From the NCBI GenBank assembly GCA_947584965.1, contig CANPWQ010000005.1, forward strand, positions 1 through 60,664: a stretch of 60,664 nucleotides of DNA, written 5' to 3'. Shown here one piece after another: positions 1 through 60,664 of the stretch. Positions within the stretch are counted from its first letter, which is position 1, and each line of letters starts with the position of its first letter. Made by a program: the position numbers and the translations under genes. This DNA is from Candidatus Gastranaerophilales bacterium. Lineage in GTDB: Bacteria > Cyanobacteriota > Vampirovibrionia > Gastranaerophilales > Gastranaerophilaceae. The notes under the pieces are model-generated. The model was not told the origin of the DNA. It did no database searches and worked only from the letters and a program-made list of their open reading frames with translations.

Positions 1-56
1 TGAAATTTTTTAAACTTAATTTCTATAAATTTTATCAGAAAGCAAGTTGGGTTTAA

Positions 57-341
57 CTAATTTTGCAATTTATCAAGCAGATTTTTAATCTCTTCAATCT
101 TTTGTTTGGCGTCGTTGCCGGTTAGTGATGAAGCAACACAATTTTCAAGATGAGTTTTTAAAATATTGCTTTCAACCCTCTTAATTGCTGATTGTACTGC
201 TTTTAACTGGATAATAATATCGGGACAATATCTTTTGTCCTCTATCATTTTCTTAATTCCTTCAAGCTGCCCGATTGCCCTGTTAATTCTTGGAATTTCC
301 GCTTTATGGCAAGGATGATTATTTTCGGTTTCTTTTTCCAT
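57..341 (-). CDS. csoR: CsoR-type metal-sensing transcriptional repressor
   Basis: This is a small all-helical repressor of the CsoR/RcnR (DUF156) family, which releases its operator on binding Cu(I) or a related metal. Numbered from the ATG at 341, Cys39, His64 and Cys68 keep the C-x24-H-x3-C spacing of the Cu(I) site in known CsoR proteins, and the helix-1 segment ends in the typical GQLEGIKKM. An extra Cys/His-rich N-terminus (NHPCHK) is present. An in-frame ATG two codons upstream (347) abuts a TATAAT (348-353). The ATG at 341 sits where transcription from that box would begin, so I prefer 341 and a leaderless message. It follows the metallothionein-like gene, separated from it by a terminator. 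Copper is the likeliest effector; nickel or another thiophilic metal remains possible. Confidence 0.85.
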   Translation of the reverse strand: MEKETENNHPCHKAEIPRINRAIGQLEGIKKMIEDKRYCPDIIIQLKAVQSAIKRVESNILKTHLENCVASSLTGNDAKQKIEEIKNLLDKLQN

Positions 342-354
342 ATGCATATTATAC

Positions 355-380
355 CATAAAAAAGAGGCTTACGCCCCTTT
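355..380 (-). terminator. Intrinsic terminator between metallothionein-like gene and csoR
   Basis: On the minus strand an 8-bp stem (AAAGGGGC/GCCTCTTT, with one G-U pair that is a mismatch if read on the plus strand) closes a GTAA loop and runs into six T residues. It starts directly after the stop of the 39-residue Cys-rich gene. It would separate or attenuate transcription into csoR, which has its own extended -10 (TGGTATAAT) just downstream. Confidence 0.7.
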
Positions 381-500
381 TTATTCTTCTTTTTTATTGC
401 CTTCGCATTCGGGGCAATTGCATGTTTCACCGTCACATTGGCAGTTATCTCCGCATGTACAGTTTTCGCATTTGCATTTAGGATTTGAACACTTTGCCAT
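381..500 (-). CDS. Metallothionein-like Cys-rich peptide (39 aa)
   Basis: A 39-residue protein with 10 cysteines (residues 4, 9, 11, 14, 16, 20, 22, 27, 29, 32) in C-x-C and C-x2/3-C spacing, with Lys/Glu and almost no hydrophobic residues. This is the composition of a metallothionein, which chelates Cu(I), Zn or Cd in thiolate clusters in the cytosol. The start has a strong AAGGAG Shine-Dalgarno five to seven bases upstream. It is driven by a consensus promoter containing a CsoR operator, so metal-induced expression is very likely. It is shorter than cyanobacterial SmtA and lacks its His-rich tail, so I do not assign that name. The metal is inferred from the neighbouring repressor. Confidence 0.8.
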   Translation of the reverse strand: MAKCSNPKCKCENCTCGDNCQCDGETCNCPECEGNKKEE

Positions 501-529
501 ATTTAATCTCCTTGGTTTTTTATATTTTT

Positions 530-558
530 ATTATACCCCATGGGGGTATACTTGTCAA
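530..558 (-). promoter_or_regulatory. Consensus sigma70 promoter with embedded CsoR operator
   Basis: Read on the minus strand this is TTGACA (553-558), exactly 17 bp, then TATAAT (530-535): a perfect housekeeping promoter. The spacer and -10 contain the inverted repeat TATACCCC-atg-GGGGTATA (532-550, read on the plus strand), matching known CsoR operators (A/T flanks around C-tract/G-tract arms). A repressor bound there would block RNA polymerase directly. It reads into the 39-residue metallothionein-like gene. Confidence 0.85.
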
Positions 559-570
559 GTGTAATAACAA

Positions 571-594
571 AAACCGCCCCGTATGAGGCGGTTT
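571..594 (-). terminator. Intrinsic terminator after the ferritin-like gene
   Basis: On the minus strand AAACCGCC pairs with GGCGGTTT around an eight-base loop, followed by a run of T. It lies 8 bp past the stop of the ferritin-like gene and upstream of the metal-responsive promoter, so it insulates the two units. Confidence 0.75.
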
Positions 595-601
595 AAATTT
601 A

Positions 602-1903
602 TTAATAATTTAAGAAATCCAAAGGCGGTATTTCCGATATTTCTTCATATTTTTCGGGACTTACAGTGTTTGGTGCCTGATATTCTTCTTCTAAAGAGTC
701 TTCTAAAAGTTCAGACTGCATTTCAAGTAAGCTGTCATCGGCGCAGGCAATATCTCTGCCGATTGATTTAATTGAGAGATTAACCGCTTTTTCTGACGGA
801 GCTCCGTCTTCATTTACTTTTTCCTGAACTTTATAGCTTGCCCAATCTTCATCAAGTTCATCAACAAAAGCATATTCACCATTTTCAATAACACGTTTTC
901 CTACTTCTTCTTTTAGAACTTTAGTTACATATTTCTTTTGCGACATAAACCTGCAAGGCAATACAAGTTCTGTACCGATAACTTCTTCGGGGTCACGTTT
1001 TTCATATTTTTTAAACATCTCCGCAGCTGCTTGCAGGTGTCCGATTTCCATTTGCATCATTTCTTCCCAGATAAGTTTTATGCGTTCATCAACCTCATCT
1101 TCATAACAGTTATAATAATTGCAAACTTCCGTAAATTCGTGAAGCAGCCATTTTTCTAACATTGTTTCATTAGGGTCAATTAAAGTTTCATACATCGTAA
1201 CGTGTTCTTCTTCAACATCGCAGATTTCAGCGTATAAACGTTTTAAATCGGTATTTCCGTACATAAATCCGTGTTCCGCATAGTAGTTATGGGTTTGCTG
1301 TTCACCTGAAACAAGAGTCATTATATTTACTTTTGTTTGAGGAGATGCGGTTTCTCTGTCATAAGGTTTCCTTATTCTTAAAGCGTTGCAGTTATGATGA
1401 TATTGTGTGGGTCTGCCTATTACAACATCCGTCATTTCATGCAAGATTTCATTCGGGTCTGTTTCTTCTACCATATAAGCAAATTGTGAATATCTGTATA
1501 AGTGGTCAAAGTCCTCGAGTAATCCGAAATCAAATGTTTCTTTTACATATTTATCGGGTTCATTTTGTGCAAGCCAAGCGGTTAAATCAACTGCAACCTG
1601 CTCATAACCTAAAGTGGTATCTAAAACGGTTTGATTCCAAGGAGTTAACCAATTAACCGTTGTTTGCTGCATATCTTCTATGCGTCTTGTACGTGCAACA
1701 AGTTTGTTAAGCTCCATATCATCGGATTTTCTTATAAAACAATGTTTGAAAGCCCACGCTTCAGTTTCAATTCCGTTCATCAAGATTTGTCTTGTTCTTG
1801 TGTAATTATCAACGTCCGTTCTGTTAAAAGGACGTTTAACTATATCGTGCCAAGTTCTTATTTGTTTATCTATCGAAATACCTTTTTCTTTTAAAACGTT
1901 CAT
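602..1903 (-). CDS. Ferritin-like superfamily protein (433 aa)
   Basis: I recognise a ferritin-like four-helix architecture but not a named family. Several helical segments carry acidic/His pairs of the type that bind a di-iron centre: GIETEAWAFKH near residue 45, SGEQQTHNYY near 200, DVEEEHVTMYE near 230, HEFTEVCNYY near 255 and EIGHLQAAAEMF near 287. The last 90 residues are acidic and probably disordered. Length is well above bacterioferritin (about 160 aa), so it is more likely an oxidase or oxygen/peroxide-related enzyme than an iron-storage cage. It is monocistronic: its own terminator follows and the next gene upstream is 37 bp away. The reaction is unknown. Confidence 0.55.
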   Translation of the reverse strand: MNVLKEKGISIDKQIRTWHDIVKRPFNRTDVDNYTRTRQILMNGIETEAWAFKHCFIRKSDDMELNKLVARTRRIEDMQQTTVNWLTPWNQTVLDTTLGYEQVAVDLTAWLAQNEPDKYVKETFDFGLLEDFDHLYRYSQFAYMVEETDPNEILHEMTDVVIGRPTQYHHNCNALRIRKPYDRETASPQTKVNIMTLVSGEQQTHNYYAEHGFMYGNTDLKRLYAEICDVEEEHVTMYETLIDPNETMLEKWLLHEFTEVCNYYNCYEDEVDERIKLIWEEMMQMEIGHLQAAAEMFKKYEKRDPEEVIGTELVLPCRFMSQKKYVTKVLKEEVGKRVIENGEYAFVDELDEDWASYKVQEKVNEDGAPSEKAVNLSIKSIGRDIACADDSLLEMQSELLEDSLEEEYQAPNTVSPEKYEEISEIPPLDFLNY

Positions 1904-1940
1904 TTTTTATCCTTTCTTTTTTGAGTAAACCGGTAAATTT

Positions 1941-3272
1941 TTATAAACAAAGTGCGTGGGCAAAGAGCTCACCGACTTTGTGGTTATAAAATCGCCCGTC
2001 ATCTTTAGCAAACAAGTTTTCCCAGTGGCTTTCGGGAGTTCCGTCAGTTGAATATGACGGGTTTGTCATCATTATATGGTGTGTGTTTGTGTCGTATCTT
2101 AGCGGGAAAATATCATTTGTCTGCATAAAACTCGGGAGTTTATCGCTTGCTTGATAAAACGCAAATAATGCGGTATTTATCCTGTGAAGCCTTTGTTCAT
2201 ATGATATCCCGCCCTCATAATTATCATTTTCTATCTCAACCCCGGGGGCATAGACTCTGTTATATTTAAGTTTTTCGGATAACGCTTTTACTGCTTCAAA
2301 ATCATCACCCGTTATAAAATCAGTTCCCGTATTAAGCCCCATATTTTGATAACGGTCAAAATCATCCGTGCTTTTTTCGCCTGCAAAACTTATTGTTGTT
2401 TTTCCGCTTCTATGGCGAATTTCGTTTAAAATATACTGCATTTGAGGATAATCTGGAAGCGCACCGACGCCCGTATAATTGCCCATGTCATATCCGCCTA
2501 TGTGTTTTGCGGAGTCTATAAACATAGCTTCAAAACCTAAATTCATCAGCTTTACGCTTTCTTGTATGTATATTTCAACGTGGTCTGCATTTTGCCAGCT
2601 GAATGTTTCATCCTGCCTATCAGGATATGCTACTTTTATTTGGTCTGCAGATATTACAGTTCTAAAACCTGTTTTTATCCCTCTAAAATGAGCTAAATCA
2701 TTAAATGCTCGAAGCTGGTCTTCCGCTGAAATCTTATCTGTCAGTGAAGTTGAAATTATATTGTCGCTATACCCCGCATTTAACTTTATTCCGTAAATTG
2801 AATTTTCTTCAAACGGACCTTTATTATAGCTGTCGCCAAAGATATTAGGAAAAATCTGCGAAATAATAATGCAGTTTGCCCAGCTTTTTGCAGACGGCGG
2901 AATTGCGGGCAAAAGTTTTATACAGCTTAAATTGCCGCAGCAAGTTCTGTCTTTATCCATTTGCGCAATTGCTCTATTGTTCAGTTCTATATAATTTGCC
3001 AATCTCCCCCAATTATCACCATAATCAGGACTTTCTATATTATCGGGAAACTCCTCAAAGAAATAATCATTTTCACTTAATGTTACTATTGAATTAATAG
3101 CTTGCTTAGCCCTGCGTTTTAATAAATCCGACGGAACTATGCTTGCCACCCACTTTTTAGCAGGATAACACCCGATTGAATAATAAGTTCTTTCTTTTGT
3201 CCAATTATCGGGCTTTAATTTGGTATTTTCTCCCAGAGCATTTAATAATTTATTTACGGCATTCATTTTCAT
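1941..3272 (-). CDS. Degenerate GH13 (alpha-amylase)-like barrel protein
   Basis: The middle of this 443-residue protein reads like the (beta/alpha)8 barrel of GH13 enzymes. HFRGIKTGFRTVIS resembles the beta-3 strand, GFEAMFIDSAKHI resembles conserved region II (G-x-R-x-D-x-x-K-H) with the candidate nucleophile Asp, and TTISFAGEKS resembles region III with the general acid Glu. The normally invariant Arg before the nucleophile is Phe here, and region IV is not clear, so catalysis is uncertain. There is no signal peptide. A second ATG lies two codons in. No strong Shine-Dalgarno is visible, and a 9-bp inverted repeat abuts the start. It could instead be another barrel hydrolase or a pseudoenzyme. 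Confidence 0.4.
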   Translation of the reverse strand: MKMNAVNKLLNALGENTKLKPDNWTKERTYYSIGCYPAKKWVASIVPSDLLKRRAKQAINSIVTLSENDYFFEEFPDNIESPDYGDNWGRLANYIELNNRAIAQMDKDRTCCGNLSCIKLLPAIPPSAKSWANCIIISQIFPNIFGDSYNKGPFEENSIYGIKLNAGYSDNIISTSLTDKISAEDQLRAFNDLAHFRGIKTGFRTVISADQIKVAYPDRQDETFSWQNADHVEIYIQESVKLMNLGFEAMFIDSAKHIGGYDMGNYTGVGALPDYPQMQYILNEIRHRSGKTTISFAGEKSTDDFDRYQNMGLNTGTDFITGDDFEAVKALSEKLKYNRVYAPGVEIENDNYEGGISYEQRLHRINTALFAFYQASDKLPSFMQTNDIFPLRYDTNTHHIMMTNPSYSTDGTPESHWENLFAKDDGRFYNHKVGELFAHALCL

Positions 3273-3312
3273 AATGATTATTAATAAACTTATCGCATAG
3301 GAAAATCATTAT
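3271..3312. repeat. 9-bp inverted repeat at the start of the GH13-like gene
   Basis: ATAATGATT (3271-3279) and AATCATTAT (3304-3312) are perfect reverse complements separated by 24 bp. On the minus strand the inner arm runs into the start codon, so a transcript reading from upstream could hide the initiation region, or the arms could be an operator. Confidence 0.4.
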
Positions 3313-3417
3313 TCTTTGTTAGAGACCTATCGGGCAATTTTTTCTGTATAAAGAGCTGTTTTATGTAATTTGATAAGTGAAAAATTCCTTGATATAATAA
3401 GTTTTAGGTGTTATTTA

Positions 3418-3576
3418 ATGAAAATACTTTTATTAATATTATTTATTTTATTTTTAACAGTAGAATTTGGATTGTGTAATACAAATTCTTATGATATGTA
3501 CGGACAAAAAACAGGCAATTTTAAAAAAGATTCATCAGGCAAAATTACAGAATACGACAAATATGGCAAAAAATAG
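3418..3576 (+). CDS. Small secreted protein with YGxKxG-type repeat (52 aa)
   Basis: A 52-residue protein with a clear signal peptide (Lys, then about 16 hydrophobic residues ending LCN) and a short polar mature part that contains two related segments, DMYGQKTGNFKKDSSG and EYDKYGKK. Tiny exported proteins with Tyr-Gly-x-Lys repeats occur in many gut bacteria, and no function is known. A TATAAT-like box lies about 25 bp upstream, and AGGTG precedes the ATG, which I chose over an upstream in-frame ATG (3370) because the signal peptide begins here. Confidence 0.6.
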   Translation: MKILLLILFILFLTVEFGLCNTNSYDMYGQKTGNFKKDSSGKITEYDKYGKK

Positions 3577-3664
3577 GTAGTTATAATTAAATATAAAATT
3601 TTTTCTAAAAATAAAAAACTATTGTATTTTTTTTTTGAGCATAGGATAATAAGTTTAGCTTTTT

Positions 3665-3738
3665 GGCTGGGTAGCTCAGTTGGCGAGAGCGCGCGGCTCA
3701 TACCCGCGAGGTCGAGAGTTCGAATCTCTCCCCAGCTA
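3665..3738 (+). tRNA. tRNA-Met (CAT anticodon)
   Basis: A 74-nt cloverleaf. The acceptor GGCTGGG pairs with CCCAGCT (terminal G-U), the anticodon stem CGCGG/CCGCG encloses the loop CTCATAC with CAT at 3699-3701, the T-arm is GAGAG-TTCGAAT-CTCTC, and the discriminator is A. CCA is not encoded. Elongator tRNA-Met is the best reading. A lysidine-modified tRNA-Ile2 shares CAT but usually has a different acceptor. It borders the accessory region on the left. Confidence 0.92.
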
Positions 3739-3794
3739 TTTTTATGCTTATTTTATAGTCCTAAGAACGAGATTACATCTCAGCTGGTCTTTCT

Positions 3795-3869
3795 AAATTC
3801 TACGCACTTCCGTGCTTGAATTTTACAAAAGCCTGCGCATACTTTCCTCGTACGCTTCGCGATGCGTAC
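3795..3869. repeat. Two palindromic hairpins downstream of tRNA-Met
   Basis: The 320-bp gap between the tRNA and the capsule-type gene holds no open gene. It contains two hairpins: AAATTC...GAATTT with inner GCAC/GTGC (3795-3823), and GTACGC-ttcgcgat-GCGTAC (3850-3869). Both are much richer in G+C than their surroundings and have the look of dispersed palindromic repeats. Confidence 0.5.
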
Positions 3870-3892
3870 AAACGATTTATTTATCCCCTGTT

Positions 3893-3938
3893 GTACGAAC
3901 AAAAACTGATATTGCCTAATTTACATCAAAAAATCTTT
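3893..3938 (-). pseudogene. Possible relic of an integrase C-terminus
   Basis: Read on the minus strand this gives D-V-N-stop-A-I-S-V, in register with the D-V-I-N-A-I-S-V end of the integrase fragment at 9783-9953. The DNA shares an identical 12-base core (AACTGATATTGC) and further matched blocks. It is very short and A+T rich, so homology is plausible but not proven. Its position beside a tRNA gene is where an island integrase would be expected. Confidence 0.35.
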
Positions 3939-4059
3939 TAAGTTGATTTTAAGTATTATATGCCTTATTATAATTTTGTGGAAGAAAGTTCTGCCATCAA
4001 GTTAAATTATGTATATTTTCGGACATTTTTATTGGTTTTAATTTAGGATTAAAATATAA

Positions 4060-5040
4060 ATGGTAAAATTATTTTACAAAATAAAACAAGACAATAAAAG
4101 AATAATTTCATTTTGCGGATTAAATTTATTTTCTTACACTAAAAAAAATAAAAATTTGAAAATATATGAATTTTTAGAAAAATACAGATATATTTTAAAT
4201 AATACGACAGAAGAAAACGAAAATGAAAAAGAAATTATAAATAGCAAAATAAATAATCCTATATGGCAATATTGGGAAAAACCAAATAAACAATATAACG
4301 GGGAAGCGAAAAATAAAAAAGCAAATTCAGTTTCCACTCCAATCATTGTTCAAAAATGTTTTGAAAGTGTAAAAAAATTTTCAGGGAACAGGCAAGTTAT
4401 TGTACTCAATGATAATAACATATCTGACTATATTACAATTCCAACTTATATATTAGAAAAATTAAAAAACGGAATAATAACTCGTACTCATTTTTCAGAT
4501 TATTTAAGAACCTGCCTGCTTTTAAAATACGGCGGCACTTGGATTGATGCAACAGTCTTGCTTACAGATAATATCCCAAATGAAATTACATTTTCAGATT
4601 TTTTCGTTTTTAAATCAATTCTTTTTTATAATTTAAGAGAAATTCCCTCAATAAAATTGTTAGAATGGAATAATGATAATATGAGTATTTCAAGTTGGTT
4701 TATTCATTCAAAACCTAATAATATGATTTTAAAATATACAAAATTATTTTTGGATGAATATTGGAAAAACGAAAATAAATTAATCAACTATTTTTTATTT
4801 CATTATTGGATAACATTTTTAATAATAAACAATAAAGAATGTGCTCAAATATATAATAATATGCCGAATAAATCAAACTTTGCTCCTCATTTATTGCAAA
4901 ATAATTTGTTTAGAGCTTATGATGAAGAATTATTTAATGAAATTAAATCTTTAACGCCCATTCATAAATTAACGTATAAATATAAAATGCTTGAAAATAA
5001 AAATTTATTTATAAACAAAATAATTGAAACAAAAATTTAA
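4060..5040 (+). CDS. Capsular polysaccharide synthesis-type glycosyltransferase
   Basis: A 326-residue protein resembling the Caps_synth/GT32-like sugar transferases that build capsule or LPS side chains from nucleotide sugars. I see the early IWQYWEKP segment, a Rossmann-like region ending in VIVLND, and the hallmark FSDYLRTCLLLKYGGTWIDA near residues 140-165, where the W-x-D plays the DxD metal/donor role. It is cytosolic or peripheral, with no signal peptide. The coding DNA is exceptionally A+T rich, consistent with transferred surface-glycan genes. It is followed by a convergent acetyltransferase whose stop region overlaps its end by 4 bp. Confidence 0.75.
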   Translation: MVKLFYKIKQDNKRIISFCGLNLFSYTKKNKNLKIYEFLEKYRYILNNTTEENENEKEIINSKINNPIWQYWEKPNKQYNGEAKNKKANSVSTPIIVQKCFESVKKFSGNRQVIVLNDNNISDYITIPTYILEKLKNGIITRTHFSDYLRTCLLLKYGGTWIDATVLLTDNIPNEITFSDFFVFKSILFYNLREIPSIKLLEWNNDNMSISSWFIHSKPNNMILKYTKLFLDEYWKNENKLINYFLFHYWITFLIINNKECAQIYNNMPNKSNFAPHLLQNNLFRAYDEELFNEIKSLTPIHKLTYKYKMLENKNLFINKIIETKI

Positions 5041-5594
5041 TTATCTTTAATTTTTTTAGCGGGGACACCATAAGCAACACAGTTATCGGGAATATCTTTA
5101 GTAACAACAGAACCTGCTCCGATTACAACATTATTCCCAATTGTAACACCACCCAAAACAACAACATTTCCTCCAATCCAGACGTTATTACCGACCGTAA
5201 TCGGTTTGGCATATTCCAGCCCTTTATTTCTTGTTTCGTAATCAAGAGGATGTCCTGCCGCGTAAAATCCGCAATTAGGCGCTATAAAAACATTATCTCC
5301 AAAAGTTACTTTTGCGCAGTCTAAAATTATAAGATTATGATTTGAATAAAAATTTTCTCCGATTTCAATATTATATCCGTAATCACAGATAAAAGGTTGT
5401 TCTATCAGGAATTTTTCTTTAGTTTTACCGACAATTTTTTTTATTAAAATCTCTCTTTCGTTAATTTTATCGGGAGAAATATTATTGTACTGAAAACACA
5501 AAGTTTTACATTTAGTCCTTTCTTGTATTAAGGACTCATCATAATTGGCGTCATATAATTCGCCTTTAAGCATTTTTTCTTTTTCGGTTGTCAT
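5037..5594 (-). CDS. LacA/Maa-type O-acetyltransferase (left copy)
   Basis: This is a left-handed beta-helix acetyltransferase of the maltose/galactoside/NodL group, transferring acetyl from acetyl-CoA to a sugar hydroxyl. The 185-residue length is typical. The N-terminal Mac domain (EKEKMLKGELYDA) is present, hexapeptide repeats fill residues 70-170, and the catalytic His is His115 in AAGHPLD. It lies among surface-glycan genes and probably decorates a polysaccharide. It is an exact duplicate of the gene at 10523-11080, and it is divergent from the truncated GT39-like copy. Confidence 0.85.
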   Translation of the reverse strand: MTTEKEKMLKGELYDANYDESLIQERTKCKTLCFQYNNISPDKINEREILIKKIVGKTKEKFLIEQPFICDYGYNIEIGENFYSNHNLIILDCAKVTFGDNVFIAPNCGFYAAGHPLDYETRNKGLEYAKPITVGNNVWIGGNVVVLGGVTIGNNVVIGAGSVVTKDIPDNCVAYGVPAKKIKDN

Positions 5595-6104
5595 ATATAT
5601 CAGATTATTATAAAAATATTTAATTGTATAATATTTATTACAAGGAACAAAATTAATGTTAAAAAAAATTATTAATTATAAATTTCAAATAATTTTTATT
5701 TTAATAATCTGCTTCGGGATATATCTGAGAACAAGATTATATTTGTTTAAAGCAGAATTTTGGCTTGATGAAGTTATGCTTGCTTTATCTTTTATCGATA
5801 AAGGCATAGGTGCATTATTTCTGCCTTTGGAAGCCGAGCAAAAAGCACCTCCGTTATATTTATGTTCGGTTTATTTCATAGTGAAATTTTTCGGATTTAA
5901 TGAATATTCTTTCAGATTTATTTCATATATATCAGGCTGTTTATCCGTTATAGCTTTTTATTTCCTTTTAAATGCTTATGTAAAAGATAATATCGGAAAA
6001 ACATTTGCTTTATTTCTTTTTGCAATATCTATTCCGCTCATTTATAATTCCGCAGAATTTAAACCATACTCGAGCGATACATTAATTTGTATATTACTGT
6101 TTCT
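5037..6104. repeat. 1,068-bp direct repeat, left copy
   Basis: The segment reads as identical to 10523-11590 (constant offset 5,486 bp) over every line I compared, and the encoded proteins agree residue for residue. It contains the whole acetyltransferase gene, the divergent intergenic region and the first 150 codons of the GT39-like gene. The junctions are sharp: sequence diverges at 5036/10522 and at 6105/11591. Confidence 0.9.
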
Positions 6105-6162
6105 GATGTTGAGAGCTTCAGGAAGTGTATGCAAAATAAACAAATATCTGAACGCAGAATAA
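5656..6162 (+). pseudogene. Truncated 5' copy of the GT39-like glycosyltransferase
   Basis: The first 150 residues are identical to the 548-residue protein at 11142-12788: a TM helix at 8-23, the FWLDEVML acidic motif near residue 38 and further TM segments. At the repeat boundary (6104) the frame runs into unrelated sequence and stops after 18 more codons. It retains the start and the AAGGAA Shine-Dalgarno, so a 168-residue membrane fragment may still be made, but the catalytic protein is incomplete. It arose from the duplication that flanks the island. Confidence 0.8.
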
Positions 6163-6530
6163 AAAATATTCTTGTATTATTTAATCAGATAATAAAACAT
6201 TTTCAAAATGAAGGCTATATAAATAAAACTTGTGTTTTTGAAGTAAAAAGAATTACCAATATCCCGAAAAGGGAAATACAAATTCTGACTCAGGCACAAT
6301 TGGCACCGCTTTTTAAAATTACAAATAGAAAATATCCTTACCTGACACCGATTATTCAAAATTTGATTATATTAAAACAGCCCTTGAACAGTATTTTAAC
6401 AAGCAGTGAACAAGAAAAGAAATCTCTGAAAAGAAAAATCAGGAATGATTTTTACAATATCAAACAGGAGCTTTGTTTAACAAATTACATGTTTGATGAT
6501 TTAAGGTTTTGTAATTTCGTAAAAGAATAA
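6105..6530 (+). pseudogene. Tyrosine recombinase fragment (N-terminal and central part)
   Basis: Starting exactly at the end of the left repeat, the frame encodes a core-binding-like segment (ISERRIKNILVLFNQIIKHF, then GYINKTC) and the usual entry to the catalytic domain (REIQILTQAQLAPLF). The Arg box normally found next (TGLRxGE) is absent, and a DDLRF stretch near the end looks like a damaged HxLR box. This reads as an integrase with an internal deletion. The other end of an integrase lies on the opposite strand at 9783-9953. Confidence 0.5.
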
Positions 6531-6610
6531 AATTACATTTCGTATATTTTATTAAATTGTTAATTTTCTTTAAAAATATTTATTATTATCCCTTTAAAAA
6601 TTATTTTATA

Positions 6611-6650
6611 TGTCGTAAAATATAAATATATAGTGTCGTATTTTATAAAT
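6611..6650 (+). promoter_or_regulatory. Paired direct repeats before the AbiEi-like gene (operator candidate)
   Basis: Two 17-bp repeats, TGTCGTA-AAA-TATAAAT (6611-6627) and TGTCGTA-TTT-TATAAAT (6634-6650), differ only in the central three bases and are spaced 23 bp apart. The second includes a -10-like TATAAAT about 18 bp before the ATG. AbiEi antitoxins autorepress by binding repeats in their promoter, so this is a natural operator. Confidence 0.6.
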
Positions 6651-6667
6651 ATCAAAGCGAGAAAATT

Positions 6668-7108
6668 ATGCCAATATCAGATATTTTAGAAAAAAGAATC
6701 CAATATCGTATAAAGAAGTCAAAGGACTTCGTATTTATGCTGCCGGATTTTTTGGACTTGTCTGATAGAGATCAGGTCATGCGAGCACTTCGTAAGTTAA
6801 TATCTAAAAACCTGATTATGAAAGTCGGTCAGGGGATATATGTAAAAGCAAAAGAATCAAAGTTGACAGGTAAAATAATTCCACAAGTTGATTTGGCTGA
6901 ACTTGGCAAAGCTGTAGCTCAGAAACTTAATATTAAAGTTCTGCCAAGCCGTTATGAACTGTGGTATAATGAAGGCAAGACAACACAAGTCCCAAGTGGA
7001 AAAGTTATTGCTATTAAAGGAACTATTTTAAGGAAAATCGGATTTAACGGAGTTTATATAACTTATGAAACAGTCAGAAACAAAGAAAAATATTATAAAT
7101 ATAGTTAA
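6668..7108 (+). CDS. AbiEi-type antitoxin / transcriptional regulator (DUF6088-like)
   Basis: A 146-residue protein with an N-terminal winged-helix region (DFLDLSDRDQVMRALRKLISKNLIMKVGQGIYVKA, about residues 27-62) followed by the compact C-terminal part typical of AbiEi/DUF6088 antitoxins. In type IV systems the antitoxin represses the operon and counteracts the nucleotidyltransferase toxin without a stable complex. The next gene overlaps it by 44 bp in another frame, as is usual for this pair. The start lies 17 bp after a repeat pair that is a likely operator. The assignment leans on this gene pairing as well as sequence. Confidence 0.75.
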   Translation: MPISDILEKRIQYRIKKSKDFVFMLPDFLDLSDRDQVMRALRKLISKNLIMKVGQGIYVKAKESKLTGKIIPQVDLAELGKAVAQKLNIKVLPSRYELWYNEGKTTQVPSGKVIAIKGTILRKIGFNGVYITYETVRNKEKYYKYS

Positions 7109-7991
7109 TGACTATTCTCAGGAATTTGGTATAGCTCCGCATTTTGTTGAAAAAGATTATTATGTTGTTAAAGTACTATCAGAAATAAGCAAATTTAATT
7201 ATCCTGATTTAAAAATTGTTTTCTCCGGTGGAACGTGTTTATCTAAGGCTTATCATAAAATTCAAAGATTTTCAGAAGATATTGATTTTAGAATACATAC
7301 CGAGCGACCATTCACAAGAACAGAAAAGAAAGCTTTTTGCAATCTTATGTTAGAGGCGCTTGATAATAAAGAATGTTATCATATCATCCCAGAATCAATC
7401 AAGAAAGGTAACGAAAACAATTTCTTTAGTTTTGAAATTGAGTATGAAAAATTGTATGAGGGTTCGAACTTAAGACCTAATATTAAGGCGGAATTTACTT
7501 TTGAAAACTTGATTTTACCGAGTACAACTTGTGAAATATCTTCATTTATAGGTAAATTTATAAACGAAGAACCGATTAATGTTAATTGTATTCAACCGAT
7601 TGAAGTTATAGCAAATAAATTTAGTGCTCTTATGTGGCGAGTGTATATAAAAGACAGAACAAAACCGTTGCACTCAAAAGAAAATGATCCGACAATTGTT
7701 CGTCATTTGCAGGATATTGCCGCATTGGAGAGTATTATTTATACAAAAAAATTTGTTGAATTGTTGCAAGAATCTTTTGAAACGGATAAAGGTCGTGGTG
7801 GTTTTGTTAATAATTACACATTGCCGGAATTTATAAAAATAACTTTGGATAAATTAACAGATGATAAAATTTATAAAAAAGAATATTCTGATTTTGTCAG
7901 TTCAATGAATTATGCGAAAGATTCTGAAGTTATAACTTTTGAAAAAGCTCTCAATTGTTTTAAAAGGATGTATGATTTTATACAGTTATAA
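7065..7991 (+). CDS. AbiEii/AbiGii-family nucleotidyltransferase toxin
   Basis: A 308-residue protein of the AbiEii family, DNA polymerase beta-like nucleotidyltransferases that stall growth (some members modify tRNA 3' ends) and act in abortive phage infection. The signature is complete: FSGGTCLSKAYHKIQRFSEDIDF at residues 53-75, with GG (55-56) and the metal-binding D-I-D (72-74). The downstream basic/helical part includes EVIANKFSALMWR. It overlaps the antitoxin gene by 44 bp and is followed 21 bp later by a nuclease gene in the same direction. Confidence 0.88.
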   Translation: MKQSETKKNIINIVNDYSQEFGIAPHFVEKDYYVVKVLSEISKFNYPDLKIVFSGGTCLSKAYHKIQRFSEDIDFRIHTERPFTRTEKKAFCNLMLEALDNKECYHIIPESIKKGNENNFFSFEIEYEKLYEGSNLRPNIKAEFTFENLILPSTTCEISSFIGKFINEEPINVNCIQPIEVIANKFSALMWRVYIKDRTKPLHSKENDPTIVRHLQDIAALESIIYTKKFVELLQESFETDKGRGGFVNNYTLPEFIKITLDKLTDDKIYKKEYSDFVSSMNYAKDSEVITFEKALNCFKRMYDFIQL

Positions 7992-8012
7992 ATTAAAGAA
8001 ATAGGTTAAAAA

Positions 8013-9428
8013 GTGTTAAATTTTAAAGAAATAAAAAATGGAACTCAATTTGAGATATTTGTAAGAGAATTACTCATTGCATATGGATTACGGGCGTACT
8101 GGAGTGGGGTAGGTCCAGATGATGGAAAAGATTTACTTTGTATAGCGCCACAAAAAAGTTTTTTTGAGAATTCTGAAAAAAAGTGGTTAATATCATGTAA
8201 ACATTATGCTAATAGTGATAATTCTGTTGGTATTAATGATTTAGGCGAAATTATAGATTTATGCGAACAACACGATGCAACAGGGTATATATTGATATGT
8301 TCTACCCAACCTTCAGCAGCTGTTGTAACCAGACTCGAAGAAATCTCTAAAAAAGGGAAAATAAAAGCCATTTATTGGGATGCTACTAAATTAGAACTAA
8401 TGCTTTCTACTCCTAAATTATGGCGCATTGCTCAAAAATTTATGCCAATATCAAGCGAATCAAAAAAATTAAATGTAACAGCTACGGAATATCCAAATCA
8501 ATGGGTTGTTACTTATGACGGTTTTTATTTTTTCTTAATAAACAGAATTGGTTCAGATCATCATTATTATTTTAATCACATTGAAAAGATAATAGATGAA
8601 ATAAAATCTATACCTATGAAAAATGAAGATCACTTTATTCGAATTAGATCAATTTATTTTGATGATAAACATTTTTCGTATGTATTTTATTTAGATTATA
8701 TGTACCCAAATATTGAAAATCCTTGTATATCATCGACTAAAATTCAAGAATTATTAGGAGATGGATATACAAAAGATGATGGTAGATTTTACCAGTTTGA
8801 CGTTAGAACTATTCCATATTTTAAAGGAAGCGACCATTTTGATCCGGATCATTATGATTATTATGTTCCATATGATAGTTATTTTAAAGAAGGAAAAGAA
8901 CGGTTTAGAACAGAAAAAGAAGAAAATGAATATAGTACAGGTAAAGAAAATCTGAAATTAATAAATGAGAAAAATAGAGTTATTGCATTTAATAAATTAG
9001 AAAATTTATTTAGAAAGTTAAATTTTTTAGATGTTATAAGAGCAGTAAATTGTACTATTGAGAATCTAGATAAGTTTTATTTTCAAGCTGACTGGACCAA
9101 ATTATTAAATGATATTGAATATGAACAAGAAAGATTCTTTTCTGCTTGGTTTTTATTTGCTGTTTATAATGATAAAAAATTCCATCAGCTTATTTCTTGT
9201 TTACCACAAAGTGTAGAACATAATTTCAGGCTAACAGAAGCTTTTGTATACATTCCAAATGAAGAAGGGGGTTCTATTTTATCAAGGAAAAAAGATATTA
9301 AATTATATGAATTTACAGTATATATTCACCCATATAATGTAAAAAATAAATATATTGGTAGACAATTGATAAATAATTCCTTTGATATTTTTTCAGATGC
9401 AATTGAAAAGTATTTAAATAAACAATAA
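8013..9428 (+). CDS. PD-(D/E)XK (Mrr-like) nuclease with long C-terminal domain
   Basis: The first 145 residues look like an Mrr-type restriction-endonuclease fold: an N-terminal helix (GTQFEIFVRELLIAYGL), GPDDGKDLL with candidate Asp37/Asp40, the WLISCKHY strand with Lys63, and later TGYILICSTQPSAAV. Ser61 stands where Mrr enzymes usually have Gln/Glu. Residues 150-471 form a second domain I do not recognise. The start is GTG with a weak ribosome site, 21 bp behind the toxin gene, implying co-transcription. The best guess is a defence nuclease acting with, or protected by, the AbiE pair; the target is unknown. Confidence 0.6.
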   Translation: MLNFKEIKNGTQFEIFVRELLIAYGLRAYWSGVGPDDGKDLLCIAPQKSFFENSEKKWLISCKHYANSDNSVGINDLGEIIDLCEQHDATGYILICSTQPSAAVVTRLEEISKKGKIKAIYWDATKLELMLSTPKLWRIAQKFMPISSESKKLNVTATEYPNQWVVTYDGFYFFLINRIGSDHHYYFNHIEKIIDEIKSIPMKNEDHFIRIRSIYFDDKHFSYVFYLDYMYPNIENPCISSTKIQELLGDGYTKDDGRFYQFDVRTIPYFKGSDHFDPDHYDYYVPYDSYFKEGKERFRTEKEENEYSTGKENLKLINEKNRVIAFNKLENLFRKLNFLDVIRAVNCTIENLDKFYFQADWTKLLNDIEYEQERFFSAWFLFAVYNDKKFHQLISCLPQSVEHNFRLTEAFVYIPNEEGGSILSRKKDIKLYEFTVYIHPYNVKNKYIGRQLINNSFDIFSDAIEKYLNKQ

Positions 9429-9620
9429 TTCTTGACTAAAATGTTAGATTTTAGAATAGATTTTTTATATTTAATAATGTATTTTGAGTACTAATTATAC
9501 TGTTATTCAAATATAGTAAATATTGTTACCTTACTTCCGAGCTAAAAATTTGTAATTTCAAATAGGACTTTTATATCCTAAGTTTGCCATTGTAATAATA
9601 TAGAGTGTGTTGGAGTTTTA

Positions 9621-9768
9621 GCGATTTGCTCAGATTTATACCGGACTTTATTATGACAAAAAATGAAAGAAAATGGACATATAGTCCTATACCAGTCAAT
9701 ATCTGACAAATCGCCAGTATCTAAACACGTTTAGAGAATGAGGCTAACATATTACAATTGATACTGGC
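9621..9768. repeat. Two abutting inverted-repeat structures in a 617-bp gap
   Basis: The gap after the nuclease gene (9429-10045) has no intact gene. It contains a long imperfect hairpin, left arm 9621-9647 (GCGATTTG then TCAGAT and GGACT) against right arm 9683-9714. Next comes a hairpin closed by GCCAGTATC/GATACTGGC (9713-9721 and 9760-9768) with an inner CTAAAC/GTTTAG stem (9721-9734). The two share bases 9713-9714. This could be a structured RNA, a recombination site or a miniature element. No matching protein such as a reverse transcriptase is nearby. Confidence 0.5.
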
Positions 9769-9782
9769 CTATAAACCCCATA

Positions 9783-9953
9783 CTAATTGTATGAATTAAG
9801 AACTGATATTGCATTAATTACATCCAAAGAATCTACATGAGTATATTGCATTGTTATTTTTATATCTGAATGTGTCATTATTTCTTTTACAATAGCAGAT
9901 GGTATATTTTCTTTCATTAATCTTGTACAAACGGTATAACCTGTTTTATGACT
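9783..9953 (-). pseudogene. Tyrosine recombinase C-terminal fragment
   Basis: Fifty-six codons in one frame match the end of phage/ICE-type integrases: SHKTGYTVCTRLM (box II region, with the usual Arg replaced), then IVKEIMTHSDIKITMQYTHV with the box III His and the nucleophilic Tyr, then a short helix and stop. Two stop codons lie immediately upstream in frame, so the rest of the gene is missing. It is the reverse-oriented counterpart of the fragment at 6105-6530. Confidence 0.65.
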
Positions 9954-10045
9954 TTATTAATTAATTTATTTAGTTTATTTGTTTGCATAATATTTTTGTA
10001 TTATATTTATTTATAATATGTTAACAATAAACTGGGAGTTTAGTT

Positions 10046-10483
10046 ATGTGTCGCAAAGCCGTCATAATATGGGGATATAGCAATTCCGGAAAGACTACAA
10101 CTATAAAGCACTTTCTTAATGTTAGAAGACGTTTATATAATCGCGTGTATAATATTACTAATAATGATAGAAAGTTGGTAGAAATTTTTGTTGAAGGACA
10201 ATCACCCAGTGAAAAAGATGAGACTCTGGAAGATTTAATAAAGATTTATAATAAAGGAATTTTACCGAAGAACATTATAGTTGCAGAACAGATAGATGGT
10301 AAAAATGCAGGAAACACTGTTGACTATTTAATAAAAAACCGATACAAGATTACATTCTTTATAATACAAAATCCTGCAAAGTTCAATAAAGATCATTGGG
10401 ATTATAATCCAAATACCACAATACCCATATTAGACTTAGATAAAAGAGCCGAAGACATAAAAGCAATATTTAAATCGTCATAA
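10046..10483 (+). CDS. Small P-loop NTPase of unknown function
   Basis: A 145-residue protein starting almost directly with a Walker A loop, GYSNSGKTTT (residues 10-19). A hydrophobic strand (NIIVAEQIDGKNAG, about 78-91) could carry a Walker B or sensor role, and TFFIIQNPAKF is a later strand. The size and layout recall small kinase/AAA-like cargo proteins seen next to prophage and defence genes, but I cannot name a family. It has a good Shine-Dalgarno (GGGAG) and no close partner. It lies inside the repeat-bounded insert, so it is probably cargo. Confidence 0.55.
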   Translation: MCRKAVIIWGYSNSGKTTTIKHFLNVRRRLYNRVYNITNNDRKLVEIFVEGQSPSEKDETLEDLIKIYNKGILPKNIIVAEQIDGKNAGNTVDYLIKNRYKITFFIIQNPAKFNKDHWDYNPNTTIPILDLDKRAEDIKAIFKSS

Positions 10484-10522
10484 AATTTTATTAATTAAAA
10501 GTAAAAATCTCTATACACTTCA

Positions 10523-11080
10523 TTAATTATCTTTAATTTTTTTAGCGGGGACACCATAAGCAACACAGTTATCGGGAATATCTTTAGTAACAACAGAACC
10601 TGCTCCGATTACAACATTATTCCCAATTGTAACACCACCCAAAACAACAACATTTCCTCCAATCCAGACGTTATTACCGACCGTAATCGGTTTGGCATAT
10701 TCCAGCCCTTTATTTCTTGTTTCGTAATCAAGAGGATGTCCTGCCGCGTAAAATCCGCAATTAGGCGCTATAAAAACATTATCTCCAAAAGTTACTTTTG
10801 CGCAGTCTAAAATTATAAGATTATGATTTGAATAAAAATTTTCTCCGATTTCAATATTATATCCGTAATCACAGATAAAAGGTTGTTCTATCAGGAATTT
10901 TTCTTTAGTTTTACCGACAATTTTTTTTATTAAAATCTCTCTTTCGTTAATTTTATCGGGAGAAATATTATTGTACTGAAAACACAAAGTTTTACATTTA
11001 GTCCTTTCTTGTATTAAGGACTCATCATAATTGGCGTCATATAATTCGCCTTTAAGCATTTTTTCTTTTTCGGTTGTCAT
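10523..11080 (-). CDS. LacA/Maa-type O-acetyltransferase (right copy)
   Basis: The protein is residue-for-residue the same as the left copy (185 aa, catalytic His115, hexapeptide beta-helix). It is divergently oriented to the intact GT39-like gene with a 61-bp shared upstream region, which is probably the native arrangement. The unchanged copies imply a recent duplication or ongoing gene conversion. Confidence 0.85.
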   Translation of the reverse strand: MTTEKEKMLKGELYDANYDESLIQERTKCKTLCFQYNNISPDKINEREILIKKIVGKTKEKFLIEQPFICDYGYNIEIGENFYSNHNLIILDCAKVTFGDNVFIAPNCGFYAAGHPLDYETRNKGLEYAKPITVGNNVWIGGNVVVLGGVTIGNNVVIGAGSVVTKDIPDNCVAYGVPAKKIKDN

Positions 11081-11590
11081 ATATATCAGATTATTATAAA
11101 AATATTTAATTGTATAATATTTATTACAAGGAACAAAATTAATGTTAAAAAAAATTATTAATTATAAATTTCAAATAATTTTTATTTTAATAATCTGCTT
11201 CGGGATATATCTGAGAACAAGATTATATTTGTTTAAAGCAGAATTTTGGCTTGATGAAGTTATGCTTGCTTTATCTTTTATCGATAAAGGCATAGGTGCA
11301 TTATTTCTGCCTTTGGAAGCCGAGCAAAAAGCACCTCCGTTATATTTATGTTCGGTTTATTTCATAGTGAAATTTTTCGGATTTAATGAATATTCTTTCA
11401 GATTTATTTCATATATATCAGGCTGTTTATCCGTTATAGCTTTTTATTTCCTTTTAAATGCTTATGTAAAAGATAATATCGGAAAAACATTTGCTTTATT
11501 TCTTTTTGCAATATCTATTCCGCTCATTTATAATTCCGCAGAATTTAAACCATACTCGAGCGATACATTAATTTGTATATTACTGTTTCT
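10523..11590. repeat. 1,068-bp direct repeat, right copy
   Basis: This is the second copy of 5037-6104. Here the GT39-like gene continues past the repeat boundary to its natural end, so this side keeps the complete gene and the left copy is the truncated one. Confidence 0.9.
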
Positions 11591-12788
11591 TTTTTACAGG
11601 TATATATCTAATCCAGTGTCGCACTTTACCGCCGACTCATCTTCGCCGTACAAGTGCTCACTTTTTAAAGTTGCCACTCCAAAATTTCGCTCACGTTCCT
11701 TATCGCGAAATTTTCTCGGACATTATTCAAAAAATATTGATTTAATAAAAACAAAGGGGGGGGGGAATTTTAAACAAGCATTATTATATACCCTGCTGAC
11801 TATATTATTAATCTTTTTCTCGTTCCCTGCGGCATTTGTTATTTTTTCAATGGTAATAACCAACTGCATATTTAATAGAAAAATAACATTAACATCTATT
11901 TCAATAATCACGGGAATAATTATCTCGGGAACAGTTATTTATTTAATGGATACAAATGTTTATCCTTTTATGCGGAATTTTTGGTGGGAACATGAAACTA
12001 AAAGCATAGAATATATGTTTTTAACAAGTATTAAATATTTTATGGACAAAGTCGGAAATAATTTTTGTTACCAATTTCTTACTTTAGTATTACTCGGATT
12101 GATAATTCTTTTTAAAGAAACAAAGCAAACAGCGGTATTTTGTTTATTATGTATTGCAAGCCCGTTAATAGCAAGCATACTAAAATTATATCCTTTTGAA
12201 GATAGATTAGTACTATTTCTTTTACCGATATTTTTATTATTAATAGCAAAATTATTTGATTATAACATTTTTAAAATCACTTCCGGCGCACATGAAATAA
12301 TACAAAAAACAATCTTATGTGTACTTTTAATATTAATAATCTATATAAAAATTCCGTATATAAATTACAACCAAGATAGGTTAATCAATTTTTGCAAATA
12401 TAACGATTATAAACACACCCTGAAATACAGACAAGAAGTTAAAAAAGTCAGTTTATATGTTTTAAATAGCTATCAAAAAAATATAAAAATACTTACCACA
12501 AATGAGTTTTATTATTATATAAGATATTATAACAAATACTACAATATGAAAAAAAACATACCTATAACATATTTAGGCTGGATAAATAAAGACGAAATCG
12601 GTAATATAATAACAAAGTTTATTGATGAAAATAACGGTAAATATACAATGTGGTTTATCAGCAGAAGTAATGAATATTATTTCAGAAATTGGAATTGGAA
12701 GTATTTAAAGGAAAAACTGCAGGAAAAAAAAATTAAATATGGCGTTATTCCGGGGTTTGGAAATGCTTATTTAGTGTACGGTATCTAA
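11142..12788 (+). CDS. GT39-like multi-TM glycosyltransferase, probably phase-variable
   Basis: A 548-residue membrane protein of the PMT/ArnT-like GT-C group, which moves sugars from lipid carriers on the outer face of the inner membrane. It has an N-terminal TM helix, then FWLDEVML with the Asp/Glu pair expected in the first periplasmic loop, about ten further hydrophobic segments, and a soluble C-terminal part (from about residue 430). Two oddities sit in one loop (about residues 155-210): a G+C-rich palindromic insertion (11611-11722) and a run of ten G (11756-11765) read as Lys-Gly-Gly-Gly. At ten G the frame is open. At nine or eleven G it stops within about a dozen codons. AAGGAA precedes the ATG. 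Confidence 0.75.
   Translation: MLKKIINYKFQIIFILIICFGIYLRTRLYLFKAEFWLDEVMLALSFIDKGIGALFLPLEAEQKAPPLYLCSVYFIVKFFGFNEYSFRFISYISGCLSVIAFYFLLNAYVKDNIGKTFALFLFAISIPLIYNSAEFKPYSSDTLICILLFLFYRYISNPVSHFTADSSSPYKCSLFKVATPKFRSRSLSRNFLGHYSKNIDLIKTKGGGNFKQALLYTLLTILLIFFSFPAAFVIFSMVITNCIFNRKITLTSISIITGIIISGTVIYLMDTNVYPFMRNFWWEHETKSIEYMFLTSIKYFMDKVGNNFCYQFLTLVLLGLIILFKETKQTAVFCLLCIASPLIASILKLYPFEDRLVLFLLPIFLLLIAKLFDYNIFKITSGAHEIIQKTILCVLLILIIYIKIPYINYNQDRLINFCKYNDYKHTLKYRQEVKKVSLYVLNSYQKNIKILTTNEFYYYIRYYNKYYNMKKNIPITYLGWINKDEIGNIITKFIDENNGKYTMWFISRSNEYYFRNWNWKYLKEKLQEKKIKYGVIPGFGNAYLVYGI
11611..11722. repeat. Palindromic element inserted in frame within a gene
   Basis: About 110 bp markedly richer in G+C than the flanking gene, containing the perfect inverted repeat AAAATTTCGC (11681-11690) / GCGAAATTTT (11705-11714). 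It encodes a Ser/Arg/Pro-rich hydrophilic stretch between two TM helices that family members normally join by a short loop. It resembles intergenic palindromic repeats that have landed in a coding sequence without breaking the frame. Confidence 0.55.
11756..11765 (+). repeat. G10 homopolymer tract (candidate contingency locus)
   Basis: Ten consecutive G residues inside the GT39-like gene, in DNA that is otherwise strongly A+T rich. Such tracts mutate by slipped-strand mispairing and switch surface-glycan genes in Campylobacter and Helicobacter. One extra G brings TAA into frame two codons later; one fewer brings TGA into frame about eleven codons later. Confidence 0.8.
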
Positions 12789-12811
12789 TCCGGTGTAAAA
12801 CAAAAAATATA

Positions 12812-13573
12812 CTAGTTTTTTTGTGAAGAAGATTTTAAAGGTTGAGCAATTAATTTCATATTAAAATCCATTAATTCTTTTTTCTTAGCTTTATATTTTT
12901 CCTCGTCAAAATCTTCAAGTCCGAGTTTTTTTCTGTCTTCATCAGTTAGACTATTAAAAATACTGTTTGTTCTTCTGAATATATCCGAAAAACGTACCGA
13001 TGAATTTTCTATGTGACCGTATAGTATGGGAGGATTACCTGTTTCATTTTTATTAAAAATATAGTTAACAGAAAGTGCAATATCAGTTCTATGCAATCCC
13101 TGAGCACACGCTATATAGAAATCACCATTATTAATAATATTAAACAACTCGGGAAGAATTTCTATTATTTGTCTGTCGGAAGTATTTTTTGCATCCATTG
13201 GAAAATGCAAGTATGTCATAGAATTTTCTTCTACTTTGTATTGAAAATTTTTAGAAAAGTCACTTGTTTTTAAGTCTATAATATGTTTAATGCCCAAATT
13301 TTTCAAAGCAGGCAAAAATCTTTGATTTTTTTTTATTGATAAACTTTCACCTCTTAAGCCCTGACTGTCTAAGGAATGAAGATTGGGTATATCAATATTT
13401 ACATTATCATACTTACGATTTTTGTTGATTGAGCAAAAACTGACAGGAGGACAATACAATCCTGATAACTTTACCCATCTGCTATTATATAATTTCAATT
13501 GAGTATTTTTATTACTTGATTGAACTTTTGGCTTCATATATGTATTGTTTGAAAATGTCACGTTGTAAAACAT
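12812..13573 (-). CDS. CX5R (dual-specificity/tyrosine) phosphatase-like protein
   Basis: A 253-residue protein with the protein-tyrosine phosphatase signature FYIACAQGLHRTD: Cys156, then five residues, then Arg162 followed by Thr. The preceding strand/loop HIIDLKTSDFSKN and YLHFPMDAK correspond to the IDLR and general-acid regions of DSP-type enzymes. The first 75 residues are Asn/Ser/Lys rich with no known domain, and no clear signal peptide is present. GGAAG precedes the ATG. Its paralogue is the next gene on the same strand (48 bp upstream of its start). Substrate unknown: a phosphoprotein, phosphoinositide or sugar phosphate is possible. Confidence 0.65.
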   Translation of the reverse strand: MFYNVTFSNNTYMKPKVQSSNKNTQLKLYNSRWVKLSGLYCPPVSFCSINKNRKYDNVNIDIPNLHSLDSQGLRGESLSIKKNQRFLPALKNLGIKHIIDLKTSDFSKNFQYKVEENSMTYLHFPMDAKNTSDRQIIEILPELFNIINNGDFYIACAQGLHRTDIALSVNYIFNKNETGNPPILYGHIENSSVRFSDIFRRTNSIFNSLTDEDRKKLGLEDFDEEKYKAKKKELMDFNMKLIAQPLKSSSQKN

Positions 13574-13621
13574 ATTTAAACTTCCGAATATTATAAAAAG
13601 TCTAAATTTTTTTTTTGTTAA

Positions 13622-15574
13622 TCATTGTTTAACATTTGAAAGATTTAATATTTTTGTTCTTTGGGTATACTCTTCAATAAACGAATCGAGGTCTTGCCAA
13701 CCTAATTTTTTTATAAACTCATCATCAATATAAAGATAATTACCGTCTTTCCCTTTTTGTAAAATATCATTTAAAAATCTTTTAACCATTTGCAGAGATT
13801 TTTGCGGATTTTTAGATTCAAATGAAGGAGTTATAGTTTCGTTAGGATTTAATAAATAGTTTATTCCGAAAGCAACATCGGTTCTGTTTGTACCCTCATT
13901 ACAACCGATATAAAACTTACCATTATCCATTGCTTCAAAAAAGCAGGCTAAATTATTTTTAAAAGAATTAATTTGCTCTACTGTAAGTTTTTGGTCATAG
14001 TCAATAGGAAAATGTACATAGCCGAGTCCGTCTCTGCTACATTGTTGTACACTTCTGTCAAGGTTGCTTTCAGCTCTTAGGTCAATAACAGTATCAATAC
14101 CCAATTCTTTAAGTTTTGGCATAAATTTTTTATTCGTTTTAGAAAAAATACTGCTTCCCCTTACTCCTTTTTTGTTAGTAGCAAGTGTAAGATTTTGTAT
14201 ATTTAATGAACAAAGCTCATCATAATCAAACGGAAGATTTAAGGTTTGTGCACTTCCAATATCAGTTGCGAAAATTCTACAAGAAGTATAATCATCTGTC
14301 AGTTCATAAGCTCCGGTATCTTCTTCAAAAAGCTTATTTCTTAATATATCCATACCGGGATGATCTTCCCATAATTCATCAGGAATTGCTTCAGCAGCAG
14401 CACGGCGAGATTGTTTAGAGTCAACACTGTCAACCACTTCCGTCAAATCAATTATATCTTTATTAACCGAAGATTTTGCCGCACCTTGAGATATTTTATT
14501 ATCTGCAGCATCCGAAACTGCGTCATCAATCTGTAGTACTTTAGAAGCAGTATTAATATTATCGGGAATATCATGAGCAGATAATTGTTTTATTGGTGTA
14601 TCTGCGCTTATCCCGTCAGAAATAATTTTGCCTTTAACAGCCCCTGCAGCTTTACCTGCTAATCTAAACCCACCGCCGATAACAGGCGATAAAATAAGTC
14701 CGCCGACAGCACCTTGAGCACCTGCTTTAATAACGTCTTCACCTTCCAGCGCAGCTCTTACCATATTATCAGATGCCCCGCTTAAAGCACCATCAATAGC
14801 CATACCTGCACCTAAGGCTGCAGCTCGTTTTACAATACTACCGCCTGCGACATCAACGCTCTGAGTAAGAATTGCAGATTTAAGTCCTTGCTTTGCCGTT
14901 TGTTTAGCAACTTCAGCAGCGACTTGTTTTCCGCCCTGTTCAATTACTTCAAGTCCTAATTTTTTACCGATTGTCTTAGTAACACAATTTCCGAGACCGT
15001 TAGTAACAGGAGCCATTATACCGTTAATTGCACCGGTAGCAATATCATATAAAACATCCTTGCTATTATAGTCTTTTCCTGTAGCAATAGCGTCACCACC
15101 CTTAATTCCAATTTTAGCACCTGCCCCTGTTGCCGCAGCAATTGCAAGTCCTGTCGCAATTGATGTTCCTCCGGTAGGAACTGCAAGTGCAAAAGCAGTC
15201 ATTGATATTATTCCCGAAGCTATATCAGCTACTACATCAAGACACATTTTTTGACCGACCGCATACTTTTCAAGAGCTTGTTGTGCCGTTTCCTGAGATA
15301 TTTCCCCTTTTTCTGCCTGTTTTATCAGTTCTTCCACTTGCTTTGAACCGGATTTCATACCAAAAATATTTTTAAATCCGTCCCAAAGTTTACCAATAAC
15401 CCCTTGTTGATTTTTTATTTTTTCATAAGATTTTCTTATATCCGATTTATTTTCCGCATTTAACGAAAATGAATCTGTATATGTCTTTTGATATATATTA
15501 AAGTTTTTATTTGCTGTTTTATGAATTGTATTTACTTTTGGTATCGAGGTATTATTGCCAATTCCTAAGCCCAT
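13622..15574 (-). CDS. Large protein with hydrophobic Gly/Ala-rich core and C-terminal CX5R phosphatase domain
   Basis: A 650-residue protein. The C-terminal quarter repeats the fold of its neighbour: TVIDLRAESNLDR, then YVHFPIDYDQ, then FYIGCNEGTNRTDVAFGINYLL with the Cys-x5-Arg-Thr loop. Residues about 110-320 are Gly/Ala/Ile rich with several helices able to enter a membrane (for example GIISMTAFALAVPTGGTS), reminiscent of pore-forming or translocated effector proteins. I place the start at the ATG at 15574 because AAAGGAG lies just upstream; an upstream ATG at 15637 lacks one. A delivered or envelope-associated phosphatase is speculative. Confidence 0.6.
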   Translation of the reverse strand: MGLGIGNNTSIPKVNTIHKTANKNFNIYQKTYTDSFSLNAENKSDIRKSYEKIKNQQGVIGKLWDGFKNIFGMKSGSKQVEELIKQAEKGEISQETAQQALEKYAVGQKMCLDVVADIASGIISMTAFALAVPTGGTSIATGLAIAAATGAGAKIGIKGGDAIATGKDYNSKDVLYDIATGAINGIMAPVTNGLGNCVTKTIGKKLGLEVIEQGGKQVAAEVAKQTAKQGLKSAILTQSVDVAGGSIVKRAAALGAGMAIDGALSGASDNMVRAALEGEDVIKAGAQGAVGGLILSPVIGGGFRLAGKAAGAVKGKIISDGISADTPIKQLSAHDIPDNINTASKVLQIDDAVSDAADNKISQGAAKSSVNKDIIDLTEVVDSVDSKQSRRAAAEAIPDELWEDHPGMDILRNKLFEEDTGAYELTDDYTSCRIFATDIGSAQTLNLPFDYDELCSLNIQNLTLATNKKGVRGSSIFSKTNKKFMPKLKELGIDTVIDLRAESNLDRSVQQCSRDGLGYVHFPIDYDQKLTVEQINSFKNNLACFFEAMDNGKFYIGCNEGTNRTDVAFGINYLLNPNETITPSFESKNPQKSLQMVKRFLNDILQKGKDGNYLYIDDEFIKKLGWQDLDSFIEEYTQRTKILNLSNVKQ

Positions 15575-15692
15575 ATACACTCCTTTGTTTATATAAAGTT
15601 TTTTTTCATAGTCATATTGTCTTTTTGGATATGGCAAGTTAACAAAACTTATTGTATTATATAAATCAATAGGGAATTTTTGAGGATATATT

Positions 15693-18296
15693 ATGAGAAA
15701 AATAATTTTAACCGTTATATTTATTTTGGCAGGAATAATATGTTATGCGGCAGATTATTCAACATTTAATCTTGATAACGGGCAGAAAGTAATAATAAAA
15801 GAAGTACACGACAATCCAATAGTAATAATAGACACATGGATAAAAACAGGCTCAATAAACGAAACAGATGAAAATAACGGAGTAGCACACTTTTTAGAGC
15901 ATTTATTTTTTAAAGGCACGCCAAAACATCCCGTTAAAGAATTTGACAGAATATTAGAATCAAAAGGTGCAATAACGAATGCCGCAACCAGCAAAGATTT
16001 TACTCATTATTACATTTTAATTCCCTCACAATATTTTGATTTAGCACTTGACCTGCATTCCGATATGCTTTTAAATCCGTTAATTCCGAGAAAGGAATTG
16101 GAAAAAGAAAGAAAAGTCGTAATTGAGGAAATCTCAAAGAATAATGACCGTCCCACAACTGTTTTATACAGAAATATGATACAGGGATTTTACAAAAATC
16201 ACCCCTATAAACGTGATGTAATCGGGACAAAAGAAGTAATAGAAACAATATCACGAGAACAAATATTAGATTTTTATAACAAATGGTATACCCCTGAAAA
16301 TATGACCACGATAATAATCGGGGATATTGATACCCAAAAAGCATTGGGAGAAGTAAAAGAGAAATTTAATAAACCGCAGGATAATACAGCAAAAACGAAA
16401 ATACCCGTATATAAAACTGATAAAAAACCGATTGCACAAATTGAAAAAAAAGAAAAACTTAATGTTGAAACAGGATATATATTAATAGGATTTAAAGGAT
16501 GTCAAGAGGTTGACAGTAAAGACTCGTATGCACTTGATATTCTTGCCGCGATTTTAGGTGACGGAAAATCATCAAGATTATATCAGGAACTAAAAGAGAA
16601 AAAACAATTGGTTCACTCAATATCGGCAACTCATTCATCATCTAAAGATGATTCCATATTTTACATTTCCGCAAATTACCTTTCTAATGATATGCAAAGA
16701 CTAAAAGAAGCTATTTTTAACGAAATAGAAAAAATTAAAAAAAACGGAATAACGGAAGATGAATTAAAAAAAGCAAAAAATATAATAGAACGCGACACTT
16801 ATTATTCAAGAGAATCAATATCCAATATAGCGGGTGAAATAGGCTATACCGTTACAATAACGGGAGATAGTGAATTTTATAAGAATTATATAAATAATAT
16901 AAATAAAGTAACTGCCGATGATGTCAAACGAGCAGCAAAAACATATTTAGAACCCAATTCATCGGTAATCTCCATAGTATCACCCGAAAAAGAACAAATA
17001 AAACCTGCAGTGCAAAATTGCGAAGAAAAAACAAATTATACTGCAAAAGTAATAAGTCAAAATGATACTACAACAAAATATCAATTGGAAAACGGTGCAA
17101 TACTTGTAATTACAAAAAACAGCGCAAATGATATTATAGCAATGGAAATGGCATCAAGAGGCGGAAACAATTTAGAAAAGACTCCCGGGATTGCAGCAAT
17201 AACGGCAGATACAATTTTAAAAGGCACAAATAAATATAAAAGCCAAGAATTATCTCAACTGCTGGAAGAAAACGGAATAAAATTAATCCCCTCAGCTTCG
17301 GGAGATTCTTTCAGTTTAATAACAAAATTTACAAAAAATGAAAAAGATTTAGCATTGGATTTATTTAAAGAAGCCGCGAAAAACGCATCAATAGATAATT
17401 ATGATGTGGAAACGGTAAAAAAAGACAAACTGTATTCCATAAAAAGCAGAAAAAATACACCCGAAGCATTTGCATTTGATGAATTTAGAACAGCATTATG
17501 GGCGGGAACTCCTTACGGAAATACAGGAAAAGTACTTGAAAAAACAATTCCGACCATACAAAATGAAGATATTAAACTCTTTTATAAAAATTTATTTCCC
17601 GCGCAAAATACGGTAATAACAATAAACGGAAACGTAAACGAACAGGAATTTATAAACTATTTTTCAAAACTTTTGCAAAATGACGGAACGGGAAAAATAG
17701 ACTTAAAACAATACTCATATAAATATAAACCGTTAAGTGCAAATAAAACGGTAAAAATAAAAAAAGACTCGCAAGCAACATGGATTATATACGGTTGGTT
17801 AACGGACGGAGTATTAAATGAAAAAGACTGGGCAGCATTGCAGGTAATTGATTCAATACTTGGCTCGGGGATGAGTTCAAGGTTGTTTACGCAACTTCGT
17901 GATGAAAACGGATTAGCCTATCAGGTAGGCTCGACATTTTCGGCGAACACAAATAAAGGCGCATTTGCAACATATATAGCAACTAATCCGAATACCGCAC
18001 AACAGGCAAAAGAAGAAATGCTTGCAGAAATTCAAAAATTAAAAAAAGAATTTGTAACAGATAAAGAATTAGCGGAAGCTAAAGATAAATTGCTGGGAAA
18101 CTTTGTTATATCAATGGAAACGAACATGGATAAAGCCTCGGTTATGAATTCACTTGAAATAACGGGCAGAGATTATACATTTTTAAACAGATATCCGCAG
18201 TTAATAAATTCTGTCAGTGTACAAGATGTAATACGTACGGCAAATAAGTACTTTTCAAAGCCATACGTATTAACTCAGCTCGGGGCAAATAATTAG
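15693..18296 (+). CDS. M16-family zinc metallopeptidase, two-domain, exported
   Basis: An 867-residue pitrilysin/M16 peptidase. A signal peptide (residues 1-19, ending CYA) leads into a catalytic half with the inverted zinc motif HFLEH (66-70) and the downstream Glu in EKERKVVIEEISKN. The second half (from about 460) has the same fold without the zinc motif (ITADTILKGT), as in other M16 enzymes where the inactive half completes the clamp; the Arg/Tyr-type substrate region SRLFTQLRDENGLAYQVGS is present. It probably degrades peptides in the periplasm. GAGG precedes the ATG. It is transcribed with the following signalling genes. Confidence 0.88.
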   Translation: MRKIILTVIFILAGIICYAADYSTFNLDNGQKVIIKEVHDNPIVIIDTWIKTGSINETDENNGVAHFLEHLFFKGTPKHPVKEFDRILESKGAITNAATSKDFTHYYILIPSQYFDLALDLHSDMLLNPLIPRKELEKERKVVIEEISKNNDRPTTVLYRNMIQGFYKNHPYKRDVIGTKEVIETISREQILDFYNKWYTPENMTTIIIGDIDTQKALGEVKEKFNKPQDNTAKTKIPVYKTDKKPIAQIEKKEKLNVETGYILIGFKGCQEVDSKDSYALDILAAILGDGKSSRLYQELKEKKQLVHSISATHSSSKDDSIFYISANYLSNDMQRLKEAIFNEIEKIKKNGITEDELKKAKNIIERDTYYSRESISNIAGEIGYTVTITGDSEFYKNYINNINKVTADDVKRAAKTYLEPNSSVISIVSPEKEQIKPAVQNCEEKTNYTAKVISQNDTTTKYQLENGAILVITKNSANDIIAMEMASRGGNNLEKTPGIAAITADTILKGTNKYKSQELSQLLEENGIKLIPSASGDSFSLITKFTKNEKDLALDLFKEAAKNASIDNYDVETVKKDKLYSIKSRKNTPEAFAFDEFRTALWAGTPYGNTGKVLEKTIPTIQNEDIKLFYKNLFPAQNTVITINGNVNEQEFINYFSKLLQNDGTGKIDLKQYSYKYKPLSANKTVKIKKDSQATWIIYGWLTDGVLNEKDWAALQVIDSILGSGMSSRLFTQLRDENGLAYQVGSTFSANTNKGAFATYIATNPNTAQQAKEEMLAEIQKLKKEFVTDKELAEAKDKLLGNFVISMETNMDKASVMNSLEITGRDYTFLNRYPQLINSVSVQDVIRTANKYFSKPYVLTQLGANN

Positions 18297-18362
18297 TATA
18301 AAGTAAATAACTTGATAAATTAAGAAAAAATCAATAAAATTAAAGAAAAGAAATGAGAACCG

Positions 18363-18944
18363 ATGAGAGAAAATATTGTAAAAGATAAAGAATATTATAT
18401 ACTTTCAAGAAGTATAGATAATGCTTCAAAATGTAAGGTAGAAGAAGTCAATAATGATTTTTTCAGTATCAAACTTGAAAATAAAGGGAAATATGAAGTA
18501 GATGAATCCGTTGAACTGTTTACCATGACGGAAAAAGGGCAATTATACTTTGAAACAATTGTGAAAGAAGTAAAAGACGATATTATATCAATGTGGTTTC
18601 CCATAAATTTTAAATATTTACAAAGAAGAGAATATTCACGAATAAAACTCAACAAAGAAATACCGTTAGAGTCAGAAGGTAAAACATACAAAGCAACCAT
18701 AATCAACATAAGTGCAGGCGGAATAAAACTGCAAACGGATGAGCAAATAGAACTTTTAAAAGAGTATAATTTAAATATAGACATCGATACAAAACATATA
18801 AAATGTATATTTGAACCGATAAGAATAGAATTAAACGGAAAAAATTTTATATCATCGGGAAGATTTACACAAATAAGTAATTATGACAGAATAACACTGG
18901 TACAATATTGCTTTATGAAGCAAATAGAAAATCGCAACAGATAA
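18363..18944 (+). CDS. PilZ-domain (c-di-GMP receptor) protein, YcgR-like
   Basis: A 193-residue protein with an N-terminal beta-barrel-like region and a C-terminal PilZ domain. The c-di-GMP signature is intact: RREYSR (Arg88, Arg89, Arg93) and NISAGG (115-120). It lies just before a histidine kinase and an HD-GYP response regulator, a coherent c-di-GMP module in which this is the likely effector. With no flagellar genes in view, the output may be pili, surface glycan or secretion. Confidence 0.8.
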   Translation: MRENIVKDKEYYILSRSIDNASKCKVEEVNNDFFSIKLENKGKYEVDESVELFTMTEKGQLYFETIVKEVKDDIISMWFPINFKYLQRREYSRIKLNKEIPLESEGKTYKATIINISAGGIKLQTDEQIELLKEYNLNIDIDTKHIKCIFEPIRIELNGKNFISSGRFTQISNYDRITLVQYCFMKQIENRNR

Positions 18945-19008
18945 AAACTTGTAAAAAAATTTAAAATATTATTAAATAAAATTAAAAACGGAAAAAGAAG
19001 AGTTGAAT

Positions 19009-20688
19009 ATGGCTAAAAACACAATAAAAAAGACAAAAATAGAAATCAAACAAAAAAGAAAATCAATTAATATAGGAAGAATAAATACAATTTTTCTAAC
19101 AATCATAGCAGTAATAACGGCAATAGTATTTATCGTAATATTCGGATTGTATACGTTTTCGGGAAATATAATAAGAGGAATGCAAAAAGAGTTATCGGCA
19201 GATATATTATCAAATTTGCAAACTTTCCAATATCATTATACAAACGATGACTTTACAAATTTACAGGAAGATTTAAATTCTGTATTATCAGGCAGTTATA
19301 AAGTTCAATTTGTACAAATATTTAATAATAAGAATAGGGTATTATATTCAACCCTTCCGCAAGAAAGCGAATATGAATTAATAAAATCATCAAATAACAG
19401 AGAGTTAAAATACAAGTTAATTTATGCCCCGGGATTAAATATAAACAAAATAAAAATAATAGAAATAAAAAAGACCGGTTATAAATTTTATATAGGAATA
19501 GAACAAAGTGACTTTATCACAGCTTGTATGAATGAATATAAAAATAATATTATACAATTTACATTAATAATAATATTATTAACCTTGATAACATCAATAT
19601 TATTATCAAGAAGTATATCAAAACCGTTATCAATAATGGAAGAGACGGTATCCAAAATAGGTGAAGGAGATTTATCAGGGAGACTGGAATATACAAATTA
19701 CTATGAATTAAATCAACTGGTCCAATCATATAACGTAATGGTAAATGAACTACAAAAGATGTATTCAACGTTGGAAGTAGAAGTACAAGACAGAACAAAA
19801 GAATTAAAAAATGCTTACGCAGAACTGCAAAATACACAAGCAATGATGGTACATTCCGAAAAAATGAAGTCATTAGGTGAACTTGTAGCAGGAATAATGC
19901 ATGAAATAAATAATCCCATAAACTTCATCTACGGAAACATGACACATTTAAGCAATTACTCAAATGATTTAATAGAACTTATAGATGATTTTACAACCAA
20001 CAGTAAATCATTAAGTGCAGAAGAAAGAACTGCATTTGAAAAGAAAAAAGAAGAACTTGACTATGAATTTTTAAAAACAGATATGCCTGATTTAATAAAA
20101 AGCTGTAAAGAAGGCGCTGACAGAGCCAAAAATATAATTCAAGATTTAAAGAGTTTCTCAAGAATGGAAGAAGCTGCAATTACAGATGTAGATATAGTAC
20201 ATGAAATAGATACAACACTAAACATACTGCATAATAAATTAAAAAATAAAACCGTAATTCATAAAGAATATACGGAACCGATACCAAAAATAGAGGGATA
20301 CGGCGGACAATTAAATCAAGTATTTATGAATATTCTTGATAACGCAGTGGGAGCCATAGAAAAACAAGGCGATATCTGGATAAGAATAGAACTGGATAAA
20401 ACATATAAAAATCTGTTAATAGAAATAGAAGATAACGGAATTGGAATGGATGAGGAAACGGCAAGGAAAGTATTTGACCCGTTCTTTACCACAAAACCCG
20501 TAGGACAAGGAACGGGACTTGGAATGTCAATAACTCATAAAATTATAAAAAATCATCAAGGTAATATACAAGTAACTTCAGAAAAAAATAAAGGAACAAA
20601 ATTTACCATTACTCTGCCGTTAAAAATAGATAGAGAACAATTGACGGCAGGTCTAAAGCAGGAAAGCGAGGCGGTAAGTAATGGATAA
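19009..20688 (+). CDS. Membrane sensor histidine kinase with HAMP domain
   Basis: A 559-residue sensor kinase: TM helix at about 27-50, a periplasmic sensing loop of about 135 residues, a second TM at about 183-203, HAMP (about 205-255), a short coiled coil, the dimerisation/phosphoacceptor box MHEINNPINF with His298, and a GHKL ATPase domain with N (NQVFMNILDNA), G1 (DNGIGM), F (FDPFFTTK) and G2 (GQGTGLGMSI) boxes. I use the ATG at 19009 because the TTG two codons earlier sits on the ribosome site. The next gene overlaps by 8 bp, so kinase and regulator are co-translated partners. Confidence 0.92.
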   Translation: MAKNTIKKTKIEIKQKRKSINIGRINTIFLTIIAVITAIVFIVIFGLYTFSGNIIRGMQKELSADILSNLQTFQYHYTNDDFTNLQEDLNSVLSGSYKVQFVQIFNNKNRVLYSTLPQESEYELIKSSNNRELKYKLIYAPGLNINKIKIIEIKKTGYKFYIGIEQSDFITACMNEYKNNIIQFTLIIILLTLITSILLSRSISKPLSIMEETVSKIGEGDLSGRLEYTNYYELNQLVQSYNVMVNELQKMYSTLEVEVQDRTKELKNAYAELQNTQAMMVHSEKMKSLGELVAGIMHEINNPINFIYGNMTHLSNYSNDLIELIDDFTTNSKSLSAEERTAFEKKKEELDYEFLKTDMPDLIKSCKEGADRAKNIIQDLKSFSRMEEAAITDVDIVHEIDTTLNILHNKLKNKTVIHKEYTEPIPKIEGYGGQLNQVFMNILDNAVGAIEKQGDIWIRIELDKTYKNLLIEIEDNGIGMDEETARKVFDPFFTTKPVGQGTGLGMSITHKIIKNHQGNIQVTSEKNKGTKFTITLPLKIDREQLTAGLKQESEAVSNG

Positions 20689-21697
20689 ATACAGAATATT
20701 AATAGTAGATGATGAACCCGATAACTTAGCATTATTATACAGAACTTTGCGGGGAAAATATGAAATAGCAAAATCCACATCTCCCATAGAAGCACTTGAA
20801 ATATTAAAACAAGATAAATTTCAATGTATATTATCCGACCATAAAATGCCGGAAATGGACGGAGTTGAATTTTTAAAACGAACTTATGATATTTCCCCTG
20901 ACACAATGAGATTGCTTGTAACTGCATACACAGACGCTGGAATATTAATTGACGCTATAAACTATGCTAAAATTTATCGTTATATAAAAAAGCCGTATAA
21001 TCCCGACGAATTAATGCTGACAGTTGAAAATGCGCTGGAATACTGGCAGTTAAAGTCAGATAACGGAGCTTTAATTAATGATTTAAAAGATTTATTTTCA
21101 GGAACAATAACTGCGATAGTGGAAGCATTAGACGCAAAAGACGCATATACATTGGGAAGAAGCAGAAGAGTAACCTTTTATGCGGTAAAAATGGCAAAAG
21201 CACTGCATTTAAACGAAACGACAACAGGTAAAATAGAACTTGCAGGATTATTACACGATATAGGCATGATAGGGGTATCTGATGATATTCTTGCAAAAGT
21301 AGAAAAACTGTCAGTTGAAGAATATTCAGAAATAAAAAAACACGTATATCACAGTGTAAAAATATTAGATGATATAAAACAATTAAAAGACGTAGTGGAA
21401 TTAATAAAATACCACCATGAATTCTATGACGGAAACGGATATCCTTACGGAAAAAAGGGTGATGAAATTCCGATAGGTTCAAGAATAATAGCAATAGCAG
21501 ACGCGTTTGATTCAATGGTAACGCCAAAAGTATATCGAAATCAAGTGGTACCATCGGTAGCATTAGCAAAAATAAAAGAAGAAGCCGGCAAACAGTTTGA
21601 TCCTAATATAGTAGAATGTTTTGAACAAATTTTACCTTCATGTATAAGAGAATTAAAAGAACTTGAACGCCAATCTATAAATAAACAAAATCAATAA
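20681..21697 (+). CDS. Response regulator with HD-GYP phosphodiesterase output (RpfG-like)
   Basis: A 338-residue two-domain protein. The receiver domain has the acidic pocket (VDDE, residues 9-12) and phosphoacceptor Asp53 (LSDHKMPEMDG). The HD-GYP domain has His192-Asp193 (LLHDIGMIG), a YHHEFYDGNGYP block near 245, and DAFDSMVTPKVY. The usual GYP motif is GNGYP here and is intact. It should hydrolyse c-di-GMP when phosphorylated by the overlapping kinase, counteracting binding to the PilZ protein upstream. Confidence 0.9.
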   Translation: MDKYRILIVDDEPDNLALLYRTLRGKYEIAKSTSPIEALEILKQDKFQCILSDHKMPEMDGVEFLKRTYDISPDTMRLLVTAYTDAGILIDAINYAKIYRYIKKPYNPDELMLTVENALEYWQLKSDNGALINDLKDLFSGTITAIVEALDAKDAYTLGRSRRVTFYAVKMAKALHLNETTTGKIELAGLLHDIGMIGVSDDILAKVEKLSVEEYSEIKKHVYHSVKILDDIKQLKDVVELIKYHHEFYDGNGYPYGKKGDEIPIGSRIIAIADAFDSMVTPKVYRNQVVPSVALAKIKEEAGKQFDPNIVECFEQILPSCIRELKELERQSINKQNQ

Positions 21698-21752
21698 TAT
21701 AAAATTTTTATGATAATATTGTAAAGTAAATACAATATTAAGGAAATTTTAT

Positions 21753-23483
21753 ATGAGAATGTCAAAATTATTTGTTCAGACATTAAGAGAATACCCGTCT
21801 GACGCAGAAGTAATAAGCCATAAATTACTGGTGAGGGCAGGATATATAAGAAAACTGGCAAACGGAATATATAATTATCTGCCATTAATGCAAAGAGTGC
21901 TGCATAAAATAGAAAATATAGTAAGAGAAGAAATGAATAATGCAGGTGCACAGGAGCTTTTAATGCCGTTTGTACAACCGTCGGAATTATGGCTGGAATC
22001 AGGCAGATGGGAAGTATACGGAAAAGAATTAATGAGGCTGAAAGACCGTCATAATCGTGAAATGTGCCTCGGACCCACTCATGAAGAAGTAATAACCTCG
22101 GTAGCAAGAGAGGGAATACGCTCATATAAACAACTTCCTATAAATTTATATCAAATACAATCAAAATTCAGAGATGAAATAAGACCGAGATTTGGACTGC
22201 TTCGCGGACGTGAATTTATTATGAAAGACGCATACAGCTTTGACGCAGATGAAGCGGGACTTGATAAATCTTATGAAATAATGGCAAAAGCATATAAAAA
22301 AATATTTGAACGCTGCGGACTGGAAACAAAAATGGTTCAATCAGATTCAGGTGCAATAGGCGGAAGCGTATCACATGAATTTATGGTATTGGTAAACGAA
22401 GACAGCGAGAATAATGCAGGCGAAAATGATGTATTTTATTGCACAAAATGCGGATATAGCGCAAATTCAAACCACGCAATATCAAATCTTGAAAAAGCAC
22501 CAACAAACGGAGGCTTTACAAGCGCAGAAATAAAAGACACCCCAAATACCGCAACAATTTCAGAACTTGCGGAGTATCTAAAAATCCCGCAGAGCGTAAT
22601 ATGTAAATGTTTAATATACGTAATAGACGGGAAATACGTGGCAGCATTAATACGCGGTGATAAAACCGTTGAAGAAACAAAATTAATGAACGAATTTCAA
22701 GGCAATGAAATAAGAATTGCAAGGAATGACGAAATTGAAGAAATTATGGCAAACAGCGGGTTTAATGCGGTAGCGGGATTTATAGGTCCTAAAGGATTAA
22801 AAGGAGTAGAAATCATCGCTGATAAAACAGTGCTTGAATTAAAGAACTTTGTAATCGGTATTAATCAAACAGATAAACATTTAACGGGTGCAAATTGGGA
22901 AATTGACGTAGAACTGCCCGTTAAAACGGCTGATATAAGATTAGTTGAAGAAAATGATTTATGCTGCGACTGCGGAGCAAAATTAAAGGTAACAAAAGGA
23001 ATTGAAGTAGGAAATATATTTAAACTCGGAACAAAATATTCCAAAGCAATGAATGCAACATTTACGGATAAAGACGGGCAGGAAAAACCTTTTATAATGG
23101 GATGTTACGGAATAGGGATATCAAGAACTGCAGCTGCTGCAGTTGAAAGACATCATGACGAAAACGGAATAATATGGCCAAAATCAATAGCACCTTACCT
23201 TGTAACAGTAGTTCCCGTTAGTGACCAAGATGAAACTCAAATGAAAGTTGCTGAAGAAATATATAATAAGCTGCTCGAAAAAAATGTAGAAGTATTAATT
23301 GATGACAGAGCAGAAAGAGCGGGAGTAAAATTAAAAGACGCTGATTTAATCGGAATACCGTATAGAATTACAGTGGGTAAAACAATAAAAGACAATCTTG
23401 TAGAATTTAAAACACGCCAAAGCGGAGAAGTTGAAACAATAACTCCTGATGAGGCTGTAAAAAGAATAATTGAAATAATTTAA
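21753..23483 (+). CDS. proS: Prolyl-tRNA synthetase
   Basis: A 576-residue class II aminoacyl-tRNA synthetase charging tRNA-Pro. I see the N-terminal catalytic start (RMSKLFVQTLREYPSDAEVISHKLLVRAGYIRKLANGIYNYLP), motif 2 (FRDEIRPRFGLLRGREFIMKDAYSF), the bacterial YbaK-like editing insertion (about residues 220-390), motif 3 (GCYGIGISRTAAA) and the C-terminal anticodon-binding domain. Length is normal for the bacterial (ProS1) form. It is probably transcribed from its own promoter 55 bp after the regulator gene. Confidence 0.97.
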   Translation: MRMSKLFVQTLREYPSDAEVISHKLLVRAGYIRKLANGIYNYLPLMQRVLHKIENIVREEMNNAGAQELLMPFVQPSELWLESGRWEVYGKELMRLKDRHNREMCLGPTHEEVITSVAREGIRSYKQLPINLYQIQSKFRDEIRPRFGLLRGREFIMKDAYSFDADEAGLDKSYEIMAKAYKKIFERCGLETKMVQSDSGAIGGSVSHEFMVLVNEDSENNAGENDVFYCTKCGYSANSNHAISNLEKAPTNGGFTSAEIKDTPNTATISELAEYLKIPQSVICKCLIYVIDGKYVAALIRGDKTVEETKLMNEFQGNEIRIARNDEIEEIMANSGFNAVAGFIGPKGLKGVEIIADKTVLELKNFVIGINQTDKHLTGANWEIDVELPVKTADIRLVEENDLCCDCGAKLKVTKGIEVGNIFKLGTKYSKAMNATFTDKDGQEKPFIMGCYGIGISRTAAAAVERHHDENGIIWPKSIAPYLVTVVPVSDQDETQMKVAEEIYNKLLEKNVEVLIDDRAERAGVKLKDADLIGIPYRITVGKTIKDNLVEFKTRQSGEVETITPDEAVKRIIEII

Positions 23484-23572
23484 TATTTTGTAATAAAACC
23501 ATTAAGTAAGTCAATTAAATAAATTTTGGTGTTTTAAAAAACGTACAACTTTTAAAACAAAAAGGAAAAAAT

Positions 23573-24574
23573 TTGATAACACTTACACCATATTTTATAA
23601 ACAACTCAAAAGGCTCCGTAATACAAAGAAAGGTATTTAAAGGTGCTGACGTAACGGATATTTTAACAAAAGGTGATAAAGCATTAAATGAAAATCAATA
23701 CGGCGAAGCGTTAAAAAATTACAGTGATGCAAAATTAAAAAATCCCGAAGAAATAAGCATTTATAAAAAAATGGGAAAAGCGTACGCCGGATTAAAAGAC
23801 TATAAAAGAGCACAGGAAAATTTTAGTAAATATTTGGAAAAAAATCCCGATGATGTTGAAATATTAATAGAACTTGGGAAGGCACAACATAAAAGCGGAT
23901 TATATAAATATGCTTCAGAAACCTATAAAAAAGCAATAAGTCTTGATGAAAAAAATGACTTGGCAAAACGCAGTTTAATGGAAGTTGAAAATGATATATT
24001 AGCGCTGTATTCACCGGAGAAAGCAAGAAAAGCAAAATTCGAATATGCCAGAAATAATTTAAGAACAGCTCTTGAACTGGCAACATCATACCTTGGTAAT
24101 GAATACATGAAAGATTTAGCCAATGTCGAAATAAAATTCGGACAAACAGCGTCAATGGGCGGAACAGCAAATATAGCCCAATATGAAGATAATAAAAAAG
24201 GAATAACCGTATCAACACAATATATATATGCAGCCCCTGAAGTAATAGCAGCATATTTGGTTCATGAAAGCGTACATGCAAAGGATAAGGATGCATATAC
24301 CTCCGTAAGAGAAGAACAAGACGCATACGCATTAGCAGCAAAATTTTGGATAAAAAATTCAAAAGGTATAAAAGATCCTGAAATGGATTATGCGGCAGGA
24401 TTGTATAAAAATTCTCCGCGTAAATTAAGCGCAAGGGTTGAAGAGATATACACATTGCGTGACCCCAATATTGCGCAAACTTCACCAAATCATCCTCCAA
24501 AACAAAAAACTTCTTTTTTAACAAAAAGCAAGGCTGCAAGCCAATCACTTAGAAAATACGATACTATTGCATAA
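23573..24574 (+). CDS. TPR protein with C-terminal HExxH metallopeptidase-like domain
   Basis: A 333-residue fusion. After about 26 variable residues, three tetratricopeptide repeats fill about 27-135 (ALNENQYGEALKNYSDA, AYAGLKDYKRAQENFSKYLE, KSGLYKYASETYKKAI). Residues 150-290 contain HESVH (231-235) followed by the acidic EEQDAY near 250, fitting a minimal zincin with HExxH plus a downstream Glu ligand. There is no signal peptide. The start is TTG, supported by AAGGAAA eight bases upstream. It overlaps the convergent HNH-like gene by 11 bp. The N-terminus carries VFKGAD, a motif shared with neighbours. Substrate unknown. Confidence 0.6.
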   Translation: MITLTPYFINNSKGSVIQRKVFKGADVTDILTKGDKALNENQYGEALKNYSDAKLKNPEEISIYKKMGKAYAGLKDYKRAQENFSKYLEKNPDDVEILIELGKAQHKSGLYKYASETYKKAISLDEKNDLAKRSLMEVENDILALYSPEKARKAKFEYARNNLRTALELATSYLGNEYMKDLANVEIKFGQTASMGGTANIAQYEDNKKGITVSTQYIYAAPEVIAAYLVHESVHAKDKDAYTSVREEQDAYALAAKFWIKNSKGIKDPEMDYAAGLYKNSPRKLSARVEEIYTLRDPNIAQTSPNHPPKQKTSFLTKSKAASQSLRKYDTIA

Positions 24575-25703
24575 ACTCTTGATCAAGCGAAGATCTTAAA
24601 TCAACCTGACCTTTAGTAATATCACAAATGGTTTGTGTTGCCGTTGCAACATAATTTTTATATTTTTTCTTTCTGATTTTTTTTGTAGAAATTAAACTTT
24701 CACAAGTATCAAAATAGTTTTCTAAGTATTTTAATCGGTTATTTTTGTCCTCATTAAGCCATTGCATAAAGGTTTTGTTTGATTTCTGCGAATTACAAGC
24801 CGAGTGCATTGCTAAATAATTAGAAATATCATCATGATTATTTTCAATATCATAAGCAAGTATATGATCAGTGCTGGCAGTTGAAGATTGAAGCAATCTT
24901 AAAGCAATATCATAAGAAGTCCAATCTTCATTATATTTATTTTTACCCGAATATTTAACAATCCAAGCTGAATTCATATCGGAAGAAGCCGGAAAACGCT
25001 TTGCAATATTTTGTAATTTTTTATATTTTTTAGGATTGGAAATTTTAACATTTTTAATATCTTCAATTAATATTTTACGCCTAAAAGGAGAATCAGATTT
25101 TTTGCTCAAAATTTCTTTTCTAAAACTATTAATTTTATTCATTAATTTAGTTTGCTCATCAGCGGAAAGTGTTTTAGCTAAGGCAATCATTTTTTTAACA
25201 AGCCTCATTTGAACTTTCTGCAAAACAGGAAGTTTTTGTTCACGAAGCATGACAACTAATGTTCGAATGTCCTTAATATTTTGTCCTCTATCAGCTAATT
25301 TATCGGACAAACTTTTAATTTCATTAAAAGCAGATTCTTCAACAGGACGCATATATTGAGTATAATTTTCAAGGAAATTAAGATAATTATTCGAACCAAC
25401 TTGTGCTAATTCATAAGCAAATTTATTAAATTGACATTTAGTCATAATTGTTTTACCACAAGCCGGACATGGAACATTGGCTTTTTTACAAATTTGAAAA
25501 TCAGAGGTTTTTTCTTGTAAATTTCTATTATAACTGGAAAAAGTTCTTTTTCTTGATGATTTAAAATTTATAGGATAATAAAATAAATTTGAAATTTCAT
25601 TTGACAATTCCGAATACTTTAAAGTTTGCGCAGGTATAGATTTTACAGATGCCGATTTGCTATAATTTAATATATTAAAACTTTGTATCTTACTTATTTT
25701 CAT
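24564..25703 (-). CDS. HNH-endonuclease-like protein, lineage-specific
   Basis: A 379-residue protein. The C-terminal part has an HNH-type arrangement: STDHILAYDIENNH, then N-x-L-x-x-x-H, then CNSQKSNK, i.e. Asp-His, Asn and a Cys-Asn-x-x-Lys block. A zinc-binding knuckle CPACGKT sits near residue 78, and a second half may exist beyond the HNH block. The central 150 residues are helical and Lys rich. The N-terminal 60 residues are low complexity and end in INFKSS. It could nick or cleave nucleic acid, but no partner methylase or phage gene is adjacent, so its role is open. Confidence 0.5.
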   Translation of the reverse strand: MKISKIQSFNILNYSKSASVKSIPAQTLKYSELSNEISNLFYYPINFKSSRKRTFSSYNRNLQEKTSDFQICKKANVPCPACGKTIMTKCQFNKFAYELAQVGSNNYLNFLENYTQYMRPVEESAFNEIKSLSDKLADRGQNIKDIRTLVVMLREQKLPVLQKVQMRLVKKMIALAKTLSADEQTKLMNKINSFRKEILSKKSDSPFRRKILIEDIKNVKISNPKKYKKLQNIAKRFPASSDMNSAWIVKYSGKNKYNEDWTSYDIALRLLQSSTASTDHILAYDIENNHDDISNYLAMHSACNSQKSNKTFMQWLNEDKNNRLKYLENYFDTCESLISTKKIRKKKYKNYVATATQTICDITKGQVDLRSSLDQEFMQ

Positions 25704-25991
25704 GTATGCCTCGATAATAATAAAAAAACGAAAATTTTATTTTTTGACAATTATAATTAATAATTGTAAATATGAATTTTTTAATATAAAAAATTGATGA
25801 TTTGAGTTAAAAAATATCTTTTTTTAAAAAAAAGTATATAATTTTATTAAAAATTCAATAGAAAATTTGCAAAAATGACATTTTTTTGATAACACTTAAG
25901 TCAAAAAATAAAAAAGAAAACGCAAAAAAATTTGTTTTTATTCGTTAAATTGATATTATTGCAAATGGCGGAATGCAAAAAGGCATAAAAA

Positions 25992-27629
25992 TTGAAAGTA
26001 ACAAGTCCTAGCGGCTATATAAGAAATAACGTACAAAAACAAATTTCTGTCAGAAAAACATCCCCAAATAAAAGTTTTAAAGGGGGGATATCTGACGGAA
26101 TATTTAACGTAATAGATAAAGCGTTCGGTATATTGGATAAAAACGCAATGATACAAGTATCATTTGTAGATACGGTATCAACAAACATACCAAGGACACT
26201 TGTTGATTTAAAAACAGGACTGGCAGCAGCATTTGAAACATGCCGCAGAGAATTTTCGGGATTATTTGTAAACTGTTTAATGCCGGGACTGCTTGTAAAA
26301 GCTTTAGCGTGGGTTTTACCGAAGTCAAAAGAATTAAAAGAGATAAATCCTGCACAGTCATGGGCAAACGGAGCCGTTATAGACAGACTTAAAGAAATAT
26401 ATACCCAAATTCCCGAAAAAAGCAGCGAGGGGAAAATAAAAGAGTTTGTAAAAAAATCACTTGAAGCAATAGAGGGATTAGACGGAACGAGCTGGGTTAA
26501 ATATGCAGATAAAGCAGAAATGCCCGAATTTAAAGATGCGACTGAAAATATAGTTAAAGCAATAGGTAAGACCGGCGGAGAAAGAAAAGCTCTGTTAAAA
26601 AGCGCAAAAGCAAAACTTGCCAATGTTACAAAAGCTGAAAATATTTTAAAATTTAACGGTAAACCGCAGGCAAATTTGGAAGAAACCTTAAGAGATATAA
26701 CAGACCTTGGCGCAAGATTTTCAAATGCCGAAAAAAATAATATATCTATAGAAAATTATGCTAAATCATTAACAAAATTTGTAAATAAAAAAAGTTTAAT
26801 AGGTATGGCGCTTGTGATAGGAATAGCAGTAAGCGTACAAACCATTAACCGTGCTATAACAAGGAAACAATTTAAGGCGGAAGGCGCTCCTATTTATAAA
26901 GATTTCGGCAAAAAAGACACAACTCAAAAAATGGATGAAAAGCAGAAAAAGAAGTTTTTTGGGAAAAAACTTATGGCTGCTATAGGAATGTACGGGTTAG
27001 CCGCATTATCCATGATGAAAAAACCGTCACTTGGTATGTTCCAGTTTTCAAATATATTCCCGACTTTGGATCAATGCCGCTGGATAGCTGCTTCAACATT
27101 TGCAAGCAGAATGATGGGTGCTGAGGATGAAAATGAATTAAGAGAAACAACTGTTAGAGATATAGCCAGCTTCTCGGGATTATACTTCCTTGGAGATTAT
27201 GTAAAAAAAGGAGTTGCTTCTGCTATTGAAGCTCTGTCAAAAACAAGTGCGGGTAAAAACCTTGTCGGCGAAAATGTCGTTCTTTTAAACAGAAGCAAAA
27301 TAATAGAAAAACCTGTTTCACAGTCAGTAAGCGAAATGATAAAATATAGAGCAAAACAATTCGGAAACTGGATAAAAAATACGGAATTAAAGACTGCACA
27401 GGAAGTTGCAGGCACTAAAGTTCGAAACTTAAGAAACATTTGCCGTATAGCTGATATTGCATTCTCAATAGTAATGCTTGGAATATTACTTCCCCAATAT
27501 AACCGCTCCGTTACGGAAAAGAAAGTTGCGGCAGCAAAAAAGCAACAAGAACTTGAAGAACATTTAGGGATAGATTACGTTACTTCTCAAAATAAAAATA
27601 TCCCGCAAATATTTAAAGATATTGCTTAA
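25992..27629 (+). CDS. Conserved-type membrane protein of unknown function (545 aa)
   Basis: I do not recognise this protein. The first 35 residues are basic and polar, ending NKSFKGG. Helical segments with membrane potential lie near 95-110, 270-290 (LIGMALVIGIAVSVQTI), 325-345 (LMAAIGMYGLAALSMM) and 500-520 (ADIAFSIVMLGILLPQY), with a Lys-rich stretch between the second and third. There is no signal peptide. The start is TTG with AAGG upstream; the 288-bp gap before it is very A+T rich and holds no gene I can support. It ends about 130 bp before a short protein sharing the same N-terminal motif. Confidence 0.5.
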   Translation: MKVTSPSGYIRNNVQKQISVRKTSPNKSFKGGISDGIFNVIDKAFGILDKNAMIQVSFVDTVSTNIPRTLVDLKTGLAAAFETCRREFSGLFVNCLMPGLLVKALAWVLPKSKELKEINPAQSWANGAVIDRLKEIYTQIPEKSSEGKIKEFVKKSLEAIEGLDGTSWVKYADKAEMPEFKDATENIVKAIGKTGGERKALLKSAKAKLANVTKAENILKFNGKPQANLEETLRDITDLGARFSNAEKNNISIENYAKSLTKFVNKKSLIGMALVIGIAVSVQTINRAITRKQFKAEGAPIYKDFGKKDTTQKMDEKQKKKFFGKKLMAAIGMYGLAALSMMKKPSLGMFQFSNIFPTLDQCRWIAASTFASRMMGAEDENELRETTVRDIASFSGLYFLGDYVKKGVASAIEALSKTSAGKNLVGENVVLLNRSKIIEKPVSQSVSEMIKYRAKQFGNWIKNTELKTAQEVAGTKVRNLRNICRIADIAFSIVMLGILLPQYNRSVTEKKVAAAKKQQELEEHLGIDYVTSQNKNIPQIFKDIA

Positions 27630-27701
27630 ATGTTACATTTAGTTAAAATTTTTTTATTGTCCGCAAAAAAATTTTAGTTGAAGTTTTATAGTAATGCTGA
27701 G

Positions 27702-27730
27702 TTGTATAAAACTCAATTTTGGTATATAAT
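27702..27730 (+). promoter_or_regulatory. Sigma70-type promoter for the 102-aa protein
   Basis: TTGTAT (27702-27707), a 17-bp spacer, and TATAAT (27725-27730), about 30 bp before the GTG start. The -35 matches consensus at four of six positions. Confidence 0.6.
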
Positions 27731-27758
27731 ATCAAAATGAAAAAAAGGAGAGAAGTAA

Positions 27759-28067
27759 GTGGTTGATAACAGATCTGCCGGAATTCTTGGAATTGGCGGC
27801 GCAATCAACTTCAAAAGCGGAGATATTTCAGGTACTGCTGCAAAAACTGCAGATGATCGTGCAAGTCAAGGCACTGAATATTTCATGCAAGAAGGCGAAA
27901 ATCAAAATCAACAAAATGAACTCTTCGAAGACAGAAGTATGCAGCTGCGCGCTTCACTTAATTCTCTTGCATTATTAAATGTAGTTTCTCTTTTAAAGAA
28001 TAAACGCAAAAATATTTTAATGGATGATGAAGATTATGATGAGAAAATAAAAAAAGATAAAAAATAA
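27759..28067 (+). CDS. Short lineage-specific protein (102 aa)
   Basis: This small acidic/Gln-rich protein has an N-terminal AINFKSGDISG. The rest is polar, with one amphipathic helix (MQLRASLNSLALLNVVSLLKNKRK) near residues 65-90 and an acidic tail. The start is GTG, supported by AAGGAG eight bases upstream and a good promoter. No known domain is visible. It may be a scaffold or export substrate of the lineage. Confidence 0.55.
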   Translation: MVDNRSAGILGIGGAINFKSGDISGTAAKTADDRASQGTEYFMQEGENQNQQNELFEDRSMQLRASLNSLALLNVVSLLKNKRKNILMDDEDYDEKIKKDKK

Positions 28068-28076
28068 TAAAAAAAA

Positions 28077-28104
28077 ACGGTATTTAAAAAATACCGTTTT
28101 TTTT
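28077..28104. terminator. Bidirectional intrinsic terminator
   Basis: ACGGTATTT (28077-28085) pairs with AAATACCGT (28089-28097) around a three-base loop, with an A-run on the left and a T-run on the right. It serves both the 102-aa gene and the convergent 101-aa gene that ends at 28106. Confidence 0.85.
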
Positions 28105-28105
28105 A

Positions 28106-28411
28106 TTACATACACCATTCTGTTGAATATATTTTTCTGCTTAAATCTTCTTCAGGAGTTTCTTGATGGATATCAGGTAACGGAACATATTCCTTTTTAG
28201 AACAAATTTCCGCAGCAGCTCTTGCTTTTGCTCTTACGTCGCCTGCTGTAATAGGGTATACATATGTATTATCCAATCTGCAATGGGCGACTACTTCGTT
28301 ATCCGGAATATCCTTAGGAATGCCACCGTCGGGTTTTCTGTAATCAATTAAAATTTCTTTACTATCAACAGCTTTTACCTTATTACCAAAAGAAACAGAT
28401 GAAATATTCAT
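28106..28411 (-). CDS. Short lineage-specific protein (101 aa)
   Basis: A 101-residue protein beginning with SSVSFGNKVKAVD, another version of the shared N-terminal motif, followed by a compact alpha/beta-like sequence with a Pro/Asp-rich middle and a C-terminal SRKIYSTEWC. I chose the ATG at 28411 because AAAGGA precedes it; a GTG 14 codons upstream lacks a ribosome site. No known family. Confidence 0.55.
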   Translation of the reverse strand: MNISSVSFGNKVKAVDSKEILIDYRKPDGGIPKDIPDNEVVAHCRLDNTYVYPITAGDVRAKARAAAEICSKKEYVPLPDIHQETPEEDLSRKIYSTEWCM

Positions 28412-28541
28412 ATTTTTTCCTTTCATTAAATACTTACAATTACATATAAACACATAATTTTTTTTTATTGCCTTTAAAACTTAAATTTGTAATAAAATTT
28501 AATATTCTGTTAAAAAATTCAAGAAAAAGTATGATATTAAT

Positions 28542-29684
28542 ATGAAAAAGTTAATTATTGCAATATTTTTATTTTTATCATACATAAATACCGCGCAGGC
28601 AATGGATTATTATGATTTAAAGCCGGGGTTTTGGGCATACACGGATATCGAAAATCTTACTGATAATGATTTAATAATAGGATATCCCAATCATAAATTT
28701 GAGCCAAAAAAATATGCAACACGGGCTGAATACGCAGCAGCAGTAATAAAGGTATTGCACCAAGAAGAAATACCAATAGAAACAATGTATTCCTTTGATG
28801 ATGCGGATGCAAACCACTGGGCTTGGAAATATATTATCCGCGCAGTTAATTTAGACATAATAAAGCCCGTAGATAATTCACATTTTTATCCCGAAGATTA
28901 TGTTACAAGAAGTGAAATAATAACATTTTTGGTAAATATTTTAAAATCTGAAGACATAACAAAACAAGAAGCAATAAAAGCACTTCAAAACGCTTATACC
29001 GATTTTGATGATATACCCGATTGGTTTAAAGTAACGGCAGGTAAAGGCGAAGTTTTAAACGTCATAGCAAAAGAACCCCCAAGAGAAAATTACCTTGATT
29101 ACGATAAATATGTTACAAGAGCTCAACTTGCAGTATTTATGGCTAATTTAAAACGAACAATAGACGGTTATACCGCTGAAAAAATTAAAAAAGAACAAAG
29201 TCCTAAAATAGCAGAAGGTATCACAATTGAAAATGTTTTATATGATGAAGATGTAGTTACAATACCTGCAAAAAGCGTACTTCCAATAATGATTGTGGGG
29301 CAAATAAGCTCTAATGAGTCATACCCCGGAGAGATGTTTCAAGCACGATTTGCTAATAATATAGTGGATGAGGAACATCATCTTCTTTTATCAAAAGATA
29401 TTATCTTAATAGGGAAAATACTTGATACAACACAGAGTAAGTATTTCTTGAGAAACGGAGAATTAATATTTGAACTGTCTGCCGCAAACAATAAAAATTT
29501 ACTTACCCGAATATTGGGGTATGCGGAGTGCGAAACCCCAAACGTGGAAGCAAATAAATTAAAAAAAGCCGTTAAAACAGTTGTTAAAGGAAGAAACTAT
29601 AAAGTTAAAGACGGTCAAATAATATATATAAAATTATTTAAACCGATAAGAGTAAATATAATAACAAATCAAGTACTTGATTAA
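28542..29684 (+). CDS. SLH-domain surface protein, exported
   Basis: A 380-residue protein with a signal peptide (1-20, AQA) and three S-layer homology modules: FWAYTDIENLTDNDLIIGYPNHKFEPKKYATRAEYAA (about 29-65), [18 protein letters not shown]...YPEDYVTRSEIITFL (about 88-130) and a third ending VTRAQLAVFMANL (about 190-205). SLH modules bind secondary cell-wall polymer; in cyanobacterial relatives they tether the outer membrane to peptidoglycan. The C-terminal 170 residues form a beta-rich domain without porin length, so this is a periplasmic or wall-anchored protein rather than an SLH porin. Confidence 0.85.
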   Translation: MKKLIIAIFLFLSYINTAQAMDYYDLKPGFWAYTDIENLTDNDLIIGYPNHKFEPKKYATRAEYAAAVIKVLHQEEIPIETMYSFDDADANHWAWKYIIRAVNLDIIKPVDNSHFYPEDYVTRSEIITFLVNILKSEDITKQEAIKALQNAYTDFDDIPDWFKVTAGKGEVLNVIAKEPPRENYLDYDKYVTRAQLAVFMANLKRTIDGYTAEKIKKEQSPKIAEGITIENVLYDEDVVTIPAKSVLPIMIVGQISSNESYPGEMFQARFANNIVDEEHHLLLSKDIILIGKILDTTQSKYFLRNGELIFELSAANNKNLLTRILGYAECETPNVEANKLKKAVKTVVKGRNYKVKDGQIIYIKLFKPIRVNIITNQVLD

Positions 29685-30001
29685 ACTTTTTTATAAACGC
29701 CCATATCTTCAAGTGCTTTTAAAAAGCTCTGTGCCGTAGCTTTTTGAATATCAGGCGGAACAACTCTTAAAAGTTCAACAGTTCTTGAAATAACAGGGTC
29801 TTTATCATACCAGCGATTACAAACTTTTGGTCTTACCATTTCATAAAATTTATCAATCGCCTCTTTAGAAACTTTTTTTTCAATTTCCGTTAAAAAAATC
29901 TCTGCTTGTGATTTTAGTTCATTTTGATAGTTTTGAAGAAGATTAATAACTTCAAGCAAAACGGGATCATGATCATACCATCTTTTATAATTGTGATTCA
30001 C
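29681..30001 (-). CDS. Small protein with duplicated RWYDxDPV motif
   Basis: A 106-residue protein with two copies of the sequence RWYDHDPVL / RWYDKDPVI (near residues 7 and 68), each followed by an amphipathic helix (EVINLLQNYQ and RTVELLRVVP). It overlaps the end of murA by 17 bp and is translated from a GTG, so it is co-transcribed with murA. I know no named family. Its 3' end overlaps the SLH gene by 4 bp. Confidence 0.6.
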   Translation of the reverse strand: MNHNYKRWYDHDPVLLEVINLLQNYQNELKSQAEIFLTEIEKKVSKEAIDKFYEMVRPKVCNRWYDKDPVISRTVELLRVVPPDIQKATAQSFLKALEDMGVYKKV

Positions 30002-31307
30002 TTAAATTTCCTTTATTTTGATTGAGAACATCATTATCATCCGAATATCTTTCGATATCCGCACCAATTAATTTAAACTTATTTTCCAAAAGTTCATAAC
30101 CTCTATCTATATGATAGATGTTATCTATATTACTTTCTCCCTCTGCCATTAAAGCAGCAATAACAAGAGATGCACCCGCTCTAAGGTCACTTGCCATAAG
30201 ATTAGCACCGGTAAGATTTTTCACTCCTTTAACAAGTGCATGATTACGTTCCTGATGAATATCAGCACCCATCTTGCGGAGCTCGGGCACTTGCATAAAT
30301 CTGTTTTCATATAGACTTTCGGTAATAATACTAACTCCGTCTGCAATCGTAGCCAAAGTCATTGCCATAGACTGCAAATCCGTAGGAAACCCGGGGTATG
30401 GTTGAGTAATAATATTTATTGCTTCAAGTTTTCTTTTGCAGGAAACTTCAATTGAAGTAGGGTCTATAAGTTTAATATCAGCACCCATTTTAGAAAGTTT
30501 AGAAGTATAAAATGTTAAATGATTTGGAAATATATTTCTTATAATGCCTTTACCTTTAGTAGCGATAAAAGCAGCCATATAAGTTCCGGCTTCAATTCTG
30601 TCCGGTATGGTGGTATATTCAATAGGATGCAAATTTTCTTGTTTAACGCCGTTAATAACGATTTCGGAAGTACCTGCACCTATAATATCTGCCCCCATGG
30701 CATTTAAGAAATTAGCCAAATCGGTAATTTCAGGTTCTTGAGCGGCATTTTGAATTCTTGTAGCTCCCTCTGCCAAAACTGCTGCAAGCATGATATTTTC
30801 AGTAGCCCCTACTGACGGAATATCAAGATATATGTCATTACCCGTAAGTTTTTTAGCCTTAGCGTGGACATAACCGTTTTCAATCTTAATATCGGTACCC
30901 AATGCTTCAAGACCTTTAATATGGAAATCAACTTTTCTTTCACCTATTGCACAGCCACCGGGGAGTGCTACTACTGCTTCTCTGCATCTGCCAACCAGAG
31001 CACCCAAAACTATAAAAGAAGCTCTCATTCTGCTTACAAGTTCATAACTCGCTCTAACTCCGGTAAGATTAGAGGCGTCTATTTTTATGGATTTTTCTTG
31101 TTTATCATAACAGGTTTTTGCGCCTAATTGTTCTATAACATTAAGCATTATAACTACATCGGTAAGTTCGGGAACATTGTAAATTTTACTTTCACCTTTA
31201 GCAAGTAAAGCAGCTGCCATTAATTTTAAAACCGCATTTTTAGCACCACTGATTAATACTTCACCCTTTAACTGTTTTCCACCGGATATTCTGATTTTTT
31301 CAGTCAA
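29985..31307 (-). CDS. murA: UDP-N-acetylglucosamine 1-carboxyvinyltransferase
   Basis: A 440-residue enzyme for the first committed step of peptidoglycan synthesis, transferring enolpyruvate from PEP to UDP-GlcNAc. Lys23-Asn24 (SGAKNAV) and the catalytic Cys119 in LPGGCAIGERKVDFH are present; this Cys makes it fosfomycin-sensitive in principle. Length is slightly above the usual 420 because of a polar C-terminal tail. It is the first gene of a two-gene unit with the RWYDxDPV protein. Confidence 0.97.
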   Translation of the reverse strand: MTEKIRISGGKQLKGEVLISGAKNAVLKLMAAALLAKGESKIYNVPELTDVVIMLNVIEQLGAKTCYDKQEKSIKIDASNLTGVRASYELVSRMRASFIVLGALVGRCREAVVALPGGCAIGERKVDFHIKGLEALGTDIKIENGYVHAKAKKLTGNDIYLDIPSVGATENIMLAAVLAEGATRIQNAAQEPEITDLANFLNAMGADIIGAGTSEIVINGVKQENLHPIEYTTIPDRIEAGTYMAAFIATKGKGIIRNIFPNHLTFYTSKLSKMGADIKLIDPTSIEVSCKRKLEAINIITQPYPGFPTDLQSMAMTLATIADGVSIITESLYENRFMQVPELRKMGADIHQERNHALVKGVKNLTGANLMASDLRAGASLVIAALMAEGESNIDNIYHIDRGYELLENKFKLIGADIERYSDDNDVLNQNKGNLSESQL

Positions 31308-31478
31308 TGTTCCTCCGATATATCCCTTTTGTCTTTTTGTTTAAATTTTAATTTTCACTATAATATAATAATATAATTTATAACGATATGAGTAAATAGT
31401 TTAACTATTGTAAACATAAATATTATATCATTCAAACGTACTATATTCTAAGAGAAGTTTTACAGATAAAATATAGAT

Positions 31479-31874
31479 ATGAAAACTAATGAAGAATTAA
31501 TAGAAGAAGCAAAAAAAGCAGCAGAAAACGCATACTGTCCGTATTCAAAATTTCCGGTAGGGGCATGCGTACTGTATGAAAACGGTAATTTCTATAGAGG
31601 CTGTAATGTAGAGAATTCAAGTTACGGACTGTCATTGTGTGCGGAAAGAAATGCAATATCAACGGCAATAACAGCCGGTGAAAAATCAAAACTACTAAAA
31701 ATTGCCATATTTTCACCGAAATCAAAAAAATGTTTTCCGTGCGGAGCTTGCAGACAATGGCTTCAGGAATTTGAAAAAGGTCAAGACATCCAAATTATTC
31801 TTGAAGATAACATAGAGGGAATATGCTTGTTTAATATAAACGAAATATTGCCGTATTCTTTTGAATTGATATGA
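31479..31874 (+). CDS. cdd: Cytidine deaminase
   Basis: A 131-residue homotetrameric-type cytidine deaminase of pyrimidine salvage. The zinc site is complete: VENSSYGLSLCAERNAI with Cys and the proton-shuttle Glu, and PCGACRQWLQEF with two Cys. The start has no strong ribosome site. It is followed 32 bp later by an alternative sigma factor gene. Confidence 0.95.
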   Translation: MKTNEELIEEAKKAAENAYCPYSKFPVGACVLYENGNFYRGCNVENSSYGLSLCAERNAISTAITAGEKSKLLKIAIFSPKSKKCFPCGACRQWLQEFEKGQDIQIILEDNIEGICLFNINEILPYSFELI

Positions 31875-31906
31875 TATAATAAAGAAGTGAGAAGAAGAGG
31901 AACTTA

Positions 31907-32692
31907 ATGGCTGATTATACCATTAATTATGAAGAAATAGGCGAGTGGCTGAAATTATATAAAGCAGCGGAAGATGAAAAAGAAAAAAAGCATCTTCAAA
32001 ATATTATAGCTCTGGCTGCAATGCCTTTAGTAAAGAAAATAGCGCGCGGACTGGCAAGAAGAAACACTGACCCGGTTGAAGATATTATTCAAGTCGGAAG
32101 TGTAGGACTTGTTAAAGCAATTCAGTTATATAATCCGAAAGTAAGCGAAAACTTTAAAACTTATGCAACATATTTAATTACGGGCGAAATAAGGCATTAT
32201 CTGCGTGACAAAGTATCTATGATAAAAGCACCGCGCGAAATATATGAACTTGCGTACCGTGTTAATAAATTAATGCAAAAACTTAAAGACGAGGAAGGAA
32301 ATGAACCTTCTGAAAAAGTATTGGCGGAAGAACTTGGTACATCCGTTGGTAAAATAAAAGAAGTAATTGATGTTGAAAGACGTAAACAAACTATATCTTT
32401 AGACCAATATATAAATACAAACAATGATGAATCTTTGTCACTGTTTGATAAAATAGCAGATGATAACCATTATAATCTTGAAACATTCCAAGAAGATAAA
32501 ATTTTAATAAAAGACGCAATAAATAAGCTGGACAGTAAACTTCAAGAAGTAGTAATAATGAATTATTTTGATGATTTAAGCCAAACTCAAATCGCATTGA
32601 AATTAGGAATTTCACAAATGCAGGTTTCAAGGCGTTTAAAAAAAGCACTAAATGCTCTTTTACAAATATTATCGGAAAAAGAAAGAATTTAA
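31907..32692 (+). CDS. Alternative sigma factor of the SigB/SigF group
   Basis: A 261-residue sigma70-family factor without region 1.1. Region 2 runs from LVKKIARGLARRNTDPVEDIIQVGSVGLVKAI to FKTYATYLITGEIRHYLRD. Region 3 follows, and region 4 ends with the recognition helix SQTQIALKLGISQMQVSRRLKKAL. This layout matches group 3 stress or sporulation-type factors. There is no anti-sigma gene nearby, so the switch partner is elsewhere. AGAGGAA precedes the ATG. Confidence 0.85.
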   Translation: MADYTINYEEIGEWLKLYKAAEDEKEKKHLQNIIALAAMPLVKKIARGLARRNTDPVEDIIQVGSVGLVKAIQLYNPKVSENFKTYATYLITGEIRHYLRDKVSMIKAPREIYELAYRVNKLMQKLKDEEGNEPSEKVLAEELGTSVGKIKEVIDVERRKQTISLDQYINTNNDESLSLFDKIADDNHYNLETFQEDKILIKDAINKLDSKLQEVVIMNYFDDLSQTQIALKLGISQMQVSRRLKKALNALLQILSEKERI

Positions 32693-32702
32693 AGGAATTA
32701 TT

Positions 32703-33779
32703 ATGAGTGAATATTTAATAATCAGCCTGTTTGTATTTGTAACAGGAGCAGTTATAGGCAGTTTTTTAAACGTAGTTGCCCTAAGAGCCATTACAAAAGA
32801 ATCAATAGTCCTGCCGCCCTCTAAATGCCCGCAATGCTCGGAGCCTATAAAATGGTTTGATAATATTCCCATATTTTCATATTTTTTCACTTTTAAAGGT
32901 AAATGCAGAAATTGCGGCTGCAAGGTAAGCATTCAATATCCGATAGTAGAAGCATTAACGGCAATATTATTTCTTATTATATTTCTAGCTTTCGGTGCAA
33001 CATTACAAACTCTCTTACTGTTAATATTGTTATCCGTGGCAACAGTTCTTATTATTACCGACATAAAAAAAGAATATCTGTATGACGCACATTTATGGAC
33101 TTTTATAATAAGCGCAATAATATATTCAATATTTTTTAAATACGGGGTTGAAAATATATTCCAAGTATTTATTGGGGCTCTTTCAGGTGTAATTATTATG
33201 GAGTTAATCGCAAGAGGTGCTTATTATCTTGTAAAGAAAACTCCTGATAAATCGGAAGAAAATACGCAAGACACAATTCAATCCAATGAAGAAACCAGCG
33301 AAGAAGAAAACTTTGATATAAATGAGTACGTAAAAAAATACAAAAGAGTATTCGGCGAGGGCGATACATATCTTGCCGCTGCCTCGGGCGCATTATTAGG
33401 CTGGAAATATTTTATTCTGGCAGTATTTGCTGCAATAATAATTCAAGCATTATGTATAATTCCTCAATTTATTAAAGGACTTTATGAAAAACAGGAATAT
33501 AAACTTATATTTTCAATTTCTGCTTTTGCAGTAATTGCTTTAATTTATTGGATTTTATCAAATCTGTTTACTTTAAATTTATATTTAATATTTGCATTTG
33601 TAATAGCATTAACATATTTCGCAATAAAAGCAATTACGGGACTAAAAAAATCAACTAACGAACAAGGCTATAAAGCAATACCGTTCGGACCAGCATTATT
33701 AATTGCAACATTTACAATTTTATTTTTCGGAAACAGTATTGCTTCATTATTAAAAAAATATATTTTCTTTTTAAGTTAA
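32703..33779 (+). CDS. pilD: Prepilin peptidase / N-methyltransferase
   Basis: A 358-residue inner-membrane aspartic peptidase (A24) that trims and methylates type IV prepilins. The N-terminal methyltransferase-type zinc site is present (Cys42, Cys45, Cys68, Cys71), with catalytic Asp120 (IITDIKKE) and Asp221 (GEGDTYL). An acidic insertion of about 35 residues (178-212) precedes the second Asp. I start at the ATG at 32703 behind AAAGGA, not at an upstream in-frame ATG. It pairs functionally with the PilM/N/O genes at about 39-41 kb. Confidence 0.9.
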   Translation: MSEYLIISLFVFVTGAVIGSFLNVVALRAITKESIVLPPSKCPQCSEPIKWFDNIPIFSYFFTFKGKCRNCGCKVSIQYPIVEALTAILFLIIFLAFGATLQTLLLLILLSVATVLIITDIKKEYLYDAHLWTFIISAIIYSIFFKYGVENIFQVFIGALSGVIIMELIARGAYYLVKKTPDKSEENTQDTIQSNEETSEEENFDINEYVKKYKRVFGEGDTYLAAASGALLGWKYFILAVFAAIIIQALCIIPQFIKGLYEKQEYKLIFSISAFAVIALIYWILSNLFTLNLYLIFAFVIALTYFAIKAITGLKKSTNEQGYKAIPFGPALLIATFTILFFGNSIASLLKKYIFFLS

Positions 33780-33780
33780 A

Positions 33781-34812
33781 TTATTCTTTATTTTTAAGAG
33801 CTTCACGGACTTTAGCTTCAATTTCGTCTTGTAATTTCAGGTTTTCTTCAAACAATTCTTTAACTTTATCTCTGCCTTGACCGAGTTTTTCGTCATTATA
33901 ACTAAACCAAGCACCTGATTTTTTAATAATATCAAGGTTAACCGCCATATCTAAAATACAGCCAGATTTGCTTATACCCTTACCGTAAATTATATCAAAT
34001 TCAGCTATTCTAAATGGCGGTGCGACTTTATTTTTAACAACTTTAACCTTAACTCTGTTGCCGATTTCCCTGTCGTCTTTTTTAAGAGTTTCAATTCTTC
34101 TGATATCAAGTCTGATACTTGCATAGTATTTAAGTGCGTTACCACCCGTTGTGGTTTCGGGATTACCAAACATAACACCAATTTTTTGGCGCAATTGATT
34201 TATAAAAATAACGGTAGTATTGGTTTTGCTGACAATACCCGTTAATTTTCTTAAAGCCTTAGACATCAAACGAGCTTGAAGCCCCATTTGTTTATCCTCC
34301 ATAGCGCCTTCAATTTCGTCTTTAGGAACAAGTGCGGCAACGGAGTCCACAACTACAATATCAACAGCCGCAGAGCGGACAAGTTCTTCCGTTATTTCAA
34401 GTGCTTGTTCACCTGTATCGGGCTGTGAAATTAAAAGTTCATCAACATTAACACCTAAGTTTCTTGCATATTCGGGGTCCAGAGCATGTTCCGCGTCAAC
34501 GAATGCTGCAATTCCGCCTTTTTTCTGGCATTCCGCAACAATATGCTGAGCCAAGGTAGTTTTACCGCTTGCTTCGGGGCCGTAAACTTCTATTATCCTG
34601 CCTCTTGGAACTCCGCCAATACCGAGAGCAACATCTAAAGATAACGCTCCCGTTGGTATAGTTTCCACATTTACCGCAGGTTTATCGCCTAAGCGCATTA
34701 TGGAGCCTTTTCCAAAATCTTTCTCTATCTTATCTATTGCAACTTTTAATGCTTTTTGTCTTTCTTCCGAAACATTTACCGTTGTTTCTTCTTCTTTTTC
34801 TTTTACTGCCAT
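33781..34812 (-). CDS. recA: Recombinase RecA
   Basis: A 343-residue DNA strand-exchange ATPase. Walker A ([10 protein letters not shown]), Walker B ([10 protein letters not shown]), the MAW/loop L2 region ([37 protein letters not shown]) and the normal acidic tail are present. It mediates recombination and SOS coprotease activity, and would be the natural agent for recombination between the 1,068-bp repeats in this window. It converges on the prepilin peptidase gene with 1 bp between stops. Confidence 0.98.
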
Positions 34813-34840
34813 TTTAGTTTCCTTTATATCTACATTAAAT

Positions 34841-34869
34841 ATTATATCATTTACTTTTAAATAAAAGTA
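34841..34869 (-). promoter_or_regulatory. recA promoter with 18-bp palindrome (candidate SOS operator)
   Basis: On the minus strand a TATAAT (34841-34846) lies about 30 bp before the recA start. Overlapping the spacer and -35 is TACTTTTA-aa-TAAAAGTA (34852-34869), a perfect 8-bp inverted repeat with a 2-bp centre. A LexA-type repressor at this position would block transcription. The sequence does not match the E. coli or Gram-positive SOS box. Confidence 0.5.
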
Positions 34870-34958
34870 TTAATTTACCTTTTGAAACATTTTAGTTTTT
34901 TATGGCAATAAATTATTAAATTATGTTTTATAATAAATAAGCAGAAAAGGAATAAAGA

Positions 34959-35972
34959 ATGTTTGGCTTAGAATTTAGCGGAATATCAGATGTTCCAAGT
35001 AAAATTGAGCAAACGGCAGCAGACCTTGAAAGTTTGAATGCAGTTTTTTTCCAAAATCTGGAAACAGGACGTGAAGCATTTGAATTAACTTGTGCGGCTG
35101 ACCGTTTCAGAAGTGATTTACAATTTCTTGAATTAAGTGCAATTTCACGGGATAATCCGAATTTATTTAAAAAATTAAGTACCTTACGTGATAAATCATA
35201 TAAAGTTACCTCTCCGGAACAACTTGAAGCATTAAAAAAACAATTAGAACAAATAAAAAGCTCGCAAGCATCATTACAGGCAGCAAAAACAGCACAAGCT
35301 GAAATTGCGGTCAAACAGGCAGCAGCACATCGTAAGCCTATAATTACAGATGTTTCCAAAGAAGTAACAGAAACTGTGACAGACACGGCTAAAAAAACAT
35401 CTCAAATAACAAAAACACCTGCGACAAAAATCGTAATGGATGAAGCTGCTATCAAAGCTGAAGCAGCTACAAGAACACAAGCTCAACAGCAGGCAGCTAT
35501 AAATGCCGAAAAAGCTCAAAAATTTTATTCGAGTTTAAGCGATGCTGCAACAGGTAAATCCGCAGCCGAAAGTGCTAAAGTCTTTGAAGAAGCAGCTATA
35601 AATGCGGAAGCTCAAGCAAGAACACAAGCACAGCAGCAGGCAGCTATAAATGCGCAAAAAGCTCAAGAGTTTTATTCGAGTTTAAGCGATGCTGCAACAG
35701 GTAAATCCGCAGCCGAAAGCGCTGCAGTTTTTGAAGAGGCTGCCGTAAAAGCCGAAGCAGCAGTTAAAAAACCGATAACTCCAACAATCAATAATGCTGA
35801 TGATATTGTTAAAAATAATAAAAATTTAAAGGATTCAATATTAAAAGTTATAAAATCCAAAAAATTTAAATATGGAGCAATCGCAGCTGCAATTATAATT
35901 GCGGGAACTATAATTTTTACTCATTTAAAAAAGAAAAACGAAAAAAAACACAATCTTAATACAGTTAAATAA
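34959..35972 (+). CDS. Repeat-containing coiled-coil protein with C-terminal TM anchor
   Basis: A 337-residue Ala/Lys/Glu/Gln-rich protein. N-terminal residues 1-110 form helices (EQLEALKKQLEQIKSSQASL). Residues about 161-258 are two 49-residue tandem repeats (each with QAQQQAAINA...FYSSLSDAATGKSAAESA) plus a partial third. The C-terminus has one TM helix (AIAAAIIIAGTIIFTHL) and a Lys-rich tail, so it is probably anchored by its C-terminus. It starts MFGLEFSGIS, close to the shared N-terminal motif. Function unknown; the repeat number may vary between strains. Confidence 0.6.
   Translation: MFGLEFSGISDVPSKIEQTAADLESLNAVFFQNLETGREAFELTCAADRFRSDLQFLELSAISRDNPNLFKKLSTLRDKSYKVTSPEQLEALKKQLEQIKSSQASLQAAKTAQAEIAVKQAAAHRKPIITDVSKEVTETVTDTAKKTSQITKTPATKIVMDEAAIKAEAATRTQAQQQAAINAEKAQKFYSSLSDAATGKSAAESAKVFEEAAINAEAQARTQAQQQAAINAQKAQEFYSSLSDAATGKSAAESAAVFEEAAVKAEAAVKKPITPTINNADDIVKNNKNLKDSILKVIKSKKFKYGAIAAAIIIAGTIIFTHLKKKNEKKHNLNTVK
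35439..35732 (+). repeat. Two 147-bp tandem repeats within a gene
   Basis: Units 35439-35585 and 35586-35732 encode 49-residue modules that are nearly identical over their second half, including an unbroken match through the TTTATTCGAGTTTAAGCGAT block. Recent expansion by slippage or unequal recombination is likely. Confidence 0.8.
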
Positions 35973-36057
35973 ATTTTTCGCAACATAATAATTTTTTTTA
36001 TGCAAATATAATATTTTTTTGCTAAAATTATTCCTGTATTTATTAAGGGGATATTTC

Positions 36058-37359
36058 ATGAAAAATAAAATAATTATGTTTTGGGCTATTGTAATAATAA
36101 CTATAATATCCGCAGTTATAATAAAAGTTAAACCTATTCCTTTGGGATTGGATTTAGTAGGCGGTTCAAGAATTGTTCTTGAAGCCCAAACAACAGATAC
36201 AATATCTGAGATAACACAGGATATGATGGATGGATTAAAAGCGGCACTTGAAAACAGGGTCAATGCAATGGGTGTATCCGAAACCATGGTTCAACAAATG
36301 GGTGATAAACGTCTGCTTATAGAAATTCCTAATATTTCTGACCCTAAACTTGCAAGAGAGTTTTTAGGTGAAACTGCGGAATTGGAATTTAAAAAACCGA
36401 TATTAGATGATAACGGAAATGTTAAAGGCTGGGAACCTTCCGGATTATCGGGTGAAGATTTAAATAAAGCTCAAGTCGGAACCGATGCTGCCGGCAGATG
36501 GCTTATATCTCTTGAATTTAACGGCAAGGGGGCTCATAAATTCGCAAAATTAACACGTGAGTTTAAAGGATTTCCGATTGCTATTTATTTTAACGGAGAA
36601 AGCGTATCAGAACCTGTTGTTCAACAGGAAATTACAGGCGGTAACGCCCAAATAACGGGTGAATTCACACACGATGAAGCTAAAAAAGTTGTTGACCTTT
36701 TAAATGCAGGAGCACTTCCTGTTCCTGCTCAAATTATTGAAGAAAATACGGTTGGTCCGACTTTAGGTGCAGACTCTCTACATAAGAGCAAAACCGCAGG
36801 CTTTATCGGAATTATTGCCGTTATGGTATTTATGATTTTCTGGTACAGAGTCCCGGGTTTAATTGCTAATATTGCACTTATTGTTTATTCTTTAATTGTT
36901 TTTGCAATATTCAAAACAATACCCGTTACGCTTACTTTAGCAGGTATTGCAGGGTTTATTTTAAGTATAGGTATGGCGGTTGACGCTAATATATTAATTT
37001 TTGAACGTACAAAAGAAGAATTAAAATCGGGCAGAACACTGTTTACAGCTATTAATTCAGGTTTTGACAGAGCATTTACAAGTATATTCGACTCTAATAT
37101 GTCTACAATAATTATTTGTGCAATATTATATTTCTTAGGCTCAAATATTGTTAAAGGATTTGCACTTACACTTGCAATCGGTGTTATGGTTAGTATGTTC
37201 TCCGCTATTACGGTTACTAAAAACCTTATGCACCTTATCTTTGGTACGGGACAATTAAAATATCCCGCACTATTCGGACTGAAAGAATCTGATATAAATG
37301 AAGCCTATGAAGCGTCCGAAACTAAACGCGAAAAAGCTAAATTCGGAGTACTTGATTAA
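36058..37359 (+). CDS. secD: Protein translocase subunit SecD
   Basis: A 433-residue SecD of the compact form. After an N-terminal TM helix (IIMFWAIVIITIISAVII) come LGLDLVGGSRIVLE, the periplasmic P1 domain, and five TM helices starting TAGFIGIIAVMVFMIFW with the conserved GMAVDANILIFERTKEELKSG. It uses the proton gradient to complete Sec-dependent export. The start at 36058 follows AAGGGG; a longer in-frame start adds residues with no ribosome site. secF follows 18 bp later. Confidence 0.95.
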   Translation: MKNKIIMFWAIVIITIISAVIIKVKPIPLGLDLVGGSRIVLEAQTTDTISEITQDMMDGLKAALENRVNAMGVSETMVQQMGDKRLLIEIPNISDPKLAREFLGETAELEFKKPILDDNGNVKGWEPSGLSGEDLNKAQVGTDAAGRWLISLEFNGKGAHKFAKLTREFKGFPIAIYFNGESVSEPVVQQEITGGNAQITGEFTHDEAKKVVDLLNAGALPVPAQIIEENTVGPTLGADSLHKSKTAGFIGIIAVMVFMIFWYRVPGLIANIALIVYSLIVFAIFKTIPVTLTLAGIAGFILSIGMAVDANILIFERTKEELKSGRTLFTAINSGFDRAFTSIFDSNMSTIIICAILYFLGSNIVKGFALTLAIGVMVSMFSAITVTKNLMHLIFGTGQLKYPALFGLKESDINEAYEASETKREKAKFGVLD

Positions 37360-37377
37360 TTAAGAGGAGATTATAAA

Positions 37378-38370
37378 ATGTCATATAGTGTTTTTGACGC
37401 AAAAAGATATGTAGACGTAATTAAATACAGATGGCTGTGGCTGTGTATTTCTTTTATATTCCTGTTGCCATGTATTATTGCTATGTTATGGTCTGTAAAA
37501 GTTTACCCTACACACACACCGTTACTTGTTGGTATTGATTTTACGGGCGGTACTATTATTCAATATTCCGTTAATAAAGAAATTTCTACTAATGAAATCG
37601 GTAAAATAAGATTTGATTTGTCAAAAAACAATATAGAAAACCCTGTTATTCAAGTATTAAAGCCAACTACAACAGATAACAATTCAAATATTAAAAATAT
37701 TATATCCATTAAAACTAAATTTTCACAAGACGGTCAAAATGAAACGATAGACAAAGTAAGCGAGGTATTAAAAGTTGACTACCCCGATGCACAGCTTGTT
37801 CAAGTTAATTCGGTTGGTCCGCTTTTAGGCAAGCAGTTATTTATTAATTCTCTAATAGCCATATCACTTGCTCTGCTTGGTATTGTAATTTATTTAACAA
37901 TAAGATTTCATATAGAATTTGCGGTTGTAGCCTGCATTGCACTATTCCATGACGTATTAATTACCGTTGGGGTATTTTCAATTTTAGGATTGTTCTACGG
38001 CGTTACCGTTGACAGTTTATTTATTACCGCTATTCTTACTGTTCTTGGATACAGCGTTAATAACACTATTGTTGTATTTGACAGAGTAAGAGAAAACTTA
38101 AAATTTTATTCCAAAAAAGCTACTTATGATGAAATAGTTAATGTATCTGTTAACCAGACACTTGCAAGGAGTATAAACACATCATTAACAACATTGTTAA
38201 CTTTAGGCGCACTTTATTTCTTAGGTGGAGTTACAACAAAAGATTTTGTACTTGTTATGATAATCGGCGTTATTGCAGGAACATACTCCAGCATATTTGT
38301 TGCGAATACATTAATTGCACTTTGGAATGACCTCCAAAACAAAAAGAAGAAACAAAGCGCGGAAGCATAA
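37378..38370 (+). CDS. secF: Protein translocase subunit SecF
   Basis: A 330-residue partner of SecD with an N-terminal TM helix, the signature GIDFTGGTIIQY (near residue 54), a short periplasmic loop and five C-terminal TM helices including VLGYSVNNTIVVFDRVREN. AGAGGAGA precedes the ATG. It is followed 1 bp after its stop by a helix-turn-helix/zinc-ribbon gene, so the three form one transcription unit. Confidence 0.95.
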   Translation: MSYSVFDAKRYVDVIKYRWLWLCISFIFLLPCIIAMLWSVKVYPTHTPLLVGIDFTGGTIIQYSVNKEISTNEIGKIRFDLSKNNIENPVIQVLKPTTTDNNSNIKNIISIKTKFSQDGQNETIDKVSEVLKVDYPDAQLVQVNSVGPLLGKQLFINSLIAISLALLGIVIYLTIRFHIEFAVVACIALFHDVLITVGVFSILGLFYGVTVDSLFITAILTVLGYSVNNTIVVFDRVRENLKFYSKKATYDEIVNVSVNQTLARSINTSLTTLLTLGALYFLGGVTTKDFVLVMIIGVIAGTYSSIFVANTLIALWNDLQNKKKKQSAEA

Positions 38371-38371
38371 A

Positions 38372-38791
38372 ATGACTGAATATAAAGCGTTATCGGAATT
38401 TATACGCGAGCAAAGAGAAAAAGCAGGTTTATCAGTTACGGGGCTTGCTAAAAAAACGGCATTATCCGTTGAACAAATTGAAGACATTGAATCGGGTAAA
38501 GAATTATTTTTACCTGCTACCGTAAGGCAGAAACTTGCTAAGGGTTTAAAACTTAATCCTATTGATATTAAACATTACGAAAGAATACTTACGGGAGTTT
38601 ATGATAAAGTTACCGATAAATATATTAATGATGTAAAACGCTTAATTTTAGAGGGCGAAACGGAAAATTTGATATGCCCTATATGCGGCGCCAAATTAAA
38701 TACAAAAGTTATCAGATTGCTTGACCTTGAAGATAAAATTGCATTGCACCCAAAAGCACAATGCAGTAAATGCTCGTTTCAAATTAAATAA
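38372..38791 (+). CDS. XRE-type HTH protein with C-terminal zinc ribbon
   Basis: A 139-residue protein. Residues about 5-60 form a Cro/XRE helix-turn-helix (LSEFIREQREKAGLSVTGLAKKTALSVEQIEDIESGK). The C-terminus has two Cys pairs, CPICG and CSKC, forming a zinc ribbon. It begins one base after the secF stop and is probably translationally coupled. Its target is unknown; the placement could reflect regulation of envelope genes. Confidence 0.7.
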   Translation: MTEYKALSEFIREQREKAGLSVTGLAKKTALSVEQIEDIESGKELFLPATVRQKLAKGLKLNPIDIKHYERILTGVYDKVTDKYINDVKRLILEGETENLICPICGAKLNTKVIRLLDLEDKIALHPKAQCSKCSFQIK

Positions 38792-38891
38792 TTTGCTTCT
38801 TTGTTTTTCCTGTTCGCACAACCCCTGCAACCTCGATTCCATAAACCTTTCCGGTTTCTTCCCGCTCAGCCTTGGTTATTGTTCCCTCGGG

Positions 38892-38966
38892 TTCGGCTGC
38901 AGCGGCAGCCTTAAAACTCAATCTAACATATTATACTTAAAAGCTAAACTTTAAACCCGCTCTGCG
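38892..38966. repeat. Structured intergenic repeat, copy A
   Basis: A 75-bp element with GGCTGC-agcg-GCAGCC, a conserved middle ending ACATATTATA, a small hairpin around CTAAA (AAAG/CTTT), and the CCCGC-tct-GCGGG hairpin. A second copy is at 52928-53001. It lies in the 196-bp gap between the convergent HTH and PilO genes, where it may also stop transcription. Confidence 0.7.
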
Positions 38967-38987
38967 GGCACCCTGCGGAAAAACCCG

Positions 38988-39578
38988 CTATTCTTCTTTG
39001 GTTTGTTTCTTTGAATAAAGTGTTATTGCCATATTTATTAAAATATAATCTTCATTTCCCGAAAATGCCGTAACATCTAATTTAGATATTGATATTAAAT
39101 AAGGAAATGATGTTGTAAGCTCATTCATAAATGTTTTTAACTGAGTATATGTTGAAACAAAGAAAAACTTTAATTCACAAACATTGTATGTATCTGAAAA
39201 ATTATTATAAATTGCACTGCTTGCAGGCTTCATATCATATTCAATTGACCTTATCAATAAACCGTTATATTGAGCACGTTTAATGATATCATCAAACATT
39301 GTACCAAACTTACCTAAATTATCATCACTATTAACAGAATTAGTTATATATACTTGTTTTAATGATTGAATCTGTATATCTTCTTGTTTTCTTTTTTCTT
39401 TTTCTTGATCATATTGCTCTTGAAGTCTTTGTACTTCTAAAGAGTCAGTATTAATTTTATTTTGTGCTCTTTGATAATCATTAAATGCAGGATTACAAAA
39501 ACTATATATAATTAATAAAAATATTACTACTGCACCCAGTAAAACTATTGGAACTAATTGATTATTTTTTTTATTCAT
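38988..39578 (-). CDS. pilO: Type IV pilus assembly protein PilO-like
   Basis: A 196-residue bitopic inner-membrane protein: TM helix at about 10-30 (IVLLGAVVIFLLIIYSF), a Gln/Lys/Glu-rich coiled coil (about 35-75) and a ferredoxin-like periplasmic domain. This is the PilO layout, in which it pairs with PilN to align the pilus machinery. It lies 28 bp downstream of the PilM-PilN fusion on the same strand. Confidence 0.75.
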   Translation of the reverse strand: MNKKNNQLVPIVLLGAVVIFLLIIYSFCNPAFNDYQRAQNKINTDSLEVQRLQEQYDQEKEKRKQEDIQIQSLKQVYITNSVNSDDNLGKFGTMFDDIIKRAQYNGLLIRSIEYDMKPASSAIYNNFSDTYNVCELKFFFVSTYTQLKTFMNELTTSFPYLISISKLDVTAFSGNEDYILINMAITLYSKKQTKEE

Positions 39579-39606
39579 ATTTCCCTCTGTATTATTTGAA
39601 TTTTTA

Positions 39607-41277
39607 TTATATTACCGGCGGCGGAGGTGTTATTGTATTACCGCTGCTTGCAGGCACCGATGAAGATGTTTGTGAATATCTCACTTTTCCTGATGATCCT
39701 GTCAAATTACTATCAGAATTTTGTACATTATCCTCTTCAATATATACATCCTGACTTGCTGTTTTTATTTCAAATGTGTATCCGTTTGGTATTCTATGAG
39801 AAGTATTATCATATAAAGTGTTAATAGAAAGTTTTGATAATGTTAGATCACCATTTTTTTCTTTCAGCCCTTTTACAAAACTATTAACGGCTTCACTTGA
39901 TTTTGCTTCACCGACAATTCCAATTCCACCCGCATCGTTCGTAATAAATTTCTTTATATATATAGATTCGGGAGTTTCTGTTGATAATGCATTATATACA
40001 CCTACTATTGATGTATTGTTATCTATAATTTGTTTTAATACAGGGAATACACTTTCACTACGTGTTTTTTGATTTCTTTTCAATCTTTCTTCAAATACTT
40101 GTTTTCTTTTAACTATCTTATCAGAATTATCTAAAGCGTTATTAGCCATAGAATTTAATATTGTATGTAATAAACCGCCAATTATAATCCCAATAAAAAT
40201 TGCCAATAAAAAAATAACAACTATAAACCTTATTAGTTCAACCTCAAAGCCAAAAGCCTCTACCATTGCTGATTTTATTCTATCCGGCGGTAAGAAATTT
40301 ATATTTAAAGGATATTCATCATAGTCTGCAACAGCAGAACCAACGGCTTCCAATGTTAAATACGATATCATATTAGTATCAACGGAACCGTAATCTGAAA
40401 CATCTATAAATCTTTCATCAGAATTTGAACTTTTGTTTATATAGTCTATTTCACCTGCGAAGTCAAGCAATGAAGATAATTGTTCAGCATTAACTTCATC
40501 GGTTTCGCTTATTATCAATAATGACATTGGACTATGCTTTGATATAGAGCCTGAAGCAATTTTTGATATTGCAGAATTAACTTCTTCTATTGAAAATGAT
40601 TTTACCGCCAGCGGTTCTTCAAAATAGTCTATTAAAGTATTTCCTTCCATATAAAATGTTGAACAGCTGTTTGGAGTTACCAATAATATAGATGTTTTTT
40701 CTTCTTTTTGGAAAAACTTTTCAAATCTGTCACAGTATTGTAGTGCTTTTAAAAGTGAAGAATATGAAGAATCAATTCTTACCAATTCACAATTCATATT
40801 ATCGAAAATCTCGATAAATTTAGCTACTGATTTTGATTGAATTGCACCAAATATAACTTTCTTCTGTCCCGAGGATTTTTGATTATTTACTTTAGAAAAA
40901 GATATAATTGGTTCATTTCTTTTAAATATATATAAATCTTCAATTTCAGCCTGTAAATTTTCTATAATATACGGTGTTTCTGATTCGCTTTCAATTAGGG
41001 TAATACCGAAATGTACATTTGGCAAATTTAATGTTACCGCGCACTGTGAAGGCTCCAGTCCGGCTTCATCAAATAATCCCTCAAGTACTTCTTTTAACTC
41101 TTCATAATCTATTACTTCTCTTATTGCGTTATTATATTTTATATTTCCGGAAACATATTTTTCTACACTTTTAGTACGTTTATTAACACAAACCAATTCA
41201 ATAAAATTATTTGAAGAAATACTGATACCTACATGTGTCTTTTTCCTAAATCCGATTTTATCTAACAACTCACTCAT
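39607..41277 (-). CDS. PilM-PilN fusion-type pilus assembly protein
   Basis: A 556-residue protein that appears to join two pilus proteins normally encoded apart. Residues 1-310 resemble PilM, an actin-like cytosolic platform (VGISISSNNFIELVCV, later AVTLNLPNVHFGI and phosphate-loop-like TSILLVTPNSC). Residues about 322-327 (NINFLP) match the conserved N-terminal segment of PilN, followed by a TM helix (FIVVIFLLAIFIGIIIGGLL), a coiled coil and a PilN-like periplasmic domain, then a Ser/Pro-rich tail ending in five prolines. It is followed by pilO. Confidence 0.65.
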   Translation of the reverse strand: MSELLDKIGFRKKTHVGISISSNNFIELVCVNKRTKSVEKYVSGNIKYNNAIREVIDYEELKEVLEGLFDEAGLEPSQCAVTLNLPNVHFGITLIESESETPYIIENLQAEIEDLYIFKRNEPIISFSKVNNQKSSGQKKVIFGAIQSKSVAKFIEIFDNMNCELVRIDSSYSSLLKALQYCDRFEKFFQKEEKTSILLVTPNSCSTFYMEGNTLIDYFEEPLAVKSFSIEEVNSAISKIASGSISKHSPMSLLIISETDEVNAEQLSSLLDFAGEIDYINKSSNSDERFIDVSDYGSVDTNMISYLTLEAVGSAVADYDEYPLNINFLPPDRIKSAMVEAFGFEVELIRFIVVIFLLAIFIGIIIGGLLHTILNSMANNALDNSDKIVKRKQVFEERLKRNQKTRSESVFPVLKQIIDNNTSIVGVYNALSTETPESIYIKKFITNDAGGIGIVGEAKSSEAVNSFVKGLKEKNGDLTLSKLSINTLYDNTSHRIPNGYTFEIKTASQDVYIEEDNVQNSDSNLTGSSGKVRYSQTSSSVPASSGNTITPPPPVI

Positions 41278-41387
41278 AACTATCCTATTTTTAATTCTTA
41301 TAATATATTATTTATAATAGACTAATATTTAAATTAAGGCAACAAATATTATGAATTATTTTTTGCTGAAAACTACTCCGTTTAATG

Positions 41388-41393
41388 TATAAT
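41388..41393 (+). promoter_or_regulatory. -10 element of a likely leaderless rlmB transcript
   Basis: TATAAT ends 7 bp before the rlmB ATG, so transcription would begin at or next to the start codon. No Shine-Dalgarno is present. A -35 is weak (TTGCTG at 41363-41368, 19-bp spacing). Confidence 0.5.
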
Positions 41394-41400
41394 AAGTTTT

Positions 41401-42159
41401 ATGGAAAATTATATTTACGGAAAAAATAATGTAATAGAGCTGTTAAAAGACGGTTCAAGAAGCATAAGCAAAGTTATTTTAATGAAAGGTCAAAATAATA
41501 ATGCTAAGATTGCACAAATAATCAATTTAGCAAGGCAGCGCGGTATTATTTTTCAATTTCAGCCAAAAGAAAAATTTTATCAATTTGGCGAAATCTCGCA
41601 TCAAGGAGTAATTGCATACACTCCGCCAATAAAATTTACTGATTTTAATGAATTTATTAATAAGAAAAGTGAAGATAATAAATATAAAAAAATTATCATT
41701 TTAGACGGTATTGAAGACCCTCACAATTTCGGGTCAATAATCAGAACTTGTGTATGTGCCGGATTTGATGCCGTTATTTTTCCCTCAAGACGAAATGCTA
41801 CGGTTAATTCCACGGTAGAAAAATCTTCAGCCGGAGCAGTTAATCGCATAGATTTAATTATGGTTAATAGTCTTACTGCTATTATAGATAGGTTAAAAGA
41901 TAACGACTTTTGGATAATTGCAACAGATATTAATGCTAAGGATAATTATTACGACATTGATTATTGCAATATGAATTTTGCAATAGTTCTTGGAGCCGAA
42001 AAAGACGGTATTTCTACCGCTATTTTAAAGAAATCGGATTTTAAAATTAAAATTCCGATGTTAAATAATTTTAACTCTTTAAATGTAGCTAATGCCGCAA
42101 GTATTGTTATTTATGAAGCATTAAAGCAAACAATACAAAAAACGGGGAATGTTGTATAA
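41401..42159 (+). CDS. rlmB: 23S rRNA 2'-O-methyltransferase (RlmB/TrmH family)
   Basis: A 252-residue SPOUT methyltransferase. An N-terminal L30e-like substrate domain (IYGKNNVIELLKDGSRSISKVIL) precedes the knotted SpoU domain with motif 1 (ILDGIEDPHNFGSIIRTCVCAGFDAVIF), motif 2 (LGAEKDGIS) and motif 3 (IPMLNNFNSLNVANAASIVIYEAL). It most likely methylates G2251 of 23S rRNA, although TrmH paralogues are hard to separate by sequence alone. It is followed 21 bp later by a sigma factor gene. Confidence 0.88.
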   Translation: MENYIYGKNNVIELLKDGSRSISKVILMKGQNNNAKIAQIINLARQRGIIFQFQPKEKFYQFGEISHQGVIAYTPPIKFTDFNEFINKKSEDNKYKKIIILDGIEDPHNFGSIIRTCVCAGFDAVIFPSRRNATVNSTVEKSSAGAVNRIDLIMVNSLTAIIDRLKDNDFWIIATDINAKDNYYDIDYCNMNFAIVLGAEKDGISTAILKKSDFKIKIPMLNNFNSLNVANAASIVIYEALKQTIQKTGNVV

Positions 42160-42180
42160 TATTTTATTATTGGAGGCATA

Positions 42181-43161
42181 ATGTCTGAAGAGCAGGATAA
42201 ATACACTTTAAATGATACGGAACCGGATGAATCGGAATTTAATATTCTTGTTGATGATGAAGATTTAATGACTGCCGTTGAAGAGCCGAAACTTCCCGAA
42301 ACTCAAAACAGTGCAATTGCTGATGATTCCGTTAAAATTTATCTCCAGCAGATTGGTAAAATCAAGTTGCTAAGCAATGAAGAAGAACTTCAAGTTGCTA
42401 AAAAAATTAAAGAAGAAAACTCCGAAGAAGCCAAAAAACAGCTTGTTAATGCCAATTTAAGACTTGTTGTCAGCATCGCAAAAAAATATATAGGCAGAGG
42501 TCTTTCTTTTCTTGATTTAATTCAAGAGGGCAATATGGGACTTATGCGCGCAGCCGAAAAATTTGATTATTCCAAAGGTTATAAGTTTTCAACTTATGCA
42601 ACTTGGTGGATACAGCAGGCAATTACACGTGCTATTGCTGATAAATCAAGATTAATCAGACTTCCTGTTCACATGATTGAAACATTAAGTAAGATTAAGA
42701 AAATATCTATGGATTTAACCATTGAAAACGGCACTGCGCCTACAAAAGAAGAAATCGCATATAAAATAGGCATGAACCCGCAAAAATTATCCGCATTAAT
42801 TGAATCGGCTCAAGGCACTATAAGTATGGAATCTCCCGCCAATCAAAAAGACGAAAATACTAAATTATCCGACTTTATAGTTGATGAAACCACTCTTTCA
42901 CCTGATACTAAAGTTACACAAGATAATTTATTCTGTGATATCAAAAAAATGCTTAATCATTTAAGCGAAAAAGAACGCAATGTTCTTATAATGCGTTACG
43001 GGCTTGATGATAACGGCGAGAAAAAAACGCTGGAAGAAATAGGCAGCTATTACGGTGTTTCGCGTGAACGTATCAGGCAGATTGAAAACAGAGCTATGAG
43101 TAAATTAAAAAAACTATGCCGAAACAATAATATTAACAAAAATTTAAAAAATTATATATAA
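42181..43161 (+). CDS. RpoD/SigA-type RNA polymerase sigma factor
   Basis: A 326-residue sigma70 factor with region 1.2 ([22 protein letters not shown]), region 2 ([41 protein letters not shown]), region 3 and region 4 ([22 protein letters not shown]). The promoter-contacting residues are those that read TTGACA/TATAAT, consistent with the promoters found here. It lacks a long region 1.1, so it is either a short primary factor or a group 2 paralogue. A strong GGAGG precedes the ATG. Confidence 0.88.
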
Positions 43162-43177
43162 TATCCGCCTAAAAATG

Positions 43178-43186
43178 TGCTATAAT
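43178..43186 (+). promoter_or_regulatory. Extended -10 promoter of rsfS
   Basis: TG-C-TATAAT (extended -10) lies 30 bp before the TTG I chose as the rsfS start. The downstream GGAG (43203-43206) then falls inside the transcript as a ribosome site. Confidence 0.55.
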
Positions 43187-43215
43187 TTTTGCATAGTTTT
43201 ATGGAGTTTTGTAAA

Positions 43216-43611
43216 TTGAAAGAAATTTCTTCGGATAAATTCGCAAGTGTTATAGCCAGAATTTTAGATGATAAACAGGGAAAAGATATTAAAATTTTAA
43301 ATATATCTAATATTTCTGTTTTAGCTGATTATTTTGTTATTTGTTCTTCGGATTCAAGCACTCACGTTAAATCTCTTACAGGTTATGTAAGAGAAAAAAT
43401 AAAAGAGCATTTTAACAGAATTCCCATTGGTGAAGAAAATGACGCTAAAAATCGTTGGAATTTATTGGACTACGGCGATGTTATTGTTCATATTCTGCAC
43501 AGAGAAGAACGAGAAACGTATGCACTTGAAAGATTTTGGAATCATGCTTTCTGCATGGAAGAATCAGAGTGGAAACAAAAATCACAAGAGTATTCTGATT
43601 ATAAGGTATAA
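43216..43611 (+). CDS. rsfS: Ribosomal silencing factor RsfS
   Basis: A 131-residue RsfS/Iojap protein that binds L14 and keeps the large subunit from joining under starvation. I see the core KILNISNISVLADYFVICSSDSSTHVKSL and WNLLDYGDVIVHILHREERETYALERFW. The start choice: GGAG with nine-base spacing supports TTG at 43216, which also matches the normal N-terminus; an ATG at 43201 overlaps that ribosome site. It is followed by three small exported proteins. Confidence 0.9.
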   Translation: MKEISSDKFASVIARILDDKQGKDIKILNISNISVLADYFVICSSDSSTHVKSLTGYVREKIKEHFNRIPIGEENDAKNRWNLLDYGDVIVHILHREERETYALERFWNHAFCMEESEWKQKSQEYSDYKV

Positions 43612-43629
43612 CTAATTAAAGGAGATAAA

Positions 43630-44040
43630 ATGAAAAAATTATTAACGGCTTTAATTTTTTTAATGACATTAGGTATTTTTACTGTTGTTAATGCGGATGA
43701 ATTTGATAATTTAGAAGGAATAACTCCCGCACAAAAAGAACAAATTACTCAAATTCAACTTGTTTATAAACAAGAATATAATGCCAATGAAACAAAAATT
43801 ATGGACTACACAAATAAATTAAGCCAAATTAAACAAGAAACCTCGCATGATCCTGCCCAGCAGGCTCTATTAATCGGGGCTTACGAAAGGAATATTAACG
43901 CTCTCAAATCAAGACAAGAACAATTAAAACAAGAAACCGACAAAAAATATAAAGCAATATTAACAGAAAAGCAATTTCAACAATATCTTTCACAACAAAT
44001 TAGAGTTGAAAACGCTTTTAATGATTTCTTAAAAAAATAA
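43630..44040 (+). CDS. Small exported helical protein, Spy/CpxP-like
   Basis: A 136-residue protein with a signal peptide (residues 1-22, ending VNA) and an all-helical mature part. The LTxxQ-like marks GITPAQKEQI (near 30) and LTEKQFQQYL (near 115) resemble Spy/CpxP periplasmic chaperones and metal-stress proteins. AGGAG precedes the ATG. It is the first of three exported helical proteins in a row, probably one operon. Confidence 0.6.
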   Translation: MKKLLTALIFLMTLGIFTVVNADEFDNLEGITPAQKEQITQIQLVYKQEYNANETKIMDYTNKLSQIKQETSHDPAQQALLIGAYERNINALKSRQEQLKQETDKKYKAILTEKQFQQYLSQQIRVENAFNDFLKK

Positions 44041-44052
44041 GAGGAGTAAATT

Positions 44053-44538
44053 ATGAAAAAGAAACTGTTTGGTATATTATCTTTAGTATTTTTATTATTC
44101 TTTTCCTGTTTATCCGGAGTTTGCGCCTATATAAACTCTAAAGGTGATATGAATAATGTTGTTAAAAAGTTAGACCAGCTTTATGCGTATGATTATTCAA
44201 CTTTTATTAACAAAGGCGAATTAATCGGAGTTAAACTTGAAAGTTTTAATTTTTTAACAATGACTTATAAAAGGCAAGTATCTCTTACAAGAGAAACTAT
44301 TGTTAACTCAATGAACAAGATTGACATTGTTCAAAATAGTGAAGATTTTTCTGATACCGATAAGGAAATGCAGATTAATCAGCTTTATAAAGACTGCAAT
44401 GCAGCTATTGCAGATTTACATAATAAAACTATGAATTACTTACTCGATTTAAGAACAGATTTACCCACCATAACTTATGACAGATATAAAGCTAAATTTC
44501 AAGCATATTTCAACTCGTTGCAAATAGGCATAAGATAG
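44053..44538 (+). CDS. Small exported protein of unknown function (161 aa)
   Basis: A signal peptide (residues 1-25, Cys near 19 and CAY at the end) is followed by a helical polar domain with no motif I recognise. A Cys at the cleavage region could make it a lipoprotein, but no clean lipobox is visible. AGAGGAG precedes the ATG, and it lies 12 bp after the Spy-like gene. Confidence 0.55.
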   Translation: MKKKLFGILSLVFLLFFSCLSGVCAYINSKGDMNNVVKKLDQLYAYDYSTFINKGELIGVKLESFNFLTMTYKRQVSLTRETIVNSMNKIDIVQNSEDFSDTDKEMQINQLYKDCNAAIADLHNKTMNYLLDLRTDLPTITYDRYKAKFQAYFNSLQIGIR

Positions 44539-44570
44539 TAGCTGAAAACTTTTTCGAAAGGAGAGTGTAT

Positions 44571-45248
44571 ATGAACAAAAAATTATTAGCAAGTTTATTT
44601 ATTACAGGTGCATTTATGGCAATAAATGCTAACATTGTATCTGCTGATGAAACAACAAAGGCTGCAGACACAAATACAAAATATGAAATTTCAAAACCAA
44701 TGGCACATCATTACGTTGGTGAAGTACCGCCGGCACTGAAACACATGGGCCCCGGACCTCAAACAGATAAAAAACATCCGATGAAATTACACGGTCCTTA
44801 TGATTTTGCCCAAAGACAAGCGGAAATTGAAAAAAAATTAAATTTAACCGATGAACAAAAAGCTAAAATTGAAAAGGCTCAAAAATTAAATGAAGAAAAA
44901 TTAACCGCCATTTCCGTTCAAATTAAAGAAAAGAAACAGCAAATCAGAGAAACCATAGAAAATAGAAAACTCTCGGATGAAAAAAAATCGGAAGAAACTG
45001 CTAAATTATTAAAAGAACTTGATGCACTTAAACTTCAGGCAAAAGATTTACGCAAAGCAAATTATGAAGCATTTGAAAATAATTTAACTGAAAAACAAAA
45101 GAAAAAGTTTGAAAAAATCAAACAAGATCGCAAAAAAGAAATGAAAAAACGGGCTCAAAACTTTGAAAAGATGAAGAAAAAACATCCTCATCCGAAAAAA
45201 GAAATAGGGTTACCGGTTCAACCTAAACCCCAGCCCGAAACAAAATAA
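44571..45248 (+). CDS. Exported LTxxQ-motif (Spy-like) protein, Lys-rich
   Basis: A 225-residue protein with a signal peptide (to about residue 26, VSA). It has a Pro/His-rich linker (HHYVGEVPPALKHMGPGPQ) and a long charged helical hairpin with LNLTDEQKAKIEKAQ and NNLTEKQKKKFEKIKQ, the LTxxQ marks of the Spy/CpxP group. The C-terminus is basic, then Pro-rich. It probably acts in the periplasm as a chaperone or metal sensor/buffer. The ATG at 44571 follows AAAGGAGA. A terminator follows. Confidence 0.6.
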   Translation: MNKKLLASLFITGAFMAINANIVSADETTKAADTNTKYEISKPMAHHYVGEVPPALKHMGPGPQTDKKHPMKLHGPYDFAQRQAEIEKKLNLTDEQKAKIEKAQKLNEEKLTAISVQIKEKKQQIRETIENRKLSDEKKSEETAKLLKELDALKLQAKDLRKANYEAFENNLTEKQKKKFEKIKQDRKKEMKKRAQNFEKMKKKHPHPKKEIGLPVQPKPQPETK

Positions 45249-45251
45249 GTT

Positions 45252-45276
45252 AAAAGGAGCCAATCAGGCTCCTTTT
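45252..45276. terminator. Bidirectional intrinsic terminator
   Basis: AAAAGGAGCC (45252-45261) pairs perfectly with GGCTCCTTTT (45267-45276) around a five-base loop. It separates the Spy-like operon from the convergent AsmA-like gene, whose stop codon lies in the right arm. Confidence 0.85.
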
Positions 45277-48200
45277 ATTTTACCCATTTAAAGCTCTGAA
45301 CATAATTTGATGAATTAATATTTCCTTTTATAATAGCTTGAAATGTTCTTGACTCATAATCACCGTTTGTAAACTGCGGTATTTTTTCAACATCTTCTAT
45401 AAAATCTTTACGGCCGAAATCTAAAAGAGAAATTCCCGGGATTAATTTAAAGAATGTATTTAATGATGTATTTCCTACAGCGCCAAAGATTGTAGATATT
45501 TTCTTTGATAATTTCCCTAAAATTTCCATATTCGCTGAATTATTTGAGATATCATAGTTTCCATGTATATACAAACTTAGATTTTCACCCGTTGAATATA
45601 TTTCAATATTATCCGCAATACCGTCAGTTATTTTACAGCTTCCGTTAATATTTGAAAAATAACCGGTTTTAACCAGATTTAACAGCTCCAATATACTGTT
45701 TATTGTAAATCCCGTTATTCCGCTTTTAATTATATTACTTGCTCTTAACAGGTATTCAAGCGACCCGAGTTTAGGCATTCTTCCGTCAAGTATTTCAAAA
45801 TATACAAATCCCGCAAGATTTTTAATTATTTCTTGATTTGTTGAACCTTGTGATTTAAGTATTATTTTCCCGTTTGCACTTCCATATATTTGATCTTTTG
45901 CGTCAAACAAATTTTCAGCCGCATAATTTGCGTCTACGTTATTTAATTCAAAATCGCAGTCAAATTCACTGTTAGAAAGATTATATGATAAATTACCGTT
46001 AACTTTACCCGAACCAACCTCTACATTAATTTTATCCGACTTAAATACACCGTTTTTATCTATTGAAAATGTACTGGTAAAATTATTTGCAACCAGATTT
46101 TTAAAAGTCAATGTTTTTACGTCTAAATATCCGTTTTCTATTGATAATCCGGACAAATCAAGGTTTTTTATTTCATTATTTGTATTCATTGCCTTATGTA
46201 CTTGAGTCAGGCTCTCAAAAAACTTGTTATCGTCAAACTGCTGTGCATATATATTTAATGATTTTATTATCGGTTTTGTACTGATTTTATTTTCCAATAT
46301 AGAATTAACTTGAATTTTGCCGTCTGACATAAATCCGAATAAACTCAAGTCAATCTTATCATTTTTTGCGGAAACTTTTATATTTTTTAATAACGTATCA
46401 AAAAGCGGTATATCTATATTATGACAGTCAATTTTCCCTAAAATCTTTCCCGCCTGTGTTTTTGCGTCTGTAATATATTTTAAATCACAATTAAAAGAAC
46501 CCTGCCTTAATATTTGATTTTTCAAAAATAAATTTAATAATCTTGCGGGAAGATTTTTATTGGTTTTTACATATATTTCCTGCGGAATAATTATATTATC
46601 ATTTTGTATTTTTAAAATTGCATTTGCATTTGCAAAAACAATCGGATAAGTTTTATTATTTTGCGATGAAATATATTTTATATAATTGAATTTTTTAACA
46701 TTTATCATATCCTCATTTATATCAATATCACTAACAAATTCTCGTTTTTCGGTTATTTCACCAAAATTAACTCCGTCAAAAGTAATATCCGAGTCAGGAT
46801 TTAATGTAAGTTTAGGAGAAAGAGTTATATGCTTATCCACTCCAAGAAATCCCGATGATAAATTTACATCACCGTTTACGCTCAATTTATCAGCTATTGA
46901 TGAGGGAAAATAACTTTTTATAAAATTATCATTAAGTTTTGATGTAAAATATCCGTTTAATTTCGGGTGATTAAACACATCCGTAATACTGACATCTCCA
47001 TACAACGGCATATCTGCAATCTGTGCCGTTAAATCATTTACGTAGATTTTTTTATTATTAAAATGAACCGTAAAATCATCAAATACAAACGGGGCATTAT
47101 TTTGAATATGATTCATTCTAAGACCGCTGAATTTTACCTGCCCGTTCATTACATTTTTATCAACCGCTACATCAATATTTGCATATCCGCCGTACTTGTT
47201 AAATTGCTTAAATAATGTTTTTATGTTATTTGGAATTATTGTCAATGTAGAAATATCGTTTAAATTAGAAATATTAAATAAATCGGATTTAATTTTCAGC
47301 GTATATATAGGATTAACGGTATCAACTCTTTTAATAATTCCGTTTACAGATATGTTTGAGTTATACAAAGCTGCTTTAACATTTTCTACTTTTACGTTGG
47401 ATTTTTCCAAAATAACTTTACCCGACTTTGCTTTAAGAGAGCTTGATGAATTATCGGGAATAAAATTCATAACCGCATAAGCGCAATCTGTAATAAAGTC
47501 AATTGATTTTGCCTTATATTTAAAATACAAATCATGTTTTGAAGCAACATTATAGAGTAAGGATAAATCGGGATAATTTTTCGGATATAGATATGATTTT
47601 GTTAAAAATTTAATTGTATCTTTTAAATTAACACTCTTACTTGTAACGGTTACATCAACATCGGGAATTTTAGTTTGAAGGTCATTAACTATTTTACCCG
47701 ATATCTTAATAGGCGATTCACCCGATACCGCCTCTAAATCGTTTAAAATAACATTAGTTTCCGTAAAATCAACAATACCTCTTATTTTTTCAATCGGAGT
47801 ATAAAATCCTTGAAGATAAGCACTATCGGAAAATAAAAAAACACTTCCGTTAACTTTCATATTTATAAATGCTTCCTCGGGAGGCAAAGGAGGCTGTCCG
47901 AAAGGAACAGGCACTATATCTGATTTTATGTTTACATCCAATTTTATTAACCCCGAAGCATCGGTAATAACAGTCATGCCTGCTTTTACATCTTTTAAAA
48001 GCGAAGATTTATTAATAATTTCCAAAACATCGACAGCCTGAGCTTTAGCAGATTTAATGTTAAAATCAAGATCAGAATTTATTTTTACGCTTCCCGCAAC
48101 CTCAAGCGGATTATTTTTAACAAAAGCACGTTCAGATTTAAAAGTAATAACATCTTTATTAAAATCTAATCTGCCCTTGCCGTCATGAATTTCTCCAAAT

Positions 48201-49783
48201 AAGCCGTTATAAGTCAACTCAGCCTTATCAAAACTGCTAAATCCATTTATATCAATTAAATCCAAAGAACCTTTAATATCAAGGTCAATAATACCTTTTC
48301 CCGAAGTAATATTCATATCGGGAATAGGTCCTAATTGGAAATTAAATACTTTACTTATAGGAATAATTATTTTTTGCGCCAGCGGAAAATCAAGATTATC
48401 CGTTGTTTTAACGCAGACATGGTTTACTCCGTCGCGGAACATATAGACATTCCCGTTAATTTTTGCCTGCTGATTATTAATTATATCAACGATAATATCC
48501 ATATTTAAAATTCTTTTATCAAAATTAATATCAACACTGCCCTTATGCAGTTTATGCAAAGTTTTATCCAAAATATGAACATTTCTTCCCTTTACATATC
48601 CGGTTATATCAGGTTGAGGAATTTTGCCTTTTATATTTACATCAGCCTCAATATCACCAAAAACTCCGTATGTTTTTACTTTTTCTATCGTCATTAACTT
48701 AGGAACAAGGTTAGGAGGAAGAATATTCACAATATTTTCCGCTCTTGAATTTTTTACTTTTACGGTTACATCAAGCTCCGGCTTATCAGAGATTTTTATA
48801 TCTCCAAATGAATTAATATCAATATTATCCGCATTATAATTAAAAGAATTAATTTTAATATTTTCTTCCTTTAAATCAATATTTGCGTCAATTTTATTTA
48901 TTCCGTCCGCTATAATATGATTTTTCCAATTACTTTTGTCAAATTCCAAATTTTTAAATAAGCTGTTTAGTACAATACTATTGGAATTATCCTCTGTAAC
49001 GAATGAAGAAATCTGCAAATAATCAACAAATCCGCTCAATTGTTTTAAATTTTTGTCAAAGAAACAGGAAATAAACGGTTTTATAAGGTCTAAATCTACA
49101 CTGTATAATACAATGTTGCCCGAAAAAAGATTTTTATCAAACTCTTTTTTAAAAGGAAATCTTGAAGTAAATTTGATATCAAAATCATTAACCAATTGAT
49201 TATTAGAGGTAAGCTCACCTTTATATTGAATAAAAATCTCTTTTTTACGGGAATTTGTTTTTAAAACGAAAGGAAAACCTTTCATTACTAAAGATTTTGT
49301 AAGACAGTCATCTTTTAAAGCCGATTTTAAATTATTAATATAAATATTTGTATTTTTTATTGTTACTTTAAATTTATTATTTTTTTTCACTGAAAAAAGT
49401 TTTTGTATGTTATAAATTCCGTTTTCATCTCTGACAAGATTAATTTCAATATCAGAGGCATAAAAGGATTTAATATCAACCTTTCGAAGCACTAAAGGCA
49501 AAAGTCTAACGGTAAACTCGGGGTTTTTAAGTTCTATAATTTTATCGGAATTTTTTTCACTCAAAGAAAAATTACCGGCTTGAACTGAAATTGCAGGAAT
49601 AAAATGAGTTTTAAACTTTAAATAATCATATTCGACAGAAGCATTAATTTTATCAGAAACAAAAGCCCTAACTGCACCTTGTTTTTCAGCTGTATTCAAC
49701 ATTGCAGGGACTAAAAAGAGATAAATTCCCTCAAATATTGCAAGAAGTAATACCGGCTTTATTATTTTGTTTCGTATCTGCAT
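45275..49783 (-). CDS. AsmA/TamB-like envelope protein (1,502 aa)
   Basis: A very long periplasmic protein anchored by one N-terminal TM helix (LLLAIFEGIYLFLV). It has an AsmA-type N-terminal domain (residues about 30-130), many repeating beta-strand units of the repeating beta-groove type, and a C-terminal AsmA_2-like domain (AGFVYFEILDGRMPKLGSLEYLLRASNIIK, near 1,320). Proteins of this group bridge inner and outer membranes and carry phospholipids. Its presence supports a double-membrane cell. It is read alone on its strand. Confidence 0.8.
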   Translation of the reverse strand: MQIRNKIIKPVLLLAIFEGIYLFLVPAMLNTAEKQGAVRAFVSDKINASVEYDYLKFKTHFIPAISVQAGNFSLSEKNSDKIIELKNPEFTVRLLPLVLRKVDIKSFYASDIEINLVRDENGIYNIQKLFSVKKNNKFKVTIKNTNIYINNLKSALKDDCLTKSLVMKGFPFVLKTNSRKKEIFIQYKGELTSNNQLVNDFDIKFTSRFPFKKEFDKNLFSGNIVLYSVDLDLIKPFISCFFDKNLKQLSGFVDYLQISSFVTEDNSNSIVLNSLFKNLEFDKSNWKNHIIADGINKIDANIDLKEENIKINSFNYNADNIDINSFGDIKISDKPELDVTVKVKNSRAENIVNILPPNLVPKLMTIEKVKTYGVFGDIEADVNIKGKIPQPDITGYVKGRNVHILDKTLHKLHKGSVDINFDKRILNMDIIVDIINNQQAKINGNVYMFRDGVNHVCVKTTDNLDFPLAQKIIIPISKVFNFQLGPIPDMNITSGKGIIDLDIKGSLDLIDINGFSSFDKAELTYNGLFGEIHDGKGRLDFNKDVITFKSERAFVKNNPLEVAGSVKINSDLDFNIKSAKAQAVDVLEIINKSSLLKDVKAGMTVITDASGLIKLDVNIKSDIVPVPFGQPPLPPEEAFINMKVNGSVFLFSDSAYLQGFYTPIEKIRGIVDFTETNVILNDLEAVSGESPIKISGKIVNDLQTKIPDVDVTVTSKSVNLKDTIKFLTKSYLYPKNYPDLSLLYNVASKHDLYFKYKAKSIDFITDCAYAVMNFIPDNSSSSLKAKSGKVILEKSNVKVENVKAALYNSNISVNGIIKRVDTVNPIYTLKIKSDLFNISNLNDISTLTIIPNNIKTLFKQFNKYGGYANIDVAVDKNVMNGQVKFSGLRMNHIQNNAPFVFDDFTVHFNNKKIYVNDLTAQIADMPLYGDVSITDVFNHPKLNGYFTSKLNDNFIKSYFPSSIADKLSVNGDVNLSSGFLGVDKHITLSPKLTLNPDSDITFDGVNFGEITEKREFVSDIDINEDMINVKKFNYIKYISSQNNKTYPIVFANANAILKIQNDNIIIPQEIYVKTNKNLPARLLNLFLKNQILRQGSFNCDLKYITDAKTQAGKILGKIDCHNIDIPLFDTLLKNIKVSAKNDKIDLSLFGFMSDGKIQVNSILENKISTKPIIKSLNIYAQQFDDNKFFESLTQVHKAMNTNNEIKNLDLSGLSIENGYLDVKTLTFKNLVANNFTSTFSIDKNGVFKSDKINVEVGSGKVNGNLSYNLSNSEFDCDFELNNVDANYAAENLFDAKDQIYGSANGKIILKSQGSTNQEIIKNLAGFVYFEILDGRMPKLGSLEYLLRASNIIKSGITGFTINSILELLNLVKTGYFSNINGSCKITDGIADNIEIYSTGENLSLYIHGNYDISNNSANMEILGKLSKKISTIFGAVGNTSLNTFFKLIPGISLLDFGRKDFIEDVEKIPQFTNGDYESRTFQAIIKGNINSSNYVQSFKWVK

Positions 49784-49914
49784 TATACTTGTAAATCCCC
49801 ATTAAAATTATTATATAATTTACAAAATAAAAGTTCAAACAGTTTACTAAATTTGCAATATACCCAAGTTGTTGTAAAATTATGAAGTAATTAGAAAATA
49901 ATCGGTATATATAT

Positions 49915-52026
49915 ATGAAAAAAGCAGAATTTATAAAATTAATAGAAAAAGTAAAAACTCCTAAATATTTAGTAAATATGCTGTTATTTATAGCATTTGC
50001 AATATTATTTACGGGAATACTGGTTTCTAAATATATATTTTTTCAAACAATAATCGGAAAAGATAATATAAGTAAAGAAATGGTTATAGCGCCCGTAAAC
50101 ATAGAAGTAATAGACCATATAAAAACAGAAAACAGAAAACGTGAAGTAGCAAGAAAAGTTAATGTTATATACTCAACAGCCGATGATACATATATAAAAA
50201 ATAATTTACACATTATTATTGATCAAATTAATAAAATAAGAAAATCAAATGACATTGAAAAAGAAAAACAGCGGAAATTAGATACAATACTTGATATCTC
50301 TGATAATTCAACAAAAAATTATGTTGTTTTTTCCTTAATAAATACTGATGAAGAAAGGTTAAATAAAATATTTACCTCTTCAGAAAAAACACTCACTGAA
50401 GTATTAAACGAAGGTATTACGGAAAAAGATTTTGAGGAAAACACTTTAGCAAAAATCATCAGAAGAAATATAGAACCAAATACCACAAATAATCAAATAA
50501 AAATAATAACGGCAATATTGGAACAGGTAATAGTTCCAAATATGATAGTAAATGAAGAAGCAACGGAGCTTGCAAGAAAAAATGCACGCGATATGGTATC
50601 GCCGATAAAAGTGAAATTTGCAAAAGGCGATGTAATAGTTAAAGCAGGTGAACCTATTACACAGGTAAAAAAAGAGGCATTAAGTAAAGCCGGATATAAT
50701 ATACTTCAAATAAATTATAAAGGAATACTTGGAATATTATGTCTTGTAGGTATAGGGATATTTTCCGTTTATAATTATTTTAAATATTTTGAACCTAAAT
50801 TCTTAGAGCCGCGTCATTTATATTTAGTAGGGTTTTTATCCTTATTTATGGCAATATTAGCAATATTTTTACCTGCAAATTGGTCGGTATTTATACTGCC
50901 GTTCCCGTTTTATGCCATAATCTTATCGGTATTTTTCAATCCGCGCACTTCATTTTTTATAACGGTTACGCTTCTAACAATTATTACATTATCCTTGCAG
51001 TTATCGGCATTGGCAATGAGTGCATTTTTATTGTCAATAATAATATCTACAATAGGAATGACAACAATAAAATATTCAAGAAGACTTGATTTAATAAGAG
51101 TCGGCGGATATACTTCAATCGCAATGGCAATTGTAATATTATGTGTATATTATGATTTAGGAATAGAAAAATTATTACAGGATATCACGGCAGGCATTTT
51201 AAACGGTTTAATCTCGGGTATGTTTGCACTGGGAATGATTCCTGTTTTGGAAAATACATTTAAAGTAATAACAATGTTCGGTTTAGCAGAGCTTGGAGAT
51301 TACAATCACCCGTTATTAAAGAAACTGCATGAAGCAGCCCCCGGGACATTTGAACACAGTTTAAGAGTATCCAACCTCGCAGAATCAGCAGCAGAAGCAA
51401 TAGGAGCCAATCCGATACTGGCAAGAGTCGGAGCTTTGTATCACGATATAGGGAAAATGGTCAGACCTCTGTTTTTTGTAGAAAATCAAACATACAGCGG
51501 AATAGAAAATCCTCACGATAAATTAACTCCGCGTTCAAGCAAAATGGTAATCACTTCGCATACAAAAGACGGAATAACCATTGCTAAAGAATATAACATT
51601 CCCGAAATAATACAGGATTTCATAATCCAACACCACGGCGATTCACTTGCAAGTTATTTTTATAATCAGGCAATAGCACAAGAGGGTGCTGAAAACGTAA
51701 AAGAAGAACAGTTCAGATATACAGGTCAGCGTCCGAACAGTAAAGAAACAGCAATATTAATGATTGCAGACGCCGTCGAATCAGCTTCAAGAACTTTAAA
51801 AGACCAATCGCAGGAAGAAATTGACGCTCTTATTAATAAAATTATTCAAGACCGTTTAAATGACAATCAACTCTCTGAAAGTCCCTTGACGTTAAAAGAT
51901 ATTAAAGTTATAGCTCAAACGCTTTCAAGAGTTCTGCGCTCCGTATTCCACAAAAGAATTAAGTATCAGGAAAGTATTGAAGATTTAAAAAATAAAGAAG
52001 AAAATAAACAAAATGACTCAAATTAA
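49915..52026 (+). CDS. pgpH: PgpH-type 7TM HD-domain phosphodiesterase
   Basis: A 703-residue membrane protein. An N-terminal TM helix precedes an extracytoplasmic 7TMR-HDED domain (about 50-250), a seven-helix membrane bundle (about 265-450) and a cytosolic HD domain with FEHSLRVSNLAESAAEA and the metal-binding LYHDIGKM. PgpH/YqfF hydrolyses c-di-AMP in Firmicutes, and cyanobacterial homologues exist. It overlaps ybeY by 14 bp in the common pgpH-ybeY-dgkA order. Confidence 0.88.
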   Translation: MKKAEFIKLIEKVKTPKYLVNMLLFIAFAILFTGILVSKYIFFQTIIGKDNISKEMVIAPVNIEVIDHIKTENRKREVARKVNVIYSTADDTYIKNNLHIIIDQINKIRKSNDIEKEKQRKLDTILDISDNSTKNYVVFSLINTDEERLNKIFTSSEKTLTEVLNEGITEKDFEENTLAKIIRRNIEPNTTNNQIKIITAILEQVIVPNMIVNEEATELARKNARDMVSPIKVKFAKGDVIVKAGEPITQVKKEALSKAGYNILQINYKGILGILCLVGIGIFSVYNYFKYFEPKFLEPRHLYLVGFLSLFMAILAIFLPANWSVFILPFPFYAIILSVFFNPRTSFFITVTLLTIITLSLQLSALAMSAFLLSIIISTIGMTTIKYSRRLDLIRVGGYTSIAMAIVILCVYYDLGIEKLLQDITAGILNGLISGMFALGMIPVLENTFKVITMFGLAELGDYNHPLLKKLHEAAPGTFEHSLRVSNLAESAAEAIGANPILARVGALYHDIGKMVRPLFFVENQTYSGIENPHDKLTPRSSKMVITSHTKDGITIAKEYNIPEIIQDFIIQHHGDSLASYFYNQAIAQEGAENVKEEQFRYTGQRPNSKETAILMIADAVESASRTLKDQSQEEIDALINKIIQDRLNDNQLSESPLTLKDIKVIAQTLSRVLRSVFHKRIKYQESIEDLKNKEENKQNDSN

Positions 52027-52519
52027 TATTTTTATAGAGCATTTATCAGATAAGTTAAACAATAAACTTGATGAACTTAAAGTTTATAATGATGCCGTAA
52101 AAATGACGGAATATTTAATTAAACAAAAGGAAATTTTTGAAAACTCCTGCCTTAAAACACACAAATTCAAAACAATCTCTTTTGATATAGTTTTTACAAA
52201 TAATGAAGAAATACAAAGAATTAACAAGGAATACCGCCAAAAAGATGCTCCGACGGATGTGATAACCTTTGCAATATTTGCAGACTCTCCCAAAGAAGAA
52301 AGATTTATTTTTGACGGAGAAATTAATCTTGGTGAAATTATTGTATCGGTTGATAAAATAGAAACTCAAGCAGTTGAAAACAATAAACAGTTTATTGACG
52401 AATTGTATTATATAATCTCTCATGGTATTTTGCATTTACTCGGTTATGACCACCAAAATGAAGAAGATTATAACTATATGGTTAATTGGCAAAACGAAGC
52501 AAAGGCACAGGTTTTATGA
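52013..52519 (+). CDS. ybeY: Endoribonuclease YbeY
   Basis: A 168-residue zinc-dependent rRNA maturation and quality-control nuclease. The family motif HGILHLLGYDH is complete (three His), preceded by the usual DVITFAIF and FDGEINLGEIIVS. Its start overlaps the end of pgpH and its stop overlaps the dgkA start (ATGA), indicating translational coupling. Confidence 0.95.
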   Translation: MTQINIFIEHLSDKLNNKLDELKVYNDAVKMTEYLIKQKEIFENSCLKTHKFKTISFDIVFTNNEEIQRINKEYRQKDAPTDVITFAIFADSPKEERFIFDGEINLGEIIVSVDKIETQAVENNKQFIDELYYIISHGILHLLGYDHQNEEDYNYMVNWQNEAKAQVL

Positions 52520-52899
52520 CAAAATTTAAATCCTCAAACGTAAAAGAAAGTATTTCAAATGCACTGCACGGCTTAAGACTGGCTCTAAGTTCTCAGAGAA
52601 ACTTTGTTATTGAATTTCTGTTTGCTATTGTCGTTCTTTTAGTAGCTATGTTGTTAAGATTTAGCATTACGGATATTTGTATTTTGCTCGTTATGATTGC
52701 AATAGTATTAGTAGCTGAATTAATAAACTCTGTTATAGAGTTTACTCTTGACGCGGTTTATAAAAATACTTATTCTAAACTGGTCGAAATGGCAAAAGAT
52801 ATGTCCGCCGGCATGGTTTTACTTTCGGCAGGAATAAGCATTTTGGTTGGAATATTATTATTCGGTTCAAATATAATAAGATTATTGGCATTAAAATAA
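52516..52899 (+). CDS. dgkA: Diacylglycerol/undecaprenol kinase
   Basis: A 128-residue triple-TM lipid kinase. Conserved residues of the active site lie in VAELINSVIEFTLD (Glu and Asn), followed by KDMSAGMVLLSAGISILVGIL. The Gram-positive-like form phosphorylates undecaprenol and feeds wall-polymer carriers; substrate preference cannot be read here. The ATG at 52516 overlaps the ybeY stop; upstream in-frame starts lie inside ybeY. Confidence 0.92.
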   Translation: MTKFKSSNVKESISNALHGLRLALSSQRNFVIEFLFAIVVLLVAMLLRFSITDICILLVMIAIVLVAELINSVIEFTLDAVYKNTYSKLVEMAKDMSAGMVLLSAGISILVGILLFGSNIIRLLALK

Positions 52900-52927
52900 T
52901 AAAGTTTAGAATTTTCTACCCTGTGGT

Positions 52928-53001
52928 TTCGGCTGCAGCGGCAGCCTTAAAAACTTAAATCGACATATTATATCCAAGCTAAACTTGGAACCCGCTCTGC
53001 G
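52928..53001. repeat. Structured intergenic repeat, copy B
   Basis: A 74-bp match to 38892-38966: the same GGCTGC/GCAGCC hairpin, ACATATTATA block, and CTAAA-loop hairpin, here closed by CCAAG/CTTGG instead of the weaker stem in copy A. It opens an 806-bp gap (52900-53705) between dgkA and the next gene that holds only repeats and candidate small transcripts. Confidence 0.7.
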
Positions 53002-53015
53002 AACACTTTTCTAAG

Positions 53016-53136
53016 TTTGAATTTTGCTCCATTCGGGCTTGTCGCTCACTCGGGCTGTGCCCTTGTGTTCGCTTCTGCCCTCATTACTTCGGGTTCGCTC
53101 GGCTTTGCCTCGACTCCACCCTACGCAAAATTCAAA
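53016..53136. repeat. 121-bp palindromic G+C-rich element
   Basis: TTTGAATTTTGC (53016-53027) and GCAAAATTCAAA (53125-53136) are perfect 12-bp arms around a core rich in TCGGG/CGCTC words. The right arm and adjoining core occur again, inverted, at 53588-53642. Confidence 0.7.
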
Positions 53137-53141
53137 AAAAA
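53087..53141. repeat. 55-bp perfect inverted repeat, left arm
   Basis: These 55 bp are the exact reverse complement of 53588-53642, including an 8-base A/T run at the inner end. The two arms enclose 446 bp (53142-53587). Confidence 0.9.
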
Positions 53142-53161
53142 GACCGAAAATTCATTCGGTC
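53134..53161 (-). terminator. Outward-facing terminator at the left inner end
   Basis: On the minus strand GACCGAA pairs with TTCGGTC (53142-53161) and continues into eight T residues that belong to the inverted repeat. The stop codon of the 24-residue open frame lies in its loop. Confidence 0.75.
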
Positions 53162-53226
53162 AAACAGTTTACGAGTGAGAGTGGAATATGTATAAACTTA
53201 TAATACTTGTTTATACAATCTTTCAT
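53152..53226 (-). CDS. Candidate 24-residue peptide
   Basis: An ATG with AGAGG six bases upstream opens a 24-codon frame (MKDCINKYYKFIHIPLSLVNC...). It is basic then hydrophobic, and ends inside the loop of a strong terminator. The length and lack of comparison make it uncertain; it could be a leader peptide, a membrane-active peptide or chance. Confidence 0.35.
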   Translation of the reverse strand: MKDCINKYYKFIHIPLSLVNCLTE

Positions 53227-53446
53227 ATTATCCTCTTGTTTATTCATTCGTTGAATTATCACTTATACTAATGAACTATATTAAGAAATGTTAAGTAAAT
53301 ATATATTTTTTATGTACAATTTAGCAATTTTTTATATACAAAATTTTTTATATATATGTGAGTAATAAATCACAAATAAACAGAAGATATTAAGAGAGTA
53401 CGAATACTAAACGACTACTGATAAACGGGAACGGGAACTAATAAAC

Positions 53447-53460
53447 GGTATGCGCATACC
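53447..53460. promoter_or_regulatory. 14-bp perfect palindrome
   Basis: GGTATGCGCATACC is a perfect palindrome centred at GC, following two ATAAACGG words (53423-53430 region and 53441-53448). It is a plausible protein-binding site inside the segment bounded by the inverted repeat. Confidence 0.4.
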
Positions 53461-53570
53461 AAACTTATTTTAAAACCAATAGAACTCATAATAATATACC
53501 TTACACATACTTACCTTACTTTTTACACGACGGATACAAAAAAGACTTTCTTTTACATTCCGAATTGTTT

Positions 53571-53595
53571 GGGACATCAAATGTCCCTTTTTTTT
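53571..53595 (+). terminator. Outward-facing terminator at the right inner end
   Basis: GGGACAT-caa-ATGTCCC (53571-53587) is followed by eight T residues that are the inner end of the right inverted-repeat arm. It would end a plus-strand transcript starting within 53230-53550. Confidence 0.85.
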
Positions 53596-53642
53596 GAATT
53601 TTGCGTAGGGTGGAGTCGAGGCAAAGCCGAGCGAACCCGAAG
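53588..53642. repeat. 55-bp perfect inverted repeat, right arm
   Basis: This is the exact reverse complement of 53087-53141. Unlike the left arm it is not followed by the rest of the palindromic element; the next gene begins its stop region 63 bp later. Confidence 0.9.
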
Positions 53643-53705
53643 GAAAAACCGCAAAAAAAAAGACGAATTAATAATTCGTCTCGGAAAAACAAGTAACAAT
53701 GTATT

Positions 53706-54233
53706 TTAGGCAAATAGATTTATCGAACCCAAAACAGGTTTATTTTCATCTTCCTGTTCGCCATTTTGAGCATTCATATAGAACGAAAACGGATTAGAAC
53801 CGCGTTTATCTTTATCTAAATCTTTTGATTGCGATACTTGAACTGCGGCTGTTATTACTTCGCTCTCATTTATTTTTTCAGTATTTTCAAGATTTATTAC
53901 CACTTTTCCGCTGTTTTCTTTAGAGGTAAATAAACTCTGTGCAGCTTGCGAGTTTAAATATTGAACATTGGCAGAAAATGCCTGGCTAAAGTTAATACCA
54001 AAGTCTGTTGCAGCTTTTGCAGCTCTTAATGCAACATCACTGCGGGTATTTGCGGAATATAAATCCTTTCCGATGCTGACTCTGTTAAATTTTGATAAAT
54101 TTAATTTAGATACATCTACGGTTTTTTCGTTATTCGGATTTAAGATTTGTTCGGTAACTTTCGCTAACGCCTGCACATCTATTGCAGGTTTTGAATAATT
54201 AGCAGAATATACCGAGCCCACATTTAATCCCAT
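53706..54233 (-). CDS. Lineage-specific protein of unknown function (175 aa)
   Basis: The protein begins MGLNVGSVYSANYSKP, with a Gly/Ser/Tyr-rich N-terminus and a soluble helical middle (ALRAAKAATDFGINFSQAFSANVQYLNSQAAQSLF). The C-terminus is acidic and polar. There is no signal peptide or known domain. I chose the ATG at 54233 because AAGG lies six bases upstream; an ATG six codons earlier lies on the ribosome site. Confidence 0.5.
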   Translation of the reverse strand: MGLNVGSVYSANYSKPAIDVQALAKVTEQILNPNNEKTVDVSKLNLSKFNRVSIGKDLYSANTRSDVALRAAKAATDFGINFSQAFSANVQYLNSQAAQSLFTSKENSGKVVINLENTEKINESEVITAAVQVSQSKDLDKDKRGSNPFSFYMNAQNGEQEDENKPVLGSINLFA

Positions 54234-54400
54234 TTTTTGCCTTTTCTCCAATTACTTATGTTATACTTATCGGCAAAATTAAAAAAAACTTTAGAAAAAA
54301 ACAAAAAAACTTTAATAAATGTTAACAAAACCCCTTGAAGAAAAAACATGTTTTGAATATGATAAGGAAACGAATGGATTATTAGTAAAGGAATGCAATT

Positions 54401-54754
54401 ATGAACCCTACAGTAGAAAGTTTAGGAAAAGAATATCTTAATAAAGAGTTACCGCAATTAAATCCCGGTGATACGGTAAAAGTGTTTGTAAGAATTGTTG
54501 AAGGCAACAAAGAAAGAACACAGGCATTTGAGGGAACAATATTAAAGAAAAGAGGAAGCGGAGTAGGCAAAACCATTACCGTTAGAAAAATCTTCCAAGG
54601 TGTTGGTGTTGAAAGAGTTTTCCCCGTTTATTCACCTCGTGTTGAAAAAATCTCAATAGTAAGACGCGGTGATGTTAAACGTGCTAAATTATATTACTTA
54701 AGAGAACGCTCAGGTAAAGCAACACGTATCAGAGAAAAGATTGAAAAGAACTAA
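54401..54754 (+). CDS. rplS: 50S ribosomal protein L19
   Basis: A 117-residue L19 at the 30S-50S interface. It has the typical core PGDTVKVFVRIVEGNKERTQAFEGTILKKRGSGVGKTITVRKI, then GVGVERVFPVYSPRVEKISIVRRGDVKRAKLYYLRERSGKATRIREK. Length is normal. It heads the classical rplS-rbgA-rnhB order and has its own terminator directly after it. Confidence 0.97.
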   Translation: MNPTVESLGKEYLNKELPQLNPGDTVKVFVRIVEGNKERTQAFEGTILKKRGSGVGKTITVRKIFQGVGVERVFPVYSPRVEKISIVRRGDVKRAKLYYLRERSGKATRIREKIEKN

Positions 54755-54777
54755 ATAACGAAATTTTCAGAATAATT

Positions 54778-54818
54778 AAGCCATAGTCACTGTTAAAACT
54801 TTGAGTATGGCTTTTTAT
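54778..54818 (+). terminator. Intrinsic terminator after rplS
   Basis: AAGCCATA pairs with TATGGCTT around a loop of about 20 bases, followed by TTTATATA. It lies between rplS and rbgA and would set ribosomal-protein mRNA apart from the downstream genes. Confidence 0.65.
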
Positions 54819-54832
54819 ATATAAGAGGAATT

Positions 54833-55672
54833 ATGGAGCATATTCATTGGTACCCCGGGCATATTGCCAAAGCGGAAAAAAAACTTAAAGAGCAAATTAA
54901 TATTGTTGATGTGGTAATTGAAGTAATTGACGCAAGATTACCCCAAAGCAGTATTTATCCGGATATTGAAAAACTCTTAAAAGATAAACCCCGATTGATA
55001 CTAATGAATAAAGCTGATTTAGCCGACATTGAGCAGACAAAAAACTGGCAGAAAGTCATAAAAGAAAAAACAAAATGTCCCGTACTTGCAACATGCGCGA
55101 GTGATAATAAGGACTTATCCAAAATTTTAAATAAGGTAACAGAACTTGGGCAGCCAAAAATTATTGCGTTAGTTAAAAAAGGACTTTTGCCAAGAGCCGT
55201 AAGAGTTATGGTTGTTGGCATGCCAAATGTGGGTAAATCAAGTATCATTAATAAATTAATAAAAAAGACAAAAGCCAAAACAGGTGCAAAAGCAGGAGTT
55301 ACTCGAGAACAGCAGTGGGTCAGAATTAATCCTAAAGTTGATTTATTGGATACTCCAGGGATAATTCCGTTAAAACAAGAGGACCAAAACAGGGCATACA
55401 AACTTGCCTTTGTTGATTCAATCGGCGAAAACGCCTACGATGTTGAAGCGGTTGCCGATATTTTTATTAAAGAAGTAAATAAAATTTATCCTGACCTGCT
55501 AAAAGAATATTACAAACTTGAGGATGTGGAAGTTAACCTTGTAAATATTGCTTTAAAGCGCAACTGGATAGTATCGGGAGCAAAAGCGGATACAAAAAGG
55601 ACTGCACAAAATATATTAAATGATTTCAGATTGGGTCGTCTTGGCAGGTTAACGCTGGACAGATATGAATAA
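54833..55672 (+). CDS. rbgA: Ribosome biogenesis GTPase A (YlqF family)
   Basis: A 279-residue circularly permuted GTPase that helps late 50S assembly. The N-terminal signature HWYPGHIAKAEK is followed by G4 (NKADLAD) before G1 (GMPNVGKSSIINKL), G2 (TREQQWVRI) and G3 (DTPGI), the permuted order. The C-terminal helical domain follows. AGAGGAA precedes the ATG. It overlaps rnhB by 8 bp. Confidence 0.95.
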   Translation: MEHIHWYPGHIAKAEKKLKEQINIVDVVIEVIDARLPQSSIYPDIEKLLKDKPRLILMNKADLADIEQTKNWQKVIKEKTKCPVLATCASDNKDLSKILNKVTELGQPKIIALVKKGLLPRAVRVMVVGMPNVGKSSIINKLIKKTKAKTGAKAGVTREQQWVRINPKVDLLDTPGIIPLKQEDQNRAYKLAFVDSIGENAYDVEAVADIFIKEVNKIYPDLLKEYYKLEDVEVNLVNIALKRNWIVSGAKADTKRTAQNILNDFRLGRLGRLTLDRYE

Positions 55673-56315
55673 ATTATTTGAGTTTGATAAAAAAAAGCAA
55701 AAAGATATTGATTTTCTTATCGGCACGGATGAAGCGGGCAGAGGCCCGGGGGCAGGCGGGGTGTTCGCCGCGGCAGTCTGTTTTACATCTTTAGATAAAA
55801 ATTTAATTAAAACTCTTGATAAGATTAATGACTCAAAGCAATTAACCGAAAAAGTACGGGATGAACTTTTTGATATCATAAAGGCAAATTCTATATATTC
55901 AATACAAATGGGAACGGTTGAGGAAATAGAAAAATACAACATTCTTGCAGTTTCTTTAATGCAGATGAAAAGAGCCTGCGAAGAAGTTATTGCAATGACA
56001 AAGTCAAAAAACATAAAAGTGCTTGTAGACGGAAATAAGCTGATAAGAAATTTTAATTTCCCGCAGGAAACGATAGTAAAGGGCGACGGTAAATCGGCTT
56101 CCATTGCAGCAGCGAGCATATTAGCTAAAGTAGCACGCGACAGATATATGACAGAGCTTGATAAAGAGTTTCCTATGTACGGCTGGGCTCAAAATAAAGG
56201 ATATATAACCCAAGCTCATCTTGAAGCGGTTGATAAATACGGGCTTTGTAAATACCACCGCAAAAAATTTTTTGAAAAACATTTTGAAACAGATCAGCAA
56301 TTATCACTTCTTTAA
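55665..56315 (+). CDS. rnhB: Ribonuclease HII
   Basis: A 216-residue enzyme removing ribonucleotides from DNA-RNA hybrids. It has Asp22-Glu23 in GTDEAGRGPGAGG, the second Asp in VDGNKLI, and the conserved KGDGKSASIAAASILAKVARDRYM. One oddity: the loop after GRG reads PGAGGVFAAAV instead of the usual PLAGPVVAAAV; all catalytic acids remain. The start lies in the rbgA coding end. Confidence 0.94.
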   Translation: MNKLFEFDKKKQKDIDFLIGTDEAGRGPGAGGVFAAAVCFTSLDKNLIKTLDKINDSKQLTEKVRDELFDIIKANSIYSIQMGTVEEIEKYNILAVSLMQMKRACEEVIAMTKSKNIKVLVDGNKLIRNFNFPQETIVKGDGKSASIAAASILAKVARDRYMTELDKEFPMYGWAQNKGYITQAHLEAVDKYGLCKYHRKKFFEKHFETDQQLSLL

Positions 56316-56394
56316 GCATTGCAGGTTAGGTTAAAACCCAACAAACTTGCTAAAAATATTAACAACATAATTAAAATATGGTATTATAAAATGT

Positions 56395-56619
56395 ATGGAT
56401 AAAGAATTAACAGTTAAAAATTTAATAAAATTACGAGAACATTATTATAATACTTTTATATTAATAATGACAGGAGTTTTAGGCTTATTTTTTGTAAATA
56501 TAAATAATATTAAATTAATAATTTTATTAATAATTGGTTTATTTTTTGCATTTATCTTTATATCTAAATTTATTGAAACAGATAAAAAAATAGATAGCGT
56601 TATAGGGAAGGATAATTAG
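56395..56619 (+). CDS. Small membrane protein with two TM helices (74 aa)
   Basis: Two hydrophobic segments (about residues 20-35 and 39-58, TFILIMTGVLGLFFVNI and LIILLIIGLFFAFIFI) are joined by a short turn, with charged ends. No known motif. It sits one base before another small membrane gene (56621), so they probably form one unit. Confidence 0.55.
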   Translation: MDKELTVKNLIKLREHYYNTFILIMTGVLGLFFVNINNIKLIILLIIGLFFAFIFISKFIETDKKIDSVIGKDN

Positions 56620-56620
56620 G

Positions 56621-56737
56621 ATGGATTTTCAAACAATTGTTTGTACAATCGGAGCTGTAATTTTAGCAATAATGGTAACATATATGCTCAAAAATGCGGG
56701 AAATATTGAGAAAAAAGTATCTAAGGAAAACAAATAA
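56621..56737 (+). CDS. Small single-TM protein (38 aa)
   Basis: A 38-codon gene starting one base after the previous stop, with TAGG/AAGG just upstream. It encodes one TM helix (TIVCTIGAVILAIMVTYML) and a Lys/Glu-rich tail. Translational coupling to the preceding membrane protein is likely. It is too short for confident family assignment. Confidence 0.5.
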   Translation: MDFQTIVCTIGAVILAIMVTYMLKNAGNIEKKVSKENK

Positions 56738-56785
56738 ATTGTATTCAGCCGATAGGTTGGGTTAGCGAAGCGTAACTCAATATTT

Positions 56786-57097
56786 TTATTTTTTATTAAT
56801 TATTTTATAAATTTCATCTAATTTATTGTTAATTTGAGAAATTTCATCAAGAGTTTCGGGTGTATATTTTTGATTAGGTTTCAAAAAGAGAACATAAGGT
56901 TCAACATTAAAAAATTTACAAATTTTTTCCAGCAAAATTCGAGTTATAAAAGTTCTTCCATTTTCTATTCTGTTAATAGTTTGATAAGTCTGTAAATTTA
57001 ATAATTCTGCCAGTTGTTCTTGAGTTAAATTTTTAACTTCTCTAAGATTTTTTAAGTTATTTCCAACTATTTTTCTAACATCAAAAGACTTATCCAT
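56786..57097 (-). CDS. XRE-family helix-turn-helix regulator
   Basis: A 103-residue DNA-binding protein: residues about 10-70 form the Cro/C1 helix-turn-helix (NLKNLREVKNLTQEQLAELLNLQTYQTINRIENGRTFI), then a short coiled-coil tail (ISQINNKLDEIYKIINKK). It is divergent from the 82-residue gene at 57222, which it may control through the 124-bp region between them. Confidence 0.8.
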   Translation of the reverse strand: MDKSFDVRKIVGNNLKNLREVKNLTQEQLAELLNLQTYQTINRIENGRTFITRILLEKICKFFNVEPYVLFLKPNQKYTPETLDEISQINNKLDEIYKIINKK

Positions 57098-57221
57098 ATT
57101 AAATATAATATGTTTTTTTTAAGAATTTTAGTATCGCAAGTTGTGCTATAATATAGCTAATCATGCCTTATAATTTTAAATGTATAAAAAATTTAGAAGT
57201 ATTAAATATAAAGGAGCAAAA

Positions 57222-57470
57222 ATGATTAACTTTACGGAAGAAACAAAAATCAAATTTGAAGACCAAATTATGAGCATTGCCCAAGGCATATATGAAATTG
57301 AGGGATGCTGCAATGTGATTTCAAGTGCTGCAACCAATGAATTTGACCCTCCAAAAATTCAAGATATTGAAAACTCTGTTGCAATTTTAAAGGAATATGT
57401 TTTAAAAATTAAAGAAAAAACAAAAAACCACATTAAATATTGTGAAAATTTAGGAATACTCAATAATTAA
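57222..57470 (+). CDS. Small helical protein of unknown function (82 aa)
   Basis: The start is the ATG at 57222 behind AAGGAG; an earlier in-frame ATG (57180) has no ribosome site. The sequence is helical with a CC pair (IEGCCNVIS) and a C-terminal Cys. No family known. It stops 6 bp before the convergent radical-SAM gene. Confidence 0.5.
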   Translation: MINFTEETKIKFEDQIMSIAQGIYEIEGCCNVISSAATNEFDPPKIQDIENSVAILKEYVLKIKEKTKNHIKYCENLGILNN

Positions 57471-57475
57471 ATTAT

Positions 57476-58762
57476 TTATTTAAACAACAATTCAAAAAGT
57501 TCTTTAGTTGAGTATATATCTTTTTGAATATGCAGTTTTACCCCCAGTGCTTTTTCAACATCCTTTACGGTTAAACCGTCTAAAAACTCAGTTGTATAAG
57601 GTCTTATCATTATTGAGGGAATTATTACATCCTTATAACAATTGCCTTTTAGCTGATTAATAAGGTCATTTGCGGTAATTAAGCCTGCAACATTAACATC
57701 TTTGCCCCAAAACTCGCTTTTTACAGGGTGTATATCAAGATGAATATTTTTTATTTTGTTTAGTTCCTCGGCAAATTTATAAAAAGCACTTAAAGCGCTG
57801 ACAGAGCAGGCAAGGGTATATTCTTTCTTCTCTTTTACGTTTTTAGGCGCTTTCTTTAAGCGTTTATTAAAGTCATCAATTAAACATCTTAAAGAACCAA
57901 CGCCGTCTTCAAGCTGATTAAATCCGTTGTAATATTTCTTTTCGGGTATTTCAAGCCCTGCAATCAGGAAAAACTCATCCGATACACTTGCAATATTTTT
58001 CTTTATTTTTTTATTAAATTCATCAACAATTTTAATAGTTTCAAGCGCAATTTCTTTTGTAACCTGCTTTAATTTTTCCTTTCGATACTTTGTTATCCCG
58101 ACAGGTACTATTGCTATTGAGTTTAAAATGGTTTTATATTTCCATAAATCGTTTAAAGTTCGTTTAAGCTCATCACCGTCATTATATGAGGGGCATAAAA
58201 CTACTTGAGTATTAATAGGGATTTCGTTTTCTTTTAAAAAATCAAGCTCTTTTAACAGGTTTGAAGCATTTTTATTATTAAGCATTTTTGCGCGCAAGTC
58301 GGGGTTTGTTGTGTGAACTGATACATATAAAGGTCCTAAATGCTGAGCTGCAATGCGTTCTTTGTCTTTTTTTGTTAAATTAGTAAGCGTTACATACGTT
58401 CCCTGCAGATAAGAAAGCCTGTAATCATCATCTTTTACGTATAAAGACTCTCTTAAACCTTTTGGCTGTTGGTCTACAAAGCAAAATATACAATTATTTG
58501 CACAGTGTTTTATTCTGTCAAATATTGCGGACTCAAATATAAACCCTAAATCTTCTTCAAAATCCTTTTCTATTTCAAAGCATTCAATCTCGCCGGCAGG
58601 AGTTTTTATTTCAAATTCAAGTTCTTCCGCCATAACCGCATATTGATAATCAATATAATCACGCAATTTAACCCCGTTAACATTTAAAAGTTCAGAACCC
58701 GCTTTTATTTCCAGTTCATCAGCTATGGAGTTTTTTTCTATTGCCGATATTATTGCAGGCAT
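57476..58762 (-). CDS. PDZ/radical-SAM protein with DUF512 domain
   Basis: A 428-residue protein of the family first seen in cyanobacteria and clostridia (TIGR03279). An N-terminal PDZ-like domain (SAIEKNSIADELEIKAGSELLNVNG) precedes the Fe-S cluster motif with Cys87, Cys91 and Cys94 (CANNCIFCF), QPKGLRESLYVKDDDYRLS, and a C-terminal DUF512 domain. It is presumed to bind SAM and a 4Fe-4S cluster; the reaction is unknown. It lies one base from the PadR gene upstream, so the two are co-transcribed. Confidence 0.85.
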   Translation of the reverse strand: MPAIISAIEKNSIADELEIKAGSELLNVNGVKLRDYIDYQYAVMAEELEFEIKTPAGEIECFEIEKDFEEDLGFIFESAIFDRIKHCANNCIFCFVDQQPKGLRESLYVKDDDYRLSYLQGTYVTLTNLTKKDKERIAAQHLGPLYVSVHTTNPDLRAKMLNNKNASNLLKELDFLKENEIPINTQVVLCPSYNDGDELKRTLNDLWKYKTILNSIAIVPVGITKYRKEKLKQVTKEIALETIKIVDEFNKKIKKNIASVSDEFFLIAGLEIPEKKYYNGFNQLEDGVGSLRCLIDDFNKRLKKAPKNVKEKKEYTLACSVSALSAFYKFAEELNKIKNIHLDIHPVKSEFWGKDVNVAGLITANDLINQLKGNCYKDVIIPSIMIRPYTTEFLDGLTVKDVEKALGVKLHIQKDIYSTKELFELLFK

Positions 58763-58763
58763 A

Positions 58764-59273
58764 CTAATCTGCCTTTAATGCGCTTAAATAATCCGTTAAA
58801 GATTTTATTTCCTTTAAAGTTCTTGTTAACAGTTGAGTTTGATAATAATCAAGGTCTAAAAATTCATCATTAAGCCTGTTTTCAATTTCAAACCGATAAA
58901 TTTCCATTTTTTTAGAAAAATCGGAGACAAATAATTTTCTGTCCTCGGCGGATAAAAATCCCATTGTTCCGAGCCTTGCCTGTAATTGAGAATAAAATAA
59001 CGACGGATTATCGCTTCCCGCATTAAAAAATAATTCCCTAAAATACTCAACCCCTTTTTTGGTAATTGAATAATAAGAAGATTTTTTTCCGCCCTCCGAC
59101 ATTATTTCATTAACCGTAACGGCCTTTTCTTTCAGCAAACGCTTAAGCGCGGGGTATATTGTACCGATACTCGGTTTTGTAAATGCCCCAAATATTTCTA
59201 TAATTTCCTTACGGATTGAATAAATAGTTTTTTCCCGTTTACGGATTATGTATAAAATTAAAATTTCAATCAT
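58764..59273 (-). CDS. PadR-family transcriptional regulator
   Basis: A 169-residue regulator. The N-terminal winged helix is the PadR type (ILILYIIRKREKTIYSIRKEIIEIFGAFTKPSIGTIYPALKRLLKEKAVTVNE, then the wing KKSSYYSITKKGVEYF), followed by a helical dimerisation domain. PadR proteins repress small-molecule response genes. It is immediately upstream of the radical-SAM gene and may autoregulate the pair. Confidence 0.85.
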   Translation of the reverse strand: MIEILILYIIRKREKTIYSIRKEIIEIFGAFTKPSIGTIYPALKRLLKEKAVTVNEIMSEGGKKSSYYSITKKGVEYFRELFFNAGSDNPSLFYSQLQARLGTMGFLSAEDRKLFVSDFSKKMEIYRFEIENRLNDEFLDLDYYQTQLLTRTLKEIKSLTDYLSALKAD

Positions 59274-59376
59274 TTTTTATTTATACCACAAAACAAAAAT
59301 TTAGGCTGAATTATTAAAAAAATTTACTTGTTATCGCATATTATTTGTGGCACAATTTAATTGCAGGTATTAAGAC

Positions 59377-60003
59377 ATGACAGACTATAATTTAGTATAT
59401 TTATTAGACGGTAAAGTTTACATTAATTTAACAAACAGCTGTACAAATAACTGTATATTCTGTATACGTGACATAAAAGATGATGTTGTTGGGGCTAATT
59501 TATTTTTAAATTCGGAAAATGTCAGCGCGGATGACGTTATTAAGCAATTAGAAGCGATAAAAGATAAACTTTCCGATGAAATCATTTTTTGCGGCTACGG
59601 TGAACCGATGTTAAAACTTGATGTTTTAAAACAAGTCGCAAAATATATAAAAGACAGATACCCTAATAAAAAATTACGCGTGAACACCAACGGACACGCT
59701 AATTTTGTATATAAAAGAAATGTAGTGCCCGAGCTAAAAGGCTTAATTGATGAATTTTCCGTAAGTTTAAACGGAGAAAACGAGCAGGAATATAATGAAC
59801 TTTCGGTTCCAAACTTTGCAGGCGCTTATGAAGAAACAAAAAAATTCATAAAAGCCTGTGCGGATGAAAATATTGCTGTTACGGCAACAATAGTAGAGGG
59901 CTATAAAGACAGACATCTGAACTTAAAGAAATGTGAAGAAATCGCAAAAAGCCTAGGTGCAAAGTTCAGAGTCAGAGAATGGATTGAAAACGGTTACTCA
60001 TAA
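59377..60003 (+). CDS. TatD-linked-type radical SAM protein
   Basis: A 208-residue radical-SAM protein with the cluster motif at Cys22, Cys26 and Cys29 (CTNNCIFCIRD), then FCGYGEPMLKLDVLKQVAKYI, and RVNTNGHANF for SAM binding. The size and N-terminus fit the group found next to tatD nuclease genes, but no tatD gene is in view here. The reaction is unknown. It is followed 17 bp later by the acyl-CoA synthetase-type gene. Confidence 0.75.
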   Translation: MTDYNLVYLLDGKVYINLTNSCTNNCIFCIRDIKDDVVGANLFLNSENVSADDVIKQLEAIKDKLSDEIIFCGYGEPMLKLDVLKQVAKYIKDRYPNKKLRVNTNGHANFVYKRNVVPELKGLIDEFSVSLNGENEQEYNELSVPNFAGAYEETKKFIKACADENIAVTATIVEGYKDRHLNLKKCEEIAKSLGAKFRVREWIENGYS

Positions 60004-60020
60004 AGGAAAGGATAAAATAA

Positions 60021-60664
60021 ATGAACACTTTAGACAAAATTATGAAACCAAAGTCTGTTGCGGTTATTGGCGCAAGCACAAAACCGAAAACAATCGGTTC
60101 TGAGATTATGCAAAGACTTAGAGATTATAAATTTAACGGGAAAATCTACCCCGTTAACCCAAAAGGCGGAATAATCGAGGGATTTCAAGCATACACTTCA
60201 ATTGAAGAAGTCCCGGGGGAAGTTGATTTAGCAATTATCGTTGTTAATGCTAAATTTGTATTGGATACAATTGACCAATGCCACAACAAAGGCATTAAAG
60301 GCTTATGTATAATTACTGCAGGATTTAAAGAAACAGGCGCAGAGGGCGCAGAAATGGAAAAGCAGCTCTTAGCAAAAGTTAAAGAATACGGCATGAGATG
60401 TGTCGGCCCTAACTGCTTAGGTGTTTTAAATACTCACCCAGATGTTATGATGGATGGTACTTTTGCAGAATCACTGCCAATCAGAGGCGATATCGGTTTT
60501 GTATCACAATCAGGCGCTTTAGGCGGCGGTATTTTAAACATATTAAAAGACTTAAACCTTGGTTTTGCTCAATTTGTTTCAATCGGCAACCAAGCTGATA
60601 TTAACGCTGAAACAATGCTTGAATACTGGGAAAATGATGACGATGTAAAACAAATTCTTTTATA
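60021..60664 (+). CDS. ADP-forming acyl-CoA synthetase-type protein (5' part, cut by window end)
   Basis: The first 214 residues show a CoA-binding Rossmann domain (MKPKSVAVIGASTKPKTIGSEIMQRL, then YPVNPKGG) and the start of a succinyl-CoA-ligase-like domain (GLCIITAGFKETG, RCVGPNCLGVLNTH, GFVSQSGALGGG). This matches acetyl/acyl-CoA synthetases (ADP-forming), which couple CoA-thioester cleavage to ATP formation in fermentation; protein-acetyltransferase fusions share the same start. The gene has no stop before 60664. AAAGGAAAGG precedes the ATG. Confidence 0.85.
   Translation, partial: MNTLDKIMKPKSVAVIGASTKPKTIGSEIMQRLRDYKFNGKIYPVNPKGGIIEGFQAYTSIEEVPGEVDLAIIVVNAKFVLDTIDQCHNKGIKGLCIITAGFKETGAEGAEMEKQLLAKVKEYGMRCVGPNCLGVLNTHPDVMMDGTFAESLPIRGDIGFVSQSGALGGGILNILKDLNLGFAQFVSIGNQADINAETMLEYWENDDDVKQILL

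Follow-up and report, generated by a model that had tools for sequence, protein, structure and literature searches.

A run of ten Gs at positions 11756-11765, in the gene of a 548-residue membrane enzyme of Candidatus Gastranaerophilales, is probably a slipped-strand phase-variation switch, and would be one locus in a phasome that comprises about 42 poly-G tracts and diversifies surface glycans, pili and kelch-repeat proteins. The window (the whole stretch of 60,664 nucleotides analysed) belongs to a genome assembly of 1,733,648 bases in 74 contigs, 94.6% complete. We infer slippage at this site because of the tract anatomy together with the genome-wide pattern. The window tract is a well-supported further case of a known switch, and the wider phasome is the more interesting part.

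The G10 tract and the membrane enzyme that carries it

The tract is the sole G or C run of at least 7 in the window; A and T runs there show a smooth drop in number with length. Dinucleotide-preserving shuffles gave a mean of 0.01 such runs per window (seen in 1 of 100 shuffles). The computed frame is open at ten Gs for 340 further codons to the stop; one extra G brings TAA after 1 whole codon and one G fewer brings TGA after 10 whole codons, so that the 548-aa frame would stop near residue 210 or 218. These values bear out the first-pass annotation, which had described an improbable ten-G run lying in frame within this gene, a 548-residue frame open at ten, and stops two codons on (gain) or about eleven codons on (loss). 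Poly-G phase-variable sites are recognised by a homopolymer of at least 8, longer than chance would give, within an ORF or a promoter, and by a premature stop on a change of one unit; the tract site shows the first, and the second in the computed frames, and the change would be reversible.

The assembled state, with ten Gs, would be ON, the membrane enzyme being made in full length and the tract contributing to a Lys-Gly-Gly-Gly-Asn stretch of a loop that carries positive charge and probably faces the cytoplasm. A one-G slip in replication would shift the frame into one of the two early stops (OFF), leaving a stub without roughly the last six hydrophobic segments, and a later slippage would restore the frame and return the gene to ON. 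Any benefit of such switching would presumably concern host immunity or phages.

Table 1 Positions in the window of the tract, the enzyme gene and the neighbouring features.
Feature	Position	Strand	Remark
G10 homopolymer	11756..11765	+	Proposed slipped-strand switch; in-frame reading K-GGG-N
548-aa polytopic membrane protein, GT-C/PMT-like glycosyltransferase candidate	11142..12788	+	Hydropathy; sub-threshold PMT_2
Interspersed repeat copy, about 117 bp, in frame (39 codons)	11606..11722	-	Just upstream of G10
First copy of exact 1,068-bp direct repeat	5037..6104		Enzyme gene cut off before tract region
Second copy of exact 1,068-bp direct repeat	10523..11590		Acetyltransferase and 5' part of enzyme gene
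Maltose-type O-acetyltransferase (Mac and hexapeptide)	10523..11080	-	Divergent neighbour of enzyme gene
Caps_synth glycosyltransferase	4060..5040	+	GGGG at 4300-4303 where G036 has G10

The first-pass annotation had called the product a membrane glycosyltransferase; the membrane topology stood, hydropathy indicating a polytopic protein with a K/R-rich loop at the tract, and the glycosyltransferase identity came down to a sub-threshold match. The enzyme resembles the GT-C/PMT glycosyltransferases (Pfam PMT_2) in being polytopic and in a weak match of its N-terminal part to that family (E 0.0075), and differs in falling below the curated cut-off (16.9 bits against a gathering score of 26.1). 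Among the alignment members 3 of 5 matched PMT_2 at E up to 1 (best 0.0013), and the truncated copy of the enzyme matched it weakly, also below the cut-off (E 0.00042). The alignment conserves a W-L-D-E motif, which may correspond to the acidic residues of the first outer loop in GT-C/PMT enzymes. The NCBIfam search gave no match for the enzyme, a sequence search of the PDB with the enzyme alignment gave three chance-level matches (best E 0.26), profile comparison with two further membrane proteins that bear tracts brought no match, and the viral contigs searched held no match; the structure model (pLDDT 36.9) was too poor to be usable for judging a GT-C fold. On this sub-threshold evidence the enzyme is a GT-C/PMT glycosyltransferase candidate.

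Poly-G tracts in the genome and the genes that carry them

The 42 G runs of at least 9 in the genome comprise 26 of G9 (62%), 14 of G10 (33%), one G11 and one G12, and the whole genome holds no run of exactly 7 or 8 Gs. This absence follows from the overlapping hits (145 for G7 minus 61 for G9 gives 84, twice 42), and a direct count of exact G8 also gave zero. A first-order Markov estimate from the window, scaled up to the genome, predicts about 19 runs of at least 7 and about 0.67 of at least 9, hence about 18 of 7-8. A C precedes 25 of the 42 tracts and an A or T follows 41 of them. As a separate observation, G9 tracts are followed by T in 20 of 26 cases and G10 tracts by A in 11 of 14, a pattern as if one base at the tract end alternated between G and T. 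Eight of the 42 tracts lie at most 400 bp from a contig end (1.4 expected if evenly spread), which hints at a population mixture; repeats, strain variation in glycan loci or accessory loci could be other sources of this enrichment.

Thirty-one of the 42 tracts adjoin an open half of at least 100 aa: the two sides share a frame in 18 and differ in 13. The count is a mechanical one, from the longest open frames to either side, and some few of those 13 tracts may precede the start. Where both halves reach at least 50 aa (17 tracts), the frame is kept in 12 and broken in 5. Leaving the window gene apart, 30 longer halves were searched against Pfam at E 0.01; 9 had no match and 21 did, of which 16 are, in our own grouping, glycan-type enzymes or pilins: LicD (2), GT2 (3), GT8, an acyltransferase, FkbM methyltransferase (2), TupA, a DegT aminotransferase, DUF4422, a GT-D-like protein and three prepilin N_methyl proteins. 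The first-pass annotation had proposed, as a check, a search for other poly-G runs in surface genes; such runs lie in these surface-type genes. In four genes the two parts of a single domain, to either side of the tract, lie in different frames (GT8 at L022, GT2 at L025 and L030, LicD at L068), the domain runs on in frame across the tract in two (acyltransferase at L001, LicD at L071), and one GT2 gene continues into a pyruvyl-transferase half. The remaining five matched halves are NFACT (L002), a Chlamydia-PMP repeat, a VIT domain, a weak radical-SAM match and DUF6056. One G10 (L015:1501-1510) lies in a leader upstream of ribosomal-protein genes, whose products we presume to be ribosomal proteins. 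With NFACT, L015 and others among the tract sites, surface genes do not account for every tract.

Four tracts sit between TTGC.. and TATAAT, with a spacer of 19 at G9 in all four. At L066, L073 and L083 closely similar predicted promoters with G9 spacers are followed by ORFs with kelch repeats (Pfam), which begin 43-44 bases past the tract and have a signal sequence by eye; the fourth such tract, L014, has no close gene. The arrangement shares with porA of Neisseria meningitidis (PMC3639595) a G run inside the promoter, here predicted to lie between TTGC.. and TATAAT; unlike porA, the genes here encode kelch-repeat proteins.

These counts bear on two rivals of a slipped-strand switch. The run might simply encode a fixed glycine-rich loop, which selection holds in frame and which hardly switches at all; ten Gs in frame in both species having the tract would fit this, but glycine can be encoded without a pure G run, runs of this kind number 42 in the genome with none of 7-8, the frame is lost across the tract in 13 of 31 tract genes, and the promoter tracts are noncoding, so that we consider a fixed loop unlikely. 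Slippage of RNA polymerase or the ribosome, by which unchanged DNA would yield full-length and short protein in fixed proportions, would also tolerate out-of-frame assembled genes and agrees with the presence of mismatch-repair genes in this genome, but it leaves the promoter-spacer tracts and the empty 7-8 class unexplained; such slippage is better known on A/T runs, and we hold it to be very improbable here.

The slipped-strand phase variation proposed in the first-pass annotation is well supported at the level of the genome (a population of 9 to 12 Gs, an empty 7-8 class, out-of-frame genes, tracts in surface-type genes and promoter spacers, and relatives with the same length peak), whereas variation at the locus itself did not appear, the tract measuring ten in both species that have it.

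Orthologs, relatives and mismatch repair

Four orthologs of the enzyme were found in genome contigs, all titled as Candidatus Gastranaerophilales MAGs, and their isolate names (Lapin) suggest the rabbit gut. In the nearest, G036/L061, an in-frame G10 stands at the corresponding site, and the length is thus ten in two of two species having the tract, with one genome per species. The three others lack the tract and have short clusters of 2-3 Gs there: AAACGGGAAAG, AAAGGTGAAA, AAACGGAAAAA. Because three of the four orthologs are tract-free, the tract was, as judged from these sequences, most simply gained in the branch of the window genome and G036. Members of the gene that read through without the tract had been named beforehand as evidence against a switch; they were seen in three of four orthologs, and we take them to reflect a gain in this branch and not a refutation.

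The Caps_synth gene is a second site with a tract in just one of the two species: it has C-GGGG in the window, and in G036 it has G10 and lies in two frames, the direction of change not being shown. G036 holds 60 tracts of at least 9 (27 of at least 10 and 33 of exact G9), 57 of which, including 30 of the 33 exact-G9 loci, were compared with the window's genome; at matching places, some of them in paralogs, the lengths differ in some pairs (L007/L128 with G10/G9, L082/L107 with G9/G10).

The occurrence of G10 at the same site in G036/L061, a separate MAG, is also evidence on whether the run is a sequencing or assembly artefact, with a wrong length or spurious Gs. The longest run in the window's genome is only 12, and only short clusters of Gs mark the site in the three other orthologs, all of which speaks against it. 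Two relatives, G007 and G008, hold runs of 17 to 32 Gs, one beginning at the first base of its contig, that are probably artefacts, and an exact 1,068-bp repeat lies near the locus; both observations lend an artefact some credit, and we judge it extremely unlikely for this tract. The repeat, 5.5 kb off, leaves some doubt on the local assembly, with the tract itself untouched.

The same length profile occurs in relatives, where exact G8 and exact G9 numbered 2 and 63 (G017), 4 and 33 (G029), 6 and 40 (G032) and 4 and 33 (G036), and in eight g6 genomes counted, with 1-6 exact G8 against 18-48 exact G9. Over 43 genomes exact G8 ranged from 0 to 12, exact G9 being left uncounted in many; G024 had 12 exact G8 and G008 had 9 (exact G9 of both uncounted), and the tract-poor G009 had the opposite shape (5 exact G8, 1 exact G9). 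At least one G9 occurs in 36 of the 41 genomes of the genus and is missing from five, and in the sample of the order exact G9 occurs in 137 of 192 genomes, mostly a few each. Tract-rich genomes are some g1 members (up to 63 exact G9), the nine g6 genomes listed, each with 16 to 48, and single genomes elsewhere with 15 to 22 (G120, G079, G135, G216). The distribution of the poly-G trait across the order is patchy.

Genes for MutS and MutL are present in the window's genome, so missing mismatch repair does not account for its tracts, and mismatch-repair loss was ruled out as their cause in this genome. A search for MutL gave no match over the cut-off in G017, G135, G133, G131, G002, G006 and G022. 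Among these, G017 and G135 carry many tracts where their kin carry few, and G133 and G131 have zero exact G9; with G017 rich and G133 at zero, both without a MutL match, the link between MutL and tracts is loose.

Known phase-variable systems and the repeats beside the tract

The presence of MutS and MutL genes sets the window's genome apart from what is known of Campylobacter and Helicobacter. According to PMC6321876 (PhasomeIt), poly-G/C tracts in Campylobacter peak at 9 (53%) and 10 (26%), with 5 to 81 phase-variable genes per strain, and PMC4965091 gives 29 poly-G/C phase-variable loci for C. jejuni NCTC 11168. The Campylobacter phasome resembles the tracts described here in the G9 then G10 peak, in a location mostly in ORFs and in a similar number per genome; it differs in that the lineage here is unrelated and uncultured, has MutS and MutL genes, and has targets that include kelch-protein promoters and pilins. 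Among the 31 tracts here that adjoin a long half, 8 are poly-C on the chosen coding strand, against 5% in the Campylobacter account (PMC6321876).

We tentatively propose that this lineage has a phasome of its own, on the scale of Campylobacter and with MutS and MutL present, whose two arms would be reading-frame tracts (glycan and pilin genes) and promoter-spacer tracts (kelch-repeat proteins), and whose tracts would be gained from short G clusters, often after C, passing fast through 7-8; taken as a whole, this is a possibility rather than a probability. The present/absent pairs are the enzyme gene, where three orthologs have 2-3 Gs against ten in two species, and the Caps_synth gene.

Gastranaerophilales are non-photosynthetic relatives of Cyanobacteria. 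PMC4040986 fits this status. The first-pass annotation had believed phase variation to be undescribed in this lineage, and the open-licence literature (without most subscription journals and bioRxiv preprints) agrees within that scope. No phase variation in Gastranaerophilales was found there; Melainabacteria with phase variation led only to work on flagellin diversity, where the three mentions of the term stand in the references; Gastranaerophilales with homopolymer gave none on topic by title among the matches listed; and neither Vampirovibrionia nor Gastranaerophilaceae appeared among the matches listed in the wider open-licence literature. Accounts of poly-G phase variation mostly present it as a device of a few mucosal pathogens. 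Its occurrence at full scale in uncultured gut commensals of another lineage would suggest that random surface switching serves more widely in the gut, against hosts or phages, and the switching could be checked from metagenome reads with no culture needed; OFF-phase surface genes in Gastranaerophilales MAGs may be mislabelled as pseudogenes.

The 1,068-bp repeat is full length by BLAST and identical throughout, the direct-repeat search recovering part of it. Its left copy follows the Caps_synth gene and its right copy leads into the full enzyme gene; in G036 the Caps_synth gene stands directly before the enzyme gene, the acetyltransferase being absent between them. Between the two copies are genes for AbiEii, its DUF6088 partner and Mrr_cat, as well as a small ORF whose GTP-binding matches are weak. 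The layout looks like a single-crossover insertion or a tandem duplication, or an assembly loop.

The 117-bp insert upstream of the tract is missing from all four enzyme orthologs found. It has 94-96% identity to four other copies and weaker identity to more, and the repeat occurs in 23 of 40 genomes of the genus, the window's genome included (E 1e-10). Two further copies lie inside long open frames (L039, L040). The repeat resembles Rickettsia palindromic elements in being small, interspersed and placed in frame inside ORFs; the lineage is another one. Rfam scans of six repeat loci gave no match, and that of the window gave tRNA only. Among L032-L041 some copies are longer, with extra inner blocks, and three copies are in frame within long ORFs. 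Downstream of the enzyme gene, the neighbouring proteins at 12812-13573 and 13622-15637 have weak dual-specificity-phosphatase matches below curated cut-offs.
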